A stretch of 64,000 bases of DNA, taken from contig JALTZJ010000015.1 in the NCBI GenBank assembly GCA_027046245.1, positions 1-64,000 on the forward strand. Reading direction: 5' to 3'. Below are positions 1-64,000 of the stretch, one piece after another (position 1 is the stretch's first letter; each line of letters begins with the position of its first letter). Source of the stretch: Acidilobaceae archaeon. GTDB taxonomy: Archaea > Thermoproteota > Thermoprotei_A > Sulfolobales > Acidilobaceae. Position numbers and translations under genes: made by a program. The notes below the pieces were generated by a model. The model was not told the origin of the DNA. It ran no database searches and saw only the letters and a list, made by a program, of their open reading frames with translations.

Positions 1-139
1 TATTCACATCTTTCTCTCCGAGAAGCTCCGCCACCTCGTAGAGGGCGTCCCTAGCCTCCTTGTCGACGACTATCTTCACGCCTTTGCTAGCGGCGTAGCG
101 GAGGAACTCGCGCGGTGAGATAGCTTCTCCGGGCGCTGG

Positions 140-163
140 GTTGTAGTGTTCTTTTTGTTTGTC
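140..163 (+). repeat. 24-bp direct repeat, left copy (gttgtagtgttctttttgtttgtc)
   Basis: 23/24 identical to 2333-2356 in the same orientation. Confidence 0.8.
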
Positions 164-385
164 GCAACCACCCCAACATCAACTACCTCAACAACTATTA
201 GCACGCCCGGTCCGGGGCCCGAGCCTTGGATCCTCGAGCCCACTGCCGAGCCCGAGACCCTTCAGAGGCTTGAGGTCTCCCTTGACGCCGGGGGCCCCGG
301 GCTCCCCCCAGCCGCCTCGCTGGGCCTCGGAGCCGTAGCCGCGATCCTGCTAATCTGGCTCCTAGCTGTGGTGAGGAGGAGTTGA
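146..385 (+). CDS. Small Thr/Pro-rich protein with C-terminal TM helix
   Basis: ORF; TTPTSTTSTT stretch, then LGLGAVAAILLIWLLAVVRRS; overlaps the direct repeat. Confidence 0.4.
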   Translation: MFFLFVATTPTSTTSTTISTPGPGPEPWILEPTAEPETLQRLEVSLDAGGPGLPPAASLGLGAVAAILLIWLLAVVRRS

Positions 386-716
386 GTTTTCGTTGGCGGC
401 GTAGACCTTTATAAGTGGGGTAAAAGGTCGGCTGAGCGTCTAGTCTATGCGCTCAAGGACGCTCTGTGCTGCCCAGGGGAGGGTAGAGGGTGTAGGGATC
501 TAGTCGCCGGGCTGGCCCCGTACCTGCACGGGGTCGCTAGCTGCGGAGAGCTGTCCGAGGCTCTGGAGCCCTACTTAGCCTGGCTGGGCCTACGCTGGGC
601 CTACAAGCCCTGCGGGCCCCCTCCAAGCACTAAGAAGCAGCTAGTAGTCATGGCCCTATGCAGCAGGGGCCTACCGCTAGACGAGGACATCATAAGGGAG
701 ATCGCGGGGGAGAGGT

Positions 717-1058
717 TTGAGTTCGAGGAGGAGGCGTAGAACCCCGCTGGAGGAGTGCTACGGTAGATGGAGGGTCACCCTCTCCGAGGGCCTTGCAGAG
801 GAGCTAGACCCTCATGTACTCCAGCGCCTACTCCGAGCAGTCGAGGAGCTGGAAGAGAGCCTCAACGACGATAGGAGGTTTATATTCACCCTGCTGAGGG
901 AGCCCATAGTGCACGAGGAGCTACGCATAAGGAGGATGAGGCTCGGGGACTACAGAGTACTCTTCGAGATCATCCTAGTGGATAGATGCCTAGTCAGGAT
1001 ACTAGTTGTAGAGCATAGGAGCAGGGTCTACAGGAACCTCCGGCGGCGCTGGACCTAG
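717..1058 (+). CDS. RelE/ParE-like toxin-family protein
   Basis: Compact basic ORF with RRMRLGDYRVLFEI...ILVVEHRSRVYR pattern typical of the RelE fold. Confidence 0.65.
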   Translation: MSSRRRRRTPLEECYGRWRVTLSEGLAEELDPHVLQRLLRAVEELEESLNDDRRFIFTLLREPIVHEELRIRRMRLGDYRVLFEIILVDRCLVRILVVEHRSRVYRNLRRRWT

Positions 1059-1228
1059 ACCCTTATCCCCTTTTTCGCTGCACGTCTAAGCGCCTTAAGC
1101 AGGTCCTCCTTGAGAACCCTAGCCCTTATAGTGTGCCTCTCCCCATTAACAATATACACTCCAGGCTCCAGCACCTCGGGGATCTCGCTCCAGCTCTCAA
1201 CCCTAACGACTCTAACCTTCCTCTCCAC
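1055..1228 (-). CDS. Small hypothetical protein (57 aa)
   Basis: GTG-started ORF translating VERKVRVVRVESWSEIPEVLEPGVYIVNGERHTIRARVLKEDLLKALRRAAKKGIRV; below the ORF-track cutoff; stop overlaps the RelE-like stop. Confidence 0.5.
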   Translation of the reverse strand: MERKVRVVRVESWSEIPEVLEPGVYIVNGERHTIRARVLKEDLLKALRRAAKKGIRV

Positions 1229-1264
1229 GCTAGGCCCCCAACTATAATACCTCCTCTCCCCCTC

Positions 1265-2061
1265 TTAAGCCTGCATCAACACCTTGCGCCTTTCGCCAGG
1301 GGATCTCGATCCTATCTTTGTGCCTCTGTATAACCTCTTTGAGCCTCTCCCTAGCGCCGACGCTGTAACTCTTCCTTTAATGTTGTAGTATTGATAGACT
1401 GGGGTGGGGAGCCATACTGTGAAGTAGTCCCTATACACCTCTTCCCGGTATGTTCTGTCTGTGAATAGGGGTTCTATGTTCCTGGCCGCTCTCGCCAGGC
1501 TAATCTTAACCTTCCCTATGGCCGGGATTTCCTTGTAGCCGTTCCTTCTCACCCTTACCAGCAACGACTCCGGGTCGTCACGTATTACCGGGGGTAGTTT
1601 GCGCTTGCTGGGCGTGTTCATTATCAATACTTTGAGTTCCGTCCTGGCGACATCGTACCAGTCAGCCAGGGCCCGCAGGTACTCCTGCCCCTCCCCCATG
1701 AACCACAGGTATATGGAGCCGTGGACGCCCGCGTCATCCCATATTATGAAGTCGCTGTATCTCTCGAGCTTCTCGAGCAGCTCGCTAGCTGTAAATGCTA
1801 GCCTATCCAGCGCCTCCAGGTAAGCCTCCCCGCACGGCAGCCCCTCGTAATACATGTAGTAGTATGCCACCGTCTTTATCGAGTACGTTGACTTTCCGTG
1901 ACCCTTCCCCCGATTAGTATAAACGCTTGGAACCCGTCATCCTCTACCGCCTGCCTAGCTATCTTCGCGCTCGAGTACTTGGAAGGCTTGCAGCCGTAAG
2001 CGCTCCTCAACGCCTGTATTTCGTCCCTAAGCCTCTCCAGCCTCTCGAGGTCCACACTCAC
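1265..2061 (-). pseudogene. P-loop ATPase of mobile-element type, disrupted by a -1 frameshift in Walker A
   Basis: ORFs 1876-2061 and 1265-1870 join as ...FILIGGKGHGKSTYSIKTVAYYYMYY... if one base is added in the C5 run at 1907-1911. Confidence 0.7.
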
Positions 2062-2314
2062 TCCTTCGCGACCCCCATCAGCTCCTTCCTCCTAATGAGT
2101 AGGCCGCGCCTATCAAGGTCACTTAGGATCACCCCCAGCGCCCTAACCAGCAATCTATAAGCAGCCAGAGGGGCCTCCCCTGCCTGAGCTGCCTGTCAGC
2201 CTCAGCAAGGTACTCGGAAACTCGTTCACCCACGAATGGCTGCGAGATTGCGTATAGCGCCTCCACAGCGTAGAAGGCCCGCCTAACCCCGGGGCCCGGA
2301 GCCGTATAGTCCAC
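2058..2314 (-). pseudogene. Hypothetical element protein, apparent -1 frameshift
   Basis: ORF 2129-2314 continues plausibly in the -1 frame as ...APLAAYRLLVRALGVILSDLDRRGLLIRRKELMGVAKE*, stopping at the GTG start of the next gene. Confidence 0.5.
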
Positions 2315-2332
2315 ACTCGCTAAGGCCTCAGC

Positions 2333-2356
2333 GTTGTAGTTTTCTTTTTGTTTGTC
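2333..2356 (+). repeat. 24-bp direct repeat, right copy (gttgtagttttctttttgtttgtc)
   Basis: 23/24 identical to 140-163. Confidence 0.8.
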
Positions 2357-2510
2357 CGCCTGGTTTTTTGCCGGTTTCCTGGTTATCCCGTGGGCTAGTC
2401 TATCCTTTTAAGGGCTATGCAGGGGCCCGGAGCACCATGAGCCAAACCATGATACAAAACACGGTTCACATATATGTATATATTATGATTAGGCTATTGT
2501 CTGCAGGCTA

Positions 2511-3374
2511 TTAGGTTATTTTCTTGATTTCGCTGATTAGTTTTGGTGTTATTGTTGTTAGGAGGCTGGGTCCGTAGTGTGCTAGGCTGTCGGGCTCAAG
2601 TACGAGAAGTCTGCCCTCTCTCAGGGCTCTCAAGTCGCTTAGGCCCCTCTTGGCCAGCTCCTCCTCCGGCTTGACCTTGGCGTAGGGGCTGGGCTCGTAG
2701 ATTACGACTTCGGGGTCGAACTCCTTGATTCTCTCAATGGGCGGGTCTATGACCCAAGTGGTCCTGTCTCGCTGGAAGGGCGTCGCGGCGCCCATGAGGT
2801 GGAATAGGTCTGCTAGGTAGGTGTGGGCGCCGAAGGATACGGGGCCGCCGAGGAAGACCTCGTAGTAGGCCTTGAGCCCCGTGAGGGCGCCTCTGAGCCT
2901 CTCAGCTGCTGAGACCAGCTCGGCTTCTAGTTTTCTAGCCTCTTCGAGCGCGCCAGTCACTATGCCGACCTGTACTACCTGGTCCATGATGCCTGAGACG
3001 CTTACGGGGAGGGGCACTGGGTAGACGGTGTATCTTGAGGCTAGCTCGTCCAGTATCTTCCTCTGGGCCCCTGTAGTCACTAGCACCAGGTCAGGCTTTA
3101 GCTCGTCCAGCTTGCTGTAGCTGACGCTCCAGTAGCTCCCAACCCGGGGCTTACTCCTGGCCTCCGGGGGCTTGTCGCAGTAGTAGCTTACTCCTGCTAC
3201 TCTATCGGCGAGTCCCAGGAGGAAGAGGGTCTCGGTGAGGGCTGGGCTCAGGCTCACTATTCTCTTGGGCTCCTCCGGCACCTCGACTTCCCTGCCGAGT
3301 ACCTCGCTGTATACTTTCACGGTGCCTCCACCCACTGGATACCCCCTCCACAACCTGTTATGAATCCCACTCAT
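2511..3374 (-). CDS. Periplasmic-binding-protein-like (BtuF/FepB, COG0614-type) cobalamin/metal-chelate binding protein
   Basis: PKRIVSLSPALTETLFLLGLADRVAGVSYYCDKP...KPDLVLV family signature; no obvious signal peptide. Confidence 0.8.
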   Translation of the reverse strand: MSGIHNRLWRGYPVGGGTVKVYSEVLGREVEVPEEPKRIVSLSPALTETLFLLGLADRVAGVSYYCDKPPEARSKPRVGSYWSVSYSKLDELKPDLVLVTTGAQRKILDELASRYTVYPVPLPVSVSGIMDQVVQVGIVTGALEEARKLEAELVSAAERLRGALTGLKAYYEVFLGGPVSFGAHTYLADLFHLMGAATPFQRDRTTWVIDPPIERIKEFDPEVVIYEPSPYAKVKPEEELAKRGLSDLRALREGRLLVLEPDSLAHYGPSLLTTITPKLISEIKKIT

Positions 3375-3493
3375 GGAACCCGTTACCCCGCGGCATGGAT
3401 AAACCTGGGAAGCAGGGGGCTACTGGCGCCCCGCCACACCTAAGGCAAGCCATCTGGGAGGGCTAGGGCCCATCCCGGGCCGCCTCTGGGGTC

Positions 3494-5209
3494 TTGGAGG
3501 TGCGTCTCTCCGTGGGCGTATTCAGGGATGAGGAGCTTGAGAGGATAGCTAGGGAGTACGAGAAGTGGGAGCGGGAGGTAGTGCCTGAGTGGCTCAAGAA
3601 GCTCCCTGAGAGGATGAAGGAGTTCACCACTATAAGCGGTATTCCACTGAAAAGAGTGTATACCCCCCTAGACTTGAAAGACTGGGACTACATGGAGAAG
3701 CTTGGACTCCCCGGAGAGTACCCCTTCACCAGGGGAATCCACGCCACCATGTACAGGGCCAGGATCTGGACCATGAGGATGTTCTCGGGCTACGGCGGCC
3801 CCGAGGAGACGAATCAGAGGCTCAAATTCCTGATAAAGCATGGCGAGACGGGGCTGAGCCTTGCCTTCGACGACCCAACGCTCGTAGGCATAGACCCTGA
3901 CGATCCCCTCGCTGAGGGGCAAGTGGGTATAGTAGGCGTCAGCGTACCCACCCTGAAGGACATGGAGATAATATTCGACGGTATAAACATGGGGGAAGTG
4001 ACCACCAATATGACCATAAACCCGCCCGCCCCGGTCCTCCTAAGCTTCTACGTTGCAGTGGCGGAGAAGCAGGGGGTGCCTTACCACAGGATAGGGGGAA
4101 CAACGCAGAACGACCCTCTGAAGGAGTTCATGGCGCAGAAGACCTACGTGTTCCCTCCCGAGGCGGCAGTCAAGGTTGCGATGGACCTGGTTGAGTGGAG
4201 CGTGAAGCACCTGCCAAAGTGGAACCCGATTAGCATAAGCGGGTACCACATAAGGGAGGCGGGCGCCACTGCTGTGCAGGAGCTGGCATTTACCCTCGCC
4301 GACGGCATTGAGTACGTGAGGCAGCTCATAGCACGCGGGTTAGACGTGGACGAGTTCGCCCCGAGGCTTAGCTTCTTCTTCAACTCTCACATCAACTTCT
4401 TCGAGGAGATAGCGAAGTTCAGGGCTGCCAGGAGGATGTGGGCCAAGATAATGAGGGACTGGTTCGGAGCCAAGAAGAGGAGGAGCCTCTGGCTGAGGTT
4501 CCACACGCAGACTAGTGGCGTTAGCCTAGTAGCCCAGGAGCCCTGGAATAATATAATAAGGACGACTATAGAGGCTCTAGCGGCAGTGCTCGGCGGCACG
4601 CAGAGCCTCCACACCAACAGCTTCGACGAGCCCTTCAGGGTGCCCAGTGAGTTCGCGGCAAAGATAGCGCTGAGGACCCAGCAGATCATAGCCTATGAGA
4701 CCGGTGTGGCCGACGTTGTGGACCCGCTGGGCGGTAGCTACTTCATAGAGTGGCTCACCGACGAGATAGAGGAGCGGGCGTGGCGCTACATAGATAGGAT
4801 AGAGGCGATGGGCGGCATGCTCGAGGCCATCAAGAAGGGATATCCACAGAGGGAGATAACGGATAGCGCGTACAAGTTCCAGAGAGAAGTAGAGGAGGGT
4901 AAGCGACTCATAGTAGGCGTTAACATCCTGAGGAGCGACGAGGTGGAGGAGATAAGGAAGGTGCCACTCCTGGAGTTCGACCAGGCGGAGATAGAGGAGA
5001 GGCAGAAGAGGAGGGTGAAGTGGGTCAGGAGCATGAGGAACCAGGAGAGGTGGAAGAGGGCTATAAGCGACCTGAGGAGAGCGGCTGAGAGAGGCGACAA
5101 TATAATGCCCTACGTCCTCCAGGCGGCTAGGAGCTATGCAACGATAGGAGAAATAATGGGGACCCTCAAGGAGGTGTACGGCACCTATGTCGAGCCTCCA
5201 GAGTACTAG
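3494..5209 (+). CDS. mcmA1: Methylmalonyl-CoA mutase large (catalytic) subunit
   Basis: [54 protein letters not shown] motifs. Confidence 0.95.
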
Positions 5210-5660
5210 GGAGGCAGGCGATCTAAGCCCCGGGCCCAGGCGCCGGTACAAGGTGCTAGTAGCTAAGATGGGTCTCGACGGCCACGATAGAGGCGCTAAG
5301 GTAGTAGCCAGAGCGCTAAGGGATGCAGGCTTCGAGGTCATCTACACCGGGTTAAGGCAGACGCCCCAACAGGTGGCCATAGCCGCGGTCCAAGAGGACG
5401 TAGACGTGATTGGAGTGAGCATACTTAACGGGGCCCACTTCCACCTAATGGAGAAGCTGCTGCGCCACCTGAAGGAGCTGGGAGCAGAGGATATACCGGT
5501 GGTTCTGGGAGGCACGATACCCGTATTGGATGTCGAGCCTTTGAAGAAGCTGGGAGTCAGAGCAGTCTTCCTCCCCGGCACGAGCCTCCGCGATATAGTG
5601 GAAACCGTTAGGAGCCTGGCGGAGGAGAAGAGGAGGAGGGAGGAGGGTGAGGAGCCGTAA
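5187..5660 (+). CDS. mcmA2: Methylmalonyl-CoA mutase cobalamin-binding subunit
   Basis: [27 protein letters not shown] (DxHxxG B12-binding motif). Confidence 0.95.
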
Positions 5661-5713
5661 CAGCCCTGACGCCGAGGGTTGAGAGGCTAGCTGAGAGGGC
5701 GTTCAAGGGTGAC

Positions 5714-6649
5714 ATGAGGGCTCTAGCAAGGCTCCTCACAATAGCAGAGACCCCTGGCAGCGAGAGCGCGGCAATCCTGGACCTGGCCTCTAAGAAGGCC
5801 GGCAGGGCTCATGTCATAGGCTTCACCGGCATACCGGGAGCCGGGAAGAGCACGCTAGTGGGTAAAGTAGTGAGGAGCCTCAGGAAGAGGGGCTACAGGG
5901 TTGCCGTGATAGCAGTGGATCCCTCAAGCCCCTTCAGTGGAGGCAGCATAATGGGTGACAGGCTCAGGATGCAGGACTTAGCAGGCGACCCCGGAGTATT
6001 CATCAGGAGCATACCGACGAGGGGGCTCAAGGGCGGCCTGAGCATGGCAGCCCTGAGCATGATAGAGGTCTTCGACGCCGCCGGCTACGATAAGATAATA
6101 GTGGAGACCGTCGGCGTTGGACAGAGCGAGGTAGACATAGTGAATGCAGCTCACACAATAGTAGTAGTCACTATGCCAGGAGCCGGCGACGACATACAAG
6201 CACTAAAAGCCGGCGTCATGGAGATAGGAGACATCTACGTTGTAAACAAGAGTGACAAGCCAGAGGCAGGCAAGACAGCAGCCTACATACAATTCGCCCT
6301 AGAAAAAGAGGACATCGTAGGCAGATGGCAAGAATGGAAGCCCCTGCTAGTAAGGACAAGCGCCGTCCTAGGCCAGGGCATAGAGGACCTCGTAGATGCA
6401 ATAGAGAAGCACTGGAGCTACATAAAACGCAGTGGAAGGCACCTAGAAATGGTCAAGGCCCGAAGGCTCCTACTAGCACGTATGCATGCAGAGGCAATAC
6501 TCTCAAGCATGGCCGCTGAAGCCTTCGAGGAGATGAGGAGCACCCTAGAAGAGATGGCGTCTCAGGGGTCCTCACTCAGCCCCGTCAGCGTGGAGATAGC
6601 CAGAAGGGCTGCAGAGAAGACGCTGAAAAAGCTTGGTACCAGTATTTAA
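5714..6649 (+). CDS. meaB: MeaB/ArgK-type GTPase, mutase chaperone
   Basis: GFTGIPGAGKSTLVGK, VAVDPSSPFSGGSIMGDRLRM, VETVGVGQSEVD; start uncertain. Confidence 0.92.
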   Translation: MRALARLLTIAETPGSESAAILDLASKKAGRAHVIGFTGIPGAGKSTLVGKVVRSLRKRGYRVAVIAVDPSSPFSGGSIMGDRLRMQDLAGDPGVFIRSIPTRGLKGGLSMAALSMIEVFDAAGYDKIIVETVGVGQSEVDIVNAAHTIVVVTMPGAGDDIQALKAGVMEIGDIYVVNKSDKPEAGKTAAYIQFALEKEDIVGRWQEWKPLLVRTSAVLGQGIEDLVDAIEKHWSYIKRSGRHLEMVKARRLLLARMHAEAILSSMAAEAFEEMRSTLEEMASQGSSLSPVSVEIARRAAEKTLKKLGTSI

Positions 6650-6664
6650 GGGGTAAGACTCGGA

Positions 6665-6757
6665 ATACCCGGGGGAACACCAGGATTAGTCCCCATCCCA
6701 TGAGATTCTAATCCTAACCCATGGGGGACCCCCTCACGGCGCCCCCCGGGCTGGTAT
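6665..6757. other. GC-rich foldable intergenic element
   Basis: AGGATTAG (6682-6689)/CTAATCCT (6708-6715) inside ATACC..GGGGG/CCCCC..GGTAT closing stems; abuts the 6761 start. Confidence 0.45.
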
Positions 6758-6760
6758 CCC

Positions 6761-7777
6761 TTGCAGTGCAGCGCTAGAGTGGCCAGTAACGGGGCAATCC
6801 TGCTGGGCTGCAATGTGGCTGCCGACGGAGCCGCCAAAAGGCCTCTAAGGGTAGTCACTCATGCCCACCAGGATCATACTAGGGGGCTAGCGAGGAGCGT
6901 GAAGGAGAGCCTGTTCATAGTTGCCACCAACTATACATTCGAAGTAATGGATGTGCTCGGCCTCAAGGTACCAGTCGAGAAGAGGATGCCCCTCTCATAC
7001 GGCCAACCCTTCCATTTCGACGGGGAAACTATTACTCTGGTAAAGGCTAGGCATATCATAGGTAGCGCCCAGGTAGTCGTGGAGAGTAGAAAGGGCTACT
7101 ACGGCTACACCGGCGATTTCAAGATGCCCGGCACCAAACCACTCCAAGGGCTGGACGTTCTAGTGATAGACGCCACCTATGGAAGCCCGAGGCTACAGCG
7201 GCGCTGGGGAGAATGGGACGCTATAGCGGCACTCATGGAGATAATAGAGAGATTCATAGGCGAGGGGCCCGTCTGGATATATGGATACCACGGCAAACTG
7301 CAAGAGGTAATGGCGGAGCTCAGGGTTAGGGGTATCAGCTACGAGTTCCTAGCGGAGCCCGTAACGGTGGAACTGGCTAGGATAGCATCGAGGTTCTACG
7401 GAGTCGACGTGGAGCCGCTACGTGTCTACACAGGCGGCGTGGTAAAGGACCCCGTAGTAGTATTCGTGCACATGAGTAGGAAGAAGCATTACAGGAGGCT
7501 TCCAGGGATACATGTAGTGCTTACAGGCTGGGAGCTTAGAGCCCCCGCAGTACTCGCCGGTAAAAGGCTTATAAATGTGAGCTTCAGCGACCACGCTTCC
7601 TTCAAGGAGATAATAGAGTACGTAGACGCGGCGAGGCCCCGTAAAGTAGTAGTAGATGCTACACGGGGCAAGGATGCATGGTTCACCGCAAAATACATAG
7701 AGAGAATCCTAGGGATACCTGCAGAGGCTCAACCCCGAGACAGGGAATCAGGGAACAAGGAGGACGCAGACAGGTAG
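6761..7777 (+). CDS. Metallo-beta-lactamase fold exonuclease-like / mRNA 3'-end processing factor-like protein
   Basis: HAHQDH motif, GYTGDF, IDATYG, FSDHASF. Confidence 0.8.
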   Translation: MQCSARVASNGAILLGCNVAADGAAKRPLRVVTHAHQDHTRGLARSVKESLFIVATNYTFEVMDVLGLKVPVEKRMPLSYGQPFHFDGETITLVKARHIIGSAQVVVESRKGYYGYTGDFKMPGTKPLQGLDVLVIDATYGSPRLQRRWGEWDAIAALMEIIERFIGEGPVWIYGYHGKLQEVMAELRVRGISYEFLAEPVTVELARIASRFYGVDVEPLRVYTGGVVKDPVVVFVHMSRKKHYRRLPGIHVVLTGWELRAPAVLAGKRLINVSFSDHASFKEIIEYVDAARPRKVVVDATRGKDAWFTAKYIERILGIPAEAQPRDRESGNKEDADR

Positions 7778-7801
7778 GGGAGTGATGAATGGAGGCCTTG
7801 G

Positions 7802-7860
7802 GGGGCCATGACAGGCCGCGTCATCCCAGCCGTGGGACCCCACGGGAGTCCCGCGGCCCC
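7802..7860. other. GC-rich three-way-junction-like intergenic element
   Basis: GGGGCC(7802-7807)/GGCCCC(7855-7860); ATGAC(7808-7812)/GTCAT(7820-7824); CCGTGG(7830-7835)-GACC-CCACGG(7840-7845). Confidence 0.45.
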
Positions 7861-8030
7861 ATTACACTAGCTCTACTATAAGTGTATTGTATAAAGCGTA
7901 CAGTGCTGTTAGGAGCATAAGCTGAATAAGCCTCTAATTTAAACAGATGGGACCGGCAGAATACTGTTGCATGTCGCAGCGTAAGCCCCTTTAGTAGGCG
8001 ATGGGGGTAGCTACCAGCTCGGCGTAGGGG

Positions 8031-8498
8031 GTGGCTCTATTCGTGGGCTGCGTTGAACGCCGTGTGTGGCTCGCCAGCTTCTGGGGAGTTGTGATTCTCT
8101 TCATAGCGGTGGCTGTGGGTAGCTTCACTAGGGCTTACGGTGCCGGCCTCGGCTGTGGCGACGAGTGGCCTACCTGCCTCGGAGAGCTGGTACCAGAGTT
8201 CTACAACTATGCAGTAGCGCTAGAGTACTTCCACAGGGTATTCGCGGGCATAGGCTTCATACTAATCATCTATGCAGCATTCATATCGCTCAAGAGCCTA
8301 GATACGGGGTTGAGGAGATTAGCACTATTGACTTCGCTGGTGATAGCGGTTCAAGTAATCCTAGGGGCTGTAGTAGTATGGGAGGTCTTGAACCCTCTCT
8401 ACAGCGCCCTTCATAACACGGTAGCAATTCTAGTAATGGCGCTAGCCACGGGGCTAGCAGTTAGGGCTAAGCTCTCTCCAACTGCAGAGTGCAGCTAG
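8031..8498 (+). CDS. ctaA: Half-size (4-TM) archaeal heme A synthase (CtaA/COX15 family)
   Basis: GAGLGCGDEWPTCLGE, EYFHRVFAGIGF, LHNTVAI motifs; about 155 aa with 4 hydrophobic segments. Confidence 0.85.
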   Translation: MALFVGCVERRVWLASFWGVVILFIAVAVGSFTRAYGAGLGCGDEWPTCLGELVPEFYNYAVALEYFHRVFAGIGFILIIYAAFISLKSLDTGLRRLALLTSLVIAVQVILGAVVVWEVLNPLYSALHNTVAILVMALATGLAVRAKLSPTAECS

Positions 8499-8584
8499 AA
8501 TATCCGCGATGATACAGCATGTACTAGATTATGGCGTCTACGTTTTTCCGTGCAATGTTATATTAGACTGATGGTCTTGGTGGC

Positions 8585-9427
8585 GTGGAGGCGATATCGA
8601 TAGTGGCTTCAGAGATAGTCGAGGGGATAAGCAGGTTATTCCTGGAATTCTCCGGGGGCGACCCGCTCAGGACGGCCCTAGTAATGACGCTCTACGCCGC
8701 CCTCATGACTACCCTTGGGGCCCTCCTAGTGGTGCCCCTACGTATCACAGGCAGGCTAAAGGAGGAGGGTCTATCATTCTGGCTCGACGTAGGCATGGGC
8801 TTCAGCAGCGGCGTCATGATAGTGGCTAGCTTTACAAGCCTCCTACTTCCGGCCCTAGAAATATCGCGGCCGGGGATCGTGCTCCCCTCATTCGTGGCAG
8901 GTGCCCTAGCTATACACTTACTCAACGCTGTTATACCGCATGAGCATATGGTGAAGGGGTACGAGGGGCCTCCCGGCTTCGCTAGGAAGCTGAAGGCTGC
9001 CTGGCTAGTAGCCATGGCCATAATACTGCATAACCTGCCTGAGGGGATGGCTATAGGAGCCTCGAGTATTTATGACCCTGCGGAGGGGGTGCTAGTCGGG
9101 ATAGCCATAGGAACGCAGGACTTCCCCGAGGGCCTTGCAGTAGCGCTGCCCGTCCTAGCATCCACAGGCAACATAGTGACAGCGCTTCTAGTAGCGGCCT
9201 TCAGCGGCTTCAGCGAGGTCCTCTCAGGGCTGCTAGTAGCTCTGCTGGCTCTAGCAGTGCCAGGCATACTGGCCGCTAGCCTCTCCTTCGCTGCAGGCGC
9301 CATGGTGTACGTGGTGAGCCACGAGGCTCTCCCAGAGAGTCATAGGAGCGGGCACGAAAAGCCGGCAACCCTAGGCTTCTTCCTAGGCTTCCTAGTTATG
9401 CTGTACCTTGACACGCAGCTAGGCTAG
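8585..9427 (+). CDS. ZIP family metal transporter
   Basis: HNLPEGMAIG and QDFPEGLAVALP ZIP motifs. Confidence 0.9.
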   Translation: MEAISIVASEIVEGISRLFLEFSGGDPLRTALVMTLYAALMTTLGALLVVPLRITGRLKEEGLSFWLDVGMGFSSGVMIVASFTSLLLPALEISRPGIVLPSFVAGALAIHLLNAVIPHEHMVKGYEGPPGFARKLKAAWLVAMAIILHNLPEGMAIGASSIYDPAEGVLVGIAIGTQDFPEGLAVALPVLASTGNIVTALLVAAFSGFSEVLSGLLVALLALAVPGILAASLSFAAGAMVYVVSHEALPESHRSGHEKPATLGFFLGFLVMLYLDTQLG

Positions 9428-10560
9428 ACAACCTTAATCAGGCGCCACCTCCCATAGCCGGTGAGAGCCCTGAGATAGCCGCGTAGCATAGTATCAACCT
9501 CTCGATCGCCAGTGTCAACCCTCAGAGCATCTAGGCTGCGTAGCTTTTCCTCAGAGGCGACCACGACTACACCTTCTCTACCCACAAGCCGCAGGATCCT
9601 AGGGCTAATCTGCTGGTTCCCCCTGCCGAATATGAAGCCCTGGCCCCCCACGGGACTCACCACTATCAGCACTCTACCGCCCCGCTCCAAGTGCTCCTTA
9701 ACAAGCTTGTACAGAGTCTCCTCGTTAGCATCACTAGCGATGATATTACCATTATGATAAACATCTACGCCGAGTAGGGTCTTCCTAACACCCAGCCTTT
9801 CAGCTATCCTGGCCACAGTCTCGCCGGGGCCTAGCACCAGGAGGGTGCATGGTTCTACGATCTCCTCCGCGAAGAACTCAGCTATCTCTTCAACGCCCGA
9901 ATAGCCGGAGACCGCTTTGGAGGAGGGCACCATGCCTTCGCCGCCGGGCACTAGCATGTAGCCATAGACTCTGAGGACAAGTTTACCCCTCCGATACTCG
10001 TCTTCATCTATATCTACAACGGGCCTCTCCTCAAGCCCGCGACTGCCTTCGAGGAACTCTGCCGCCACCAGAGCTGCCTCCTCAGGGTTGACGGCGAAGA
10101 CAGCGCTATACACCTTAACACCTGCGGGCACGCCTAGAACTGGCAACCTCTTATCTACACTCTCGTAAACGTCCCTGGCAGTTCCGTCGCCACCCACGAA
10201 TACTAGTAGGTCGACGCCAGCCTTCTCCATGTACCGTGCGCACCGCCGCGTGTCGTGGGCGGTAGTAGGCCAAACCCCCCTGGGGAGGCAGGAGGCCTCA
10301 GATACATCTAGTATCCCTGCAGCCCTAGAGGCCTCGTCGTAGCCCATAACACCTGGAGGGGCAAGCACCTCAACCTGTAGTCCCCTCCTCCTGGCTTCGG
10401 AGGAGAATGACTCTATGAAGGCCTCAGCCCTAGCAGGGCTCACCAGGCGGGCCCCCATCATGAGGGCTCTTATAGCGTAGGCGCCATCGCTACCCTTGAA
10501 GCCCAGGGGCCCTCCAATGCCGGCTAGAGGATTAACTATGAAGCCTAAGAGCCTCCTCAC
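9424..10560 (-). CDS. ATP-NAD kinase / AcoX-like protein
   Basis: GFIVNPLAGIGGPLGFKGSDG; DLLVFVGGDGTARDVY; GVPAGVKVYSAVFAVNP. Confidence 0.85.
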   Translation of the reverse strand: MRRLLGFIVNPLAGIGGPLGFKGSDGAYAIRALMMGARLVSPARAEAFIESFSSEARRRGLQVEVLAPPGVMGYDEASRAAGILDVSEASCLPRGVWPTTAHDTRRCARYMEKAGVDLLVFVGGDGTARDVYESVDKRLPVLGVPAGVKVYSAVFAVNPEEAALVAAEFLEGSRGLEERPVVDIDEDEYRRGKLVLRVYGYMLVPGGEGMVPSSKAVSGYSGVEEIAEFFAEEIVEPCTLLVLGPGETVARIAERLGVRKTLLGVDVYHNGNIIASDANEETLYKLVKEHLERGGRVLIVVSPVGGQGFIFGRGNQQISPRILRLVGREGVVVVASEEKLRSLDALRVDTGDREVDTMLRGYLRALTGYGRWRLIKVV

Positions 10561-11735
10561 CTCGGCAGCCCCCTAATGCCGCTCCTCTCAAGTAGACGCC
10601 TAAGCCTTAGCAGGGCTCTCATCTTCTCCTTGTCGCCCAACTTTGCAGCCTCCACAGCCTCCTCAAGGGTAATGGTGACTCGCTCCACAACGCGTCTATC
10701 ATATCGGTAGGGGACTCCATCCTTTCCGCCCACAGCGTATGCGTAGGCGAACGGGTTCAAGGGCGCTGTAACAGGGTCCCTAGTGCTGGTAGGCACGCTG
10801 AGTATTAGATCGGCGACTAGTGCTAGAGCCCTGACGACTCTCGGCGTAACTCCCTCCTTGAAAGGCAGCTCCTCCTCCCTAACAGGCGGGTCATCCTCTA
10901 GCTTCTTCAATGCCGCCTCAAGGCGCGGGTCTATCCTCACGGGTCTATAGTAGGGCTTGGCCCCGGCTAGCCGCCTAGTTCTGCCTCCAGCGGCTCCCGG
11001 GTTAGTGTAGTCTATAAGGCTCGGCCGCCCCTCTAGGAGCCTGTTTGCCTCCCCTATCATGTGTATCAACCTCCGGCTACCCTCCTGTATGAGGTCCAGG
11101 TAGGCCTTCCTGGCTTCACCGCTCTCCCTGTCTAAGGCGTTGAGGGCCTCCCCGGGGACACCGGCCACCCCGCTGTGGGGGTCGACAACTGAAATCTTGT
11201 CTATATGGTACCTGCGCGCCATTCTGGCCTCGGGATTCATGCCCTGCTGAATCACTAGCAAGCCGCTGCTCCACGCTATCACGGCGTGGTGATAGAGGCT
11301 GTAGCCGTCCTGGAGGAGGCTAGAGTCGAGCCTAGCAGCGGCCCTACTGAAGGATTCAACGCGGCTCTTCTCAACGCCTAGCCTCCTCTCCGCCTCTGCG
11401 GCCTCCTCCGGGACTCTAAGCATTCTATCGCCCTTACCGCCTAGGATCAGCAGGGGCCAGTCACTGCGTCTCCACGACACGCTCTTGAGGATGCCGGTAA
11501 GTACCGTGGTGCTTCCACTGCTGTCCCAGTCCATGCCGATAATGTTGTTGAAGGCCTGGAACCATATCGGGTCGGCTAGCCCACTAACTAGCCCTTCAAC
11601 GCCGTGAATCTCGATCACGGCGTCCGCTATGGCCTCTGCCATCCTTTCCATGCGTACTAGCATCCAGCGAGGCACATGGCCCCCGTGAAGCGGTAGATCA
11701 GCTACTCCAGGCACAGCACCTACTCCCACTCCCAC
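10557..11735 (-). CDS. DUF763 family protein
   Basis: GVADLPLHGGHVPRWMLVRM N-terminus typical of DUF763; overlaps the NAD-kinase-like gene. Confidence 0.8.
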   Translation of the reverse strand: MGVGVGAVPGVADLPLHGGHVPRWMLVRMERMAEAIADAVIEIHGVEGLVSGLADPIWFQAFNNIIGMDWDSSGSTTVLTGILKSVSWRRSDWPLLILGGKGDRMLRVPEEAAEAERRLGVEKSRVESFSRAAARLDSSLLQDGYSLYHHAVIAWSSGLLVIQQGMNPEARMARRYHIDKISVVDPHSGVAGVPGEALNALDRESGEARKAYLDLIQEGSRRLIHMIGEANRLLEGRPSLIDYTNPGAAGGRTRRLAGAKPYYRPVRIDPRLEAALKKLEDDPPVREEELPFKEGVTPRVVRALALVADLILSVPTSTRDPVTAPLNPFAYAYAVGGKDGVPYRYDRRVVERVTITLEEAVEAAKLGDKEKMRALLRLRRLLERSGIRGLPR

Positions 11736-11910
11736 TCTAAGACCCCCGCTGCGGGGTTAAGCGTTGAACTGTGTATCCACAGGAGCTTCGCACGGTATTA
11801 TCTTCCCAGCGAAGCATCAGGTAAACCAGGCAAAACACTTATATAGACGGGGTGCGGCTCTAGAGACACGACTAACCAAAGCGCCGTGCAGAGACCGGAG
11901 GGGAAGAGGA

Positions 11911-12216
11911 ATGGCGTGCGAGGGCGCCCCTGAGGTCAGGATCGGTAAGAAGCCCGTAATGAACTATGTACTAGCCATACTCACCACCCTCATGGAGGAG
12001 GGCGTCAAAAACGTAGTAGTCAAGGCTAGGGGCAGGAACATAAACAAGGCCGTAGACGCCGTAGAGATCGTCAGGAAGAGGTTCGCCAAGAACGTTGACA
12101 TAGCTGCCATAAAGATCGACAGCCAGGAGATCACCGTACAGACCCCCGAGGGCGGCGAGAGGACCAGGAGGATAAGCAGCATCGAGATCTGTCTCGAGAA
12201 GAAGGCCGAGGCCTAA
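11911..12216 (+). CDS. alba: Alba DNA/RNA-binding chromatin protein
   Basis: VRIGKKPVMNYVLAILTTLMEEGVKNVVVKARGRNINKAVDAVEIVR; ATG at 11911. Confidence 0.95.
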   Translation: MACEGAPEVRIGKKPVMNYVLAILTTLMEEGVKNVVVKARGRNINKAVDAVEIVRKRFAKNVDIAAIKIDSQEITVQTPEGGERTRRISSIEICLEKKAEA

Positions 12217-12551
12217 CCAGCCCACAATCAAGGTAAGCCAGAGCCGCCTACAATAGGATAATACAACAGCAGTACCGACGTTTTTTCCGAGAAAGCGGAG
12301 ACACGCATGGCAAAATTGCAGCTCTCTTCCCAAGAGCAAGGGAAGGCCTCCCTACACGCAACCCCTAAACCCCTTATCCGTCTAAGCTACCTTTCATGTA
12401 CTCAGGGAATCCTAAGGTGTTATTCTTCTCTCTACGGGCTCAGAACTCCTTGAGCGCCTTCAAGGGAGATCTTCGCTAGTGCCGTGCAGAGGCTCGGTTT
12501 AACTCCTCTAGTGATGCTATCTTAAGTGGCGCGGAGCTTGAACTGGAGGGG

Positions 12552-13271
12552 GTGCCCAGAAGAGTGGATGCTAGGAAGCTGTTAGAGGAGGCCGTTTCAG
12601 CCGTTAGCGGTGTAGACGAGTTAGCTGCGAGGGTAGATTCCACGCTTCTATCACCAGTAGCTAGCCTAGAGGAGTACTTGGCCCTAGTTAGGGAAGCTGG
12701 CACGCTAGGCTTTAGAGCCGTTGTGGTGCCCAGCGTCGTGGTAGGAGCGGTCTCGGGCGAGGCAGAGAAGCTAGGGGTAGCGGTTGCTGCCGTCATAGGC
12801 TTCCCTCTGGGAGCTGTGCCCCTAAGGTCTAAGCTGGCCGAGATAGAGGAGGTAGCCGAGGCTGGAGCCTCCGAGGTCGACATGGTTCCGTGGCTATCTC
12901 AGGGAGAAGAGGGATTGAAAGCTGAGATCGAGAGCATTGTATCCGCCGCTAAAGCCCGAGGGTTAAAAGTTAAGGTTATAGTGGAGGCTCCCCTTCTAAC
13001 TGACGAAAAACTGGCGGTCGTAGTCAAGGCTGCTGCTGCCGCTGGAGCTGAGTTTGTGAAGACCAGCACTGGTGTCTATAGTAAAGGTGGAGACCCGGTT
13101 ACGGTTAGCAGGCTAGCGCGGGAAGCCAAGCCACTGGGCCTCAACGTTAAGGCAGCTGGCGGGATAAGAACTGCTGTAGACGCTCTCCTAGCGATCGCCG
13201 CCGGGGCTGACGTAATAGGTACTAGTAGCGCCAAGAGAATCCTAGACACTTATAGTAGTATAATAGGATGA
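12552..13271 (+). CDS. deoC: Deoxyribose-phosphate aldolase
   Basis: ARVDSTLLSP, KVKVIVEAPLLTDEK, EFVKTSTGVYSKGG, VKAAGGIRT. Confidence 0.95.
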   Translation: MPRRVDARKLLEEAVSAVSGVDELAARVDSTLLSPVASLEEYLALVREAGTLGFRAVVVPSVVVGAVSGEAEKLGVAVAAVIGFPLGAVPLRSKLAEIEEVAEAGASEVDMVPWLSQGEEGLKAEIESIVSAAKARGLKVKVIVEAPLLTDEKLAVVVKAAAAAGAEFVKTSTGVYSKGGDPVTVSRLAREAKPLGLNVKAAGGIRTAVDALLAIAAGADVIGTSSAKRILDTYSSIIG

Positions 13272-13366
13272 GGCGTGTGGAGGCGCTACCGCGTCCTCTA
13301 TCGGCACTATGGATCCTGTGCAGGGCCAAGGGGGAAGGTGCTTGCCGTAGGGGAGGGGTCTAGGCT

Positions 13367-14980
13367 GTGGGGGAGGCCTCTAGGGCTGTAAGGGGCAAGA
13401 TGAGGATCGCTGTGCTGACGAGTTACACAGCTAGGCCGATAATAGAGGATGTGCTGCGGGGCGTGGGCGGCGTCGATATAGTCGCTCTACCTGTACACGC
13501 CATCTCGTTCCTAGACGCCGAGGCTCTTGCCAGAATGCTTGAAAGGGAGGGCAGCCTGCTTTCACGCCTCCGGAGTGCCGACGTTATCCTGGTCCCGGGT
13601 AGTGTGAGGGGCGATGTTAGCAGGATAGAGAAGATCGTGGGGAAGCCCGTGTTCAAGGCGTCTAAGAGCCCGGCTCTACTGCCGAGTATAATAAGTTATA
13701 TAGGTAGGGGTGGCTCGCTTAGTCATGTCGAGCCGGCAGAGAGCTTTGTATCCCTTCATGGCTCCTCGTGGGAGTTTAGAGAGGCGTTTAGCTTAGGAAG
13801 CGTTAGAGTCCCTCTCAGGCCTCCCCCCGTGGTTCTAGCGGCTGAGGTGCCTCCAGGTAGGAGTGTCGGTGAAGCTGTTGCAGAGGCGTCTAGGCTAGCC
13901 GGGGACGGAGCCGACATTATAGTGATTGGGGTCGGCTTCGGTGAGGATCCCGGGGGTGTGAGGGCGAAGGTCGAGGCGGTAAGGGATTCCCTAGAAGGTG
14001 TTCCGGTTATCAGTGAGGCCCCGAGTAGGGTTCACGGAGAAGCGGCTATCCAGGGCGGGGCCATGGGCTTGGTCGTCTCTTCCTCCTCTGTCGAGTGGGC
14101 GGTAGAGGTGTTGCCTAGTAGGGGGATGCTAGTAGTGGGCTCTAGCGATCTAGAAGAGCTGGGAGCCGCTGTTGAGAGGGCGCTAGAGGCCGGTGTAGAG
14201 CGCGTGGTCGCTGATCCCGTGGTGGGTCTGCCGCTCATAGGCTTCCTGGAAAGCCTCGAGAGGGTTAGGAGTGCCTCCTCTAAGCTGTCAGTGCCGATAG
14301 TGTTTACTGCTGCTAACTTCGTGGAGGAGATGGAGGCTGACACCCACGGGATCCACGCTGTCTTGGCTATAGCTGCTGTCGAGGCCGGCGCCAGCCTGTA
14401 CTATGTCGTGGAGGACTCGTACAAGTCGTATAGGGGGACAGCGGAGGCTAGGGAGGCGTTAAGGCTGGCGTCGGAAGCGGCGAGGCTCCGCTCGACGCCT
14501 AAGGGGCTGCCCAGCAGGCTCTACGTGGTTAAGGAGCCGGTTAGGCCCCCCCAGGAGGATCCCGGAGTTTCAGCGGAGCCCGTCGGCTACATAGAGCCCC
14601 GCTGGGACCGAAGGGGCTACATCAGGGTTTTCGTCGACCACAAGCGTGGAGTAATAGTTGCTGTGTACAGGCTGTACACGGGGGAGACCGTGGCTGCCGT
14701 TGAGGGCCGCCACGCGCCTAGCGTGGCTAGAGCCCTAGTCAGGGCGGCCCGGCTAGACCCCGAGCATGCGGTCTACCTGGGCTACGAGCTCGCCAAGGCG
14801 GAGATAGCGTTGAACCTGGGTAAATCCTATACCCAGGACGAGCCCGTTATAGTACCGGTGTGGGGCGGAGTTGCCGAGGAGGGCGGCGGCGTCGGCGCCG
14901 GGCAAAGTCATAGTGGTGGGAGAGCACTTCGTGGTGAGGGGGGCGCGGGCACTAGTAACAGCGGTAAACCTCAGGCTTAG
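13367..14980 (+). CDS. Dihydropteroate synthase-related (DUF6513-type) protein
   Basis: TIM-barrel-like ORF with DHPS-like EVPPGRSVGEAVAEASRLAGDGADIIVIG; extended Gly-rich tail overlaps next gene. Confidence 0.7.
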   Translation: MGEASRAVRGKMRIAVLTSYTARPIIEDVLRGVGGVDIVALPVHAISFLDAEALARMLEREGSLLSRLRSADVILVPGSVRGDVSRIEKIVGKPVFKASKSPALLPSIISYIGRGGSLSHVEPAESFVSLHGSSWEFREAFSLGSVRVPLRPPPVVLAAEVPPGRSVGEAVAEASRLAGDGADIIVIGVGFGEDPGGVRAKVEAVRDSLEGVPVISEAPSRVHGEAAIQGGAMGLVVSSSSVEWAVEVLPSRGMLVVGSSDLEELGAAVERALEAGVERVVADPVVGLPLIGFLESLERVRSASSKLSVPIVFTAANFVEEMEADTHGIHAVLAIAAVEAGASLYYVVEDSYKSYRGTAEAREALRLASEAARLRSTPKGLPSRLYVVKEPVRPPQEDPGVSAEPVGYIEPRWDRRGYIRVFVDHKRGVIVAVYRLYTGETVAAVEGRHAPSVARALVRAARLDPEHAVYLGYELAKAEIALNLGKSYTQDEPVIVPVWGGVAEEGGGVGAGQSHSGGRALRGEGGAGTSNSGKPQA

Positions 14981-15842
14981 GGTTCACGTGGAGGAGGCGC
15001 TACAAGAGAATTCCATAATAGTGGAGAGCGACAGGCTAGGGAGGGGCATTGTAGAGCTGGGCTCCTGGAAAGCATCTTCAGGCTTTGAGCCTGTAGCGGC
15101 GGTGGCTGCAAGGCTATCTTCGATGGACTACAGTATACCGCCACACAAGGTTAGGATCGAGTCCATGATACCCTCGGGTGCAGGGCTGGGGAGCAGTGCT
15201 AGTCTGGGAGTGGCGTATGCCCTGGCTCTCTCAAGCCTGCTGGGAGACGAGTTGAGAGGGGATAGACTGGTAGAGGCTGGGATGGCCGCTGACGAGGCCG
15301 CGCACGGCAGGCCCAGCGGGGTAGACGTTGTTATAGCGGTGTACGGGGGCTTCCTAGCCTATAAGAGGGGGGCTAAGCCAGCGCCGGTTTCGTCGCGGCT
15401 GCAAGGTTATAGTCTCATAGTGGCCGATTCAGGCGTGCCCAGGCGGACTGGCGACGTGGTAGAGTTCGTGTTAAGACGCGCTGAGACCCTTGGCGCAGCA
15501 GCTGAGAGGATCTACCAGGCAGCTGACGAGGCCGTGGGAATGGCTGTTAAAGCCGTGGAGAGGGGTGATGCAGCGCTTCTGGGAGTAATTATGGACTTCA
15601 TGCACGGCCTCCTGGCAGCTATGGGGGCTAGCGGGCCCGAGCTGGACAGGCTGGTTTGGGCTGCAAGGAGGGGTGGAGCTGTAGGAGCCAAGCTAACGGG
15701 GGCCGGTTGGGGCGGCTCGGTTATAGCGTTGGCCGAGAGTGGGGAAGCAGCGGGCCGGGTGGTCGATGCTCTACGCTCTGCTGGCGCCAAATGGGCTGTG
15801 AAGGCCCGGCCGGGCGCTGAGGGGGCGCGGTTAGAGGAGTGA
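14871..15842 (+). CDS. mvk: Mevalonate kinase (GHMP family)
   Basis: SAPGKVIVVGEHFVVRG, PSGAGLGSSASLGVAYAL, GAKLTGAGWGGSV. Confidence 0.92.
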   Translation: MPRRAAASAPGKVIVVGEHFVVRGARALVTAVNLRLRVHVEEALQENSIIVESDRLGRGIVELGSWKASSGFEPVAAVAARLSSMDYSIPPHKVRIESMIPSGAGLGSSASLGVAYALALSSLLGDELRGDRLVEAGMAADEAAHGRPSGVDVVIAVYGGFLAYKRGAKPAPVSSRLQGYSLIVADSGVPRRTGDVVEFVLRRAETLGAAAERIYQAADEAVGMAVKAVERGDAALLGVIMDFMHGLLAAMGASGPELDRLVWAARRGGAVGAKLTGAGWGGSVIALAESGEAAGRVVDALRSAGAKWAVKARPGAEGARLEE

Positions 15843-15937
15843 GGGGGGATTTAAGCCTAGAGAAACGTTTATTAGGGTTGAGAAGGGAGATTTTTAAGTG
15901 TAATGGCGGGTAACCCTGGACTAAGCGCTTTAATGGG

Positions 15938-16909
15938 GTGTCCGTGATGGCTCATATCCCCTTTGATGAGGATTATATTGAGGAGGAGATTCAGTGTTCT
16001 AAGATAACCTATGATCCTTCGAGGGGCGTGAAGGTATGTGAAGACACGGGTGAAGTCATAGAGGAGGGCGTCATAGGCGATGAGAGCGATGTGAAGGCGT
16101 TCACCCCGGAGGAGAAGATGCAGAAGGCGCATCATGGAGGCCCTCTTCAGTTTAGTCGGCAGCATATGGGTATTGAGGCCCACATAGTAGCGCCTAAGGA
16201 GTCCGGGCCTAAAGGCCTTAAACCCGTGAGAAGGGAGACCCTGAAACGCTTCCCCCGGGGCGGCAGGGCCAGTAGTAGTACCGACAAGAACCTCCAGCAG
16301 GCCCTCTCCATAATAAATGACGTGGCGGCTAAGCTAGAGCTGCCCGACATAGTAAGGGAGGAGGCGAGCAAGATCTACAGGGACGCCATGCAGAAGGGCC
16401 TAACGAGGGGCAGGAGTGTGGAAAGCGTAGTCGCGGCAGTCATATACGCCGCGACGAGGATACACGACCTACACCACGGCCTCAACGACATAATAAAGGC
16501 GATCAAGGGCAACGTAGACCCCAACATAAGAAGGGAAGTCGCGAGGAGCTACAGGCTGCTAGTAAGGGATCTAGGAATAAGGATCCCCGTAAGGAGACCC
16601 GAGAACTTCGTCTGGAGGATAACACACCAGCTCCAGCTACCCGAGAAGGTAGCCCTAGACGCTATCAAGATAATAAACGACGCCAGGAAGAAAGGGCTAA
16701 CAGCAGGCAAGGACCCGAGCGGCCTAGCAGGAGCAGCAGTATACCTAGCAGCCCTGAAGCACGGATACAGGAAGACGCAGAAGGAGATAGCACAGGTAGC
16801 GGGAGTAACAGAGGTAACAATAAGGAACAGGTACAAGGAGATAACAAGGTTCCTAGGAATAGAGGAGGAAGCCCTAGAAGCCTCCCAAAGGCAACAGGGA
16901 AGCAGCTAG
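15938..16909 (+). CDS. tfb: Transcription initiation factor TFB, divergent N-terminus
   Basis: Two cyclin repeats (GRSVESVVAAVIYAATR; GLTAGKDPSGLAGAAVYLAAL...TQKEIAQVAGVTEVTIRNRYKEI). Confidence 0.95.
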   Translation: MSVMAHIPFDEDYIEEEIQCSKITYDPSRGVKVCEDTGEVIEEGVIGDESDVKAFTPEEKMQKAHHGGPLQFSRQHMGIEAHIVAPKESGPKGLKPVRRETLKRFPRGGRASSSTDKNLQQALSIINDVAAKLELPDIVREEASKIYRDAMQKGLTRGRSVESVVAAVIYAATRIHDLHHGLNDIIKAIKGNVDPNIRREVARSYRLLVRDLGIRIPVRRPENFVWRITHQLQLPEKVALDAIKIINDARKKGLTAGKDPSGLAGAAVYLAALKHGYRKTQKEIAQVAGVTEVTIRNRYKEITRFLGIEEEALEASQRQQGSS

Positions 16910-17122
16910 GTCACTCAACCCAGGCATAGTTTACTTATACATTAATTAGGGGAAGCCAGAAGCTTCCTCTAGCCCGTTTTTACCACTAGAAATTCTCTAT
17001 CTCTACTTCAATTCTTTCCCGATATTTTTAAGGTGGGGCTTCAAACGTTTTCGTTATAGCTATCGAGGAATCCAGTTAGTCCTTGTTCCCTAAAAACGAT
17101 CTTATGCTAGTGGTTTCTATTA

Positions 17123-18175
17123 TTAGTAGCCTTCGAAAACGGGGCATTCCACGGGTGCTCCGACTTCTGCCTTGTATGCCTTGGCTATCTCCTCAGGTTT
17201 AGGCGTCTTGGGTGAGTGATAGGGGTAGACTTCCTCTACTACGCCTCCTTCCTCCCTTATTATCCTGAAGACTGCGTGTACGGCGTCGCCGCCGAAGGCC
17301 TGGACTAGCACGGCTGAGCGGCCTTCTTCGTCCTCTATAACGTCAGCCGCTGCCACGGGTGGAAGCACCGGGAGAGCGTAGGCTAGCCTCTCGGGGTCGT
17401 GATGCCTGACTAGCGCTATTATGCCTGTCTTACTATAGTAGGGCGCGCATTTGACCCTATAGCCTATGACGGCCCTCCTCTTCCAGAGCCTGTAGTACTT
17501 GCGCTGCGCCTTGATCGGGTTTATCCCGTACTCCTTGGCCAGGCTCGCTATGCTCCTAAGGGCATCCCTACTCATCTCCATGAGCATTAGCACGGTCAGC
17601 CTGTCAGTCGGGTACCTGCGGCCCTCGAGCCCCCGGGGCCCCTCCCTGTAGACCTCCTTGAATACGCGTCTCATACCCTCAACAGTAGTCCGGTCAAGTT
17701 CGACGTCAGGATCTGCGTAAAGGAAGGGGATGCTAGTCAGTGCAGGCCTACTCCCCCAGCTAATCCTTGCCAGGTAAATCTTGTCACCAGGAGCCTTGGC
17801 TCTGAACTCGTCTATGCATCTATCGGGAACATAGAAGCTGTAGACGTAGCGACCGTCTAGCAGCTTAGCCCAGCTCTTAGGAGGCACATTAGCCACTACG
17901 GGGGAGCCATTTATGATTATGCCGAGTCTCATGCCTATACGGTCATAGTTTATTGATATGCCGAAGCTGAAGCCGCTCTTCCTAGCCCTCTGAACAAGCT
18001 TATACAGATTCCTCTCACCCACGTCAAGGTACTTAGCATAGACTTTCAGGGCAGGGCTGTGCTCCTTCTCCGTACTCATACGAGTGATAACCTCGACGAC
18101 TCGCGCAATCCTATAGTCTAAAGTCTCTGTTTCACCGTGCACGCTGCCCCCGCCCTCAACCCGTAGAGACACCAT
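17123..18175 (-). CDS. Crenarchaeal hypothetical protein, probable HTH DNA-binding regulator
   Basis: YAKYLDVGERNLYKLVQRARKSG and IASLAKEYGINPIKAQRKYYRLWKRRAVIGYRV HTH-like segments. Confidence 0.5.
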   Translation of the reverse strand: MVSLRVEGGGSVHGETETLDYRIARVVEVITRMSTEKEHSPALKVYAKYLDVGERNLYKLVQRARKSGFSFGISINYDRIGMRLGIIINGSPVVANVPPKSWAKLLDGRYVYSFYVPDRCIDEFRAKAPGDKIYLARISWGSRPALTSIPFLYADPDVELDRTTVEGMRRVFKEVYREGPRGLEGRRYPTDRLTVLMLMEMSRDALRSIASLAKEYGINPIKAQRKYYRLWKRRAVIGYRVKCAPYYSKTGIIALVRHHDPERLAYALPVLPPVAAADVIEDEEGRSAVLVQAFGGDAVHAVFRIIREEGGVVEEVYPYHSPKTPKPEEIAKAYKAEVGAPVECPVFEGY

Positions 18176-18417
18176 TTACACCAGTTGTAGCCATGTATAA
18201 GGTTAGGATATAAAATATTGCTTTGCCTGTGCTAGTAGATATAAGGAAGGATAGACGGTCTTTTAGAAAAGTAGAGATGAGGTCTCCAGTTAAAGGTGAA
18301 GGAGCTACAGACGCATCATTAATATTCTAAGGAGTACACCGTAGGGTATTAATGGCTCTACAAATACGGTATACGTGTAATATCGACTTCTGAAGACGAG
18401 CATTGGAGTGCAGGAAG

Positions 18418-18500
18418 GGTTCCGGCCGCAAGGCACCCGCCATCATCGTAGCCGCGTGACAACGCGGACCTACGGCGGGCACGGGTCCCGAGGGCTAAAT
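18418..18500. other. GC-rich foldable element in a 380-nt intergenic region
   Basis: CCCGC(18436-18440)/GCGGG(18475-18479), CGTAG(18447-18451)/CTACG(18470-18474), CCGCGT(18452-18457)-GACA-ACGCGG(18462-18467). Confidence 0.45.
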
Positions 18501-18553
18501 AACCTAGGTTCAAGCCCTAATTAACCCCTCCCAACATCAGCAAGCCTCTTCAC

Positions 18554-19453
18554 ATGGCTGGGGTGGCAGGCGTGCACTCCTCCAGGATACTAGTGGGTAC
18601 CTACAGGGATCGGGGCGGCTACACGCTAGTCGTTTACCACGGCGGCGCCTTGAGGCCCCTTCCAGACTATGCGCAGGAGTTCTTCCGCGACTTCAACGGG
18701 TTCGCGGCGTACTTCGCATTGCACAGGTTCAACTCGTTCCTAGATAGAGTGCTAGACGACGCAGCCGGTGAGGCGCCCGTGGCTACACTAGACGAGCCGC
18801 TCCCCCCAGTTAACCCCTCGCCCAGGCTCGTAGTCGGCTTCGGCAGGAGCTTCGAGGCCCACGCGAAGGAGATGGGAGGCGGCAGGGTAGCATTCTTCCT
18901 AAAAGCCCCTAGCAGCCTCACAGGGCACCGCAGCTTCATAGAAGTGCCTCAATGGGTAGAAAAGCCAGACTACGAGGGAGAGGTAGTAATAGTATTAGGG
19001 TCGAGGCTGCGGGGAGCCAGTAAGGGCGAGGCCAGCAACGCGATAATAGGGTACACAGCGGGCAACGACGTTACCGCCCGAGACGTGCAGGAGGCGGGCT
19101 ACCCGTGGAGCATGGCCAAGAGCATACCATCCTTCGGCCCGGTAGGCCCGCTAGTAGCATTAATAGATGACGCCAGAGAACTCGAGAACATCTGCCTAGA
19201 GACGCTTGTAAACGGGGAAAGAATGCAGGAGGGATGCCTCTCCGAGCTAGTAAAGCCACTACCCGAGCTGGTAGCAGATGCAACTAGATACTTCCAGGTA
19301 AGCCCCGGCGACCTCATCTTCACGGGGACGCCGCCAGGCGTGGGGCACGCTAAGAAGCCGCCGCGATACCTAAAGCCCGGCGACAGGGTAGAGGTAGCAG
19401 TAAAGGGGGTAAGCCCCTTAGTAAACACGGTAACCCGGCTAGGTAGCGAGTGA
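18554..19453 (+). CDS. Fumarylacetoacetate hydrolase family protein
   Basis: KPDYEGEVVIVLG, GYTAGNDVTARDVQ, SPGDLIFTGTPPGVGHAKKPPRYLKPGD. Confidence 0.93.
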   Translation: MAGVAGVHSSRILVGTYRDRGGYTLVVYHGGALRPLPDYAQEFFRDFNGFAAYFALHRFNSFLDRVLDDAAGEAPVATLDEPLPPVNPSPRLVVGFGRSFEAHAKEMGGGRVAFFLKAPSSLTGHRSFIEVPQWVEKPDYEGEVVIVLGSRLRGASKGEASNAIIGYTAGNDVTARDVQEAGYPWSMAKSIPSFGPVGPLVALIDDARELENICLETLVNGERMQEGCLSELVKPLPELVADATRYFQVSPGDLIFTGTPPGVGHAKKPPRYLKPGDRVEVAVKGVSPLVNTVTRLGSE

Positions 19454-19531
19454 CGGCTAAACTTGAAAGGAACCCGAAGACCCCACATCCTCCAGGGAGA
19501 GCTACCCTAAAGGAGAGGAGGGTGGTTAGTA

Positions 19532-21013
19532 GTGGTCCTCTACACTAAGCCGCCTAAAGTTAGGATCGTTGAGGCCGTGAGCCTCGCGGGGCTGAGCGAC
19601 GCCATTGCTGTTCCAGTAGTTAAAGATGGAGAAGAGCCTCGGCTGTTGACTAGTGAGGGGATCCCGAGCCAGTTAGGGAACGCGGTGAAGGAGGCCGCCG
19701 CGGCGGAGGTGTTCAAGGGAGACGCTGAGACCCTTTACACTGTTGCTGTAGAGGGCAAGCCCTATATACTAGTCGGGTGCGGCGATGAGAAAGACGTTGA
19801 CGCCGAGAGGATAAGGAGGTGCTTCGGCGTCCTAGGGAGGAGCGTGGCAGCGAAGTACAGAAGCATAGGTCTAGCGCTAACCGGTCTCTCAGAGGAGCTG
19901 GCGGGAGAGGCTGTGATAGCCACAGCCCTAGGCGCTTATATGCTAGAGGAGTTCAAGGTTACAAAGAACCGGAAGCTAGAGGAGATAGTAGTAGCAGGCT
20001 CCCTGGAGGAGGGCTATGTAGAGGCAGTAATAGAGGGAGTATACCTGGCTAGGGACGTGGCGAACGCTCCCCCCCACATGCTGAGCCCTCCAAAGCTTGC
20101 CGAAGCCGTGAGAAGGCTCTTCCAAGGATTGAGTAATGTCGAGGTAGAGGTGTTCAGCTATGAGATGCTAGTTAGGGAGGGCTTCGGAGGCATAGTAAAT
20201 GTGGGCAGGGGGAGCGCGGAGAAGCCGGTCCTAATAATTATCAAGTATAGGGGTGGAGAGGGAGACCCCATAGCCTTCGTGGGCAAGACAATAGTATTCG
20301 ACAGTGGAGGGATAAACCTGAAGCCTAGCCAGGGAATCACCCTCATGAGAGCTGACAAGGCGGGCGGCGCAGCAGTTCTAGGCGCCATGTGGGCTATAGC
20401 CAGGATGGGCCTCAAGGCCAACGTCTACGGGCTCCTACCCGCAGCGATAAACGTGCCCAGCGGGGAGAGCTACCTGCCAAGCGACGTCATAAAGATGTGG
20501 GACGGCACGACGGTCGAGGTAGGCAACACAGACGCCGAGGGCAGGCTAGTCCTGGCAGACGCCATAGCCTATGCAGCGAAGGCGCTAGGAGCAAAGACGA
20601 TAGTCGACCTAGCAACCCTCACAGGAGCAATAGTAGTAGCTCTAGGCCCGCTGCTAGCGGGCCTCTTCACCAGGAGCGACTCCCTAGCCAGCGAGATAGA
20701 AGAGGCAGCCAGGGCCACGGGAGAAAGGCTATGGAGGATGCCCCTGGTCGACGACTACAAGGCCTTAATGACGAAGAACAGCCCCGTGGGCGAGATAATA
20801 AACGTGGCCGGAAGATACGGAGGCGCCATCTACGGTGCACTATTCCTAGAGAGATTCGCCCACGAAGCCGAATGGGCACACCTAGACATAGCAGGGCCAG
20901 GCATAGGAATGGAGGCAGGCCAAGTGGCACCACCCTACTGGCCCTCCCAGCTAGCCCCAGGCTACGGAGTAAGAATCCTAGTAGAGCTGGCCAGGAAGAG
21001 GTCACAGGGTTGA
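19532..21013 (+). CDS. pepA: Leucyl aminopeptidase, M17 family
   Basis: VGKTIVFDSGGINLKPSQGI, MRADKAGGAAVLG, NTDAEGRLVLADAIAYA. Confidence 0.95.
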   Translation: MVLYTKPPKVRIVEAVSLAGLSDAIAVPVVKDGEEPRLLTSEGIPSQLGNAVKEAAAAEVFKGDAETLYTVAVEGKPYILVGCGDEKDVDAERIRRCFGVLGRSVAAKYRSIGLALTGLSEELAGEAVIATALGAYMLEEFKVTKNRKLEEIVVAGSLEEGYVEAVIEGVYLARDVANAPPHMLSPPKLAEAVRRLFQGLSNVEVEVFSYEMLVREGFGGIVNVGRGSAEKPVLIIIKYRGGEGDPIAFVGKTIVFDSGGINLKPSQGITLMRADKAGGAAVLGAMWAIARMGLKANVYGLLPAAINVPSGESYLPSDVIKMWDGTTVEVGNTDAEGRLVLADAIAYAAKALGAKTIVDLATLTGAIVVALGPLLAGLFTRSDSLASEIEEAARATGERLWRMPLVDDYKALMTKNSPVGEIINVAGRYGGAIYGALFLERFAHEAEWAHLDIAGPGIGMEAGQVAPPYWPSQLAPGYGVRILVELARKRSQG

Positions 21014-21837
21014 AACCGCTAATAGTGGAGATCGAGGCAGAGAAACCATTTTTAATAGCAGTAATCCACCTCCCACCCCTACCAGGCAGTCCAGGCTACC
21101 CGGCAGGAGGCAACCGCCCCTTCCTATTCGAAGATACAGTAAGCTACGCCGTCTCGGAAGCCCGTAAAGCCGAGGAGGCAGGGTTCAACGCCGTTATAAT
21201 CGAGAACTACGGAGATAAGCCGTACGCCGTGGAGCCGGGATTAAGCGAAGCAGTAGCCATGACTGTTATAGCGAGGGAGGCAGTAGCGGCTGTTTCAATC
21301 CCAGTAGGCATCAACATGCTCAGGAACGGGGGTGTTCAGGCTCTAGTGGCTGCAAGGCACGCGGGAGCATCATTCATAAGAGTCAACGCCCTCTGCGAGA
21401 CGAGAATAGCCCCCGAGGGCCTTCTACAACCCATAGCCAGGAGGCTGGCCGAGACGGCGGCTAGAATAGGAGCCCTAAGCATAGCCGTCCTAGCAGATAT
21501 TGATGTAAAGCATAGCTATCCAGTACCGGGCTATGATCCCATAGAGTCGGCTAGAGACTGCATAGAGCGGGGCGGGGCAGACGTCCTAGTGGCCACAGGG
21601 AAGCGCACAGGAGAGCCACCAAGCCACGACCTAGTGGCAGCCCTAGCAGCAACGGGGGCTCCAGTACTAGTGGGGAGCGGCCTGACAAGGGAGAACGCGG
21701 CTACGCTACTAAGGGTAGCCGCGGGAGCGATAGTAGGGTCAAGCATAAAGATAGGGGGAAGGCCTGAGAACCCTATAGACCCTGAGAAGGCGAGGAGCCT
21801 AGTGGAGGCCGTTAGGGGGGCGGGGCTGACGAGGTAA
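21010..21837 (+). CDS. BtpA/SgcQ family protein
   Basis: FLIAVIHLPPLPGSPGYPAG, NAVIIENYGDKPY, GINMLRNGG; TTGA overlap with pepA; the longer ORF from 20389 is mostly antiparallel-frame artifact. Confidence 0.85.
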   Translation: MKPLIVEIEAEKPFLIAVIHLPPLPGSPGYPAGGNRPFLFEDTVSYAVSEARKAEEAGFNAVIIENYGDKPYAVEPGLSEAVAMTVIAREAVAAVSIPVGINMLRNGGVQALVAARHAGASFIRVNALCETRIAPEGLLQPIARRLAETAARIGALSIAVLADIDVKHSYPVPGYDPIESARDCIERGGADVLVATGKRTGEPPSHDLVAALAATGAPVLVGSGLTRENAATLLRVAAGAIVGSSIKIGGRPENPIDPEKARSLVEAVRGAGLTR

Positions 21838-21913
21838 ACCCGGACCGAGGCGGCCCCCATCCGTGGGGAGATGAGGAATCCTAGTCCAGAGGACCCGAGG
21901 CCCCCCTAACGGC
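21808..21913. repeat. 14-bp perfect inverted repeat spanning a stop codon
   Basis: GCCGTTAGGGGGGC (21808-21821) / GCCCCCCTAACGGC (21900-21913). Confidence 0.8.
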
Positions 21914-21966
21914 GGGCACCCGCTATTCTCTAACGCTATTACCCGGCATGCATCGACTCCCAGACT

Positions 21967-23076
21967 ATGGTGGCTGGCGCGGTGGCGGCCGGATTCACTA
22001 TTAGAGCCCTGGTTCTCCACCTGCCGGTAGACGCCGCTGATACTGTTGAGGATGAGGGCTTCAAGCTGATGGAGGCCAAGGACCGGGTTGAGGGGGAACT
22101 GGGGGTTAAAATCGACAGTGCACGGGTGACGATAAACGTTGGTGGCACTCCTGAGCGGCTCGCTGAGGAGGCGCGGGCAGCGGCTAAGGCCTCCATGGAT
22201 GGCGGCTTCTTCGTTAACCTAGGCCCCACGGTTCTCAGGGGGGAGGACGACGTTGACACGCTGGCATCGATAGCCGAGGAGGGTGTATTCTTCAGCGTGC
22301 TGCTATCAAGCCTCACATGGGACTCAGCGCTCCTCGCCTCCAAGCTCTTCCACGAGGCAGCAAGAAGGGGCGTAGATTACCCTGTGTACTTCGGGGTTAA
22401 CGCTCTAGGCAAGCCTATAGTTACACCCTACTACCCTCTCTCATCATCAGATCCCCAGACTAGAATAGTGACGGCGGCGTTGACGTATCCAAACTACCTG
22501 ACAGAGGCCTATAGATCCGGGGGCCTCGAGGCACTGAGGGACGCGGCTGTCAAGGCCGGGAGGGTGGCCCTCAGGGCCGCTGAGAGCGTGGCCGAGCGGC
22601 TGGGCGCTGAGCGGGTAGGCGTGGATCTGAGCGTGGCTCCCTGGATGCAGGAGACCGGCCTGGGACTGGTGGAGCTAGTGGCGGGAGTCAGGATGCCGGA
22701 GCCCGGGTTCGCTGCTGGAGTGAGGCTAGTAAATGAGGCGGTTGCCGAGGCAGCTGAGGCCCTAGGCGCTGCTACAGGCTTCAACGAGGTCCAACTACCC
22801 GTTGCTGAGGATTTGAAGCTGAAGGCGAGGGTAAGCGAGGGCGACACCACCGCGAGGGACCTGGCGAGGCTTAGCGGCGTCTGCCTAGCAGGACTAGACA
22901 TGGTAGTGGTGCCCGCCGGCGTCAAGGAGGTGGCAGGTCTCATACTGGAGGTAGCGGCTTATGCTAGAGCGAAGAGGAGGCCTCTAGGTGTTAGGCTGGT
23001 GCCAGTAGAGGATGTAGAGCCCGGGGACAAGGTCTACCTGGAGAGGTTCGGTGAAGTACCGGTGATAAGCATTTGA
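21967..23076 (+). CDS. DUF711 family protein
   Basis: VGVDLSVAPWMQE, SGVCLAGLDMVVVPAG typical of DUF711. Confidence 0.8.
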   Translation: MVAGAVAAGFTIRALVLHLPVDAADTVEDEGFKLMEAKDRVEGELGVKIDSARVTINVGGTPERLAEEARAAAKASMDGGFFVNLGPTVLRGEDDVDTLASIAEEGVFFSVLLSSLTWDSALLASKLFHEAARRGVDYPVYFGVNALGKPIVTPYYPLSSSDPQTRIVTAALTYPNYLTEAYRSGGLEALRDAAVKAGRVALRAAESVAERLGAERVGVDLSVAPWMQETGLGLVELVAGVRMPEPGFAAGVRLVNEAVAEAAEALGAATGFNEVQLPVAEDLKLKARVSEGDTTARDLARLSGVCLAGLDMVVVPAGVKEVAGLILEVAAYARAKRRPLGVRLVPVEDVEPGDKVYLERFGEVPVISI

Positions 23077-23092
23077 AGGCCGGGAGAGGCCC

Positions 23093-23160
23093 GGTCATCC
23101 CTAGCGCCCGGGCTTTACTCAAGGCCCCCGGCGGCGTCGCCGGGCCTACCCAGGGATACC
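23093..23160. other. GC-rich foldable element between convergent genes
   Basis: GGT-c-ATCCCT(23093-23102)/AGGGATACC(23152-23160) closing stem; CCCGGCG-GCGT-CGCCGGG hairpin (23127-23144). Confidence 0.45.
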
Positions 23161-23172
23161 ATAGCTTACCAC

Positions 23173-23667
23173 CTAGACTCTTATAAGCCTGGGGACGTCG
23201 CTGGCCCTCACCAGCGTGCCACAGTACCCACACCTATACACAGGACCCTCCTCGTCCACCAGGAGCATGACAGGCTCGACGGGCTCCCTCTCCTTCCTAG
23301 ATATGCAAGTCGGGTTAGGGCACGATATAATTCCAATAACCCTCCTAGGAGGCCTAACCCTCCTCTTCTCGACGACCCTCCCACTCCTAACTATGTTTAC
23401 TGTAGCCCTAGGACTCACGACGGCCACTATACCCTCCTCTTCCTCCCCGATGAAGTAGCCTTCAATCTTAACTATGTCCTTCCTACCCATCTTCCTACTT
23501 TCAGCATTGACCACCACGCTGATACGCCTCTCACCGGGCTCGTCGAGGAAGCCGAGAACCTTGAGTATAACAAAGCTCTTCCCGGGCTCAACATGGTCTA
23601 TAACTGTTCCCTCCCGTATACGCCTAACCAGTAATCCCTCGCCCGCATCCACTACTCGCCACCTCAC
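23173..23667 (-). CDS. pyrI: Aspartate carbamoyltransferase regulatory subunit
   Basis: [20 protein letters not shown] and four-Cys zinc domain CPNPTCISR...YRCGYCGT. Confidence 0.95.
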
Positions 23668-24689
23668 CCGAGGATGCCTGCTAGGAGGGCCATCCTAACC
23701 CTCACCCCGAGCCTGGCCTGGATAAAATAGGCTTGATAGGGGCTGTTATCGACGTCGAAGGAGATCTCGTCGACCCTGGGCAGGGGATGTAATATCTTGA
23801 GGCCCGGCTTCGCCCTCCCATGGAGATCCCTAAGGGTCACTCTATAGCTACCCTTTATCCTCTCATACTCGCCAGGATCGGGGATCCGCTCTCGCTGGAT
23901 CCTAGTAACGTAGAGCACGTCGAGCTCGGGCAATACGCCCCTATAATCCTCTACCTCTTCGTAGCCGAGGCCAGTCTTGTCCAGCTGCATCAGAACCTCC
24001 TCTCGCACCCTGAGCGGAGGAGGAGAGATCAAGTATACCTTAGCAGGCTTGAACCTAGTGAGGCCCAATATGAAGCTAGAGGCAGCCCTTCCATAACGCA
24101 GGTCACCGAGAACCCCTACGACGAGGCCGTCCACTCCGCCCTTCAAGGTGCGTATAGTGTAGAGGTCTAGCATTGCCTGAGTGGGATGGTGCTGCCTGCC
24201 GTCGCCGCCATTAACAACAGGTGACTCCGCTATCTCGGCAGCGTACAGCGCCACACCCTCATACCGATGCCTAATAACTATAGCGTCGCTATAGGAGTCG
24301 AGCATCCTAACAGTGTCAGCCAGGTTCTCGCCCTTAGCAACGCTAATAGCGTCCTCGCCGCTTACAACCAAGGTGTCACCGCCCAGCCGCTTAACAGCGG
24401 ACTCGAAGCTAAGCCTAGTCCTGGTACTGGGCTCGAAGAAGGCAAGCGCCACTATCTTGCCCTTGAGTGGCGCCTGAGATGTGAGCTTGTCAACGCTATC
24501 GGCAGCCTCAAAGAGGGATTCAAGGTCGCTGCGCGTGAAGTCGAGTATCGAGATCACGTCCCTACCTCTAAACGCCTCCAAGCCGGGTACAGGCACCGCA
24601 ACCCTACATGTAACACCAGTTAACAGGTCAGGGGTAAATAGGTGTGAGGGGCTGGAGTTTCCCGTCTCTACCAACAAGGTACGGCACAA
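23664..24689 (-). CDS. pyrB: Aspartate carbamoyltransferase catalytic subunit (true start probably downstream of 24689)
   Basis: [44 protein letters not shown]. Confidence 0.95.
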
Positions 24690-25434
24690 CCTCCACTTGA
24701 TCGGCTAACATGCTATTCTCTATCTTCGGCAGCAGCACCTGCTCCACCTGGAAGAAGCCAGCATAGCTTGTCATTACCACCTTGATCCTCACAGGCCTCT
24801 GGCTTCCAGGCTCCAGCTCGACCCTCTTGATGCTGAGGGCCGAGAGGCTGTGCATATCAAGCTTCCCCTTACTATACGGGATCCTCGCCCTCCCCTCAGC
24901 CATGTCGGTGGCGTCGGCCACCTTGACACTGCTAGCCTCAAGGGTTAGCGCCTTCACAGGCGGGTTAGTAGAGTAGATGGCATGCTTTATCTCACTCTTT
25001 ATCTTCACACGCTTGGAGACGGTAGCGTCACTCATAACCTCGTCCAGCAGCCTGTCCAGGATAGGATCACTCATGACAGCCCCTATCAGCTCGTGCTGGT
25101 GGCGGTGGACACTATTCCCTATATCGTGTAGGTACGCCCCCACTAGGACAACAAGCTTCGCCTCATCTATGTCGTCAACCGTGTGATGCTGGAGAGTAGT
25201 AGGCACGAAGCCGCTCTCAACAAGCATATCGAAGATCTGAAGAGCGCTACCAGCTACTATAGTAGCGTGCACAGGCCCGTGATCATTATAGAGCAGCCTA
25301 TCGACAGTCATAACATTACTCATTCTAAGGAGGGACTGAACCTCTTCATCACCCCGAAGAAACCTATAAGCCCTCTCAAGCAGCTCAACGCCTCTAACCT
25401 TCTCCTCCACCAGAGCCGGGCTCACCTGAACCAC
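24628..25434 (-). CDS. HD-domain phosphohydrolase
   Basis: [10 protein letters not shown]...[19 protein letters not shown] (H...HD). Confidence 0.85.
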
Positions 25435-25795
25435 TAGTCTTCACCTCGTCCTCAACCCACTTCAAGTAGTCAGGATTACCCTCGACCACGTCAAGGGCAA
25501 TGATCTCCGGTACAGTATAGGGATGAACCCTCTTAACCTCGCTTATAAGCGAGGGCAGAGCATCCCTAGTAGTCTTAACTACCAGCAGATCCTCATCGTC
25601 GCGCACAAGCTCCCCCTTCCACCAGTAGAAACTCCTTATACCGCCGACAACATTGACACACGCAGCAAGCCTCCTCGACACTATGAACTCCGCGAGTTCC
25701 TCACCCTTACCTTTAGGGGCAGTTATGAGGACCACAACCTTGCCCGTCAACCCAGGCACACCCCTTCTATCTACCAGTCTAGAGTGGCGCAGCAT
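25394..25795 (-). CDS. cutA: CutA1 family divalent-ion tolerance protein
   Basis: RRLAACVNVVGGIRSFYWWKGELVRDDEDLLVVKT...HPYTVPEIIALDV. Confidence 0.95.
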   Translation of the reverse strand: MLRHSRLVDRRGVPGLTGKVVVLITAPKGKGEELAEFIVSRRLAACVNVVGGIRSFYWWKGELVRDDEDLLVVKTTRDALPSLISEVKRVHPYTVPEIIALDVVEGNPDYLKWVEDEVKTSGSGEPGSGGGEG

Positions 25796-25801
25796 CCGCG
25801 G

Positions 25802-27115
25802 CTACAAGGGTTTAACTATGCCTTTCAGCCTTGAAGCGGAGTACCTAGCGGAGCCCGAGAGAATTGCCTCTATCTCGAGTAGCCTGTTGTACTTAGCCGT
25901 CCTCTCGCTCCTCGCCGGAGCTCCGGTCTTTATCATGATGGCTGACGTGGCTACGGCTAGATCCGCTATGAAGGGGTCCTCGGTGTCCCCGCTTCTATGG
26001 CTTATAATGTATGCCATGCCGTGGTCTCTAGCAGCTGTTATGGTCTCCAGGGCTTCGGTGAGTGTACCCACCTGGTTGACTTTTATCAGTACCCCAGTAG
26101 CTAAGCCCTTCTCTGCCCCCTCAAGCACTAGATCAGCCCTAGTAACGAAGAGGTCGTCACCTACTACTATGGTCCTACCCTTAAGCCTCCTAGTAACCAC
26201 TGAGAAACCATCAGGATCGTCCTCGGCAAAGGGATCCTCGAGATATACTAGGGGGTACCTGCTCGCGAGATCTACGTATAGCTCGGTCAAGGCGCCGCGA
26301 TCGAGGAGGCGCCCCTCGACACGATAGCCATCGCCCTCCTTTAGCTGGCTAGCAGCAGCATCTATCCCAAGATAGAAGTCAGGGCCTAGCTCGTAGCCAG
26401 CGCCGCGTATGGCCTTCGAGAGGGCCTCAAGGGCCTCCTCAGCACTCCGCATAGGCGGGGCGAAGCCGCCCTCATCGCCCACGTTAACAGCCGAAGCCCC
26501 ATACCTGTCCTTCAGCATGCCCCTCAGCACCTTGTATACCTCTACCGAGGCGCGTAACGCCTCGGCAATGGAGTCGAATCCGACGGGCACAAGCATGAAC
26601 TCCTGGAAGTCCAGCTCGTTGCCCGCGTGCACCCCACCATTGATAACGTTTAGCAGCGGTACAGGAAGGAAGCGGGCACCAGGACCCCCTAGGTACTCGA
26701 ACAACTCCAAGCCGCTCTCAGCAGCTGCCGCCCTCGCAGTAGCCAGGCTCACAGCCGTCGTCACGTTACCACCTATCCTAGACTTATTCTGTGTACCGTC
26801 CAGGGCTAGGAGCAGCCTGTCCACAGCTGCCTGCATGCGCGAGTCGAGGCCCACGAGCCTGGGGGCTACAACCTCGTTCAGCTTGGCGAGGGCGAGGCCC
26901 ACACCCTTACCGCCCCACCTGGAACCGCCGTCACGCAGCTCTACAGCCTCCCTAGCCCCCTTGCTAGCGCCGCTAGGCGAGAGAGCCCAGCCCCGAGAGC
27001 CGCCCTTAGTCTCTACCACCGCCTTAACAGTGGGATTACCCCTAGAGTCTAACGCCAGCAAGCCCCTGACACGAGCTATTGTGAATTGATCCTCCGCAGC
27101 CACGGCGCCGAGCAC
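25802..27115 (-). CDS. eno: Enolase
   Basis: ALDSRGNPTVKAVVET, NVGDEGGFAPP, LIKVNQVGTLTEAL, SHRSGDTEDPFIADLAV. Confidence 0.97.
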   Translation of the reverse strand: MLGAVAAEDQFTIARVRGLLALDSRGNPTVKAVVETKGGSRGWALSPSGASKGAREAVELRDGGSRWGGKGVGLALAKLNEVVAPRLVGLDSRMQAAVDRLLLALDGTQNKSRIGGNVTTAVSLATARAAAAESGLELFEYLGGPGARFLPVPLLNVINGGVHAGNELDFQEFMLVPVGFDSIAEALRASVEVYKVLRGMLKDRYGASAVNVGDEGGFAPPMRSAEEALEALSKAIRGAGYELGPDFYLGIDAAASQLKEGDGYRVEGRLLDRGALTELYVDLASRYPLVYLEDPFAEDDPDGFSVVTRRLKGRTIVVGDDLFVTRADLVLEGAEKGLATGVLIKVNQVGTLTEALETITAARDHGMAYIISHRSGDTEDPFIADLAVATSAIMIKTGAPARSERTAKYNRLLEIEAILSGSARYSASRLKGIVKPL

Positions 27116-27211
27116 CCCCCGGGGAGGAAGGGCCTGTGAAGCCTTGAGTCGGTCCAGGGGCTATTAACGGTGGACAAGGCCTACTAGGCCGAGGGCGAGG
27201 CGTGGCTGGCG

Positions 27212-27874
27212 TTGAAGGTGCTTATAATAGGTGCAGGCGGCGTCGGGAGTCACCTAGCTAAGATGCTGAGTCAGGTGGGCCACAGCGTAACAATAATAGA
27301 TAAGGATGAGTACAAGGTCACTGTGCTGAGCGAGGAGGCAGACGTAGAGAGCAGGGTAGGCGACGTCACAGATCCGCGGTTCTATCAGGACTTCGACCTC
27401 TCCGAATACGATGTAATAGTGAGCGTGACGGACAAGGACGAGGTGAACGTGTTCGTAGCGGCCCTAGCCAGGGTATACGGGGTAGAGAGGATATACGTTA
27501 GAGTCCGCGACGTCGGCACCATGAGAGTCCTGAACCTAATAGGAGTTACAGGCGTGGTAGTAGAGCCCAGGATAATAGCTAACATGCTCTACTCAATGAT
27601 AGAAGGAGCATCGACCCCGGTAATCCTAGCAAGCCTACTCACGGGGGAATACGTCGTAGCATCATTCACCGTTAAGAGGCTGAGCAGCGTGAGGGGCCGC
27701 AGGCTAAGGGACCTCATAGAAGCAGAGGACCTAGAAGGGAAAATATACCCGATAGCGGTATACGACGGAGAGAAATTCATAGATCCCGACTCGGCGGGAC
27801 CCCTAGAGGAAGGCCTAGTGGTAGTGGCGCTGGTGCATAAGGACTACATAAGCGAGATAGCAAAGTACTTCTAA
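27212..27874 (+). CDS. TrkA-type potassium uptake regulatory protein (RCK)
   Basis: MKVLIIGAGGVGSHLAKMLSQVGHSVTIIDKDE; TrkA-N plus TrkA-C layout. Confidence 0.9.
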   Translation: MKVLIIGAGGVGSHLAKMLSQVGHSVTIIDKDEYKVTVLSEEADVESRVGDVTDPRFYQDFDLSEYDVIVSVTDKDEVNVFVAALARVYGVERIYVRVRDVGTMRVLNLIGVTGVVVEPRIIANMLYSMIEGASTPVILASLLTGEYVVASFTVKRLSSVRGRRLRDLIEAEDLEGKIYPIAVYDGEKFIDPDSAGPLEEGLVVVALVHKDYISEIAKYF

Positions 27875-27958
27875 CGGCCCCAGAGGAAACATAGGCCAGG
27901 CTTAGATGAGCGTCGAGATCAAGGGGGACAGAGGAAGAGTTAAAAAGGGAGATAAGGG

Positions 27959-28813
27959 ATGGTCCAGGTCGACGTTACGGAGATAATGGACTTTGTCGTG
28001 AAAGAGGCGTCGCAGGGCGACATAGCGTGGCGGCTGGTTCTAAGCTTCTCCGTTGTGATAGGTGGCCTGATAGCGCTGAGACTATTCCAAGGCATGCTCT
28101 CAGGGCTGGTACAGGCCAGGGTTATAGATAGGAGTAGCAAGGACACGATATACAGGATAACGAAGGCTGCAGTCTACATGGCAATAATACTAACGATTAT
28201 ATTCATCTTCACGGGCAGCACATTCGTAATGGCCCTGCTCCTCGTAGGCTTCTTCGGCGTAATAATAGCGAGCTGGGACATAATAGCTAACCTGGCAAGC
28301 TACTACATCATCATAGGCCTAAGACTCGTAGGCCAAGGAGAGTACCTGGTACTCCCAAACGGCGTCCACGGCAAGGTAAGGGACATAAAGCCGCTGCACA
28401 TAATACTGGAGAGCCCCCACGGCCTCTACTCGATCCCAAACATAACGATAATAAGGGATGGAGTGCTGCAGAGGAGGGAGACCTTCTCCTTCAGGGTAAC
28501 AGTTAGGGTGTGGGGGCTGCAAGACGTACACCATATAGAGAATGTGAAGGAGATAGTCAGGAGCGTCGTATCAATGAGGGCAAAGGAGCTACTAGAAAGC
28601 ATGACGAAGCCCGGGCTCTTCATAGACGAGATAAGCGACGACAGCATAACAGTGAAGATCGTTATAAACACGCCAGGCGCCAGGCCGAGGCTAGAGAAGC
28701 TAAGCCAATTAATAGTAGAGCTGTCCAAGAGACTAAGGGAATCTGGTTATAGCCACACCATAACCTTTGAGACACCAGAAGGCTACGGCCAGAGGTGGCG
28801 CACAGTTGAGTAG
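27959..28813 (+). CDS. MscS-family mechanosensitive channel-like protein
   Basis: TM helices, then GVIIASWDIIANLASYYIIIGLRLVGQGEYLVLPNGVHGKVRDIKPLHIIL. Confidence 0.8.
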   Translation: MVQVDVTEIMDFVVKEASQGDIAWRLVLSFSVVIGGLIALRLFQGMLSGLVQARVIDRSSKDTIYRITKAAVYMAIILTIIFIFTGSTFVMALLLVGFFGVIIASWDIIANLASYYIIIGLRLVGQGEYLVLPNGVHGKVRDIKPLHIILESPHGLYSIPNITIIRDGVLQRRETFSFRVTVRVWGLQDVHHIENVKEIVRSVVSMRAKELLESMTKPGLFIDEISDDSITVKIVINTPGARPRLEKLSQLIVELSKRLRESGYSHTITFETPEGYGQRWRTVE

Positions 28814-29126
28814 ACGGGGGAGAGGCGGGGGGAGAAGGAAGAAGAGTGACCCATTCATCTGCCCCCAATGCGGCACCCGAGTCGAGGAGCCAACCAAGAC
28901 CTGGACCCTCGTAAGCCCGTTGCCAGACAAGTACGGCAGAATAACAGTGACGGTAATGGGCAGCTTCGAGTGTCCCAACTGCGGCTACAAGTGGAGAGCG
29001 GTGGTGAAGAAGCTGAAGGTCGGCGGTGAGGAGCAGCCCGAGAGGGCTAGAAGAGAGAAGGAGGAGAAGAGGCAGGGCGAGATAATAGAGATAGACCTAG
29101 ACGAGCTCGACAAGGAGGAGCTGTGA
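28806..29126 (+). CDS. Zinc-ribbon protein with charged C-terminal tail
   Basis: FICPQCGT...FECPNCGYKW; TTG start overlapping MscS stop. Confidence 0.7.
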   Translation: MSRRGRGGGRRKKSDPFICPQCGTRVEEPTKTWTLVSPLPDKYGRITVTVMGSFECPNCGYKWRAVVKKLKVGGEEQPERARREKEEKRQGEIIEIDLDELDKEEL

Positions 29127-29158
29127 GGGGGCTTTCTCAGGGTTATCACCGCGAGGGG

Positions 29159-30688
29159 CTACTCCCATTCTATGGTAGCCGGGGGTTTACTCGTTATATC
29201 ATAGACGACCCTAACCACGCCAGGAACCTCGCTTGTTATTCTATGCGCTATCCTCTCCAGCAACTCCCATGGCAGCCTAGCGGGCCTAGCAGTCATGGCG
29301 TCAACGCTGTGGACGGCTCGTACAGCAACGACATAGCCGTAACTCCTAGCGTCGCCCTTAACGCCTGTGGCCTTGCTAGCAGTCAGAACTGCGAAATACT
29401 GCCACAGCGCCTCGCCGAGCCCCGCAGCCTCTATCTCCTCTCTTACAATTCTATCCGCCATCCTCGCTACGGCTAGCTTCTCGAGGGTCACCTCGCCTTC
29501 TACCCTGACTGCGAGTCCCGGGCCTGGCACTGGTTGCTTCTTAATGATCTCCTCCGGCACCCCTAACTGTCTAGCTATCCGCCTGACCTCATCCTTGTAG
29601 AGGTAGCGGAGGGGCTCTACTATCTTCAATCCCAGATCTGGCAAGCCGCCAACGTTGTGGTGGGTCTTTATAGTATCGGCGCCGGGCCTCGCACCACTCT
29701 CTATCACGTCAGGGTAGATAGTACCCTGAACCAGGGCCGTGGCACCTAGCCGCTTCGCCTCGCGGAGCAGGATCTCGCCGTAGATCTTGCCGACGATCCT
29801 CCTCTTCTCCTCCGGATCCACAACTCCCCTCAAGGCGCCTAGGAACTCGTGCGAGGCATCAACTACTATAGGGTCTAGCCCGACGCTAGCCAGGAGCCTA
29901 GTTACCCTCTCAACCTCTCCAGAAGGGTGAAGGCCGTGATCTATGAATACAGGCTTTAGCCTCTCCCCGAGGGCCCTCCTTGCTATCAATGCAGCGACAG
30001 TACTATCAATACCCCCGCTGACAGCTGCGACGGCGACCCCCTCACCCACTTCACGCCTCACGTACTCTGCCAGCACGTCTATGAGGCCCTCAGGCCTCCA
30101 CCCCCTAACAGCGCCCCACGAATCCAGCCAGTTACCCAGCAGCTCAAAGCCATACTCGCTGTGACTAACCTCGGGATGCCACTGCACCCCCACTGCCGGG
30201 CCGAGACGCATCGCAGCCACAGGGCTTCCACGGCTCCTAGCTAGAACCCTCCACCCGCGGGGAGGCTCTAGGACTGCATCGTTGTGGCTCATCCATACTG
30301 TGAATCGTTGTGGCATGCCACGGAATAGGGGGTCGCCCGGCTCTAGGATCTCAACCTCAGTGGGTCCAAACTCGGGGTAGGGACTGCGGCTCACAAGGCC
30401 TCCAGCCACCTTACCTAGGAGCTGGTGGCCGTAGCAAATGCCCAGCACGGGCTTCCCGGAGGAGAGAGCCTTCAACGCTATATCATCGTGGCCAGCCTCC
30501 CACACGCTCTGAGGACCCCCGCTCAGCACCACAGCATCGTACCTATCCACGGCCTCCAATGCATCTCCACGAGCAGCGGCGGGTACTAGCTCTGAGTAGA
30601 CGCCCAGCTCCCTGAGGCGCCTCGCTATCAGGTGAGCATACTGGCCCCCGAAGTCGATCACAGCAACTCTGCTGTAGCCCGACTCCAA
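29159..30688 (-). CDS. guaA: GMP synthase (glutamine-hydrolysing)
   Basis: GICYGHQLL, AVSGGIDSTVAALIARRA, KTHHNVGGLP. Confidence 0.97.
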   Translation of the reverse strand: MESGYSRVAVIDFGGQYAHLIARRLRELGVYSELVPAAARGDALEAVDRYDAVVLSGGPQSVWEAGHDDIALKALSSGKPVLGICYGHQLLGKVAGGLVSRSPYPEFGPTEVEILEPGDPLFRGMPQRFTVWMSHNDAVLEPPRGWRVLARSRGSPVAAMRLGPAVGVQWHPEVSHSEYGFELLGNWLDSWGAVRGWRPEGLIDVLAEYVRREVGEGVAVAAVSGGIDSTVAALIARRALGERLKPVFIDHGLHPSGEVERVTRLLASVGLDPIVVDASHEFLGALRGVVDPEEKRRIVGKIYGEILLREAKRLGATALVQGTIYPDVIESGARPGADTIKTHHNVGGLPDLGLKIVEPLRYLYKDEVRRIARQLGVPEEIIKKQPVPGPGLAVRVEGEVTLEKLAVARMADRIVREEIEAAGLGEALWQYFAVLTASKATGVKGDARSYGYVVAVRAVHSVDAMTARPARLPWELLERIAHRITSEVPGVVRVVYDITSKPPATIEWE

Positions 30689-30920
30689 GGCTCCAGCCGG
30701 GCCCTCCTATCCTTCAATGAGCAACAACATTGCAGACTGGAAACTATTAACCCGCGTCACACGCCAAGCCGCACGGCATCCTCCATACATGCCGGGTTGA
30801 GGGGAGCAGAGGTTCGGCTACAGACGATGAGGGCCCCAGGCTCAGGCCTTAGATCCGTGGTCATCGCCCCTCTATATCCCCCTCACTGGGACGAGTTGTA
30901 TAGTATGGAGGAGTCCCTTC

Positions 30921-32111
30921 ATGGAGAAGGGGGTTACCTTCCACCGTTTCCCCTTCGCTCCTGCACCCCGCGACGTGAGGGAGGAGTACCAGAGGCTGCT
31001 GGACGAGGCGCTGGGTTTCAAGAGGGTATTAGATGAGGATGGCGAAGTAGTAGACGAACAGTTGCACCCCAAGTTGAGCCCCGACGAGCTGCTGGAATTG
31101 TACACGCTAATGGTGAGGGCCAGGGTAATTGATGCATGGCTTCTAAGACTCCAGAGAATGGGGAAGGTAGCTCTCCATGCTCCAAACAAGGGCCAGGAAG
31201 CCACAGCTGTTGGAGTAGCGAAGGCCATGAAGCCCGAGGACTGGCTCTTCCCCAGCTACAGGGAGCTGGGAGCATACATAGCAAGGGGCATGAGCGAGGA
31301 GGAAATCCTGGACAGGGCCCTCAACACAAAGGATGATCCCTTGAAGGGCAGCGACTTCGCCATCTACGGTAACAGGAAGTATAATATTGTTCCAGCCCCC
31401 GTACCCGTGGGGAACCAGATACCCCACGCCGTAGGGGCCGCGATGGCGGCCAAGATACTAGGCGACAAGATCGTGACGGTCACCTTCTTCGGCGACGGCT
31501 CAACAAGCAGGGGAGACTTCCACGCAGGCCTAAACTTCGCGGGCGTATTCAAGTCGCCAGTGGTATTCGTGATACAGAACAACCAGTACGCGATAAGTGT
31601 GCCTGTGACAAGGCAGACGGCAGCGCCCACCCTAGCGGTTAAGGCTCTAGCCTACGGAGTCCCCGGGAAGAGGATAGACGGTAACGACATACTAGTAGTA
31701 TACAGTGTAGCAAAGGAAGCCGTAGAGAGGGCCAGGAACGGTGGAGGCCCTACACTAATAGAGACGGTAACCTACAGGATGGGGCCTCACACGACAGCAG
31801 ACGATCCATCAAGGTATAGGAACGAGGAGGAGGTCAAGGCATTTGAGAGGCTCGACCCCCTGAGGAGGTTCAAGTTATACCTAGACAAGCAGGGTGTGCT
31901 AACCCTCAGGGAGGCTGAGGAGATAGAGAAGGCGTGGGACAGTAAGGTAGAGGAGATAATTAGGAGGGTACTAGAGAAGCCGGGGCTGCCTAGGGACGTC
32001 TTCTTCCACAACGTCTACTCAAGGATGCCGTGGCACCTAGAAGAGGAGTACAAGGAGTTCGAGGAGCAGTTCGAGGTAGCAGAGGAGCTGGGCTTACAAC
32101 TAGAGGAGTAA
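30921..32111 (+). CDS. 2-oxoacid/pyruvate dehydrogenase E1 alpha
   Basis: FFGDGSTSRGDFHAGLNFAGVFKSPVVFVIQNNQYAISVP (ThDP motif). Confidence 0.95.
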   Translation: MEKGVTFHRFPFAPAPRDVREEYQRLLDEALGFKRVLDEDGEVVDEQLHPKLSPDELLELYTLMVRARVIDAWLLRLQRMGKVALHAPNKGQEATAVGVAKAMKPEDWLFPSYRELGAYIARGMSEEEILDRALNTKDDPLKGSDFAIYGNRKYNIVPAPVPVGNQIPHAVGAAMAAKILGDKIVTVTFFGDGSTSRGDFHAGLNFAGVFKSPVVFVIQNNQYAISVPVTRQTAAPTLAVKALAYGVPGKRIDGNDILVVYSVAKEAVERARNGGGPTLIETVTYRMGPHTTADDPSRYRNEEEVKAFERLDPLRRFKLYLDKQGVLTLREAEEIEKAWDSKVEEIIRRVLEKPGLPRDVFFHNVYSRMPWHLEEEYKEFEEQFEVAEELGLQLEE

Positions 32112-32125
32112 ACCCGGAGAGGGAG

Positions 32126-33109
32126 GTGGTGGCGGTGCCCGTCATGAACATGGTTCAGGCGCTGAACCAGGCCCTCAGGGAGGAGATGAGAAGGGACGAG
32201 AGGGTAGTAGTGCTGGGCGAGGACGTGGGCAGGAGGGGTGGGGTCTTCCTAGTCACCGAGGGGTTGATAGACGAGTTCGGCCCCGACAGGGTGATAGATA
32301 CTCCACTCACAGAGATGGGCATAGTGGGAGTAGCCGTAGGCATGGCTATGTACGGTCTCAGGCCGGTAGCCGAAATACAGTTCATAGACTTCGTGTACGA
32401 AGCATTCGACCAGATAGTGAACAATGTTGCCTGGGTCAGATTCAGGAGCGCCGGCATGTATAAGACGCCGATGGTGATTAGAGGGCCCTGCTGTGGCGGC
32501 ATAAGAGGCGGTATGCACCACAGCCAGAGCCCCGAGACCTACTTCATGCACACCCCAGGCCTCTACGTGGTCATGCCGAGCACCCCCAAGGACGCTAAGG
32601 GGCTGCTAAAGGCCAGCATAAGAAGCGACGACCCAGTGATATTCCTCGAGCCAAAGGTGATCTACAGGAGGATAAGAGAGGAGGTGCCGGAAGGCGACTA
32701 CATAGTACCCCTAGGCAAGGGCAGGCTAGTGAAGGAGGGAAGCGACGTCACACTAGTAACATGGGGTGCCATGGTGTATCAAGCGCTCGAGGCGGCGAAG
32801 CACGCCGAGAAGAGGGGGTGGAGCATCGAGATAATAGACCTGAGAACACTCCTCCCCTGGGACAAAGACCTAGTCCTCGAGAGCCTCGAGAAGACCAACA
32901 GGCTAGTCATAGTCCACGAGGCACGCCGCACCCTCGGACCAGCAGCGGAGATCTCTGCATACGTGAGCGAGAACCACATAGACATGCTAAGAGGCCCCGT
33001 AATGAGGGTAGCCAGCTACGACACCCCATTCCCGCTAGCACACGAGAAGCTCTACATGCCCAACGTAGCCAGGATCTACAGGGCGATAAGAGAAGTGATG
33101 CAGTGGTAG
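32126..33109 (+). CDS. 2-oxoacid/pyruvate dehydrogenase E1 beta
   Basis: VVLGEDVGRRGGVFLVTEGL, DTPLTEMGIVGVAVGMAMYGLRPVAEIQF; ORF opens at 32030, start uncertain. Confidence 0.95.
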   Translation: MVAVPVMNMVQALNQALREEMRRDERVVVLGEDVGRRGGVFLVTEGLIDEFGPDRVIDTPLTEMGIVGVAVGMAMYGLRPVAEIQFIDFVYEAFDQIVNNVAWVRFRSAGMYKTPMVIRGPCCGGIRGGMHHSQSPETYFMHTPGLYVVMPSTPKDAKGLLKASIRSDDPVIFLEPKVIYRRIREEVPEGDYIVPLGKGRLVKEGSDVTLVTWGAMVYQALEAAKHAEKRGWSIEIIDLRTLLPWDKDLVLESLEKTNRLVIVHEARRTLGPAAEISAYVSENHIDMLRGPVMRVASYDTPFPLAHEKLYMPNVARIYRAIREVMQW

Positions 33110-33145
33110 AAACCGCCGGCAGAGCACGGGAGGCGCTCGAGGGGG

Positions 33146-34459
33146 GTGAATAGAGCGGTGGACAAGATAGTCAAGATCAAGCTCCCGGATATAGGAGAGG
33201 GAATAGCGGAAGGAGAGATAGTAGAGTGGCTGGTAAAGGAAGGAGACTCTGTGAAGCAGTTCCAGCCCGTAGTTAAGGTGTTGACAGCCAAGGCAACAGT
33301 AGAGATCCCGAGCCCCGTTACTGGAGTAGTGAGGAGGCTCCTAGCGAAGCCGGGCGACGTCGTGCAGGTGGGAGAACCGATAATGGAGATAGAGGTGGGA
33401 GGCGCCCCCGGTAAGAAAGCAGAGGAGAAGCCGGCGGAGGCCGAGAAGACCGTGGAGGAGAAGCAAGCAGCGGCCGAAGAAGCTGGGGGAACAGCGCAGC
33501 CCCAGCCCGTAGAGGCCCGCGAGCCGGTTGAGAAGCCCAGGATCCTAGTAAGGGCGCCGCCCAGGGTTAGGAGGCTAGCCAGACAGCTCGGAGTAGACTT
33601 AGCGCTAGTCAAGGGTACGGGGCCGCGTGGAGCAATAACAGAGGATGACGTAAGGAGAGCGGCTGAAGAGCTGAAGGCCAAGGTAGCCCCGGCGCCGCCC
33701 AAGCCTGCTCAGCCCCTGCAGCAGCCTTCAGCGGTCGAGGCCGTTGCCGAGGAGGAGAGGGTGCCGCTGAGGGGAGTACGCAGGGTAATGGCTCAGACAA
33801 TGAGTCTGTCCAAGAGCAAAATACCGCATGCATACCTTATAGAGGAGGTTGACTTCACAGAGCTAGCGAAACTCAGGGAGAGCCTTAAGCCGCTAGCAAA
33901 AGAGAAGGGCGTAAAACTAACATACCTGCCCTTCATTATAAAAGCGGTGGTGAAGGCCCTCAAGGCCTATCCATGGCTAAACGCCAGCCTAGACGATGAG
34001 AAGATGGAACTAGTAGTAAAGAAGTACTACCATATAGGGATAGCCGTCGACACGCCCCACGGCCTGATGGTGCCTGTTATCAGGGATGCCGACAAACTCG
34101 GGCTCTTCGCTCTGGCTAGAGAGATAAGTAGGCTTGCTGAGAAGGCTAGGAGCCAGAACCTGAGCCTCGAAGAGGCGACGGGAGCGACCTTCACGGTAAC
34201 CAATGTGGGCAGCGTGGGCAGCATAATGGGCTTACCAGTAATCTATCCGCCCAACGTAGCAATACTAGGAGTCCACAGGATGGTAGAGAGGCCCATGTTT
34301 GTAGGCGACGAGATAAAGCCAAGGAAGATAGTGTATCTGAGCCTGAGCTTCGACCACAGAGCGATAGAGGGGGCCTACGCAGCCAGATTCCTCACCGAAC
34401 TCAAAAGGCTACTAGAGAACCCTGCACTGATATTCGCCGCAGATGACGAGTTCCAGTAG
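33146..34459 (+). CDS. Dihydrolipoamide acyltransferase E2
   Basis: Lipoyl domain (KVLTAKATVEIPSPVTG), E1/E3-binding domain, catalytic LSFDHRAIEGAYAARF. Confidence 0.95.
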   Translation: MNRAVDKIVKIKLPDIGEGIAEGEIVEWLVKEGDSVKQFQPVVKVLTAKATVEIPSPVTGVVRRLLAKPGDVVQVGEPIMEIEVGGAPGKKAEEKPAEAEKTVEEKQAAAEEAGGTAQPQPVEAREPVEKPRILVRAPPRVRRLARQLGVDLALVKGTGPRGAITEDDVRRAAEELKAKVAPAPPKPAQPLQQPSAVEAVAEEERVPLRGVRRVMAQTMSLSKSKIPHAYLIEEVDFTELAKLRESLKPLAKEKGVKLTYLPFIIKAVVKALKAYPWLNASLDDEKMELVVKKYYHIGIAVDTPHGLMVPVIRDADKLGLFALAREISRLAEKARSQNLSLEEATGATFTVTNVGSVGSIMGLPVIYPPNVAILGVHRMVERPMFVGDEIKPRKIVYLSLSFDHRAIEGAYAARFLTELKRLLENPALIFAADDEFQ

Positions 34460-34514
34460 CGTAAACAACGGTTTAATGCTCGCCGGAGTAAAGGAAGTGG
34501 AGGTGGCGTTAGGG

Positions 34515-35894
34515 ATGGCCGAGAAGTTCGACCTAGTCGTTGTAGGCGGCGGCCCCGGAGGCTACCCGGCGGCCATCAGAGCAGCGCAACTCGGACTCAA
34601 CGTAGCCTTAGTGGAGGCCGACAAACTGGGGGGTGAATGCACTAACTACGGCTGCATACCGACAAAGGCCATGATAAAGGCTGCCGAAGCAGTAACGGCA
34701 GCAGCGCTCCTCCCCTTCATAAAGGGGAGGCCCGACTACGACTTCAAGGATCTAATGGAATGGGTAACAGACTTCTCAAAGAGGATATCCCAAGGGGTAG
34801 AGTACCTGCTCAAGGGCTATGGAGTCGAGCTTGTCAGGGGTAGGGCTAGGATAGAGGCTCCAGGCTTCCTAAGCGTTGATGGCGATAGACTAAGATACGA
34901 GAAGCTCGTGGTCAGCGTGGGCACCAGTCCTGCATTCCCCCGAGGTCTGGAGCCCGATGGCAGCGTTGTACATGATAACAGGAGCATACTAGGGCTTAGG
35001 AGGAAGCCTGGCTCCATGCTAATAATAGGCGGCGGCTATATTGGCGTAGAGTATGCAGCCGCCATGGCTAGATTAGGGGTAGAGGTGCATCTAGTCGAGG
35101 CTCTCGACAGAATACTACCGTTGATGGACAAGGACTTCTCAAGGATCGTAGAAAGACACTTGAAGAAGCTAGGCGTGAAGATCTACACTGGAACAATAGT
35201 TGAGGAGATGAAGCGAGGAGAGGCAAGCATAGCTGCAACACTAAAGGGGGGCAATAGCATCGAAGCCGACATAGCCCTTGTTGCTACAGGCAGAAGGCCG
35301 AACACCGCAGGACTAGGGCTCGAGAGAATCGGCGTGAGGCTAAACGGGAAAGGCTACATCACAGTGAACGATGGAATGGAGACAAGCGCTCCCGGGGTAT
35401 ACGCTGCCGGCGACGTCGCAGGCCCGCCCCTACTAGCTCACAAAGCATTCCTCCAGGCAGTAGTAGCAGCAGAGAGGGCTGCCGGCGACGAGTCGGCAGC
35501 CTACGACGCCAAGGCAGTACCTCAAGTAGTATACACAGAGCCGGAAATAGCTAGTACGGGCTTCACCCTGGAGGAGGCCAGAAAACAGGGGATAGACGCT
35601 GAGGAGAAGAGGCTCCCGCTAGGGAGTCTAGCCAGGGTATCCATGGAGGGATGCAGTGACTGTTTCGCTAAGATAGTTTATGAGAGGAGTAGCAAGGCGG
35701 TACTAGGCTTCCACATAGCGGCACCCCACGCAAGCGAGATCATAGCAGCAGCAACCCTAGCGATAGAGATGGGCGCCACTCTAGAGGACATAGCGCTAAC
35801 CATACACCCGCACCCCACAGTATCCGAGGCTCTAAAAGAGGCGGCGGAGCTAGCCCTAGAGAGGCCGATTCACTTCCTACTCAAGAGAAAGTAA
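34515..35894 (+). CDS. lpd: Dihydrolipoamide dehydrogenase E3
   Basis: VVVGGGPGGYPAAIRAAQLG, GGECTNYGCIPTK, YAAGDVAG, HPHPTVSEALKEA; ORF opens at 34443. Confidence 0.95.
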   Translation: MAEKFDLVVVGGGPGGYPAAIRAAQLGLNVALVEADKLGGECTNYGCIPTKAMIKAAEAVTAAALLPFIKGRPDYDFKDLMEWVTDFSKRISQGVEYLLKGYGVELVRGRARIEAPGFLSVDGDRLRYEKLVVSVGTSPAFPRGLEPDGSVVHDNRSILGLRRKPGSMLIIGGGYIGVEYAAAMARLGVEVHLVEALDRILPLMDKDFSRIVERHLKKLGVKIYTGTIVEEMKRGEASIAATLKGGNSIEADIALVATGRRPNTAGLGLERIGVRLNGKGYITVNDGMETSAPGVYAAGDVAGPPLLAHKAFLQAVVAAERAAGDESAAYDAKAVPQVVYTEPEIASTGFTLEEARKQGIDAEEKRLPLGSLARVSMEGCSDCFAKIVYERSSKAVLGFHIAAPHASEIIAAATLAIEMGATLEDIALTIHPHPTVSEALKEAAELALERPIHFLLKRK

Positions 35895-35967
35895 TAGTAA
35901 AGTAAATGCTACTTCTTAAACCAGGCCCACGCTATACACACTATTTTACCGGGGTGTAGAGGAGGCC

Positions 35968-36294
35968 TTGGTCCTAGGCAGGATAAAGAAGCTACTCGAG
36001 CCCAGCGAGAAGGCGGTATTAGTAGTAGTCGAGGATGCCCCGGTTGATGCAGAGCTGCAGAGAGCTGCGGCAGCGAGCTACGCAGTTTCCCGCGGCATAA
36101 GGATAGTAGAGACTATGAAGGGCCCCAGAGAGGAGGTAGCAAGGAGACTTCTAGAATCAAACATAGAGGGTAAAATCCTGGTCTTCGATCCCTCGCTTCT
36201 CGGCGAGGAGACTGTTAGGAAGCTCGAAGAGCGGGGCAACAAGGTCGTGAAGGCTCGGATAGAGGCGCAGGAAGGGCCTAAACTTGGATGCTGA
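35968..36294 (+). CDS. Hypothetical protein (108 aa)
   Basis: ORF with Rossmann-like alternation, no recognised family. Confidence 0.55.
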   Translation: MVLGRIKKLLEPSEKAVLVVVEDAPVDAELQRAAAASYAVSRGIRIVETMKGPREEVARRLLESNIEGKILVFDPSLLGEETVRKLEERGNKVVKARIEAQEGPKLGC

Positions 36295-37150
36295 CCCCAC
36301 GGGCGCTAAAGCGGAGGAGACCACAGACCCTCTCAGCCGACCTATAAACGGTTTTATCGTACCCTTCGAAGCCGTAGACCTCTCTGAGAGCCCACTCCTC
36401 GCTTTCATGCAGCTCTGCCGGCACCACTAAACTGTAAATCCTGCCCTCCGTGTGTTCCAGCTTCTCTGCAGCTATCATCTTTTCATGGATCGATATGAAA
36501 TGGCTCCCGTTGGGACCGGCCGAGACTACAAGGAGGGGGAGCCTACCAAGGAAGGGTTCGTACCCGGCTTCCATGGAGAGCTCTGCCTCGTGGCTTAGCA
36601 GTATAGATACCGCCTCTCCCGGGCCTAGCTGCCCGGCACCGCCTTCCTCAACATCTAGGAGGAGCATAGTGTGGAGTCCCACGCATATATTGCCATAGAT
36701 AGCCTCGACAACGCTGTAAGCCTTAACGCCTCTCCAGGGCCCGGGTACCGTGATAGTGCGGCCGAAGCGGTAGTAGTGGAGGAGGCTAAGGCTCTTGGCA
36801 GCGCACACTCCAGAGACGCCGGGGAGCAGCCTGATCGTGGCGCCGGCTCTCGCGGCTTCCGCGATGAGTGTGGCGTGCGTGGTTGCTATAAGCGGGTCCC
36901 CCGGTACGAGCACTACTACATTGCTATCAAGAGCTTCTCTCGCTATAGACGAGGACCCCTCTTCGAGCACTTTTCTCTCGGCCGCAACTACACTACCGCT
37001 TGCATAGCTCCTTGCGAGGTCGAGCAGCCACCTTGCTCCGGGCATCGTATAGGTATCTACGTATACCTTGTTGGCGTTCTTTAGGGATTCAAGCACCTCC
37101 ACTGTCTGGAGACCGGGCGCGTATCCTCCACCCGCGAGTATGAGGCCCAA
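36278..37150 (-). CDS. dphB: Diphthine synthase
   Basis: ALDSNVVVLVPGDPLIATTHATLI, LPGVSGVCAAKSLSLLHYYRFGRTITVP. Confidence 0.92.
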   Translation of the reverse strand: MGLILAGGGYAPGLQTVEVLESLKNANKVYVDTYTMPGARWLLDLARSYASGSVVAAERKVLEEGSSSIAREALDSNVVVLVPGDPLIATTHATLIAEAARAGATIRLLPGVSGVCAAKSLSLLHYYRFGRTITVPGPWRGVKAYSVVEAIYGNICVGLHTMLLLDVEEGGAGQLGPGEAVSILLSHEAELSMEAGYEPFLGRLPLLVVSAGPNGSHFISIHEKMIAAEKLEHTEGRIYSLVVPAELHESEEWALREVYGFEGYDKTVYRSAERVCGLLRFSARGVSIQV

Positions 37151-37223
37151 GACTCCCAGCCCTTGTCATTAGCCTCTATGAGGCGCGTCTAGGGACTAGA
37201 GCTTGGGAGTGGTGCCGTAGCAG

Positions 37224-38846
37224 TTGGCCGGGGAGGAGGAATGTAGGGCTCTTGTTATCCCTTTATCTCCTGGGCCTTATTCTCTGGATAGCCTAATATC
37301 TAGTATCCTTAGGGGCGTGGAGGAGTACAGGGCTAACGTCGTCTACCTAGTCTATACTAGGCGGGTGGCCAGCGAGGCGAAGAGACTCGCAGAGGCCGTG
37401 AGGGGCATCGTTGACTGCGTGGAGTTCGTTGAACGCGAGATTTGTGACTGGATCGAGGGAAGCAGTGAGGGGTGCAACACCACCCAGAAGCTGCGCAAGA
37501 TAATAGTTGACGAAGCGATGGCTAGGTGCGGAGAAAGGAATGTCGTGGTTACAATAAGCCCTGCTAGTAGGAGGCTCGCCGCAGCCGCCAGCCTAGCAAG
37601 CCTACCCCAGAGCCCCAAGGACACTACCGCCTCTACAGCGACTGAGGCTGAAGTGGCTCACGTGGACTTCTACTGGGGCCCATGGACGGGGAGCACGTAC
37701 CCCTTCGTGCCCAGAGGCCTGGAGCCAGTGATCAGGATACACCCAGCTAACGCCATATCGCAAAGCCCCGCTGTCCTGGGCAAGACGTGCGGCAAGGCCG
37801 TGGCCGAGCCTCAAAGCGATAAGGCTGGGGGGGCTTGTACCCTCCCCAACGGCTACAAGCTGCCTCCTATAGCATGCGGCGTAGCCAGGCTAGCTAGACT
37901 ACTGAACCTGCAGGGGGGTCGCTACTACGTTGACCCCGGCGGCGGCGTGGTGGCGGAGTGCCGGGGAAGAGACGGCGGGCCAGCACTAGATGTTAAGATA
38001 GCTGTGACGAGGGGAGGGTTCAACGCTAAGCCAAGTTATAGTGACTGCTTCAGGGTGCAGAACCTCTGCGACGCAGACTCGGTTAAGCGAGCCGTCGAGG
38101 CGGCGGTGAGATGCATCTACAATGAGATAGCACTGCCTGTGGAGTCCGAGAAGGAACCTGACAAGAGTAAGGTGTGGCAGATGGTCATGTACACGGGTCT
38201 CGTGCCACCGATAGTGGAGGAGCCGGAGAGCCTCAAGGGGTTGAGGCTCAGCGACGCCCTCAACGGAGGCAGCGTACTCATAGACACTAACATGGCCTAT
38301 GCCGGGATACACGTTGAGACCCGAAGAGGCCTGAAAACATTGGTACCCAGCTGCGCGGTAACAGAGGTGGCGGGCAGGCTAAGCGAGAAACTCAAATCAC
38401 CACCCTCACTATGGACATTCATAGACCTCCTCGCATTCGCCGCTCTAGAGGAGCTAAGACTCTCAGGATCACCGATAATAGAGACGCCCGGCGCCGTTAA
38501 GTGCGAGGCAGGAATAATGGCCCTCGAAGGAAGGGAAGTCCCTCTAGCTACAAGGGACTGGGGCGCCCTTAAGCTATGGGAGCTAGCAACAAGGATAAAG
38601 GGGGGAAGCCGGAGGGAGTCGTTGATTTTCATCAAAACACCAGGGCTCAAGGAGGCGCTGAGCCTGGCCAGAAGCCTGTCACTAGCAGACGCGTACTACG
38701 CTTTGCTACAGATGCTCATAGTCCTCAAGGCGGCCTCTAAATATCTTCAGGGCAGGAGGGAGCATAGCCTAGCTTTCAAGGTGGAGGGAGTAGTTGACGA
38801 AGGCAAGATACCGGTGCCGCGCACCCTACAGTCTCAGACCGCCTAG
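37224..38846 (+). CDS. Uncharacterised protein: CARF/Rossmann-like N-terminus and PIN-like C-terminus (candidate)
   Basis: Alternating b/a N-terminus with VVVTISPASRRLAAAASLAS; C-terminal GGSVLIDTNMAYAGIH...VTEVAG...VPLATRDWGALKLW. Confidence 0.55.
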   Translation: MAGEEECRALVIPLSPGPYSLDSLISSILRGVEEYRANVVYLVYTRRVASEAKRLAEAVRGIVDCVEFVEREICDWIEGSSEGCNTTQKLRKIIVDEAMARCGERNVVVTISPASRRLAAAASLASLPQSPKDTTASTATEAEVAHVDFYWGPWTGSTYPFVPRGLEPVIRIHPANAISQSPAVLGKTCGKAVAEPQSDKAGGACTLPNGYKLPPIACGVARLARLLNLQGGRYYVDPGGGVVAECRGRDGGPALDVKIAVTRGGFNAKPSYSDCFRVQNLCDADSVKRAVEAAVRCIYNEIALPVESEKEPDKSKVWQMVMYTGLVPPIVEEPESLKGLRLSDALNGGSVLIDTNMAYAGIHVETRRGLKTLVPSCAVTEVAGRLSEKLKSPPSLWTFIDLLAFAALEELRLSGSPIIETPGAVKCEAGIMALEGREVPLATRDWGALKLWELATRIKGGSRRESLIFIKTPGLKEALSLARSLSLADAYYALLQMLIVLKAASKYLQGRREHSLAFKVEGVVDEGKIPVPRTLQSQTA

Positions 38847-40516
38847 CCGCCTAGAGCCTCCATGGCTAGGCCTGGGAGCCTGTTGACGACGAACATTATA
38901 TCTAGGGGCCTGACATATGATAGGTCGGGCCCTGGCTCGGCGCTGAGCCAGGAGTAGTCCCAGGTCCATAGCATGGTGCTAATCCTCCTAGCTTCTTCAA
39001 CCGCCACTACACCCCTCCTAGAGGCTATCCTGAGGGCGGCAACGACGGAGGTGACGAGCTGCATCTCCTCCTCAAGCTGCTTATTGCTCGACAAGTCGAT
39101 GTAGGGCTGCGGGGCACCCTTTAACTCTAGCCTGGCTCCCTTCACCCTGCTCTTCTCGTAGATGACGGGCCTTGACACCCTGCGGGGCACGGGCTTCTCG
39201 TAGGGTACACCACCGGGTTTATAGCCCGAGGCCTCCAGGGCCATTGCAGCCTTCTCCTTGTAGCCGCTGGCGTCCCTAGCCTTATACTCATCCATGACGA
39301 TTACTGCATCGGCCCTGGCTATCAACTGGGGGCTGCCGCTAACAACGGCGACCACTCCTATACCGCTCTTAGCCATCTCGGGCGCCTCCTCGCTAAGGGG
39401 ATTCAAGGTGCGTTTCCCGGTAACCTCCTCGGCCCAGAAGTCCCTGTGAATGAAGTTCGTGGCCGCCGTATCCTCGTCTACAACTATAACCTCTGCCCCG
39501 GCCTCTACGGCCTCTTGCACGCTGGCAGCAATGCTGGTAGCCCCACTGGCGTCGCGGGTTGAGAAGCAGCGTAGGCTCTCTCTGGCGCCTGGCAGGCTGA
39601 GCACGAAGGGGGATAGGTCGACACAGTTAACCCACCGACCGTTCTCGCTTTCAACGTAGAAGAGTTCCTCCCTAGAGACTACTAGCTCCCTGCCATCGCC
39701 CGGCACGTGATTCCAGACTCCATGGTATATGGCTTCGGCTAGGGTAGTCTTCCCGTGGAAGGCGGGCCCTGAGACGAGGGCAAGGCCCAGAGGCACTCCC
39801 ATGCCAGTAATGCTTCTCCCCGTGGGAAGCTCGACCTCAACCCTAAGGCTAGCGGGGCTCTCAAATGGTATAGCACCCTTCAGGGGCTTCCAGCACCCCC
39901 CACAAGCCCGGGGCAAAACGCTGCCGTCACCCACGAAAGCGGCTAGCCTCCGCCTCCGGAGCTCGCCCCTAATATACTCCTGCTCCAGCCAGGCCCTAGC
40001 ATACTCCAGGAGCCCCCTACTCCTTGAAGCCCTCATAAGCGACCTGGTAAAAGCGCCGGGGGCCCTAGTTAGGAGAAGCTCGTGAGCCTCCCGAGCCATA
40101 ACCCTGCGGCGCCTACTAGGCAAGCCGACCCAGAGCCTAGCCACAACCCTGAAGCCCATCCCCTGGGGCCTAGCCTCGACGGCGCTGCGAGGCACCATTA
40201 TGGGAGCAGGCCTCGGCAGCGATAAGAGGCCGCTGCGCCCCTCGCCCACCCCCCTCATGGATGCCCTCTTAGCCTCATCGAGGAGAATCCTATGAATGTA
40301 GTCAGCCACAGCTATAGGAGCTTTCAAAGTCAGCCTCTCAGAGACGCGCATCCATGCTTCAAGCCTGACAACGCTCGGCGGAGCGAAGGGGTCACCTTGA
40401 ACCCTGACAACGGCTACCTTTACCCCGTCCACCTCTTCGCTGGCCCTGGCGAGATCCTTATACGCCTTATACCCCCTACCGTCTATCCTGCGGAGCACCT
40501 CACTAATGCTCGGCAA
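38843..40516 (-). CDS. ABC-class ATPase (COG3044-like)
   Basis: RVQGDPFAPPSVVRLEAW, LALVSGPAFHGKTTLAEAIYHGVWNHVPGDGRE, VIVVDEDTAATNF. Confidence 0.8.
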   Translation of the reverse strand: MPSISEVLRRIDGRGYKAYKDLARASEEVDGVKVAVVRVQGDPFAPPSVVRLEAWMRVSERLTLKAPIAVADYIHRILLDEAKRASMRGVGEGRSGLLSLPRPAPIMVPRSAVEARPQGMGFRVVARLWVGLPSRRRRVMAREAHELLLTRAPGAFTRSLMRASRSRGLLEYARAWLEQEYIRGELRRRRLAAFVGDGSVLPRACGGCWKPLKGAIPFESPASLRVEVELPTGRSITGMGVPLGLALVSGPAFHGKTTLAEAIYHGVWNHVPGDGRELVVSREELFYVESENGRWVNCVDLSPFVLSLPGARESLRCFSTRDASGATSIAASVQEAVEAGAEVIVVDEDTAATNFIHRDFWAEEVTGKRTLNPLSEEAPEMAKSGIGVVAVVSGSPQLIARADAVIVMDEYKARDASGYKEKAAMALEASGYKPGGVPYEKPVPRRVSRPVIYEKSRVKGARLELKGAPQPYIDLSSNKQLEEEMQLVTSVVAALRIASRRGVVAVEEARRISTMLWTWDYSWLSAEPGPDLSYVRPLDIMFVVNRLPGLAMEALGG

Positions 40517-40523
40517 GGCTATC

Positions 40524-40967
40524 CTAGCCCTCCCTAGCGTAGGGTGGCAAACACTCGAAGCCGGCAGGGGCCAGCCTCGTGGGCCCGCCTAGGCTCCACG
40601 CAAAGCCGCTAGGCAGCACGAGAGGACCCTCAAGTAGTTTCAGGGCCTCGCCGCCCTTCAAGGAGGCAGCAGCCCAGGCCCTTAGAATAGATCTATCGCT
40701 CTTCGCCTCAGCGCGGCGGCTCGGGGCTCCTGTAAATGTGAAGGAGAGGGGGAGATAGAGGCGTGACACTAGACCCCACTCACCGTTGCAGGTGTAGACG
40801 AGTGTAAGGCCTCCGAGTGCGTATGCAGTCCTAAGCCACTCTTCTTCAAGCTCCCTCGTCTCTAGCCCTACGGGAGATGAAGATTCGACGACGGCAGTCA
40901 GCTTTAGGCATTCACCTCTCGCCAATACCACTAGCTTGTTATGCCTCTCCTCACATGTATCCCTCAT
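40524..40967 (-). CDS. Hypothetical protein (147 aa)
   Basis: ORF between two co-directional genes with overlapping/adjacent ends. Confidence 0.55.
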   Translation of the reverse strand: MRDTCEERHNKLVVLARGECLKLTAVVESSSPVGLETRELEEEWLRTAYALGGLTLVYTCNGEWGLVSRLYLPLSFTFTGAPSRRAEAKSDRSILRAWAAASLKGGEALKLLEGPLVLPSGFAWSLGGPTRLAPAGFECLPPYAREG

Positions 40968-41457
40968 GGCTCCTGCTCCTCTCGCCTGGCTGCGCGGCCT
41001 TGCCGAGCCTCGCTATCATCGCCCCCGATACTAGCGGTACAACGTTTACCACCGTCTTCACGGTGTCCATTAGCTCCTGCCTGTTCAGCGACTCTATGTA
41101 GAGGATCCTAGTTACCAGCACGTTCATCAGTACGTCATCGTTGGCCTGAACAACTACTATGCAGTTAGGGCATAGATGCAGAACGCCTCGGTGAACCTCG
41201 TATATTAACTGTAGCCGCTCCTCCCTGCTCACCTCCCTCATACGGGACTTGTGGAACTCGCTGACGCTGACTCCCAGCGTGACAGCTATAGAGTCCTTCC
41301 CCTTCGCCTTCTGGACGACGGCAGAGATCCTAGTTGGGCCCCTAGTGGTCACCCTGAGCGCCCACTCTAGGGGAAGGTTAGGCGGTACAGGCTCGCTCGT
41401 TACATCGAATTCCTCGGCTAGCCAGGCTAGCACCCTGGACTTCAGATCCTCATCCAC
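40951..41457 (-). CDS. Hypothetical protein, DUF2299/YbjN-like
   Basis: ORF with LPLEWALRVTTRGPTRISAVVQKAKGKDSIAVTLGVSVS layout. Confidence 0.5.
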   Translation of the reverse strand: MDEDLKSRVLAWLAEEFDVTSEPVPPNLPLEWALRVTTRGPTRISAVVQKAKGKDSIAVTLGVSVSEFHKSRMREVSREERLQLIYEVHRGVLHLCPNCIVVVQANDDVLMNVLVTRILYIESLNRQELMDTVKTVVNVVPLVSGAMIARLGKAAQPGERSRSHEGYM

Positions 41458-42266
41458 TCCTGGTCACCGAGCACCTCTTCTTGCTCCCTCGCTACTCTTC
41501 TAATCAGCGCCGGCGCCGCCTTAACTATGAAGTCCTCGGCCTCCGCTATCCTCGGGTTCTCTGCTAGATCCCGGGGATCGCCTGGGAGGCCTAGGCGGCC
41601 CACGCTGGCCTTACCAAGGAGCCAGGTCTTGAAGCCGCCGCTCTCCACTAGCTTCGTAAGGGAGGAAGCGTTTATGGCGCCGCCGCTGGCCCACCACGAC
41701 TCCCTGACAAAGCTTATCGCTACGGCTCTCGATAGCTTGCCAAGCCACGCCTCCAACAGCTCCTGCTCCCTCTCGGCTATGGCCCTGGCTGCTTCGGAGG
41801 GCTCCACACCGGTTAGGGGCGAGTGGAGCGCTGCAGACACGAAGCCCTCGTCGAGCACGGGCCTCAAGGAGCCGTTAACCACCACTATGCTAGCCGCTAG
41901 AGCGCTGTGAAGGACGGCCTCCATAAAGACCTCGCCTACGTCCCGTGGAGCCTCGACGCGTTCACCCGCTATAGCAGCCTTCACCACCTCGAAGCTTAAT
42001 GGGTCGGTGCCAGCGGGTGCGCCATCTACTAGTAGCCACGGCACGCTCCATATCAAGCGGCCGGTTTCATCGACAGGAGCTATCGTGGGCCTCAGCTCCA
42101 CCCTCTCTAGGAGCCTCCGGGAGGCTAGCTCCCTGTAGAGGCCGTAACTGGAGGCGCAGGTCTTGTGAACATATATCACGGGCCTGCCGGGCAACGGAGC
42201 CCTCCACCCTCCTCTGAGGCCCGGAAGAAGGGTTCGGGCATTGTTAAATATATTCCGGGGTACCAC
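41442..42266 (-). CDS. Thioredoxin-fold-like hypothetical protein (single Cys)
   Basis: PVIYVHKTCASSYGLYRELASRRLLERVELRPT...SVPWLLVDG. Confidence 0.5.
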   Translation of the reverse strand: MVPRNIFNNARTLLPGLRGGWRAPLPGRPVIYVHKTCASSYGLYRELASRRLLERVELRPTIAPVDETGRLIWSVPWLLVDGAPAGTDPLSFEVVKAAIAGERVEAPRDVGEVFMEAVLHSALAASIVVVNGSLRPVLDEGFVSAALHSPLTGVEPSEAARAIAEREQELLEAWLGKLSRAVAISFVRESWWASGGAINASSLTKLVESGGFKTWLLGKASVGRLGLPGDPRDLAENPRIAEAEDFIVKAAPALIRRVAREQEEVLGDQEWMRI

Positions 42267-42327
42267 TCAGAGTTTAACAGCCCCCGCCAGAACACTGTTT
42301 AACACAGGTTAAAGTGCGGATAGTGGG

Positions 42328-43110
42328 GTGCACTCGATGGGCTTAGAAGTAGTAAACCTGACCGCTAGGATAGGCGAGAAGACCGTGCTCAAAAACGTGA
42401 GCCTCAACGTGAACTACGGAGAGGTACACGCCATAATGGGGCCTAACGGTAGCGGCAAGAGCAGTCTAGCTTATGTCATAATGGGTAGAGAGATCTACGA
42501 GGTTGTAGACGGCGACATACTGCTAGACGGGGAGAGCATAAAGGACCTGCCCCCAGAGGAGAGGGCTATCAAGGGCATATTCCTGGCTATGCAGGACCCG
42601 CCTCAGGTGCCGGGCGTCAGGCTGAGCAGCCTGATAATAGCAGCGGCCAACAAGAAGCTGGGCGGCGAGGGGGAACTCGGCAGGCCCCGCGACCCGAGGA
42701 TACTCAAGCGCATGATGGAGCTAGCGAAGGAGATAGGACTAGATCCCTCGATACTCCAGAGAGAGGTAAACGTGGGCTTCAGCGGCGGCGAGAGAAAGAG
42801 GAGTGAGATACTCCAGGCACTACTCCTCGACCCCAAGATAGTGATTCTAGATGAGCCCGACAGCGGGCTAGACATAGACGGTATAAAGATAGTGGCTCAA
42901 TACATAAACAAGCTCAGGGAGCAGGGCAAGGGCGTTATGCTGATAACCCACTACGCCAGGCTACTCCAGTACGTGAAGCCCGACAGGGTCACAGTCCTGA
43001 TAGGTGGCGAAGTCGTTGCTACGGACGGATACGAGTTAGCGCGGCTAGTAGAGGAGAAGGGATACGCCTACGTGAAGCAGGCCTTCAGAAAAGGTAGTGC
43101 GCAGGGTTAA
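42328..43110 (+). CDS. sufC: Fe-S cluster assembly ATPase
   Basis: MGPNGSGKSSLAYVIMG, FSGGERKRSEILQALLLDPKIVILDEPDSGLDID. Confidence 0.97.
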   Translation: MHSMGLEVVNLTARIGEKTVLKNVSLNVNYGEVHAIMGPNGSGKSSLAYVIMGREIYEVVDGDILLDGESIKDLPPEERAIKGIFLAMQDPPQVPGVRLSSLIIAAANKKLGGEGELGRPRDPRILKRMMELAKEIGLDPSILQREVNVGFSGGERKRSEILQALLLDPKIVILDEPDSGLDIDGIKIVAQYINKLREQGKGVMLITHYARLLQYVKPDRVTVLIGGEVVATDGYELARLVEEKGYAYVKQAFRKGSAQG

Positions 43111-43156
43111 ACCCCCAACCAGGCTATTTTAACAGTGTTAATGTGGGGTGTGAGTA

Positions 43157-44590
43157 ATGGGTGAGATGGTAGAGCTAAAGAAAGAGCTGCTTGGAGGCGT
43201 AGACCTGGCAGAGCAGCTGCTCGGCAGGGAGAAGCCCGTAAAGGTCGAGGTTGAGATCAAGGGTAAGATAACCAAAGACATGATAGAGGAGATAAGCAGG
43301 ATAAAGAAGGAGCCCGAGTGGATGAAGAGGCTCAGGCTCAGGAGCCTAGAGCTATTCTACAAGCTGCCTTGGCCGAAGTGGCTCACCGGCATAGAGAGCA
43401 TCAATCTAGAGGAGATGGTGCTCTACAGCAGGCCAGAGGTTCAGGGCCCCGCTAAGAGCTGGGACGAGCTACCTAAGGAAATAAGGGAGTACTACGAGAA
43501 GCTCGGCCTCCCAGAGCTAGAAGCCAGGTTCCTCAGCGGCCTCAGCACAGTCTTCGACAGCGAGACGGTATATGCCAGGGTGAAGAAGTATCTAGAGGAG
43601 AAGGGAGTCATAGTACTGCCCATGGAGGAAGCCGTGAGGAAGTACCCCGACCTGGTTAAACAGTACTTCATGAGGATATTCCCGCCAAGCGACCACAAGT
43701 TCGCAGCCCTCCACGGCGCCCTCTGGAGCGGCGGCACATTCATCTACGTCCCTAAGGGCGTCAAGATAAGGGAGCCCATAGAGAGCTTCTTCCTGATAGG
43801 CAGGAGCGGTGAGGGACAGTTCGAGCACAGTCTGATAGTGGCGGATGAGGGCGCCTATGTCGAGTGGATAGAGGGCTGCAGCGCCCCCAGGCTCTCCAGG
43901 TTCAGCTTCCACGACGGCATGGTAGAGGCCTACGCCCACAGGAACGCAACGATAAAGATAATCACCGTGCAGAACTGGAGCAAGGACGTGATAAACCTTA
44001 ATAACAAGAGGGGCATCGCAGAGGACGGGGCCAGGATAGACTGGATAGAGGGCAGCATAGGCAGCAAGATAACCTACGTGTACCCAAGCACGGTACTCAA
44101 GGGAGACAACAGCGCCACAAGGAACACTGTAGTAACAATAGCCAAGGGGCCCCACATAAAGGACAGCGGCAGCAAAGTCATACACGTGGGCAAGAACACC
44201 AGGAGCCAGATAATAAACAAGACTATCAGCGCCGACGGCGGCATAAACATCTACAGGGGCATAGTAAGGGTGCTAAGAGGAGCAAAGAACGCCACAGCTA
44301 ATGTAGAGTGTGAAAGCCTAATACTAGACGATAAGAGTAAGGCCCACACATACCCGCACAACCAGGTAGACGAGCCGACGGCCAGCGTAAACCACGAAGC
44401 CACCACTGGCAGGCTAACCGAGCAGCAGCTATTCTACCTAACAAGCAGAGGGCTAGACGAGGACGAAGCAAAGAGCCTGGTAGTTCTAGGCTTCCTAGAC
44501 GAGATCCTAGGAGAGTTGCCATTCGAGTACGCACAGGTGCTAACCAGGGTAGTACAGCTAGAGTTCAGCAAGTACGGAGCCTTCGGCTAA
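43157..44590 (+). CDS. sufB: Fe-S cluster assembly protein SufB
   Basis: SDHKFAALHGALWSGGTFIYVPKGV, CESLILDDKSKAHTYP. Confidence 0.97.
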   Translation: MGEMVELKKELLGGVDLAEQLLGREKPVKVEVEIKGKITKDMIEEISRIKKEPEWMKRLRLRSLELFYKLPWPKWLTGIESINLEEMVLYSRPEVQGPAKSWDELPKEIREYYEKLGLPELEARFLSGLSTVFDSETVYARVKKYLEEKGVIVLPMEEAVRKYPDLVKQYFMRIFPPSDHKFAALHGALWSGGTFIYVPKGVKIREPIESFFLIGRSGEGQFEHSLIVADEGAYVEWIEGCSAPRLSRFSFHDGMVEAYAHRNATIKIITVQNWSKDVINLNNKRGIAEDGARIDWIEGSIGSKITYVYPSTVLKGDNSATRNTVVTIAKGPHIKDSGSKVIHVGKNTRSQIINKTISADGGINIYRGIVRVLRGAKNATANVECESLILDDKSKAHTYPHNQVDEPTASVNHEATTGRLTEQQLFYLTSRGLDEDEAKSLVVLGFLDEILGELPFEYAQVLTRVVQLEFSKYGAFG

Positions 44591-44757
44591 ACTAGGATAT
44601 AAATAAGAAGGAAGAAAGAGAGAGGTGTATTATAGGCATGAACAGTTTGAAGACCCACTCTTTTATCATCCCTAGAGATTCATGCTTGAATCACTTATCC
44701 TTGATTCCCCCCTCCCGGGGGGCCTAAAGAGGTGAGTGTTGAGAGGGGTGAAGCGGT

Positions 44758-45912
44758 GTGAGTGGAAGCAGGGAAAAGTACCTTGAATTGCTCCGTAAGC
44801 TTCCCTTCCAGGCCATAGCTGACACGCCTACGGTGAGATACTACACTGATTGGAAGGAGTATGAGGCCCGGCTTGATAGCGAGTACGCCGATGAACCCGA
44901 TGAAGTAGCAGAGTTCCTGAGGGATTTACGCAGCGAGGCCAATGTTGTGCTAGATGTTGACGTATCGATTACGGGGCTGCCGAAGGGGGTAGCGGCTGAG
45001 AGGATAGAAGACTATGTGGATGGAGAGGGCTTGAAGCCTTTCACGCTGATAGAAGTCGCCAATAAAATGACGGCGTACCACGCCTACAGGTGGAGGGAGG
45101 GAGTCAAGATAACAGTGGAGGAGGGCGCCGACTTCGGCAGGATAGTACTATTCAGTGGTAGCGGGCGCGACGGATACGTGGGCCACCATATACTATTGGA
45201 TGTGGGTGAAGGAGCCAAGGGAGAGATAGTCTTCGTGGATTACGCTGGTGAATCGGGAGGCCTCAAGACCCTGCTAGCGGAGATAAGAGTGAACCCGAAA
45301 GCCGAGGTCAATTTAGTGACCCTAGTACACCATGGTAAGAACAAGCCGGTCTACGCCCTCAGAGCGGTAGAGGTACTGGCGCAGGCCAGCGTTGAGAGCC
45401 TATTCTTCGCCGCAGGAGGCAAAATGACCAGGTTCCAGGACGACAACCTGATAAACGGCCGCCTGGCACGCTTCGAAATGAAGGCAAGCAACGTGGCGAG
45501 ACCGGCAACAAAGAGCGACATAATACTAAGCACGCTACACAAAGGCCCGGAGAGCGAGGGCGTAGTAAAGGCTAGGGGCATTGTAATAGGAGACGGCTAC
45601 CTAGCCCAGAGGGGAGCAGCGGTACTATACGATGAAGCATCGCTAGCTGCAAGCGAAGTAGAGAGCTACGTAACACTGCTAAGCGAGAAGGGCAAGGGAT
45701 ACGCAGTACCAGTACTAGAGATACACACCGGCGAGATAACCAGGGCAGGGCACAGCGCGGCAGTGGCAAGCCTAGGAGAAGAATTCACGTTCTACCTAAA
45801 AACAAGAGGGCTTAGTGAAGACGAGATAACAGGACTATTAATAGAGGGAGTAGCAAGCTTCAGTGGAGTCGCGGAGAAGCTAGCAATACCATTCACAGAA
45901 CTAATAAAGTAG
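44758..45912 (+). CDS. sufD: Fe-S cluster assembly protein SufD
   Basis: SufBD-like; HKGPESEGVVKARGIV; third gene of the cluster. Confidence 0.9.
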   Translation: MSGSREKYLELLRKLPFQAIADTPTVRYYTDWKEYEARLDSEYADEPDEVAEFLRDLRSEANVVLDVDVSITGLPKGVAAERIEDYVDGEGLKPFTLIEVANKMTAYHAYRWREGVKITVEEGADFGRIVLFSGSGRDGYVGHHILLDVGEGAKGEIVFVDYAGESGGLKTLLAEIRVNPKAEVNLVTLVHHGKNKPVYALRAVEVLAQASVESLFFAAGGKMTRFQDDNLINGRLARFEMKASNVARPATKSDIILSTLHKGPESEGVVKARGIVIGDGYLAQRGAAVLYDEASLAASEVESYVTLLSEKGKGYAVPVLEIHTGEITRAGHSAAVASLGEEFTFYLKTRGLSEDEITGLLIEGVASFSGVAEKLAIPFTELIK

Positions 45913-46212
45913 TGCGGAGCGAATGAAACCTTCCACAACTACTTACTCTTTAAATTATTATTTCTATTATTCTCGTGATTCAAGAAAGCATATAAGTAAT
46001 ATTAATGAATTACATATTATTATTTTAATATATAGTCGAGACGGAAGCTAAATTGTATTTTAATGAGGAACTCATTTAAAATGCTAATGAAAAATATCCT
46101 AATTAAAGATGAAGTAATTATAGGAGTATTAGTTAAAACGTATTGATATAATGCATGCTAGTATCTATAATTAGATATTAAAAGGTTGGATTAACATAGT
46201 TCGTTTGTATGC

Positions 46213-49200
46213 TCAGCGGCTTGCCGCTATTCTCGCTACGAACACGTTGTTCTCTCCCTGGGAGTTGCTTTCGAGTAGCTCTCTAGCAGCATCTATGTAT
46301 TGCCTTGCGGCTTCTAGTGCTCTTTCAAGCGCGTACTCGTGGTAGCCATTGTCGTCGCCTACTGCTTTGGCTGCAGCTTCGTGTAGGGTCATTACTGCCT
46401 TTAGTATGTACTTGGCGGCCTCGCCAGCCTTCCTAGCATTGTCGCTGCCCGGCTCGCTATTGTTAAGGGCGTCTAGAGCTCTCCGCCAGAGATTTAGTGC
46501 TTCAGCTAGTAGCTGCGAGGCCTCGCTTACATAGCCGCCTAGTCCTTCACCGGTTAAGACCTCCTTAGCCTGTGACGCGCTGGCCATAGCGTCTGCTAGT
46601 TTACTCCATGCATCGTCTGCAGCGCTCGTAGCATTGTCTATGTTGCCCTCAGCTAGTGCTACCATTGCATCCACTAGCTCCTCTAGGGCGCTGTATACAT
46701 CGTAGTATGCGTTGAGGACAGCGTCTACATTGTCGCTGTTTAGGGCGTCGTGGTTACCGACCACTAGCCAGTCAAGCGCTTCTAGATACTCGTTGCTGAT
46801 CTCAATTAAAGTCATCACTCTGGCAGTCTCGGCGGCCGCCGGCATGATCCCTCCTCTCCCCTCATCGTCGCCGTGCCTGGAGTACGTGGAATCCCAGCCT
46901 TCGTCTTCCCACTCACGATCGCCTGCCTCTTTTACTCCTTCTAGCAGCTTCTCTCTAGCCTTCCCGAGAGCTTCGTAAGCGTTAAGGATGCTTGAGAATG
47001 CTGCATTTGTGTCTCCGTTTGCAGCGGCTTCGCGCGCCCTCTCGATGGCAGTCTCGGCGGCCTCAATGTAGTCTAGGGCTTTCCTGATATTCTCGCTGTT
47101 GAATGCGTTAGCGTTGTTCATCTTCTCTGCTAGGTTCCTGAGAGCTGTTGTCTGTGTCTCGGCAACCAGCAGTAGGGGCTCTATGCTGCTCAGGCTCTCC
47201 TCAGCCCTCTCCAGGATTCTGCGTGCCTCCTCTATGAGGGTCCTGGCCTCTTCCATTAGATCCTCCGCTTCTATTAGAAGCTCTCTAGCGTCGTCTACAT
47301 CGCCGTCCTCGGCAGCATCCTTCGCCTCATCGAGCAGCTCCTTTGCCTCTTCTAACAGAGTCATAGCCTCTTCTAGCTTACTGGTAGCTTCATCACTGTT
47401 CATCTGCACAGCCTTTTCCAGAAGCGTCTCTGCCTCGTCTCTAAGCGCCTCTACCCTCTCCATCTTCTCCTCAATCTCCCTTAGAATAGCATTCGCCTCC
47501 TCATGACTCTTAAGCATATGCTTTGCCTCCTCAACGTACTCCTCGGCATCATCTAGGAGCTGCATAGCATTTTCGAGATGCTCCCTGGCTCCCTCGATGT
47601 CTCCCTGGTCTAGGGCCTCCTCTGCTTGGTCTAGCTGCCTCTGCGCCTCCTCTACTAGGGCCTCTGCCTGATCCAGCAGTTCTATCACATCGCTAGCGTC
47701 CAGCTCTTCCGCCTTAGCCCTTAGCTCGCCTATCTTCTCCAGCATAACCTCGGCCTTCGCTCTTACCTCAGCTATCTCGCCTCTTACCTCCTCCATCTCG
47801 CCCTCCAGATACTCGTCTATTATTTCCTTAGCCTTCTCCACGAGCCTGGCCGCCTCCTTATAGAGGCTCCTTGCCTCCTCGAGCTTCTCCCAAGCAGACT
47901 CTATATCGCCATTATCTGCATCACTAACTGCTTCCTCTACAAGGCTTGCAGCGTTCTCGAGCAGGCTCTCGGCCTCCTCAGCCATGTCCTTAGCCTCCTC
48001 TACGCCTAGCTCCTCAGCCTTCGCCGCGACACTCCTTGCTTCGTCAAGCTTCTCCTCTATCTTCTCCCTTAGCTTCTCGGCCTCCTTCCCTATCTTGTCT
48101 GCCTCTTCCTTTACACGCTCCATCTCCTTCTTAGCCTGCTCCAGCATAGCTCTAGCCTGCTCGATTAGACCTCTCGCCTCGCCTACAAGCCTTCTAGCCT
48201 CAGCTACGTTGCCGTCCTCTAGCTCGTCTTCAGCCTCATCCAGTAGATTTAAGGCGCTCTCAGCTAGGTCTAGGGCTGCCATGGCCTTCTCCTTCACCCT
48301 CTCAGGCGCTCCACTCTCCGCTAGCTTCCTCGCCTCTCCAGCTATCTTGGCTGCCTCCACCTGTAGCGTTGCTATCTCCCTGGCTATGTCGGCGGTGTCT
48401 CCGCCTATGCTCTCCGCTAGCTTCCTCGCAGCCTCAAGTACCAGGCTCCTAGCCTGGTCTAGTAGCTGCCTAGCTTCACCGTAGTACTGCTCTGCCTCTT
48501 CGTTATCACCTCTAAATAGCGCCGCCTTGGCTTTGTCAAGCTTCTTCTGAGCTTCGTCTATAAGATCGTCGGCTTCTTCAAGCATCTGCTCGGCCTCCTC
48601 ATCGCCGACCCTCTCGGCCTTCTTCTCTAGTATCTTAACCGCCACCTCGAGCTTCCTCGCCTCAACATCGGTCACTAGGATCTTAGCCTCTAGCGGTAGG
48701 GACTCGCTCATCACGCCAGCGACGAGAGCTTCAGCCTGGTCTAGTAGCTGCCTAGCCTCCTCCACTAGGCTCCTGGCATCCTCTATCCTATCCTCCTCTA
48801 AGGCCTGCTCGGCCTGGTCAAGTCTCTCCATCGCCTGAGCAACCTGGTCTTCAGCAGTTGCAAGGTCTTCGCTGTTAACAAATGCCTTGGCAGCTTCTAT
48901 TACAACTGATAGTATCTCCGCTCTTAGTCTCTCCACGGCTATCTCAGCTCTAACACTTGCAGTCTCAGCCTGATGCCTAGCAGCTAGCTCCATGGCCTCA
49001 GCGGCTAGCCTGGCGGCCTCGCCGGCTAGCTCCATGGCCTCCATAGCCTTCTCCTGTGCCTCTTCGTAGTCGCCATTTTCAAGTGCAGCTATGGCCTCCT
49101 CAAGCTTAGCTAGAGCTTCTTCCAGCTTCTGCTTAGCCTCCTCCAGCTTCTGCCTAGCCTCTCCCGGCAGGCCTGCGGCCTCTGCCCTCGTGACGGCTTC

Positions 49201-50712
49201 TCTAGCAGCGTCGATAGCTTCCCTCGCCGCCTCTATCGCCTCCTCAGCTGTCTCCCTAGCCTCCTCCATGGCCTCCCTCAGGGCCTCGGCCCTGTCGAGG
49301 GCTTCTTCTGCAAGATCGAGGGCTTCCTCCGCCTGCTCTAACAGCTGTTCAGCCTCTTCGAGCCTCCCCTCGTCTATAGCCGTTAATGCTCTCTCTGCCA
49401 GCCTCTGGGCCTCTCTAGCAAGCTCTAGGGCCCTCTGGGCCTCTTCGGCCGGGCTACCTCCTTCGGCCGCGAGCTTTTCTGCCTTCCTAGCTAGCTCCTC
49501 CGCGTCGTTTATGAGGTTCTTGGCCTTCTCAGCAAGCTCTCTAGCCCTGCGGTCCTCCTCGTCTCCAGTAGCCTTGCCTGCGTCAAGCGACGCGGCGACG
49601 GCCTCAATAGTGCCCTCCGCCTCCTCGACTAGAACTCTGGCTTCTCCTATGAGTAGGGCCGCCTCCGCTGCGTCACCCGAGTCTAGCCTTGCCAGTGCAT
49701 CCTCAAGCTTCTGCCTGGCCTCTCCCAGCCTCTCCAGGGCTTCCTCAAGCGTTTCAGCATTGTCACTGCCCGCGAGTTCTAGGAGAGCCTCAGCTCTAAT
49801 CTGGAGATCGTCTATCTTAGCCAGGAGCCTCTCGGCGGTAACCCTAAGTCCCCTGGCAACACCATCCCTTGCATCTTCTCCGGCGGTCTCCGAGAGCTGC
49901 ATAGCTGTTTCAATGGCACTTCTAGCTCTCTCCAGGCTCTCAAGGGCTATCCTTAGTGCAGCCTGAGCCTCTTCATCTTGCACGCGTTCAGCAACCCTCT
50001 GTAGAACCTCGATAGCTCTCTCTACGCCGCTGAGTGCCTCATCCAAGGGAGAACCGGCCTCGACGGACGACATGGCGGCCTTTACAGCCCTGACTCCCGT
50101 CTCGGAGGCTGCAACAGCCTCTACCTTGACATTAACAGTGGCTAGTATAGTGAGAGCTTCCTCTATCCTGCCTTCGGCAGCGCTCCTTAAGGCGCTCGCG
50201 AGGCTTAGAAGATCGGGCCTGCCTAGCTCCTCCGCTATAACCTCAAGTCTGTCAGCGACTTCGACAGCGATCGCTGCTAAGACGGACTCGCCGGCCCTCT
50301 CACTAGCAGCCTCGGCAACAAGGGAGCCCACCTTAGTTATCATTCTGTCAAGCTCGACTACTAGAGCCTCAAGCTCGCTAGCTTCGAGTGATTCTAAGTT
50401 CTCGTCCGCAAGTCCCAGTAGCTCCTCTACCCTCTCCCTCTCGCCAGTGCCAAGCTCGTCAAGAACCCAGGGATTCTCTTCCACTATCTTCTGTAGAATT
50501 AAGAGTCTCACCTTTACCTGAGCAGAAAGCTCCTCCCTAAGCCTGGCAGTTTCGCCGCCCTGCTGGGCTAGAGCAACTACGCCAGTGGCAGCGTAGTACA
50601 CGCTATTGAATATCATCAGCGCTGTTAGTAGTACGGCAAATAGCCTCACAGCCTGGAGCCTCAAGGTGCATCCACCCTCCGGTGCCCCCGGAGGCTCTAA
50701 ACTGGGTTCCAT
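46213..50712 (-). CDS. Giant (1499 aa) secreted/membrane-anchored helical-repeat protein
   Basis: N-terminal hydrophobic segment LFAVLLTALMIFNSVYYAATGVVALA, then Glu/Ala/Leu-rich repeats with recurrent xGD/NxxxA turns. Confidence 0.9.
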   Translation of the reverse strand: MEPSLEPPGAPEGGCTLRLQAVRLFAVLLTALMIFNSVYYAATGVVALAQQGGETARLREELSAQVKVRLLILQKIVEENPWVLDELGTGERERVEELLGLADENLESLEASELEALVVELDRMITKVGSLVAEAASERAGESVLAAIAVEVADRLEVIAEELGRPDLLSLASALRSAAEGRIEEALTILATVNVKVEAVAASETGVRAVKAAMSSVEAGSPLDEALSGVERAIEVLQRVAERVQDEEAQAALRIALESLERARSAIETAMQLSETAGEDARDGVARGLRVTAERLLAKIDDLQIRAEALLELAGSDNAETLEEALERLGEARQKLEDALARLDSGDAAEAALLIGEARVLVEEAEGTIEAVAASLDAGKATGDEEDRRARELAEKAKNLINDAEELARKAEKLAAEGGSPAEEAQRALELAREAQRLAERALTAIDEGRLEEAEQLLEQAEEALDLAEEALDRAEALREAMEEARETAEEAIEAAREAIDAAREAVTRAEAAGLPGEARQKLEEAKQKLEEALAKLEEAIAALENGDYEEAQEKAMEAMELAGEAARLAAEAMELAARHQAETASVRAEIAVERLRAEILSVVIEAAKAFVNSEDLATAEDQVAQAMERLDQAEQALEEDRIEDARSLVEEARQLLDQAEALVAGVMSESLPLEAKILVTDVEARKLEVAVKILEKKAERVGDEEAEQMLEEADDLIDEAQKKLDKAKAALFRGDNEEAEQYYGEARQLLDQARSLVLEAARKLAESIGGDTADIAREIATLQVEAAKIAGEARKLAESGAPERVKEKAMAALDLAESALNLLDEAEDELEDGNVAEARRLVGEARGLIEQARAMLEQAKKEMERVKEEADKIGKEAEKLREKIEEKLDEARSVAAKAEELGVEEAKDMAEEAESLLENAASLVEEAVSDADNGDIESAWEKLEEARSLYKEAARLVEKAKEIIDEYLEGEMEEVRGEIAEVRAKAEVMLEKIGELRAKAEELDASDVIELLDQAEALVEEAQRQLDQAEEALDQGDIEGAREHLENAMQLLDDAEEYVEEAKHMLKSHEEANAILREIEEKMERVEALRDEAETLLEKAVQMNSDEATSKLEEAMTLLEEAKELLDEAKDAAEDGDVDDARELLIEAEDLMEEARTLIEEARRILERAEESLSSIEPLLLVAETQTTALRNLAEKMNNANAFNSENIRKALDYIEAAETAIERAREAAANGDTNAAFSSILNAYEALGKAREKLLEGVKEAGDREWEDEGWDSTYSRHGDDEGRGGIMPAAAETARVMTLIEISNEYLEALDWLVVGNHDALNSDNVDAVLNAYYDVYSALEELVDAMVALAEGNIDNATSAADDAWSKLADAMASASQAKEVLTGEGLGGYVSEASQLLAEALNLWRRALDALNNSEPGSDNARKAGEAAKYILKAVMTLHEAAAKAVGDDNGYHEYALERALEAARQYIDAARELLESNSQGENNVFVARIAASR

Positions 50713-50765
50713 TCAGCTTAAGGACCTCCTAGTGGAACGGTTCCGCTCTCTGTTCCACGCCTTGG

Positions 50766-50835
50766 TTGACTAGTTTCAGGTTTATGCCGTGTTTGCGTGT
50801 AAGAGTTAAGGGTGGAGGCGGTACCGGCTAGTCAA
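50766..50835. promoter_or_regulatory. Inverted repeat TTGACTAG/CTAGTCAA in divergent intergenic region
   Basis: TTGACTAG 50766-50773 and CTAGTCAA 50828-50835. Confidence 0.4.
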
Positions 50836-50847
50836 GGGTATTGAGCC

Positions 50848-51948
50848 GTGAGCGGCATTAGTGCGGTGTCATCCGTTTTCGTAGCTATACTTGTATTATC
50901 CATATTAGGATTAGTATTTGCCTGGCCGGCCATGGCGGCTCAGGTAGTGAGCGAGAAGCTAGTGATAGCAGGTGACGGGGCCGCGAGGGTTGTGCTCGAG
51001 GTCCAGCTGGATGCCGGTGTAAACGAGGTCCTCTTGCCGGCCCCACCGATACCGGCTAGTATAGTAGTCGAGTTCCAGGGCGAGGTTCTACCCGCTATCT
51101 ACGAGCCAGACCCCGAGCCTGGAATGCTGATAATAGCCGTTGAGGCTCCGGGAGTAGCCAGCATAAACTACCTAGCATCGGTGACCGTCGATAACGGGGT
51201 TGTAACTGTAACGTACAAACCCGTGACGGGAGAGGCGCAGCTGATCGTTGAGCCTGGGGTAGTGCTGCTCAACGCCCCCGCATCTGCAGTTGAATACGGA
51301 GTCGAAGGAGGCAACCTGGTAATCGTGTTTACCGGGGAGGAAATAATAAAGTACACACTAAGCGTAGAGCCGCCGCCTCAAGAGACGCAGACAGCAACAG
51401 GAACGACAACCACCACTACAGAGACGGTAACCGAGGAGCAGACCCAAGCAGAGACGACAACCGAAGCCGCCGGGCAGGAAGAGGCACCTGCTCAGGAGGC
51501 AGAGGCCGAAGAGCCTGGAGAGGGGGAGCCTCGAGATGAGGGCCTCCCGGTAGCTGCTTTCTTGCTGGCTGCTATCGTCATAGGAGGACTGCTGGCTGCA
51601 TTGTTCTTCCTTAGGAGCCGTGGGGGCCAGGTAGGCGGCAGGAGCGCCCCGACCCCTCCGCCTTCTACAGGCTCTCAGAGCATGGCACCGGAGGAGTCTG
51701 GGGAGGCGGTGGAGGCGTCAATAGACTACAGTGCGGATCTTGACGATGTCGACAGGAGAATAATTGAGGTGCTCCGGAGCGCCGGGGGAGAGCTTTACCA
51801 GAGCGATATTCAGAGGCTGACGGGCCTCCCTAAGACGACGGTGTGGAGGCATATAAGGAAGCTGGTGGAGGCTGGCATCCTAGAAGTTATCAAGGAGGGT
51901 AAGGCTAACAGGGTTAGACTGATAAGGGACCCCATACAGGGGGGTTAG
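50848..51948 (+). CDS. Membrane-spanning wHTH regulator (extracellular domain + TM + cytoplasmic winged helix)
   Basis: N-terminal signal, Thr-rich stalk, TM (AAFLLAAIVIGGLLAALFFLRSRGG), C-terminal DDVDRRIIEVLRSAGGELYQSDIQRLTGLPKTTVWRHIRKLVEAGIL. Confidence 0.85.
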   Translation: MSGISAVSSVFVAILVLSILGLVFAWPAMAAQVVSEKLVIAGDGAARVVLEVQLDAGVNEVLLPAPPIPASIVVEFQGEVLPAIYEPDPEPGMLIIAVEAPGVASINYLASVTVDNGVVTVTYKPVTGEAQLIVEPGVVLLNAPASAVEYGVEGGNLVIVFTGEEIIKYTLSVEPPPQETQTATGTTTTTTETVTEEQTQAETTTEAAGQEEAPAQEAEAEEPGEGEPRDEGLPVAAFLLAAIVIGGLLAALFFLRSRGGQVGGRSAPTPPPSTGSQSMAPEESGEAVEASIDYSADLDDVDRRIIEVLRSAGGELYQSDIQRLTGLPKTTVWRHIRKLVEAGILEVIKEGKANRVRLIRDPIQGG

Positions 51949-52046
51949 CTCCCACATAATCTCCTCATATATACTACTGCTTCTTCACATTAGAATTATG
52001 CTAATGCCCCACACTTTCTCCTTGGAAGTTACGGGGTGTATGAGGC

Positions 52047-53237
52047 TTGGCCGCGAAGCAGCAAGTAGAGTGCGTCAAGGAGGGCAATTATATCAGAGTC
52101 CCTAAGGGCCTTGTGAACGTTATAGTGGATGAGACTAAGATTAGCGGCGTCGACCCCAAGGGCGAGGCAACAATATACAGGGGCTACACGATAGAGGATA
52201 TAGGGGAGCACGCTAGCTTCTACGAGGCGACGCACCTAATCCTCTATGGCCGCCTGCCCTGCGATGAAGAGTTGAAGGAGATTAAGGCTAAGATAGACAA
52301 GTATAGGGGCATGGTCCCCGAGAAGATCTTCGACGCGCTGAAATACGTGCCAGCTACTCACCCAATGTACTATGGAATCTATGGAGTAAGCCTCCTAGGT
52401 CAGTACTATGCTCCCGACTGGCGCTTCGACGAGGACTTCCTCTACGACCACGCCCTCAGGGTGACGGCGCAGCTCCCAGTAATATTCGCTGCAGGCTGGC
52501 ACCTAGCAAGGAACGGCACCTTCTACAGGCCCGACCCCACCAAGGACCACGCATGGGACGTACTACGCATGATCATAGGCAGGGAGCCCAGCGAGATCGA
52601 GGCGAGAGCCTTCGAGTCAACCCTAGTACTATACATGGACCACGGCTTCAACGCCTCAACCTTCACGGTTAGGGTAATAGCCAGCACCCTGAGCGACCTA
52701 TACAGCGCCATAGCAGGCGGCATAGCAGCGCTCAAGGGCCCGCTACACGGCGGCGCCAACGAGAAGGCCATGGAAATGTTCCTAGAGGCCCAGCAGAAGG
52801 CCGAGGCCAAGGGCGTACCGCTATACGAGTACATAGAGGAGTACATCAAGGAGAAGCTAGCCAAGAAGGAGAAGATCATGGGCTTCGGCCACCGCATCTA
52901 CAAGCTCCACGACCCGAGAACAGACGTCGCGAAGAAATACGTAGAGAAGCTGAAGAACGGCGACTACTGGATGAAGGTTATCAAGAAGGCCGAGGAGGTC
53001 ATGTGGAACGAGAAGAAGATACCGGCCAACATAGACCTGTACACCGGCGTACTCTACTACCAGCTAGACATACCGATACCAATGTACACCCCGATCTTCG
53101 CGATGGGCAGGGTAGTCGGGTGGAGCGCCCACTACATAGAGCAGGTACTCAACAACAAGCTAATAAGGCCCACGGAGAAGTACGTAGGCCCTACCGGCCT
53201 CAAGTACGTGCCGCTAGAGGAGCGCTGCAAGAAGTAA
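52047..53237 (+). CDS. gltA: Citrate synthase
   Basis: YRGYTIEDI, LKGPLHGGANEKAMEM, IMGFGHRIYKLHDPR. Confidence 0.97.
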   Translation: MAAKQQVECVKEGNYIRVPKGLVNVIVDETKISGVDPKGEATIYRGYTIEDIGEHASFYEATHLILYGRLPCDEELKEIKAKIDKYRGMVPEKIFDALKYVPATHPMYYGIYGVSLLGQYYAPDWRFDEDFLYDHALRVTAQLPVIFAAGWHLARNGTFYRPDPTKDHAWDVLRMIIGREPSEIEARAFESTLVLYMDHGFNASTFTVRVIASTLSDLYSAIAGGIAALKGPLHGGANEKAMEMFLEAQQKAEAKGVPLYEYIEEYIKEKLAKKEKIMGFGHRIYKLHDPRTDVAKKYVEKLKNGDYWMKVIKKAEEVMWNEKKIPANIDLYTGVLYYQLDIPIPMYTPIFAMGRVVGWSAHYIEQVLNNKLIRPTEKYVGPTGLKYVPLEERCKK

Positions 53238-53354
53238 GCTCAAGAAGTAAGACAAAGATTAAGCGGGGGAGGGGCGTAGGGCCCCAGCACATCCCCCACA
53301 ATTTTATTTAAGTATGATACTCTCTATCCCAGTCAAAAACTGTTTCCTTGGTGT

Positions 53355-53804
53355 TTAACCCTTTTTCTTTTCGGCCTCCTCCATGCTGTTAAGGCAGGCG
53401 CCTAGGTTCTTTGCTAGCATTAACAGGAATCCTAGGCCCTTCTGGACGTCCTTGTCGCCCATCATCCTCATGGCGCCGAACATGCCTACCCGCGGGGCCT
53501 TGGCAGGGTCTGTCTGGCTTAGCCCCTTGAAGGTGCAGTACATGGCTTTCTCAGTGTTCATCCTCGCATCAACGAACTCACCTACCTCTAGTTTACCGAT
53601 GCCGCCTGCCACTGCTTGGAGAAGCGCTAGCTGCCTGAAGAGCGTGTAGTCGCTGGTGAACAGCTCTACTAGCTTGTCCCCGCTCTCGGCTATGGCTTTC
53701 AGCCAGCCTAGTAGGCCGCTCTTCTTTAGCATGACGGCTACTTCAATTAGCTCTGCCAGGGCCTCGGCCTCAGCCTCACTTATCCTCTTAGCCGCCTCCG
53801 CCAT
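53355..53804 (-). CDS. DUF1641 family protein
   Basis: Sequence layout and position directly downstream of SQR. Confidence 0.8.
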   Translation of the reverse strand: MAEAAKRISEAEAEALAELIEVAVMLKKSGLLGWLKAIAESGDKLVELFTSDYTLFRQLALLQAVAGGIGKLEVGEFVDARMNTEKAMYCTFKGLSQTDPAKAPRVGMFGAMRMMGDKDVQKGLGFLLMLAKNLGACLNSMEEAEKKKG

Positions 53805-53827
53805 CCCATTTCACCCCCTCCACTCCT

Positions 53828-55000
53828 TCACCTCAGGCTGTCAAGCCAGCTCTTGTAGAAGCCCATCTTAAAGAGCCTTGCCAGGCTACTTATAGGTCCT
53901 AGGTAGCACCTGTTGCCCCACTCGTACTTCCCTGTCTCGGGGTTGTAGCGGATCTCGCAGTGGCCCATGAATCCCTTGTCCTTCAAGTAGCCTGCGCAGG
54001 TGGCCGTGGGCATGCTGTACCTCGGGTAGAAGCCTATGAGCTCTGCTAGCAGGTTATTAGTTGCTACTAGGCTGGCGTTGTGGACGAAGACTCCTGCGAG
54101 GCTTATTCCTGCGGGCATCATGCTGTGCTCCCCCACCATATACACATTGTCGTAGTCTGGATGCTGGAATGTTGGCGCCTTTGCCGGGGCGAACCTGGGG
54201 TCCTGCTTCCAGACGAAGCCCTCACTCTTCTTCAGGGGCTCGGGCAGGCCTGGCGGCGGGATCTTTATTAGCAGGTCGAACTTTTCCTCCACGTTGGCGG
54301 TTCTCACGACATTGTTGGCCACGTCGACCTCCTGGGTGCCCTTGTGTACCACGTACTCGACGCCTAGCTCGTCAAAGGCGTCGAACCACATCTTATGGAG
54401 GTCCTTGCCCAGCGGGGTCACGGGCTTGGGGTCGGGCGTCAACACGGTTACCTCCGCCTTTATCCCGGCATTCCTGAAGCTCGTCGCCAGCACGGTGGCG
54501 GCCTCGTAGGGGTAGATGCCGCATCGGTATGGGGCCTCGGGTATGAATATCACGAGCTTGCCTCCCTTGAAGCGGCGCAGCGCCTCCCTCAGCTTCACAG
54601 CTCCCTCTAGATCGTAGTTGTGATAGCCGGCCTCGGCCAGGCCAGGGTACTTGTTCCACTCATAGCTGGTGCCTAGCGCCACTATTAGGTAGTCGTAGTC
54701 TAGTCTCCTGCCGCTGGCGGTTATCACAGTGTGATTCGCCGCATCTATCCTATCGACCGGATCTACCAGGACGTTGACTCCGTAGTATTTGCCTAGGTTC
54801 TCTATAGGGGCGTAGGTCTCCTCGGGAGCTGCCTCCCCCATGGCTACGTCGAAGAAGAGCGGGGGCATGTAGTGGCGGCTCTCCTTCGTTACAAGAGTTA
54901 CCTCTACGTCGAGCCCATTCTTCTGCGCCTCGCTCGATATTATCTTCGCTGATGCTACTCCGCCGACGCCGCCACCGATTATGACTACCTTCTTGGCCAA
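53828..55000 (-). CDS. sqr: Sulfide:quinone oxidoreductase-type FAD protein
   Basis: KKVVIIGGGVGGVASAKII, PEAPYRCGIYPYEAA, VYMVGEHSMMPAGISLAG. Confidence 0.85.
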   Translation of the reverse strand: MAKKVVIIGGGVGGVASAKIISSEAQKNGLDVEVTLVTKESRHYMPPLFFDVAMGEAAPEETYAPIENLGKYYGVNVLVDPVDRIDAANHTVITASGRRLDYDYLIVALGTSYEWNKYPGLAEAGYHNYDLEGAVKLREALRRFKGGKLVIFIPEAPYRCGIYPYEAATVLATSFRNAGIKAEVTVLTPDPKPVTPLGKDLHKMWFDAFDELGVEYVVHKGTQEVDVANNVVRTANVEEKFDLLIKIPPPGLPEPLKKSEGFVWKQDPRFAPAKAPTFQHPDYDNVYMVGEHSMMPAGISLAGVFVHNASLVATNNLLAELIGFYPRYSMPTATCAGYLKDKGFMGHCEIRYNPETGKYEWGNRCYLGPISSLARLFKMGFYKSWLDSLR

Positions 55001-55047
55001 AATTTATCACCCCGGCACGAAACCTACTCAATAGCTTTTCAAGTGCC

Positions 55048-55060
55048 TATATACTTTTAA
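55048..55060 (-). promoter_or_regulatory. Putative TATA/BRE upstream of sqr
   Basis: Minus-strand aactttttaaaag about 50 nt before the sqr start. Confidence 0.4.
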
Positions 55061-55103
55061 AAAGTTCAAAGTTAATATGGCATAAATACAGATTATTCCA
55101 ATA

Positions 55104-55991
55104 TTAGAATATATATGAATAAATATTGTCGTGGTACGCTAGTAGGCCTAAGGCAGCCGCTATAACATCTAGAACAGAACCGGGATTCCAGCCCCGAGGC
55201 CTCCACAAGCTGTCGAGCCACTCAACAGCCTCCCTAACCCCCCTATCCCGGGCAAGCTCGAGGGCCCTGCTGGCCTCAGCGATGCTCTGAAGATACGCCC
55301 TCCCGCCATACTTTTGATATATCAGCGTGTCGCCCCACTCGGCCAGCCCTTTGAGTATAGCCCAGAGAACAGCCTCCTCGAATCCCTCCCCTTCACCTAG
55401 CTTCCCCTTTATAATGCTTGCAGCCTCGAGGGTCCGCGGGTAGCCCCCAGCAATCTCCCCGTGAACAACATCCCAGTCGGCGCCGCGGAGCAGCGAGGCG
55501 AGGTCAATGCTAGCCTCTCCCGGCCTTGACGCGTCGGGGAGCGGCCCCTCGTAACGACCCAGATGGCTAGGCCCTAGCACGGATAGCACCTCAAGATAGA
55601 GCCTAGCCTCCTCGACGCCGCTACACTTCAAGGCAAACCTAGTAGCTTCAAGAGCATGCTCAACCCTGCCCCGTGGAGCGCTAGCGGAGGCTGCAGCGAG
55701 GGGGAGGACCAGCATGAAGCTTCCAAGAGCCACATTAGACTTGAGCCTAGGAGCAACCATACTCTTATAGAGGCTCAGCCCCCTAAGGAGGGGCCTCCCG
55801 CTGCAGCCCTTCAGGGCAGCATTACAAGCCTCTACTAGTATCGGCGTCACCAGGGTAGCATGGGCAGCGAAGGAGAACACGTTCTTATCGCTATGACTAG
55901 CAAGCCTGGTTACTGCACCAGGCTTAGGGTGCACTAGGGGTTCTAAGTGGAGGCCTGTCGCTAGCAGAGCAGCTCTACTGCACTCGTCCAT
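55104..55991 (-). CDS. Triphosphoribosyl-dephospho-CoA synthase (CitG/MdcB)-like protein
   Basis: LEPLVHPKPGAVTRLASHSDKNVFSF...KYGGRAYLQ signature. Confidence 0.8.
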   Translation of the reverse strand: MDECSRAALLATGLHLEPLVHPKPGAVTRLASHSDKNVFSFAAHATLVTPILVEACNAALKGCSGRPLLRGLSLYKSMVAPRLKSNVALGSFMLVLPLAAASASAPRGRVEHALEATRFALKCSGVEEARLYLEVLSVLGPSHLGRYEGPLPDASRPGEASIDLASLLRGADWDVVHGEIAGGYPRTLEAASIIKGKLGEGEGFEEAVLWAILKGLAEWGDTLIYQKYGGRAYLQSIAEASRALELARDRGVREAVEWLDSLWRPRGWNPGSVLDVIAAALGLLAYHDNIYSYIF

Positions 55992-56162
55992 GACCCGTTA
56001 ACCCTTCAACACGGTGCACTACTAGGCCTAGACTCAACGAGGTTACTAGGGCCCGTCTAGGCCTTAAAGCGATGAAAACTCTCCCGTGAGGGCCCCTTAG
56101 ATTAACACTAACCTGCGCACCGCTACTCTCTCCCTGGGAAACTAGGGCTGGTGTAAGGGACC

Positions 56163-56459
56163 TTGAACGAGGATTGGTGCAGTACCGTGGATAAGCTCTC
56201 AGCTCTTGCCCGTCTAGAGCTGGGCGGCGATGAAAGGGAGAGGATGTGCAGGGAGGTAAAGGTTATAGCAGAGTATTTGAGGGGCGTGGGCGAAGCCCTC
56301 AAGGGCGTCGAGGCCGAGCCACTCTACCACGTGTGGGAGGAGGAGAGCTGGCTCAGGCCCGGAGGAGAGCGTGAGCCTGTTGATCTAGCCTGGGTTGTAG
56401 GCAGTGATAGGGTCGACGAGGAGGGCCGCTTGAAGGTGCCATGGAGGGAGGTGAAGTAG
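56163..56459 (+). CDS. gatC: Asp/Glu-tRNA(Asn/Gln) amidotransferase subunit C
   Basis: DKLSALARLELGGDERERMCREVKVIAEYL; next to gatA. Confidence 0.9.
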   Translation: MNEDWCSTVDKLSALARLELGGDERERMCREVKVIAEYLRGVGEALKGVEAEPLYHVWEEESWLRPGGEREPVDLAWVVGSDRVDEEGRLKVPWREVK

Positions 56460-56462
56460 GCG

Positions 56463-57905
56463 GTGCACAGGACCCCAGGAATAGCGGATCTCCTATACGC
56501 CTACGCTAATGGCGACATGGATCCGGTGGAGCACGCAGCTAGGGTGCTAGAGGAGATAAGGCGCTGGGAGCCTAAGGTTAACGCCTTCATATCCCTAGAG
56601 GATCCGGAGCTAGTGCTTGAGGCCGCAGAGGATGCCGGAAAGAGGTGGAAGAGGGGGGAGGCGAGGCCCCTAGAGGGAATACTAGTAGGAGTAAAGGACA
56701 ACATATCCACAAGCTTCCTACCTACAACCGCTGCCTCTAGAATGCTAGACCCCTACGTGCCACCCTACAACGCCACAGTAGTAGACCGCCTCCTAGAGAG
56801 GGGCGCCATAATCCATGGAAAACTAAACCTAGACGAGTTCGCCATGGGCAGCACAGGCGAGTTCAGCGCCTTCGGCCCCACAAGGAACCCTTGGAGCCTT
56901 GATAGGGTGCCCGGCGGGAGCAGCAGCGGCAGCGGGGCATGCCTGGCATACGCGGGCTGCGACGGAGCCCTGGGGAGCGATACAGGCGGGAGCGTCAGGC
57001 TACCAGCAGCCTACACTGCAACAGTGGGGCTAAAGCCCACATACGGCCTCGTCTCTAGAAGGGGCCTTATACCCTACGGGAACAGTCTCGAGCAGATAAG
57101 CCCCATGGCGAGGAGCGTGCGCGATGTAGCACTGCTACTTGAAGCAATAGCGGGCTGGGATCCCGGCGACGCCACTAGCCTAAGAACCGAAGCCCCTAGC
57201 CTCTCGGGCCTCAAGCCGGCGGAGCCAGGCGAGGTTAGGGTCTGCGTGCCGCGCGGGCTGCCAGAGCTCGCCGAGGAGCCTGTCAGAAAGGCGTTCTACT
57301 CGCTCCTCGAGAGGCTTGAATCCGAGGGAGCCAGTGTTGGCGAGGTCGAGATGCGCGGTGTGGAGAGAGCGCTGCCCGCATACTATACTATAGCTCTTGC
57401 AGAGGCCGCTAGCAACCTAGCAAGGTATGACGGCACCCTGTACCCTATGAGGGGCGAGAGCGGCGAGTACTGGCGCTACATAGCCCAGGCTAGGGGCAGG
57501 GGCTTCGGATTCGAGGTAAAGAAGAGAATACTAATGGGCGTCTACGTTCTTAGTGAGGGCTACAGGGATGAGTACTACGTAGCAGCCACTAGGCTCAGGA
57601 GGCTCGTTAGAGACGAGGTACTCAGGGCTACTAGGGGTTGTATACTGGCTACGCCTGCGAGCCCCGTGATGCCGCCCAGACTGGGGGAGAGGATAGGGGA
57701 CCCACTCAAGCTCTACGCTATGGACGCTTACACCGTTATAGCAAACCTAGCCGGGGTGCCGGCTCTAGTGCAGCCAGCGGGCTTCCACGAAGGGCTGCCC
57801 ATAGGGGTTCAGTTCATGGCTGGAAGGCTAGGCGAGCCCCAGCTCATCAGGCTAGGGCTCCTAGTTGAGGAGCTTACAGGTCTAGCGGAGGTGGTAGCGG
57901 GATGA
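56463..57905 (+). CDS. gatA: Asp/Glu-tRNA amidotransferase subunit A
   Basis: [42 protein letters not shown] amidase signature. Confidence 0.97.
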
Positions 57906-59347
57906 AGGCTAGGATAGGCCTAGAGATACACGTGCAGCTCAGCGAGGCAGGCACGAAGCTCTTCTGCAACTGTGACAGCGAGTACAGGCGGTACAGGCCC
58001 AACGAGAACGTGTGCCCAGTGTGCCTCGGCCTCCCAGGCGCCCTTCCCGTGCCGGGTAAGAGGCCAGTGGAGCTAGCCCTAGCAGCCGCTCTAGCCCTGA
58101 ACTGCGAGCCCCCACGGGCCCTCGTATTCACGAGAAAGCACTACTTCTACCCCGACCTGCCGAAGAACTACCAGATAACACAGTTCGAGAAGGTAGGCGG
58201 CTCCCCAGTCTGCACCGGGGGCTACCTGGATTACCTGAGTCCCGACGACTGGGAGTGGAGGCGTGTAAGGATACGCAGGATAAACCTCGAGGAGGACCCA
58301 GGGAGGACTAGCTATGAGGGCAGCATACTCTCTAGTAGATACGCCTATGTAGACTATAACAGGAGCGGCGTACCGCTACTGGAGATAGTGACTGAGCCCG
58401 ACCTAAAGAGCCCCAGGGACGCCAGAGTCATGGTGGAGTACCTGCTCCTCACCCTAGAATACCTAGGCGCCACTAATCCTAGGCTCGAGGGCGTCTTCCG
58501 GGTAGACGCCAACGTTAGCCTCGAAGGCGGGGAGAGGGTCGAGATCAAGAATATAGGCTCCACTCTAGACGTAGAAAGGGCGCTACGCTACGAGATAAAC
58601 AGACAGAGGCTCGTGCTTGAAAGAGGGGGCAAGGTCGAGAGGGAGACGAGGCACTGGGACGCCGAGAGAGGAGTTACAAAGCCCCTACGCTACAAGGAGG
58701 AGGAAGAAGAGTACCTCTACTTCCCGGACCCGGATCTGCCACCAGTACTTATAACGAGGGACCTCCTGGAGGCCGCGAGAGAGAAGGTCGCAGAGTGGAG
58801 CCCCCGCAGGGTCTACGAGGAGATACTAGGCCTCGGCGTTAAGAGGGAAGTGGCTTGGAGCATAACTAGTGTGCCAGCAGCAGCTAGAACTTACCTAGCA
58901 GGCGTGAAGTCAGGCGGAGACCCAGGAATACTAGCAAGAATAGTAGGGGTGGATCTGAAGGGCGAGCTGAGAGAGCAGGGCCGCGACCCGTATAACCCGG
59001 GTAACTGGCCCGAGCCGGGCAAGCTAGCAGAGCTGAGCAGGCTAGTGGCGAAAGGCGAGTATACATACGATGCTGTGAAGGGGCTAGTACTGCCAAAACT
59101 AGCAGCGAACCCCGAAGCACCACTAGAGGAGCTTCTACCAGAGAAGGTGGAGGATCTTGAACCACTGGTAGAGGAGGTATTAAAGGAGGAGGAGAAAGCA
59201 GTGAAAGACTACCTAGGCGGTAAGAAGAAGGCTCTAAACTACCTGGTAGGCGCCGTTATGAGGAAAGCCAGAAAGAGAGCCCTGGATCCGAGGAGAGCCA
59301 GAGAACTGCTCCTCAAGAGACTAGAAGCAATGAAAACGGGCGCCTAA
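57902..59347 (+). CDS. gatB: Asp/Glu-tRNA amidotransferase subunit B
   Basis: [35 protein letters not shown] overlap with gatA. Confidence 0.97.
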
Positions 59348-59440
59348 CAAAGGGGAATTAGGTGTTTAAAGGGCTAGTATTTATTAGAGACTGAAATACC
59401 TGTTTTATACGTGAACCGGTATTCAGAAGCACAGGCGGCC

Positions 59441-59504
59441 CAGATAGACCCACACCCTTGGGGGAGGGGATAAATGCTCCCCCATAGGGGGCTGGGTCTA
59501 TCTG
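59441..59504. other. 64-nt hairpin with 12-bp perfect outer stem, upstream of cytochrome c gene
   Basis: CAGATAGACCCA (59441-59452)/TGGGTCTATCTG (59493-59504); inner GGGGGAG (59460-59466)/CTCCCCC (59477-59483). Confidence 0.65.
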
Positions 59505-59531
59505 TGTAGGTGCATGGGGGTGGCTTAGGCC

Positions 59532-60137
59532 GTGAAGAGGCAAACTGCAGGCTTGGTCGCGGCGGTCTTGATCCTAGGTGTCGCTGTAGCCTTCAGTCAG
59601 CTAGTGGCCACGGCTCAGGTAAGCGAGCAGGAGGCCATGCAGATATTCCAACAAATAGGTTGTGTCAGTTGTCACAATGGTGCAGTAGCTCCTGACTGGA
59701 ACGGCACGCTAGAGATGCTGCAGAAGGTGCAGACCGATTATGGAGGCGACATAGATGCATTCGCCAGGGATGTCAACTACTTCGGCAGGAAAGGAGCCTT
59801 CAACAGCTGGAACGAGCTAATGGCCGTGATGGCGCAGAACGTTGGTAAAACCCTAGACGACCCTGACATACAGAAGCTAAACGAGTTCTTCCTAGCCTAT
59901 GCTGGTGTCCAGGCTGGTGAAGGTCAACAGGCGGAGCAGCCCGCTGAGACCCAGACACAGCCACAACAGGAGCAGCCACAAGAGCAGCAACCAACCGAGG
60001 CACCAGCTCAGGAGCAGCCCGCCCAGGAGCAGCCGGCAGAGGAGGGTAAGGGCATACCTTTCGGCCTAGCAGTAGCTATCGCAGTAATCATAACACTCGT
60101 TGTAGTAGGAGCAGCATACTTCTTCACCAGGAAGTAG
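59532..60137 (+). CDS. Membrane-anchored monoheme c-type cytochrome
   Basis: Signal-like N-terminus, IGCVSCHNG heme motif, Gln/Pro/Glu linker, C-terminal TM. Confidence 0.85.
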   Translation: MKRQTAGLVAAVLILGVAVAFSQLVATAQVSEQEAMQIFQQIGCVSCHNGAVAPDWNGTLEMLQKVQTDYGGDIDAFARDVNYFGRKGAFNSWNELMAVMAQNVGKTLDDPDIQKLNEFFLAYAGVQAGEGQQAEQPAETQTQPQQEQPQEQQPTEAPAQEQPAQEQPAEEGKGIPFGLAVAIAVIITLVVVGAAYFFTRK

Positions 60138-60456
60138 ATAACTAGATGCCTGGAGAGAGGGGCAGGGACACTGTTAGCGGGACTCGGAAGGACTAATCCT
60201 AGTTTTTATCTATCAGAGCAACATGGTTATAGTTTAGAATTCATGCTTCCCCATATAAACTATTAACTTTCATGTTTCTATGATGTAGGTGTTTTCCCTG
60301 AGAGCAGCTAGTACGGTATAGAAGTATAGAATTATTTAGGTATGTGTCTTTTAGGATAAGAGGAGGGTAGTACCTTCTGTATTATCAGCGGAGGTGGTGG
60401 CGGTAATCACTGTCTTGGGCTTAAGTAGTGGTATGTATTTGCTGCGGGGCTAAAGC

Positions 60457-60467
60457 AAAATTTATAG
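60457..60467 (+). promoter_or_regulatory. Putative TATA box of the oxidase subunit cluster
   Basis: aaaatttatag about 65 nt upstream of the 60532 start. Confidence 0.4.
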
Positions 60468-60531
60468 TCAAACACTGTAAAACCAGGATTTCCGGGGTGG
60501 GCTCTCCAGGTAAGTGGGGTGAAGTAAAGCG

Positions 60532-60669
60532 TTGGCCGGGAAGAGTGAGAAGCCTATCAGTGGGAGGGCTGCACTCACACTTATGACTCTCTGGGCGTTC
60601 GTCCTCGTAGCTGCGTGGATCACTGTAGCCATTATTATGGCTAAGAGGGGATGGTTCTATGGCGCATGA
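60532..60669 (+). CDS. 45-aa single-TM microprotein, subunit-IIa-like oxidase component (candidate)
   Basis: TTG-started ORF: MAGKSEKPISGRAALTLMTLWAFVLVAAWITVAIIMAKRGWFYGA; overlaps the start of coxII. Confidence 0.65.
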   Translation: MAGKSEKPISGRAALTLMTLWAFVLVAAWITVAIIMAKRGWFYGA

Positions 60670-61240
60670 ACGCGAAATGGTATATGAGTATGCATGGATT
60701 ATGATAATCATAGCGGTCATAGCAGGGTTCATAGCAAGCCTAGCATACTACAGCTTTGCTTTAAATGTTAACCCGGCGTGTAAAGCCACTTTAGCCACGC
60801 CGGACCAGCTAGAGGACTTCAAGAAGAAGGCCTTCGAGAACCCAGTAGTAGAAGTAGCGCCAGGAGTCTACGAGGTCTATATACTCGCTAGGCAATACAC
60901 ATTTATACCCAATCAGATAGTGCTGCAGGATCCGAAGCTCATTAAGTTCTACATTGTGAGTGAGGACGTGATCCATGGCTTCGAAGTGGTAGGAACCAAT
61001 GTTAACGTAATGGTATTCCCAGGATACATAGCGGAGTTAGCTTGGGAGCCGCCGAAGAACGCGCAGGGAGAGTATCTGATCGTGTGCAATGAGTACTGCG
61101 GCGTTGGTCACCAGTTCATGAAGGCCAAGCTAGTAATAGAGAAAAGTGGAGAAGCCCTACAGGCAGATGAGGATCAAAGCATAATAGAGAAGATAGTAGA
61201 CATCGTAGCCCTAGGAACCACAGCTTATTCTATACCATAA
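60659..61240 (+). CDS. Cytochrome c oxidase subunit II (ba3-like, CuA)
   Basis: Single N-terminal TM; VIHGFEVVGTNVNVMV...CNEYCGVGHQFM CuA ligands. Confidence 0.95.
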   Translation: MAHEREMVYEYAWIMIIIAVIAGFIASLAYYSFALNVNPACKATLATPDQLEDFKKKAFENPVVEVAPGVYEVYILARQYTFIPNQIVLQDPKLIKFYIVSEDVIHGFEVVGTNVNVMVFPGYIAELAWEPPKNAQGEYLIVCNEYCGVGHQFMKAKLVIEKSGEALQADEDQSIIEKIVDIVALGTTAYSIP

Positions 61241-61443
61241 CGTATCTCTTCAACTCTAACATTAAATTAGTTTTAATTATTATTATCTAGGTTAAATAAA
61301 CCGTGCCGCGCTATATAAATACAGCAATTCTAGTATTAAGCGATCCGCATGAAGATACTGTATTTAACCGTTCTAATTACTAATGGATATATGTATGGGC
61401 CTGTTAGGCTCTATGCTTGTGCTAAATTAGTGCGGCTTACCGG

Positions 61444-62280
61444 GTGAATTGGAGGGGGAACAGAGTTAAACGTGTGAGGTGGATCGGCGACTTGCAAGTC
61501 AAGTATTTGGTCTTCCTTGGCGTCGTAGTGATTTTTGCATTGGTTGCCAGTGTTGGTCTAGGGCTCTTAGTAGGACAGAAGATCCTCGGAGAGGCTAAGA
61601 AGGAGAGTTCTGTCCCCGTGGGTAATACGTACGTTACTATAATTCAGTATAATAAGCCGTTATCCGAGTTCACAGTCCAGAGTACATTCGGAGAGGTGAC
61701 TATACCTGTTAAGGGTAAGGTCAATATTGTTACACCACAGTATGTGAACTGCCCCGATGTATGCCACTGGGAGACAGGGATTATCTTATACGCTGTAGAG
61801 GTGCTCAAGGAGAAAGGATATCTCGACGATATAGTAATTATCACCGTAGGTACTAATCCCTTCTATGAGACTCTGGATCAGGGCCGCGAATACCAGCTTA
61901 GCAAGATGGGCGACTATATAGAGCAGGGCTTGAAATGGTACTGGGTCCTGGAGCCATATGAGAAGCAGAAGCAGATCTGGGACGCCTTCGGAATAGGAGT
62001 AGTACCGTACTGTATACTAGAGAACGAAGGTGGCGGAGAAGAGGCTGATGACGGTTACGTTGAGCTTAGCCCAGAGGAATTCCTTCAGTGGATAGAAGAA
62101 GGTAAAGTGGATCCTGTACTCCAATGTGGGGTAAATCATACTGCAGGATTTTTCCTGGTAGACTCACAAGGCAACTTGCGTTACTTCGTGGCTCCTACTC
62201 AGGATGGCTGGGTTAAGGGTCAGAAGTACGTGGCCGAAGCTCTTGTAGAGTACGTTGTCAAACTCCTAGAAGAGGGGTGA
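61444..62280 (+). CDS. SCO1/SenC-like copper chaperone
   Basis: NCPDVCHWETG and downstream NHTAGFFLVDSQG; N-terminal TM. Confidence 0.85.
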   Translation: MNWRGNRVKRVRWIGDLQVKYLVFLGVVVIFALVASVGLGLLVGQKILGEAKKESSVPVGNTYVTIIQYNKPLSEFTVQSTFGEVTIPVKGKVNIVTPQYVNCPDVCHWETGIILYAVEVLKEKGYLDDIVIITVGTNPFYETLDQGREYQLSKMGDYIEQGLKWYWVLEPYEKQKQIWDAFGIGVVPYCILENEGGGEEADDGYVELSPEEFLQWIEEGKVDPVLQCGVNHTAGFFLVDSQGNLRYFVAPTQDGWVKGQKYVAEALVEYVVKLLEEG

Positions 62281-62284
62281 GACT

Positions 62285-63466
62285 TTGAAAACAGGCATCG
62301 GTCGGTTGAGGATAAAGCGTGGCGAGGAAAGGAGGGCTAGGAGTAGACTTCTTTTATTAACCGGTATCGTATTAATATTATTCCTGATTATACCTACAGT
62401 TGCTAGAAGCGCTGCAGAGGCTACATGGATAATAATAGACGATCCTAACGAGTATTTCGACTATATACCGAATAAGGGGGCTGTCCTAGTTTACTGGAAG
62501 CAGGAGGCGTGCCCCGGCTGCAAGAAGGTTGAGCCCGCCGTTATACGATTCAGCGTTGAAAGACAGGACGTGCAAGTACTAGTAGCTCACATAGATAAGA
62601 TGCTGAGGAACGACCCAGAAGCCACGCTACAGTTGCTTTCACAGCTAGGAGTCTACGGCACCCCCACATTCATAGTATACAAGGATGGAGTTGAAATGGG
62701 TAGACATGTCTCTACCTTTGGAAGCGGTGACCAATACGAGCCTTTGGTTGAGTTCGTTGACAGCTCTCTCAAGGGTGAGAGCCCCGAGCTCAGGCCCCTA
62801 ACAGGCAGTGTAACAGCAGTGGTGCCCAAGGAAAGCGTTGACCCTGAAACTGTAGTAATGTACCTGGGTTACGCCTTTGCTCTGGGTCTTATAGCGGCAA
62901 TAAGCCCTTGCAGCCTACCAGTACTTGCGGTTTTCACCGCCAGTAGTACCCGCAATGGCTCCGAGGACGAGTCTAAGAGATTTAAGTCATTCCTAACTAA
63001 CACCCTGGGTATTGCAGCGGCTGCAGTTGGCTTCGGCAGCCTCCTAAGCCTCCTATATCTGATGGGTGTCTTTCTTCCGATAAACCCATACGTGATACTA
63101 GTATTCGCTGCGGCTGCATTCATAGTAGCATGGGGCCTAGAAAACCTGATAGGCAGGGATCCGTTAATACAGTTTTCAAGAAGATGGAGTAAGCTGCTCC
63201 CAGTGCTAGGCCTTCAGTGCAGCCTTCCCTTCCTCCTGGCAATGATAAGCCTTGTAGCAATAGCACCGCACTTAGTATTCGGCGCTAGCATGATGTTCGC
63301 TGCAGGCTACAGCCTACCTTATGCCCTTGCAGCAGTAATGGGCAAGGGCTTCTCATCATTCCTGGTAAGGATTATGAATAGCAAGCTATTCCTCAGAGCA
63401 CAAGGCCTGCTGTTAGTCGCAGCAGGACTCTATATCTACTATCTAAATTATGACGCACTACTTTAA
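62285..63466 (+). CDS. Thioredoxin-CcdA/DsbD-like fusion
   Basis: YWKQEACPGCKKVEP...YGTPTFIVY thioredoxin domain, then CcdA-like TM domain (AAISPCSLPVLAVF...LQCSLPFLLAM). Confidence 0.85.
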   Translation: MKTGIGRLRIKRGEERRARSRLLLLTGIVLILFLIIPTVARSAAEATWIIIDDPNEYFDYIPNKGAVLVYWKQEACPGCKKVEPAVIRFSVERQDVQVLVAHIDKMLRNDPEATLQLLSQLGVYGTPTFIVYKDGVEMGRHVSTFGSGDQYEPLVEFVDSSLKGESPELRPLTGSVTAVVPKESVDPETVVMYLGYAFALGLIAAISPCSLPVLAVFTASSTRNGSEDESKRFKSFLTNTLGIAAAAVGFGSLLSLLYLMGVFLPINPYVILVFAAAAFIVAWGLENLIGRDPLIQFSRRWSKLLPVLGLQCSLPFLLAMISLVAIAPHLVFGASMMFAAGYSLPYALAAVMGKGFSSFLVRIMNSKLFLRAQGLLLVAAGLYIYYLNYDALL

Positions 63467-63506
63467 GTTAACGTATCCACGTATCAGTTTTTAAGCTTGT
63501 TCTATA

Positions 63507-63517
63507 CTTTTAAATAC
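63507..63517 (+). promoter_or_regulatory. Putative TATA box
   Basis: cttttaaatac upstream of the 63571 start. Confidence 0.4.
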
Positions 63518-63570
63518 TAACAAAGATCGGCGTTTGAAGCGTGGGACTTGATAAAAGGGGGTTACACCTC

Positions 63571-64000
63571 TTGACGGACTTTCAGGACAAGAGAATGCTT
63601 GCTGCGCTTGCAGGAGGAATAGTCATTGTCATAATAATAGCCGCGGTCTTCCTCCTGCAAGGAGGCTCCGTGGAGGTATTAGATGCTAAAGCGAGAGCAA
63701 CGCCTGCAGTGATAGGAGTATTCGTTACTATAAAGAACGGGACTGGAAGCGAGGTGTGCCTTATAGGTGCAGAGCTACGAGAGCAAGTAAATGGTAACGT
63801 TAAGGTTGATATACACGCCACGAGCGAGGAGCAGGGCCTCTATAAGATGTACCCCGTTGAAGAGGTATGCATTCCACCCGGAGAAACCTTGGAGATGAGG
63901 AGCGGCCCCGGAAGCTACCATATAATGATAGCAGGTGACGCAGAAGCTTTGAGCCAAATAAAAAGCGATGGCATCGTACAAATAACACTATTACTTAATA
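63571..64000 (+). CDS. PCu(A)C-like copper chaperone (truncated by window end)
   Basis: TTG-started frame: MTDFQDKRMLAALAGGIVIVIIIAAVFLLQGG...VDIHATSEEQGLYKMYPVEEVCIPPGETLEMRSGPGSYHIMIAG. Confidence 0.75.
   Translation, partial: MTDFQDKRMLAALAGGIVIVIIIAAVFLLQGGSVEVLDAKARATPAVIGVFVTIKNGTGSEVCLIGAELREQVNGNVKVDIHATSEEQGLYKMYPVEEVCIPPGETLEMRSGPGSYHIMIAGDAEALSQIKSDGIVQITLLLN

Follow-up and report, generated by a model that had tools for sequence, protein, structure and literature searches.

One-component regulators anchored in the membrane form an established class, and transmembrane transcription regulators (TTRs) of the ToxR/TcpP type are described as widespread in Thermoproteota (PMC10269533). 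A crenarchaeal example with another topology is provided by ArnR/ArnR1 of Sulfolobus acidocaldarius, membrane-bound helix-turn-helix (HTH) proteins that regulate surface structures and are associated with conserved promoter boxes, built from an N-terminal HTH, a HAMP-like plus sensor domain and two C-terminal transmembrane (TM) helices, with no extracellular beta domain (PMC6396743). Archaeal Lrp-type activators recruit TBP from a tightly constrained position a few bp upstream of the BRE (PMC2995911), and TrmB-type regulators activate from sites upstream of BRE/TATA and repress from sites downstream (PMC4158304). In the CpxRA-CpxP system of Escherichia coli, the divergent gene of a secreted helical protein, a strongly expressed target, lies near a membrane-linked regulator (PMC6737893). 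For archaea with few two-component systems, the gene pair described here would offer a short route from surface to gene.

The pair lies in a 64,000-nucleotide stretch of an Acidilobaceae archaeon genome (contig JALTZJ010000015.1), hereafter the window, whose assembly comprises 1.38 Mb in 73 contigs. The regulator gene has the following parts:

50848-51948, forward strand: transmembrane winged-HTH (wHTH) regulator, an open reading frame with a GTG start encoding 366 aa, supported by an AlphaFold2 model and by Pfam HTH_24/DUF7343
50848-50937, forward strand: signal peptide, residues 1-30, a hydrophobic helix in the model and in all homologues
50938-51363, forward strand: predicted extracellular beta-rich domain, residues 31-172, block pLDDT mostly 91-98 in the model
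51364-51543, forward strand: disordered Thr/Glu-rich stalk, about residues 173-232, recognised by low pLDDT, composition and charge
51544-51621, forward strand: TM helix, residues 233-258, from the model, hydropathy and the Arg residues after the helix
51727-51921, forward strand: predicted cytoplasmic wHTH, residues 294-358, block pLDDT mostly 96-98 in the model, with Pfam matches
51829-51870, forward strand: recognition helix region PKTTVWRHIRKLVE, residues 328-341, with residues invariant in homologues and TLW/PLY variants that track the half-site

The model, computed with 38 homologues as input (mean pLDDT 80.5), confirms the predicted product as a single-pass transmembrane winged-helix regulator with signal peptide, ectodomain, stalk, TM helix and wHTH. 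Its N-terminal helix spans residues 4-29, the stalk carries a net charge of -16, and a disordered linker of 35 residues joins the TM helix to the wHTH; the Arg residues following the TM helix place the C-terminus in the cytoplasm by the positive-inside rule. An earlier note on this DNA, written from the sequence alone, had proposed the ectodomain, the stalk, the one TM helix and the cytoplasmic winged helix but omitted the signal peptide, and its anatomy is borne out by the model, the Pfam matches, the signal peptide and the invariant recognition-helix residues. The recognition helix PKTTVWRHIRKL is intact, with P328, K329, R334 and L339 invariant in 38 homologues, so that the DNA-binding residues on which that proposal depended are retained, and the predicted fold agrees with the one-pass membrane wHTH protein it described. 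The note's further suggestion, that the regulator senses outside the cell, would fit this topology.

Pfam matches are confined to the wHTH (HTH_24, E 6e-10; DUF7343, E 1.7e-8), the ectodomain having none. The DUF7343 score of 34.6 bits exceeds the gathering cut-off of 27.6, which makes the window regulator a member of PF24034, and 31 of the 38 homologues also match this domain at E <= 0.01. A fold search with the regulator returned weak matches (TM-score < 0.3) to N-terminal regions of M1 aminopeptidases, which give a fold hint only. By sequence, the closest solved chain to the wHTH is the Lrp/AsnC-type regulator PH1519 (E 5e-6).

Set against the described systems, the regulator resembles the TTRs in being a single-pass polypeptide that unites a DNA-binding domain with a TM region, as seen in the model and by Pfam; the TTR survey is general, whereas the arrangement here is specifically a C-terminal wHTH with an N-terminal sensor. 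It falls outside the ArnR family, since its HTH is C-terminal and its one TM helix internal. With archaeal Lrp/AsnC activators such as Ptr2 and FL11/PH1519 it has in common a similar HTH, predicted inverted-repeat sites and their position just upstream of BRE/TATA; it differs in being membrane-anchored, in having an extracellular domain, and in half-sites that lie one turn apart in short arrays. It does not have the layout that defines the Lrp/AsnC (FFRP) family, an HTH at the N-terminus and then a RAM effector domain: no RAM match was found in Pfam, and the HTH only resembles theirs. The likeness to CpxRA-CpxP is one of logic only, in the gene arrangement and in an all-helical secreted partner known here from sequence and model; CpxRA is a two-component system, CpxP is small, and there is no homology to the window pair. 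In the literature searched, which was thin on subscription journals, no description was found of the regulator family, its partner or its operator: none of these papers names DUF7343, a domain of unknown function, and none gives the regulator family a paired secreted helical partner, an operator or a spacing rule.

The partner occupies the opposite strand:

46213-50712, reverse strand: gene of the paired giant secreted all-helical protein, supported by the open reading frame, a conserved N-terminal domain, the model, and Shine-Dalgarno-like and TATA-like elements
50672-50680, reverse strand: Shine-Dalgarno-like GGAGGGTGG ahead of TTG 50664
50717-50722, reverse strand: TATA-like CTTAAG of the giant gene, assigned by its position relative to the half-sites

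The protein measures 1499 aa from ATG 50712 or 1483 aa from TTG 50664, is rich in Glu, Ala and Leu, all-helical in the model, devoid of Cys and strongly acidic (net charge -189). Autocorrelation revealed no single clean long repeat period, with peaks at 14, 33, 40, 94 and 200 residues, and a fold search gave no meaningful match; sequence matches to designed helical bundles were set aside as due to composition. The true start is probably TTG 50664, ATG 50712 being unlikely because a promoter with CTTAAG at 50717-50722 cannot serve it. The candidate Shine-Dalgarno sequence GGAGGTCCTTAAG before ATG 50712 was rejected, since promoter comparison shows this to be the BRE/TATA region, with the start downstream. 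The earlier note's picture of two genes sharing an intergenic region thus holds in that the divergent open reading frame is real, but probably not in its extent: with the giant gene starting at TTG 50664, the shared region would run from about 50665 to 50847. Opposite the giant gene lie Ser/Ala-rich forward-strand open reading frames (47099-47506, 47984-48484, 49091-49966 and 50072-50521), which look like shadows of biased composition, not genes.

In heat-loving archaea, the membrane regulator almost always adjoins the gene of a long secreted helical protein. Homologues of the regulator were found in 53 of 60 relatives; the window regulator used as a single query against genome contigs gave no match, and a 12-row alignment did. 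Regulator and partner are divergent neighbours in all six Aeropyrum-genus genomes, where regulator identity is just 30-41%. A partner profile, trained on 12 partners all from the window's order, located the partner next to the regulator both in genomes of that order kept out of the training (G059, G068-G070, G076, G089, G093, G117 and G118) and, at E 1e-40 to 1e-17, in members of other classes (L063, L066-L072, L075, L080, L082, L085, L086 and L094); as this profile is compositionally biased, the case for the partner rests mainly on adjacency and less on the E-value. Outside the genus, partners are shorter or longer (about 290 to >1,000 aa), with an N-terminal domain in common. The pair is spread over Thermoproteota, with altered orientation, in Pyrodictiaceae, Desulfurococcaceae, Wolframiiraptor and Geothermarchaeota, its gene order switching between divergent and tandem as flanking genes are replaced and the pair stays. 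This conservation, within the genus and across Thermoproteota with changed orientation, argues that the pairing is not accidental, and the earlier note's proposal, which a lack of conservation would have undone, is upheld on this point. Some regulators lack a partner gene next to them (L036, L041, L046, L047, L049, L078, L079, L087, L092 and L093).

The six divergent regions of the genus, once aligned, each contain GGAAC/GTTCC repeats. As a palindrome, GGAAC-N0-1-GTTCC has one occurrence in the window's assembly and two in another genus genome (G003), all at the pair locus; other lineages have TGAAAC or GTTTCA at the equivalent position. A strict palindrome, GGAAC-N0-2-GTTCC, proved confined to loci of the Aeropyrum and Staphylothermus type, and the half-site TGRAAC took its place as the general motif. 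In the window, the elements are:

50733-50757: predicted operator TGGAACGGTTCCGCTCTCTGTTCCA, with half-sites at 50733-50738, 50740-50744 and 50752-50757
50773-50778: additional half-site GTTTCA

In the 200 bp upstream of 51 partner genes, TGRAAC/GTTYCA averages 1.98 copies, compared with 0.14 in 567 control upstreams, and at least three copies are present in 18 of the 51 as against 5 of the 567 (Fisher 3e-17). De novo ranking of 18,432 degenerate 6-mers in promoters of the LW group, the larger of two recognition-helix classes defined below, placed GTTYCA first: 32 of 40 promoters had it at least twice, whereas the best motif in each of 12 shuffles reached 7-12. The element belongs to the partner's promoter, since the regulator's own upstream region, where the regulator lies upstream in tandem or otherwise not divergent, has a mean of 0.09 TGRAAC. 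As the motif was first noticed in Aeropyrum, independent tests come solely from the remaining lineages, the unlinked partners and three second-class loci (L137, L127 and L130); unlinked partners in Ignisphaera-type genomes, held out from the search, have TGRAAC in 8 of 9 intact promoters, compared with 63 of the 567 control upstreams. The spaced form TGGAAC-N0-20-GTTCCA is found solely at the pair locus in four of the six genus genomes (G000, G001, G003 and G005), which suggests a very small regulon, and the predicted operator holds the only copy in the window's assembly. The control of the envelope proposed in the earlier note can thereby be narrowed to one promoter, that of the secreted partner's gene, where predicted sites stand at a fixed spacing. 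Elsewhere in two Aeropyrum genomes, TGGAACGGCGGTTCCA is conserved (G002:C1:723774-723789 and G004:C1:772695-772710), a possible second site of the regulator.

With TATA elements called by a simple pattern, distances from the half-site end to the TATA-like pentamer cluster at 8 bp (17 of 45 promoters) and at 18 bp (20 of 45); related promoters are not independent, and the two peaks correspond to ~12 and ~6 lineages, respectively. A broader group lies at 28-30 bp, with almost none at 0-5 or 11-16 bp, and at the window locus the spacing is 10 bp, a slight departure from 8. For these predicted sites, the pattern is one of helical phasing with a fixed proximal distance. They lie just upstream of BRE/TATA in a constrained position, as do those of Lrp-type activators, and this placement makes activation likelier than repression (PMC2995911, PMC4158304).

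The regulators were divided into two recognition-helix types: LW (TLW/TVW; 32 pairs) and LY (PLY/TLY; 15 pairs, two of them held out). At least two copies of TGRAAC are present in 24 of 32 LW promoters and 0 of 15 LY promoters, and at least two copies of CGGGAA in 0 of 32 and 7 of 15, respectively (Fisher 7e-7 and 1e-4). LW and LY are largely separate clades, which implies few independent changes of helix and half-site, and the link between them may rest on these few. De novo ranking in the LY group placed TTCCCR first (9 of 13 promoters; shuffle maximum 6), and in 8 of 16 promoters the CGGGAA sites likewise stand 8 bp from TATA. A single genome (L070) with two pairs 4 kb apart follows the rule at both, with three TGRAAC and no CGGGAA at one, and no TGRAAC and two CGGGAA at the other. 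Of the two held-out PLY regulators, one has three CGGGAA at its pair (L137) and the other none (L130); four more LY pairs are without either motif (L115, L069b, L075b and L080b), and LW pairs without TGRAAC include L039, L091 and L104. The two classes of helix and site constitute a natural experiment on specificity change in a wHTH. TTCCCG/CGGGAA repeats mark the second-class promoters L044, L045, L110, L137, L127 and L112, several sitting 8 or about 19 bp from TATA. Geothermarchaeota also have a second, paralogous PLY-type regulator with another secreted helical protein upstream in tandem (L069:1960-4259, L070:1369-3737, L075:2026-4244 and L080:381-2686).

The architecture, the pairing, the operator-like element, its spacing and the association of helix with half-site are shown by sequence analysis; that the regulator binds the element and activates, together with its signal and any feedback, is what we infer from them. 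The favoured reading, at a probability of roughly 0.74, is that a one-component membrane regulator has its secreted partner's gene as dedicated target, controlling it directly and probably by activation. The cytoplasmic wHTH would bind TGRAAC half-sites set roughly one helical turn from each other, ending 8 or 18 bp upstream of the TATA element of the target gene, and would activate transcription, most likely by aiding TBP/TFB binding in the manner of archaeal Lrp-type activators. A signal at the extracellular beta domain would travel via the stalk and TM helix, with the secreted partner as output and, plausibly, feeding back on the ectodomain. Such reporting of the partner to the ectodomain, as CpxP reports to CpxA (PMC6737893), is a hypothesis by analogy; if true, it would create a minimal two-gene surface-sensing loop. 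A bolder version is offered tentatively, and is itself rather doubtful: that this is an undescribed envelope-signalling module, widespread in archaea, that forms a complete two-gene feedback loop in which the partner is both the regulator's only target and its extracellular modulator, with no fewer than two specificity classes, TGRAAC and CGGGAA, present together in one cell. With its regulator, predicted site, spacing rule and one target gene, the module occurs in many cultured hyperthermophiles and is thus open to simple assays of DNA binding and transcription.

Among the other explanations, release of the wHTH from the membrane by regulated proteolysis, to act as a soluble factor, would suit the disordered stalk and linker that flank the TM helix in the model; it is nonetheless unlikely, as the loci share no recurrent gene that is an obvious protease and a single nearby target suits action at the membrane. 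A little less probable again is repression of the partner through the same sites, relieved by an outside signal. A few loci do have half-sites downstream of the TATA-like element as well (L070, L071, L080, L069 and L075), and the window has another TATA-like candidate, CATAAA, on the upstream side of its operator, yet across lineages the sites occupy the activator position, upstream of TATA at fixed spacing (PMC4158304, PMC2995911).

TGRAAC might instead belong to another, cytoplasmic regulator, the membrane protein being paired with its neighbour for a different reason, such as complex assembly. The link of the element to the membrane wHTH is drawn from sequence comparison, and Lrp/AsnC-type proteins, common in archaea, have similar inverted-repeat sites (PMC2995911); but half-site type tracks the helix type of the paired regulator, including the two pairs in one genome, and the element, restricted to partner promoters, is close to unique in four genomes of the genus, which leaves this reading somewhat less credible than repression. 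That the two genes are mere neighbours, their conservation and co-orientation incidental, is very improbable: citrate synthase is likewise a neighbour throughout the genus, but the pair outlasts inversion and wholesale change of flanks across classes, which citrate synthase does not, and partner promoters share a cis element. Direct control of the partner by the membrane regulator is preferred to each of these.

In several genus genomes, the pair is flanked on one side by ATPase and SufB/SufD-like genes (window 42328-45912) and on the other by citrate synthase and amidotransferase (gatA/gatB-like) genes (window 56163-59347), functions assigned from a look at the sequence and genus synteny only. 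Relatives consisting of the ectodomain and TM helix without the wHTH also adjoin the partner (L106:2846-3763, L109:3078-3881, L040:11845-12747 and L043:7094-7918), two of them with profile matches at E 5e-37 (L109) and 5e-33 (L106); these are possible decoys or co-receptors. Two genomes of Thermoprotei have, after the regulator, a different protein of ~670 aa with a C-terminal TM helix (L088:7222-9231 and L096:7805-9820), perhaps a replaced partner.
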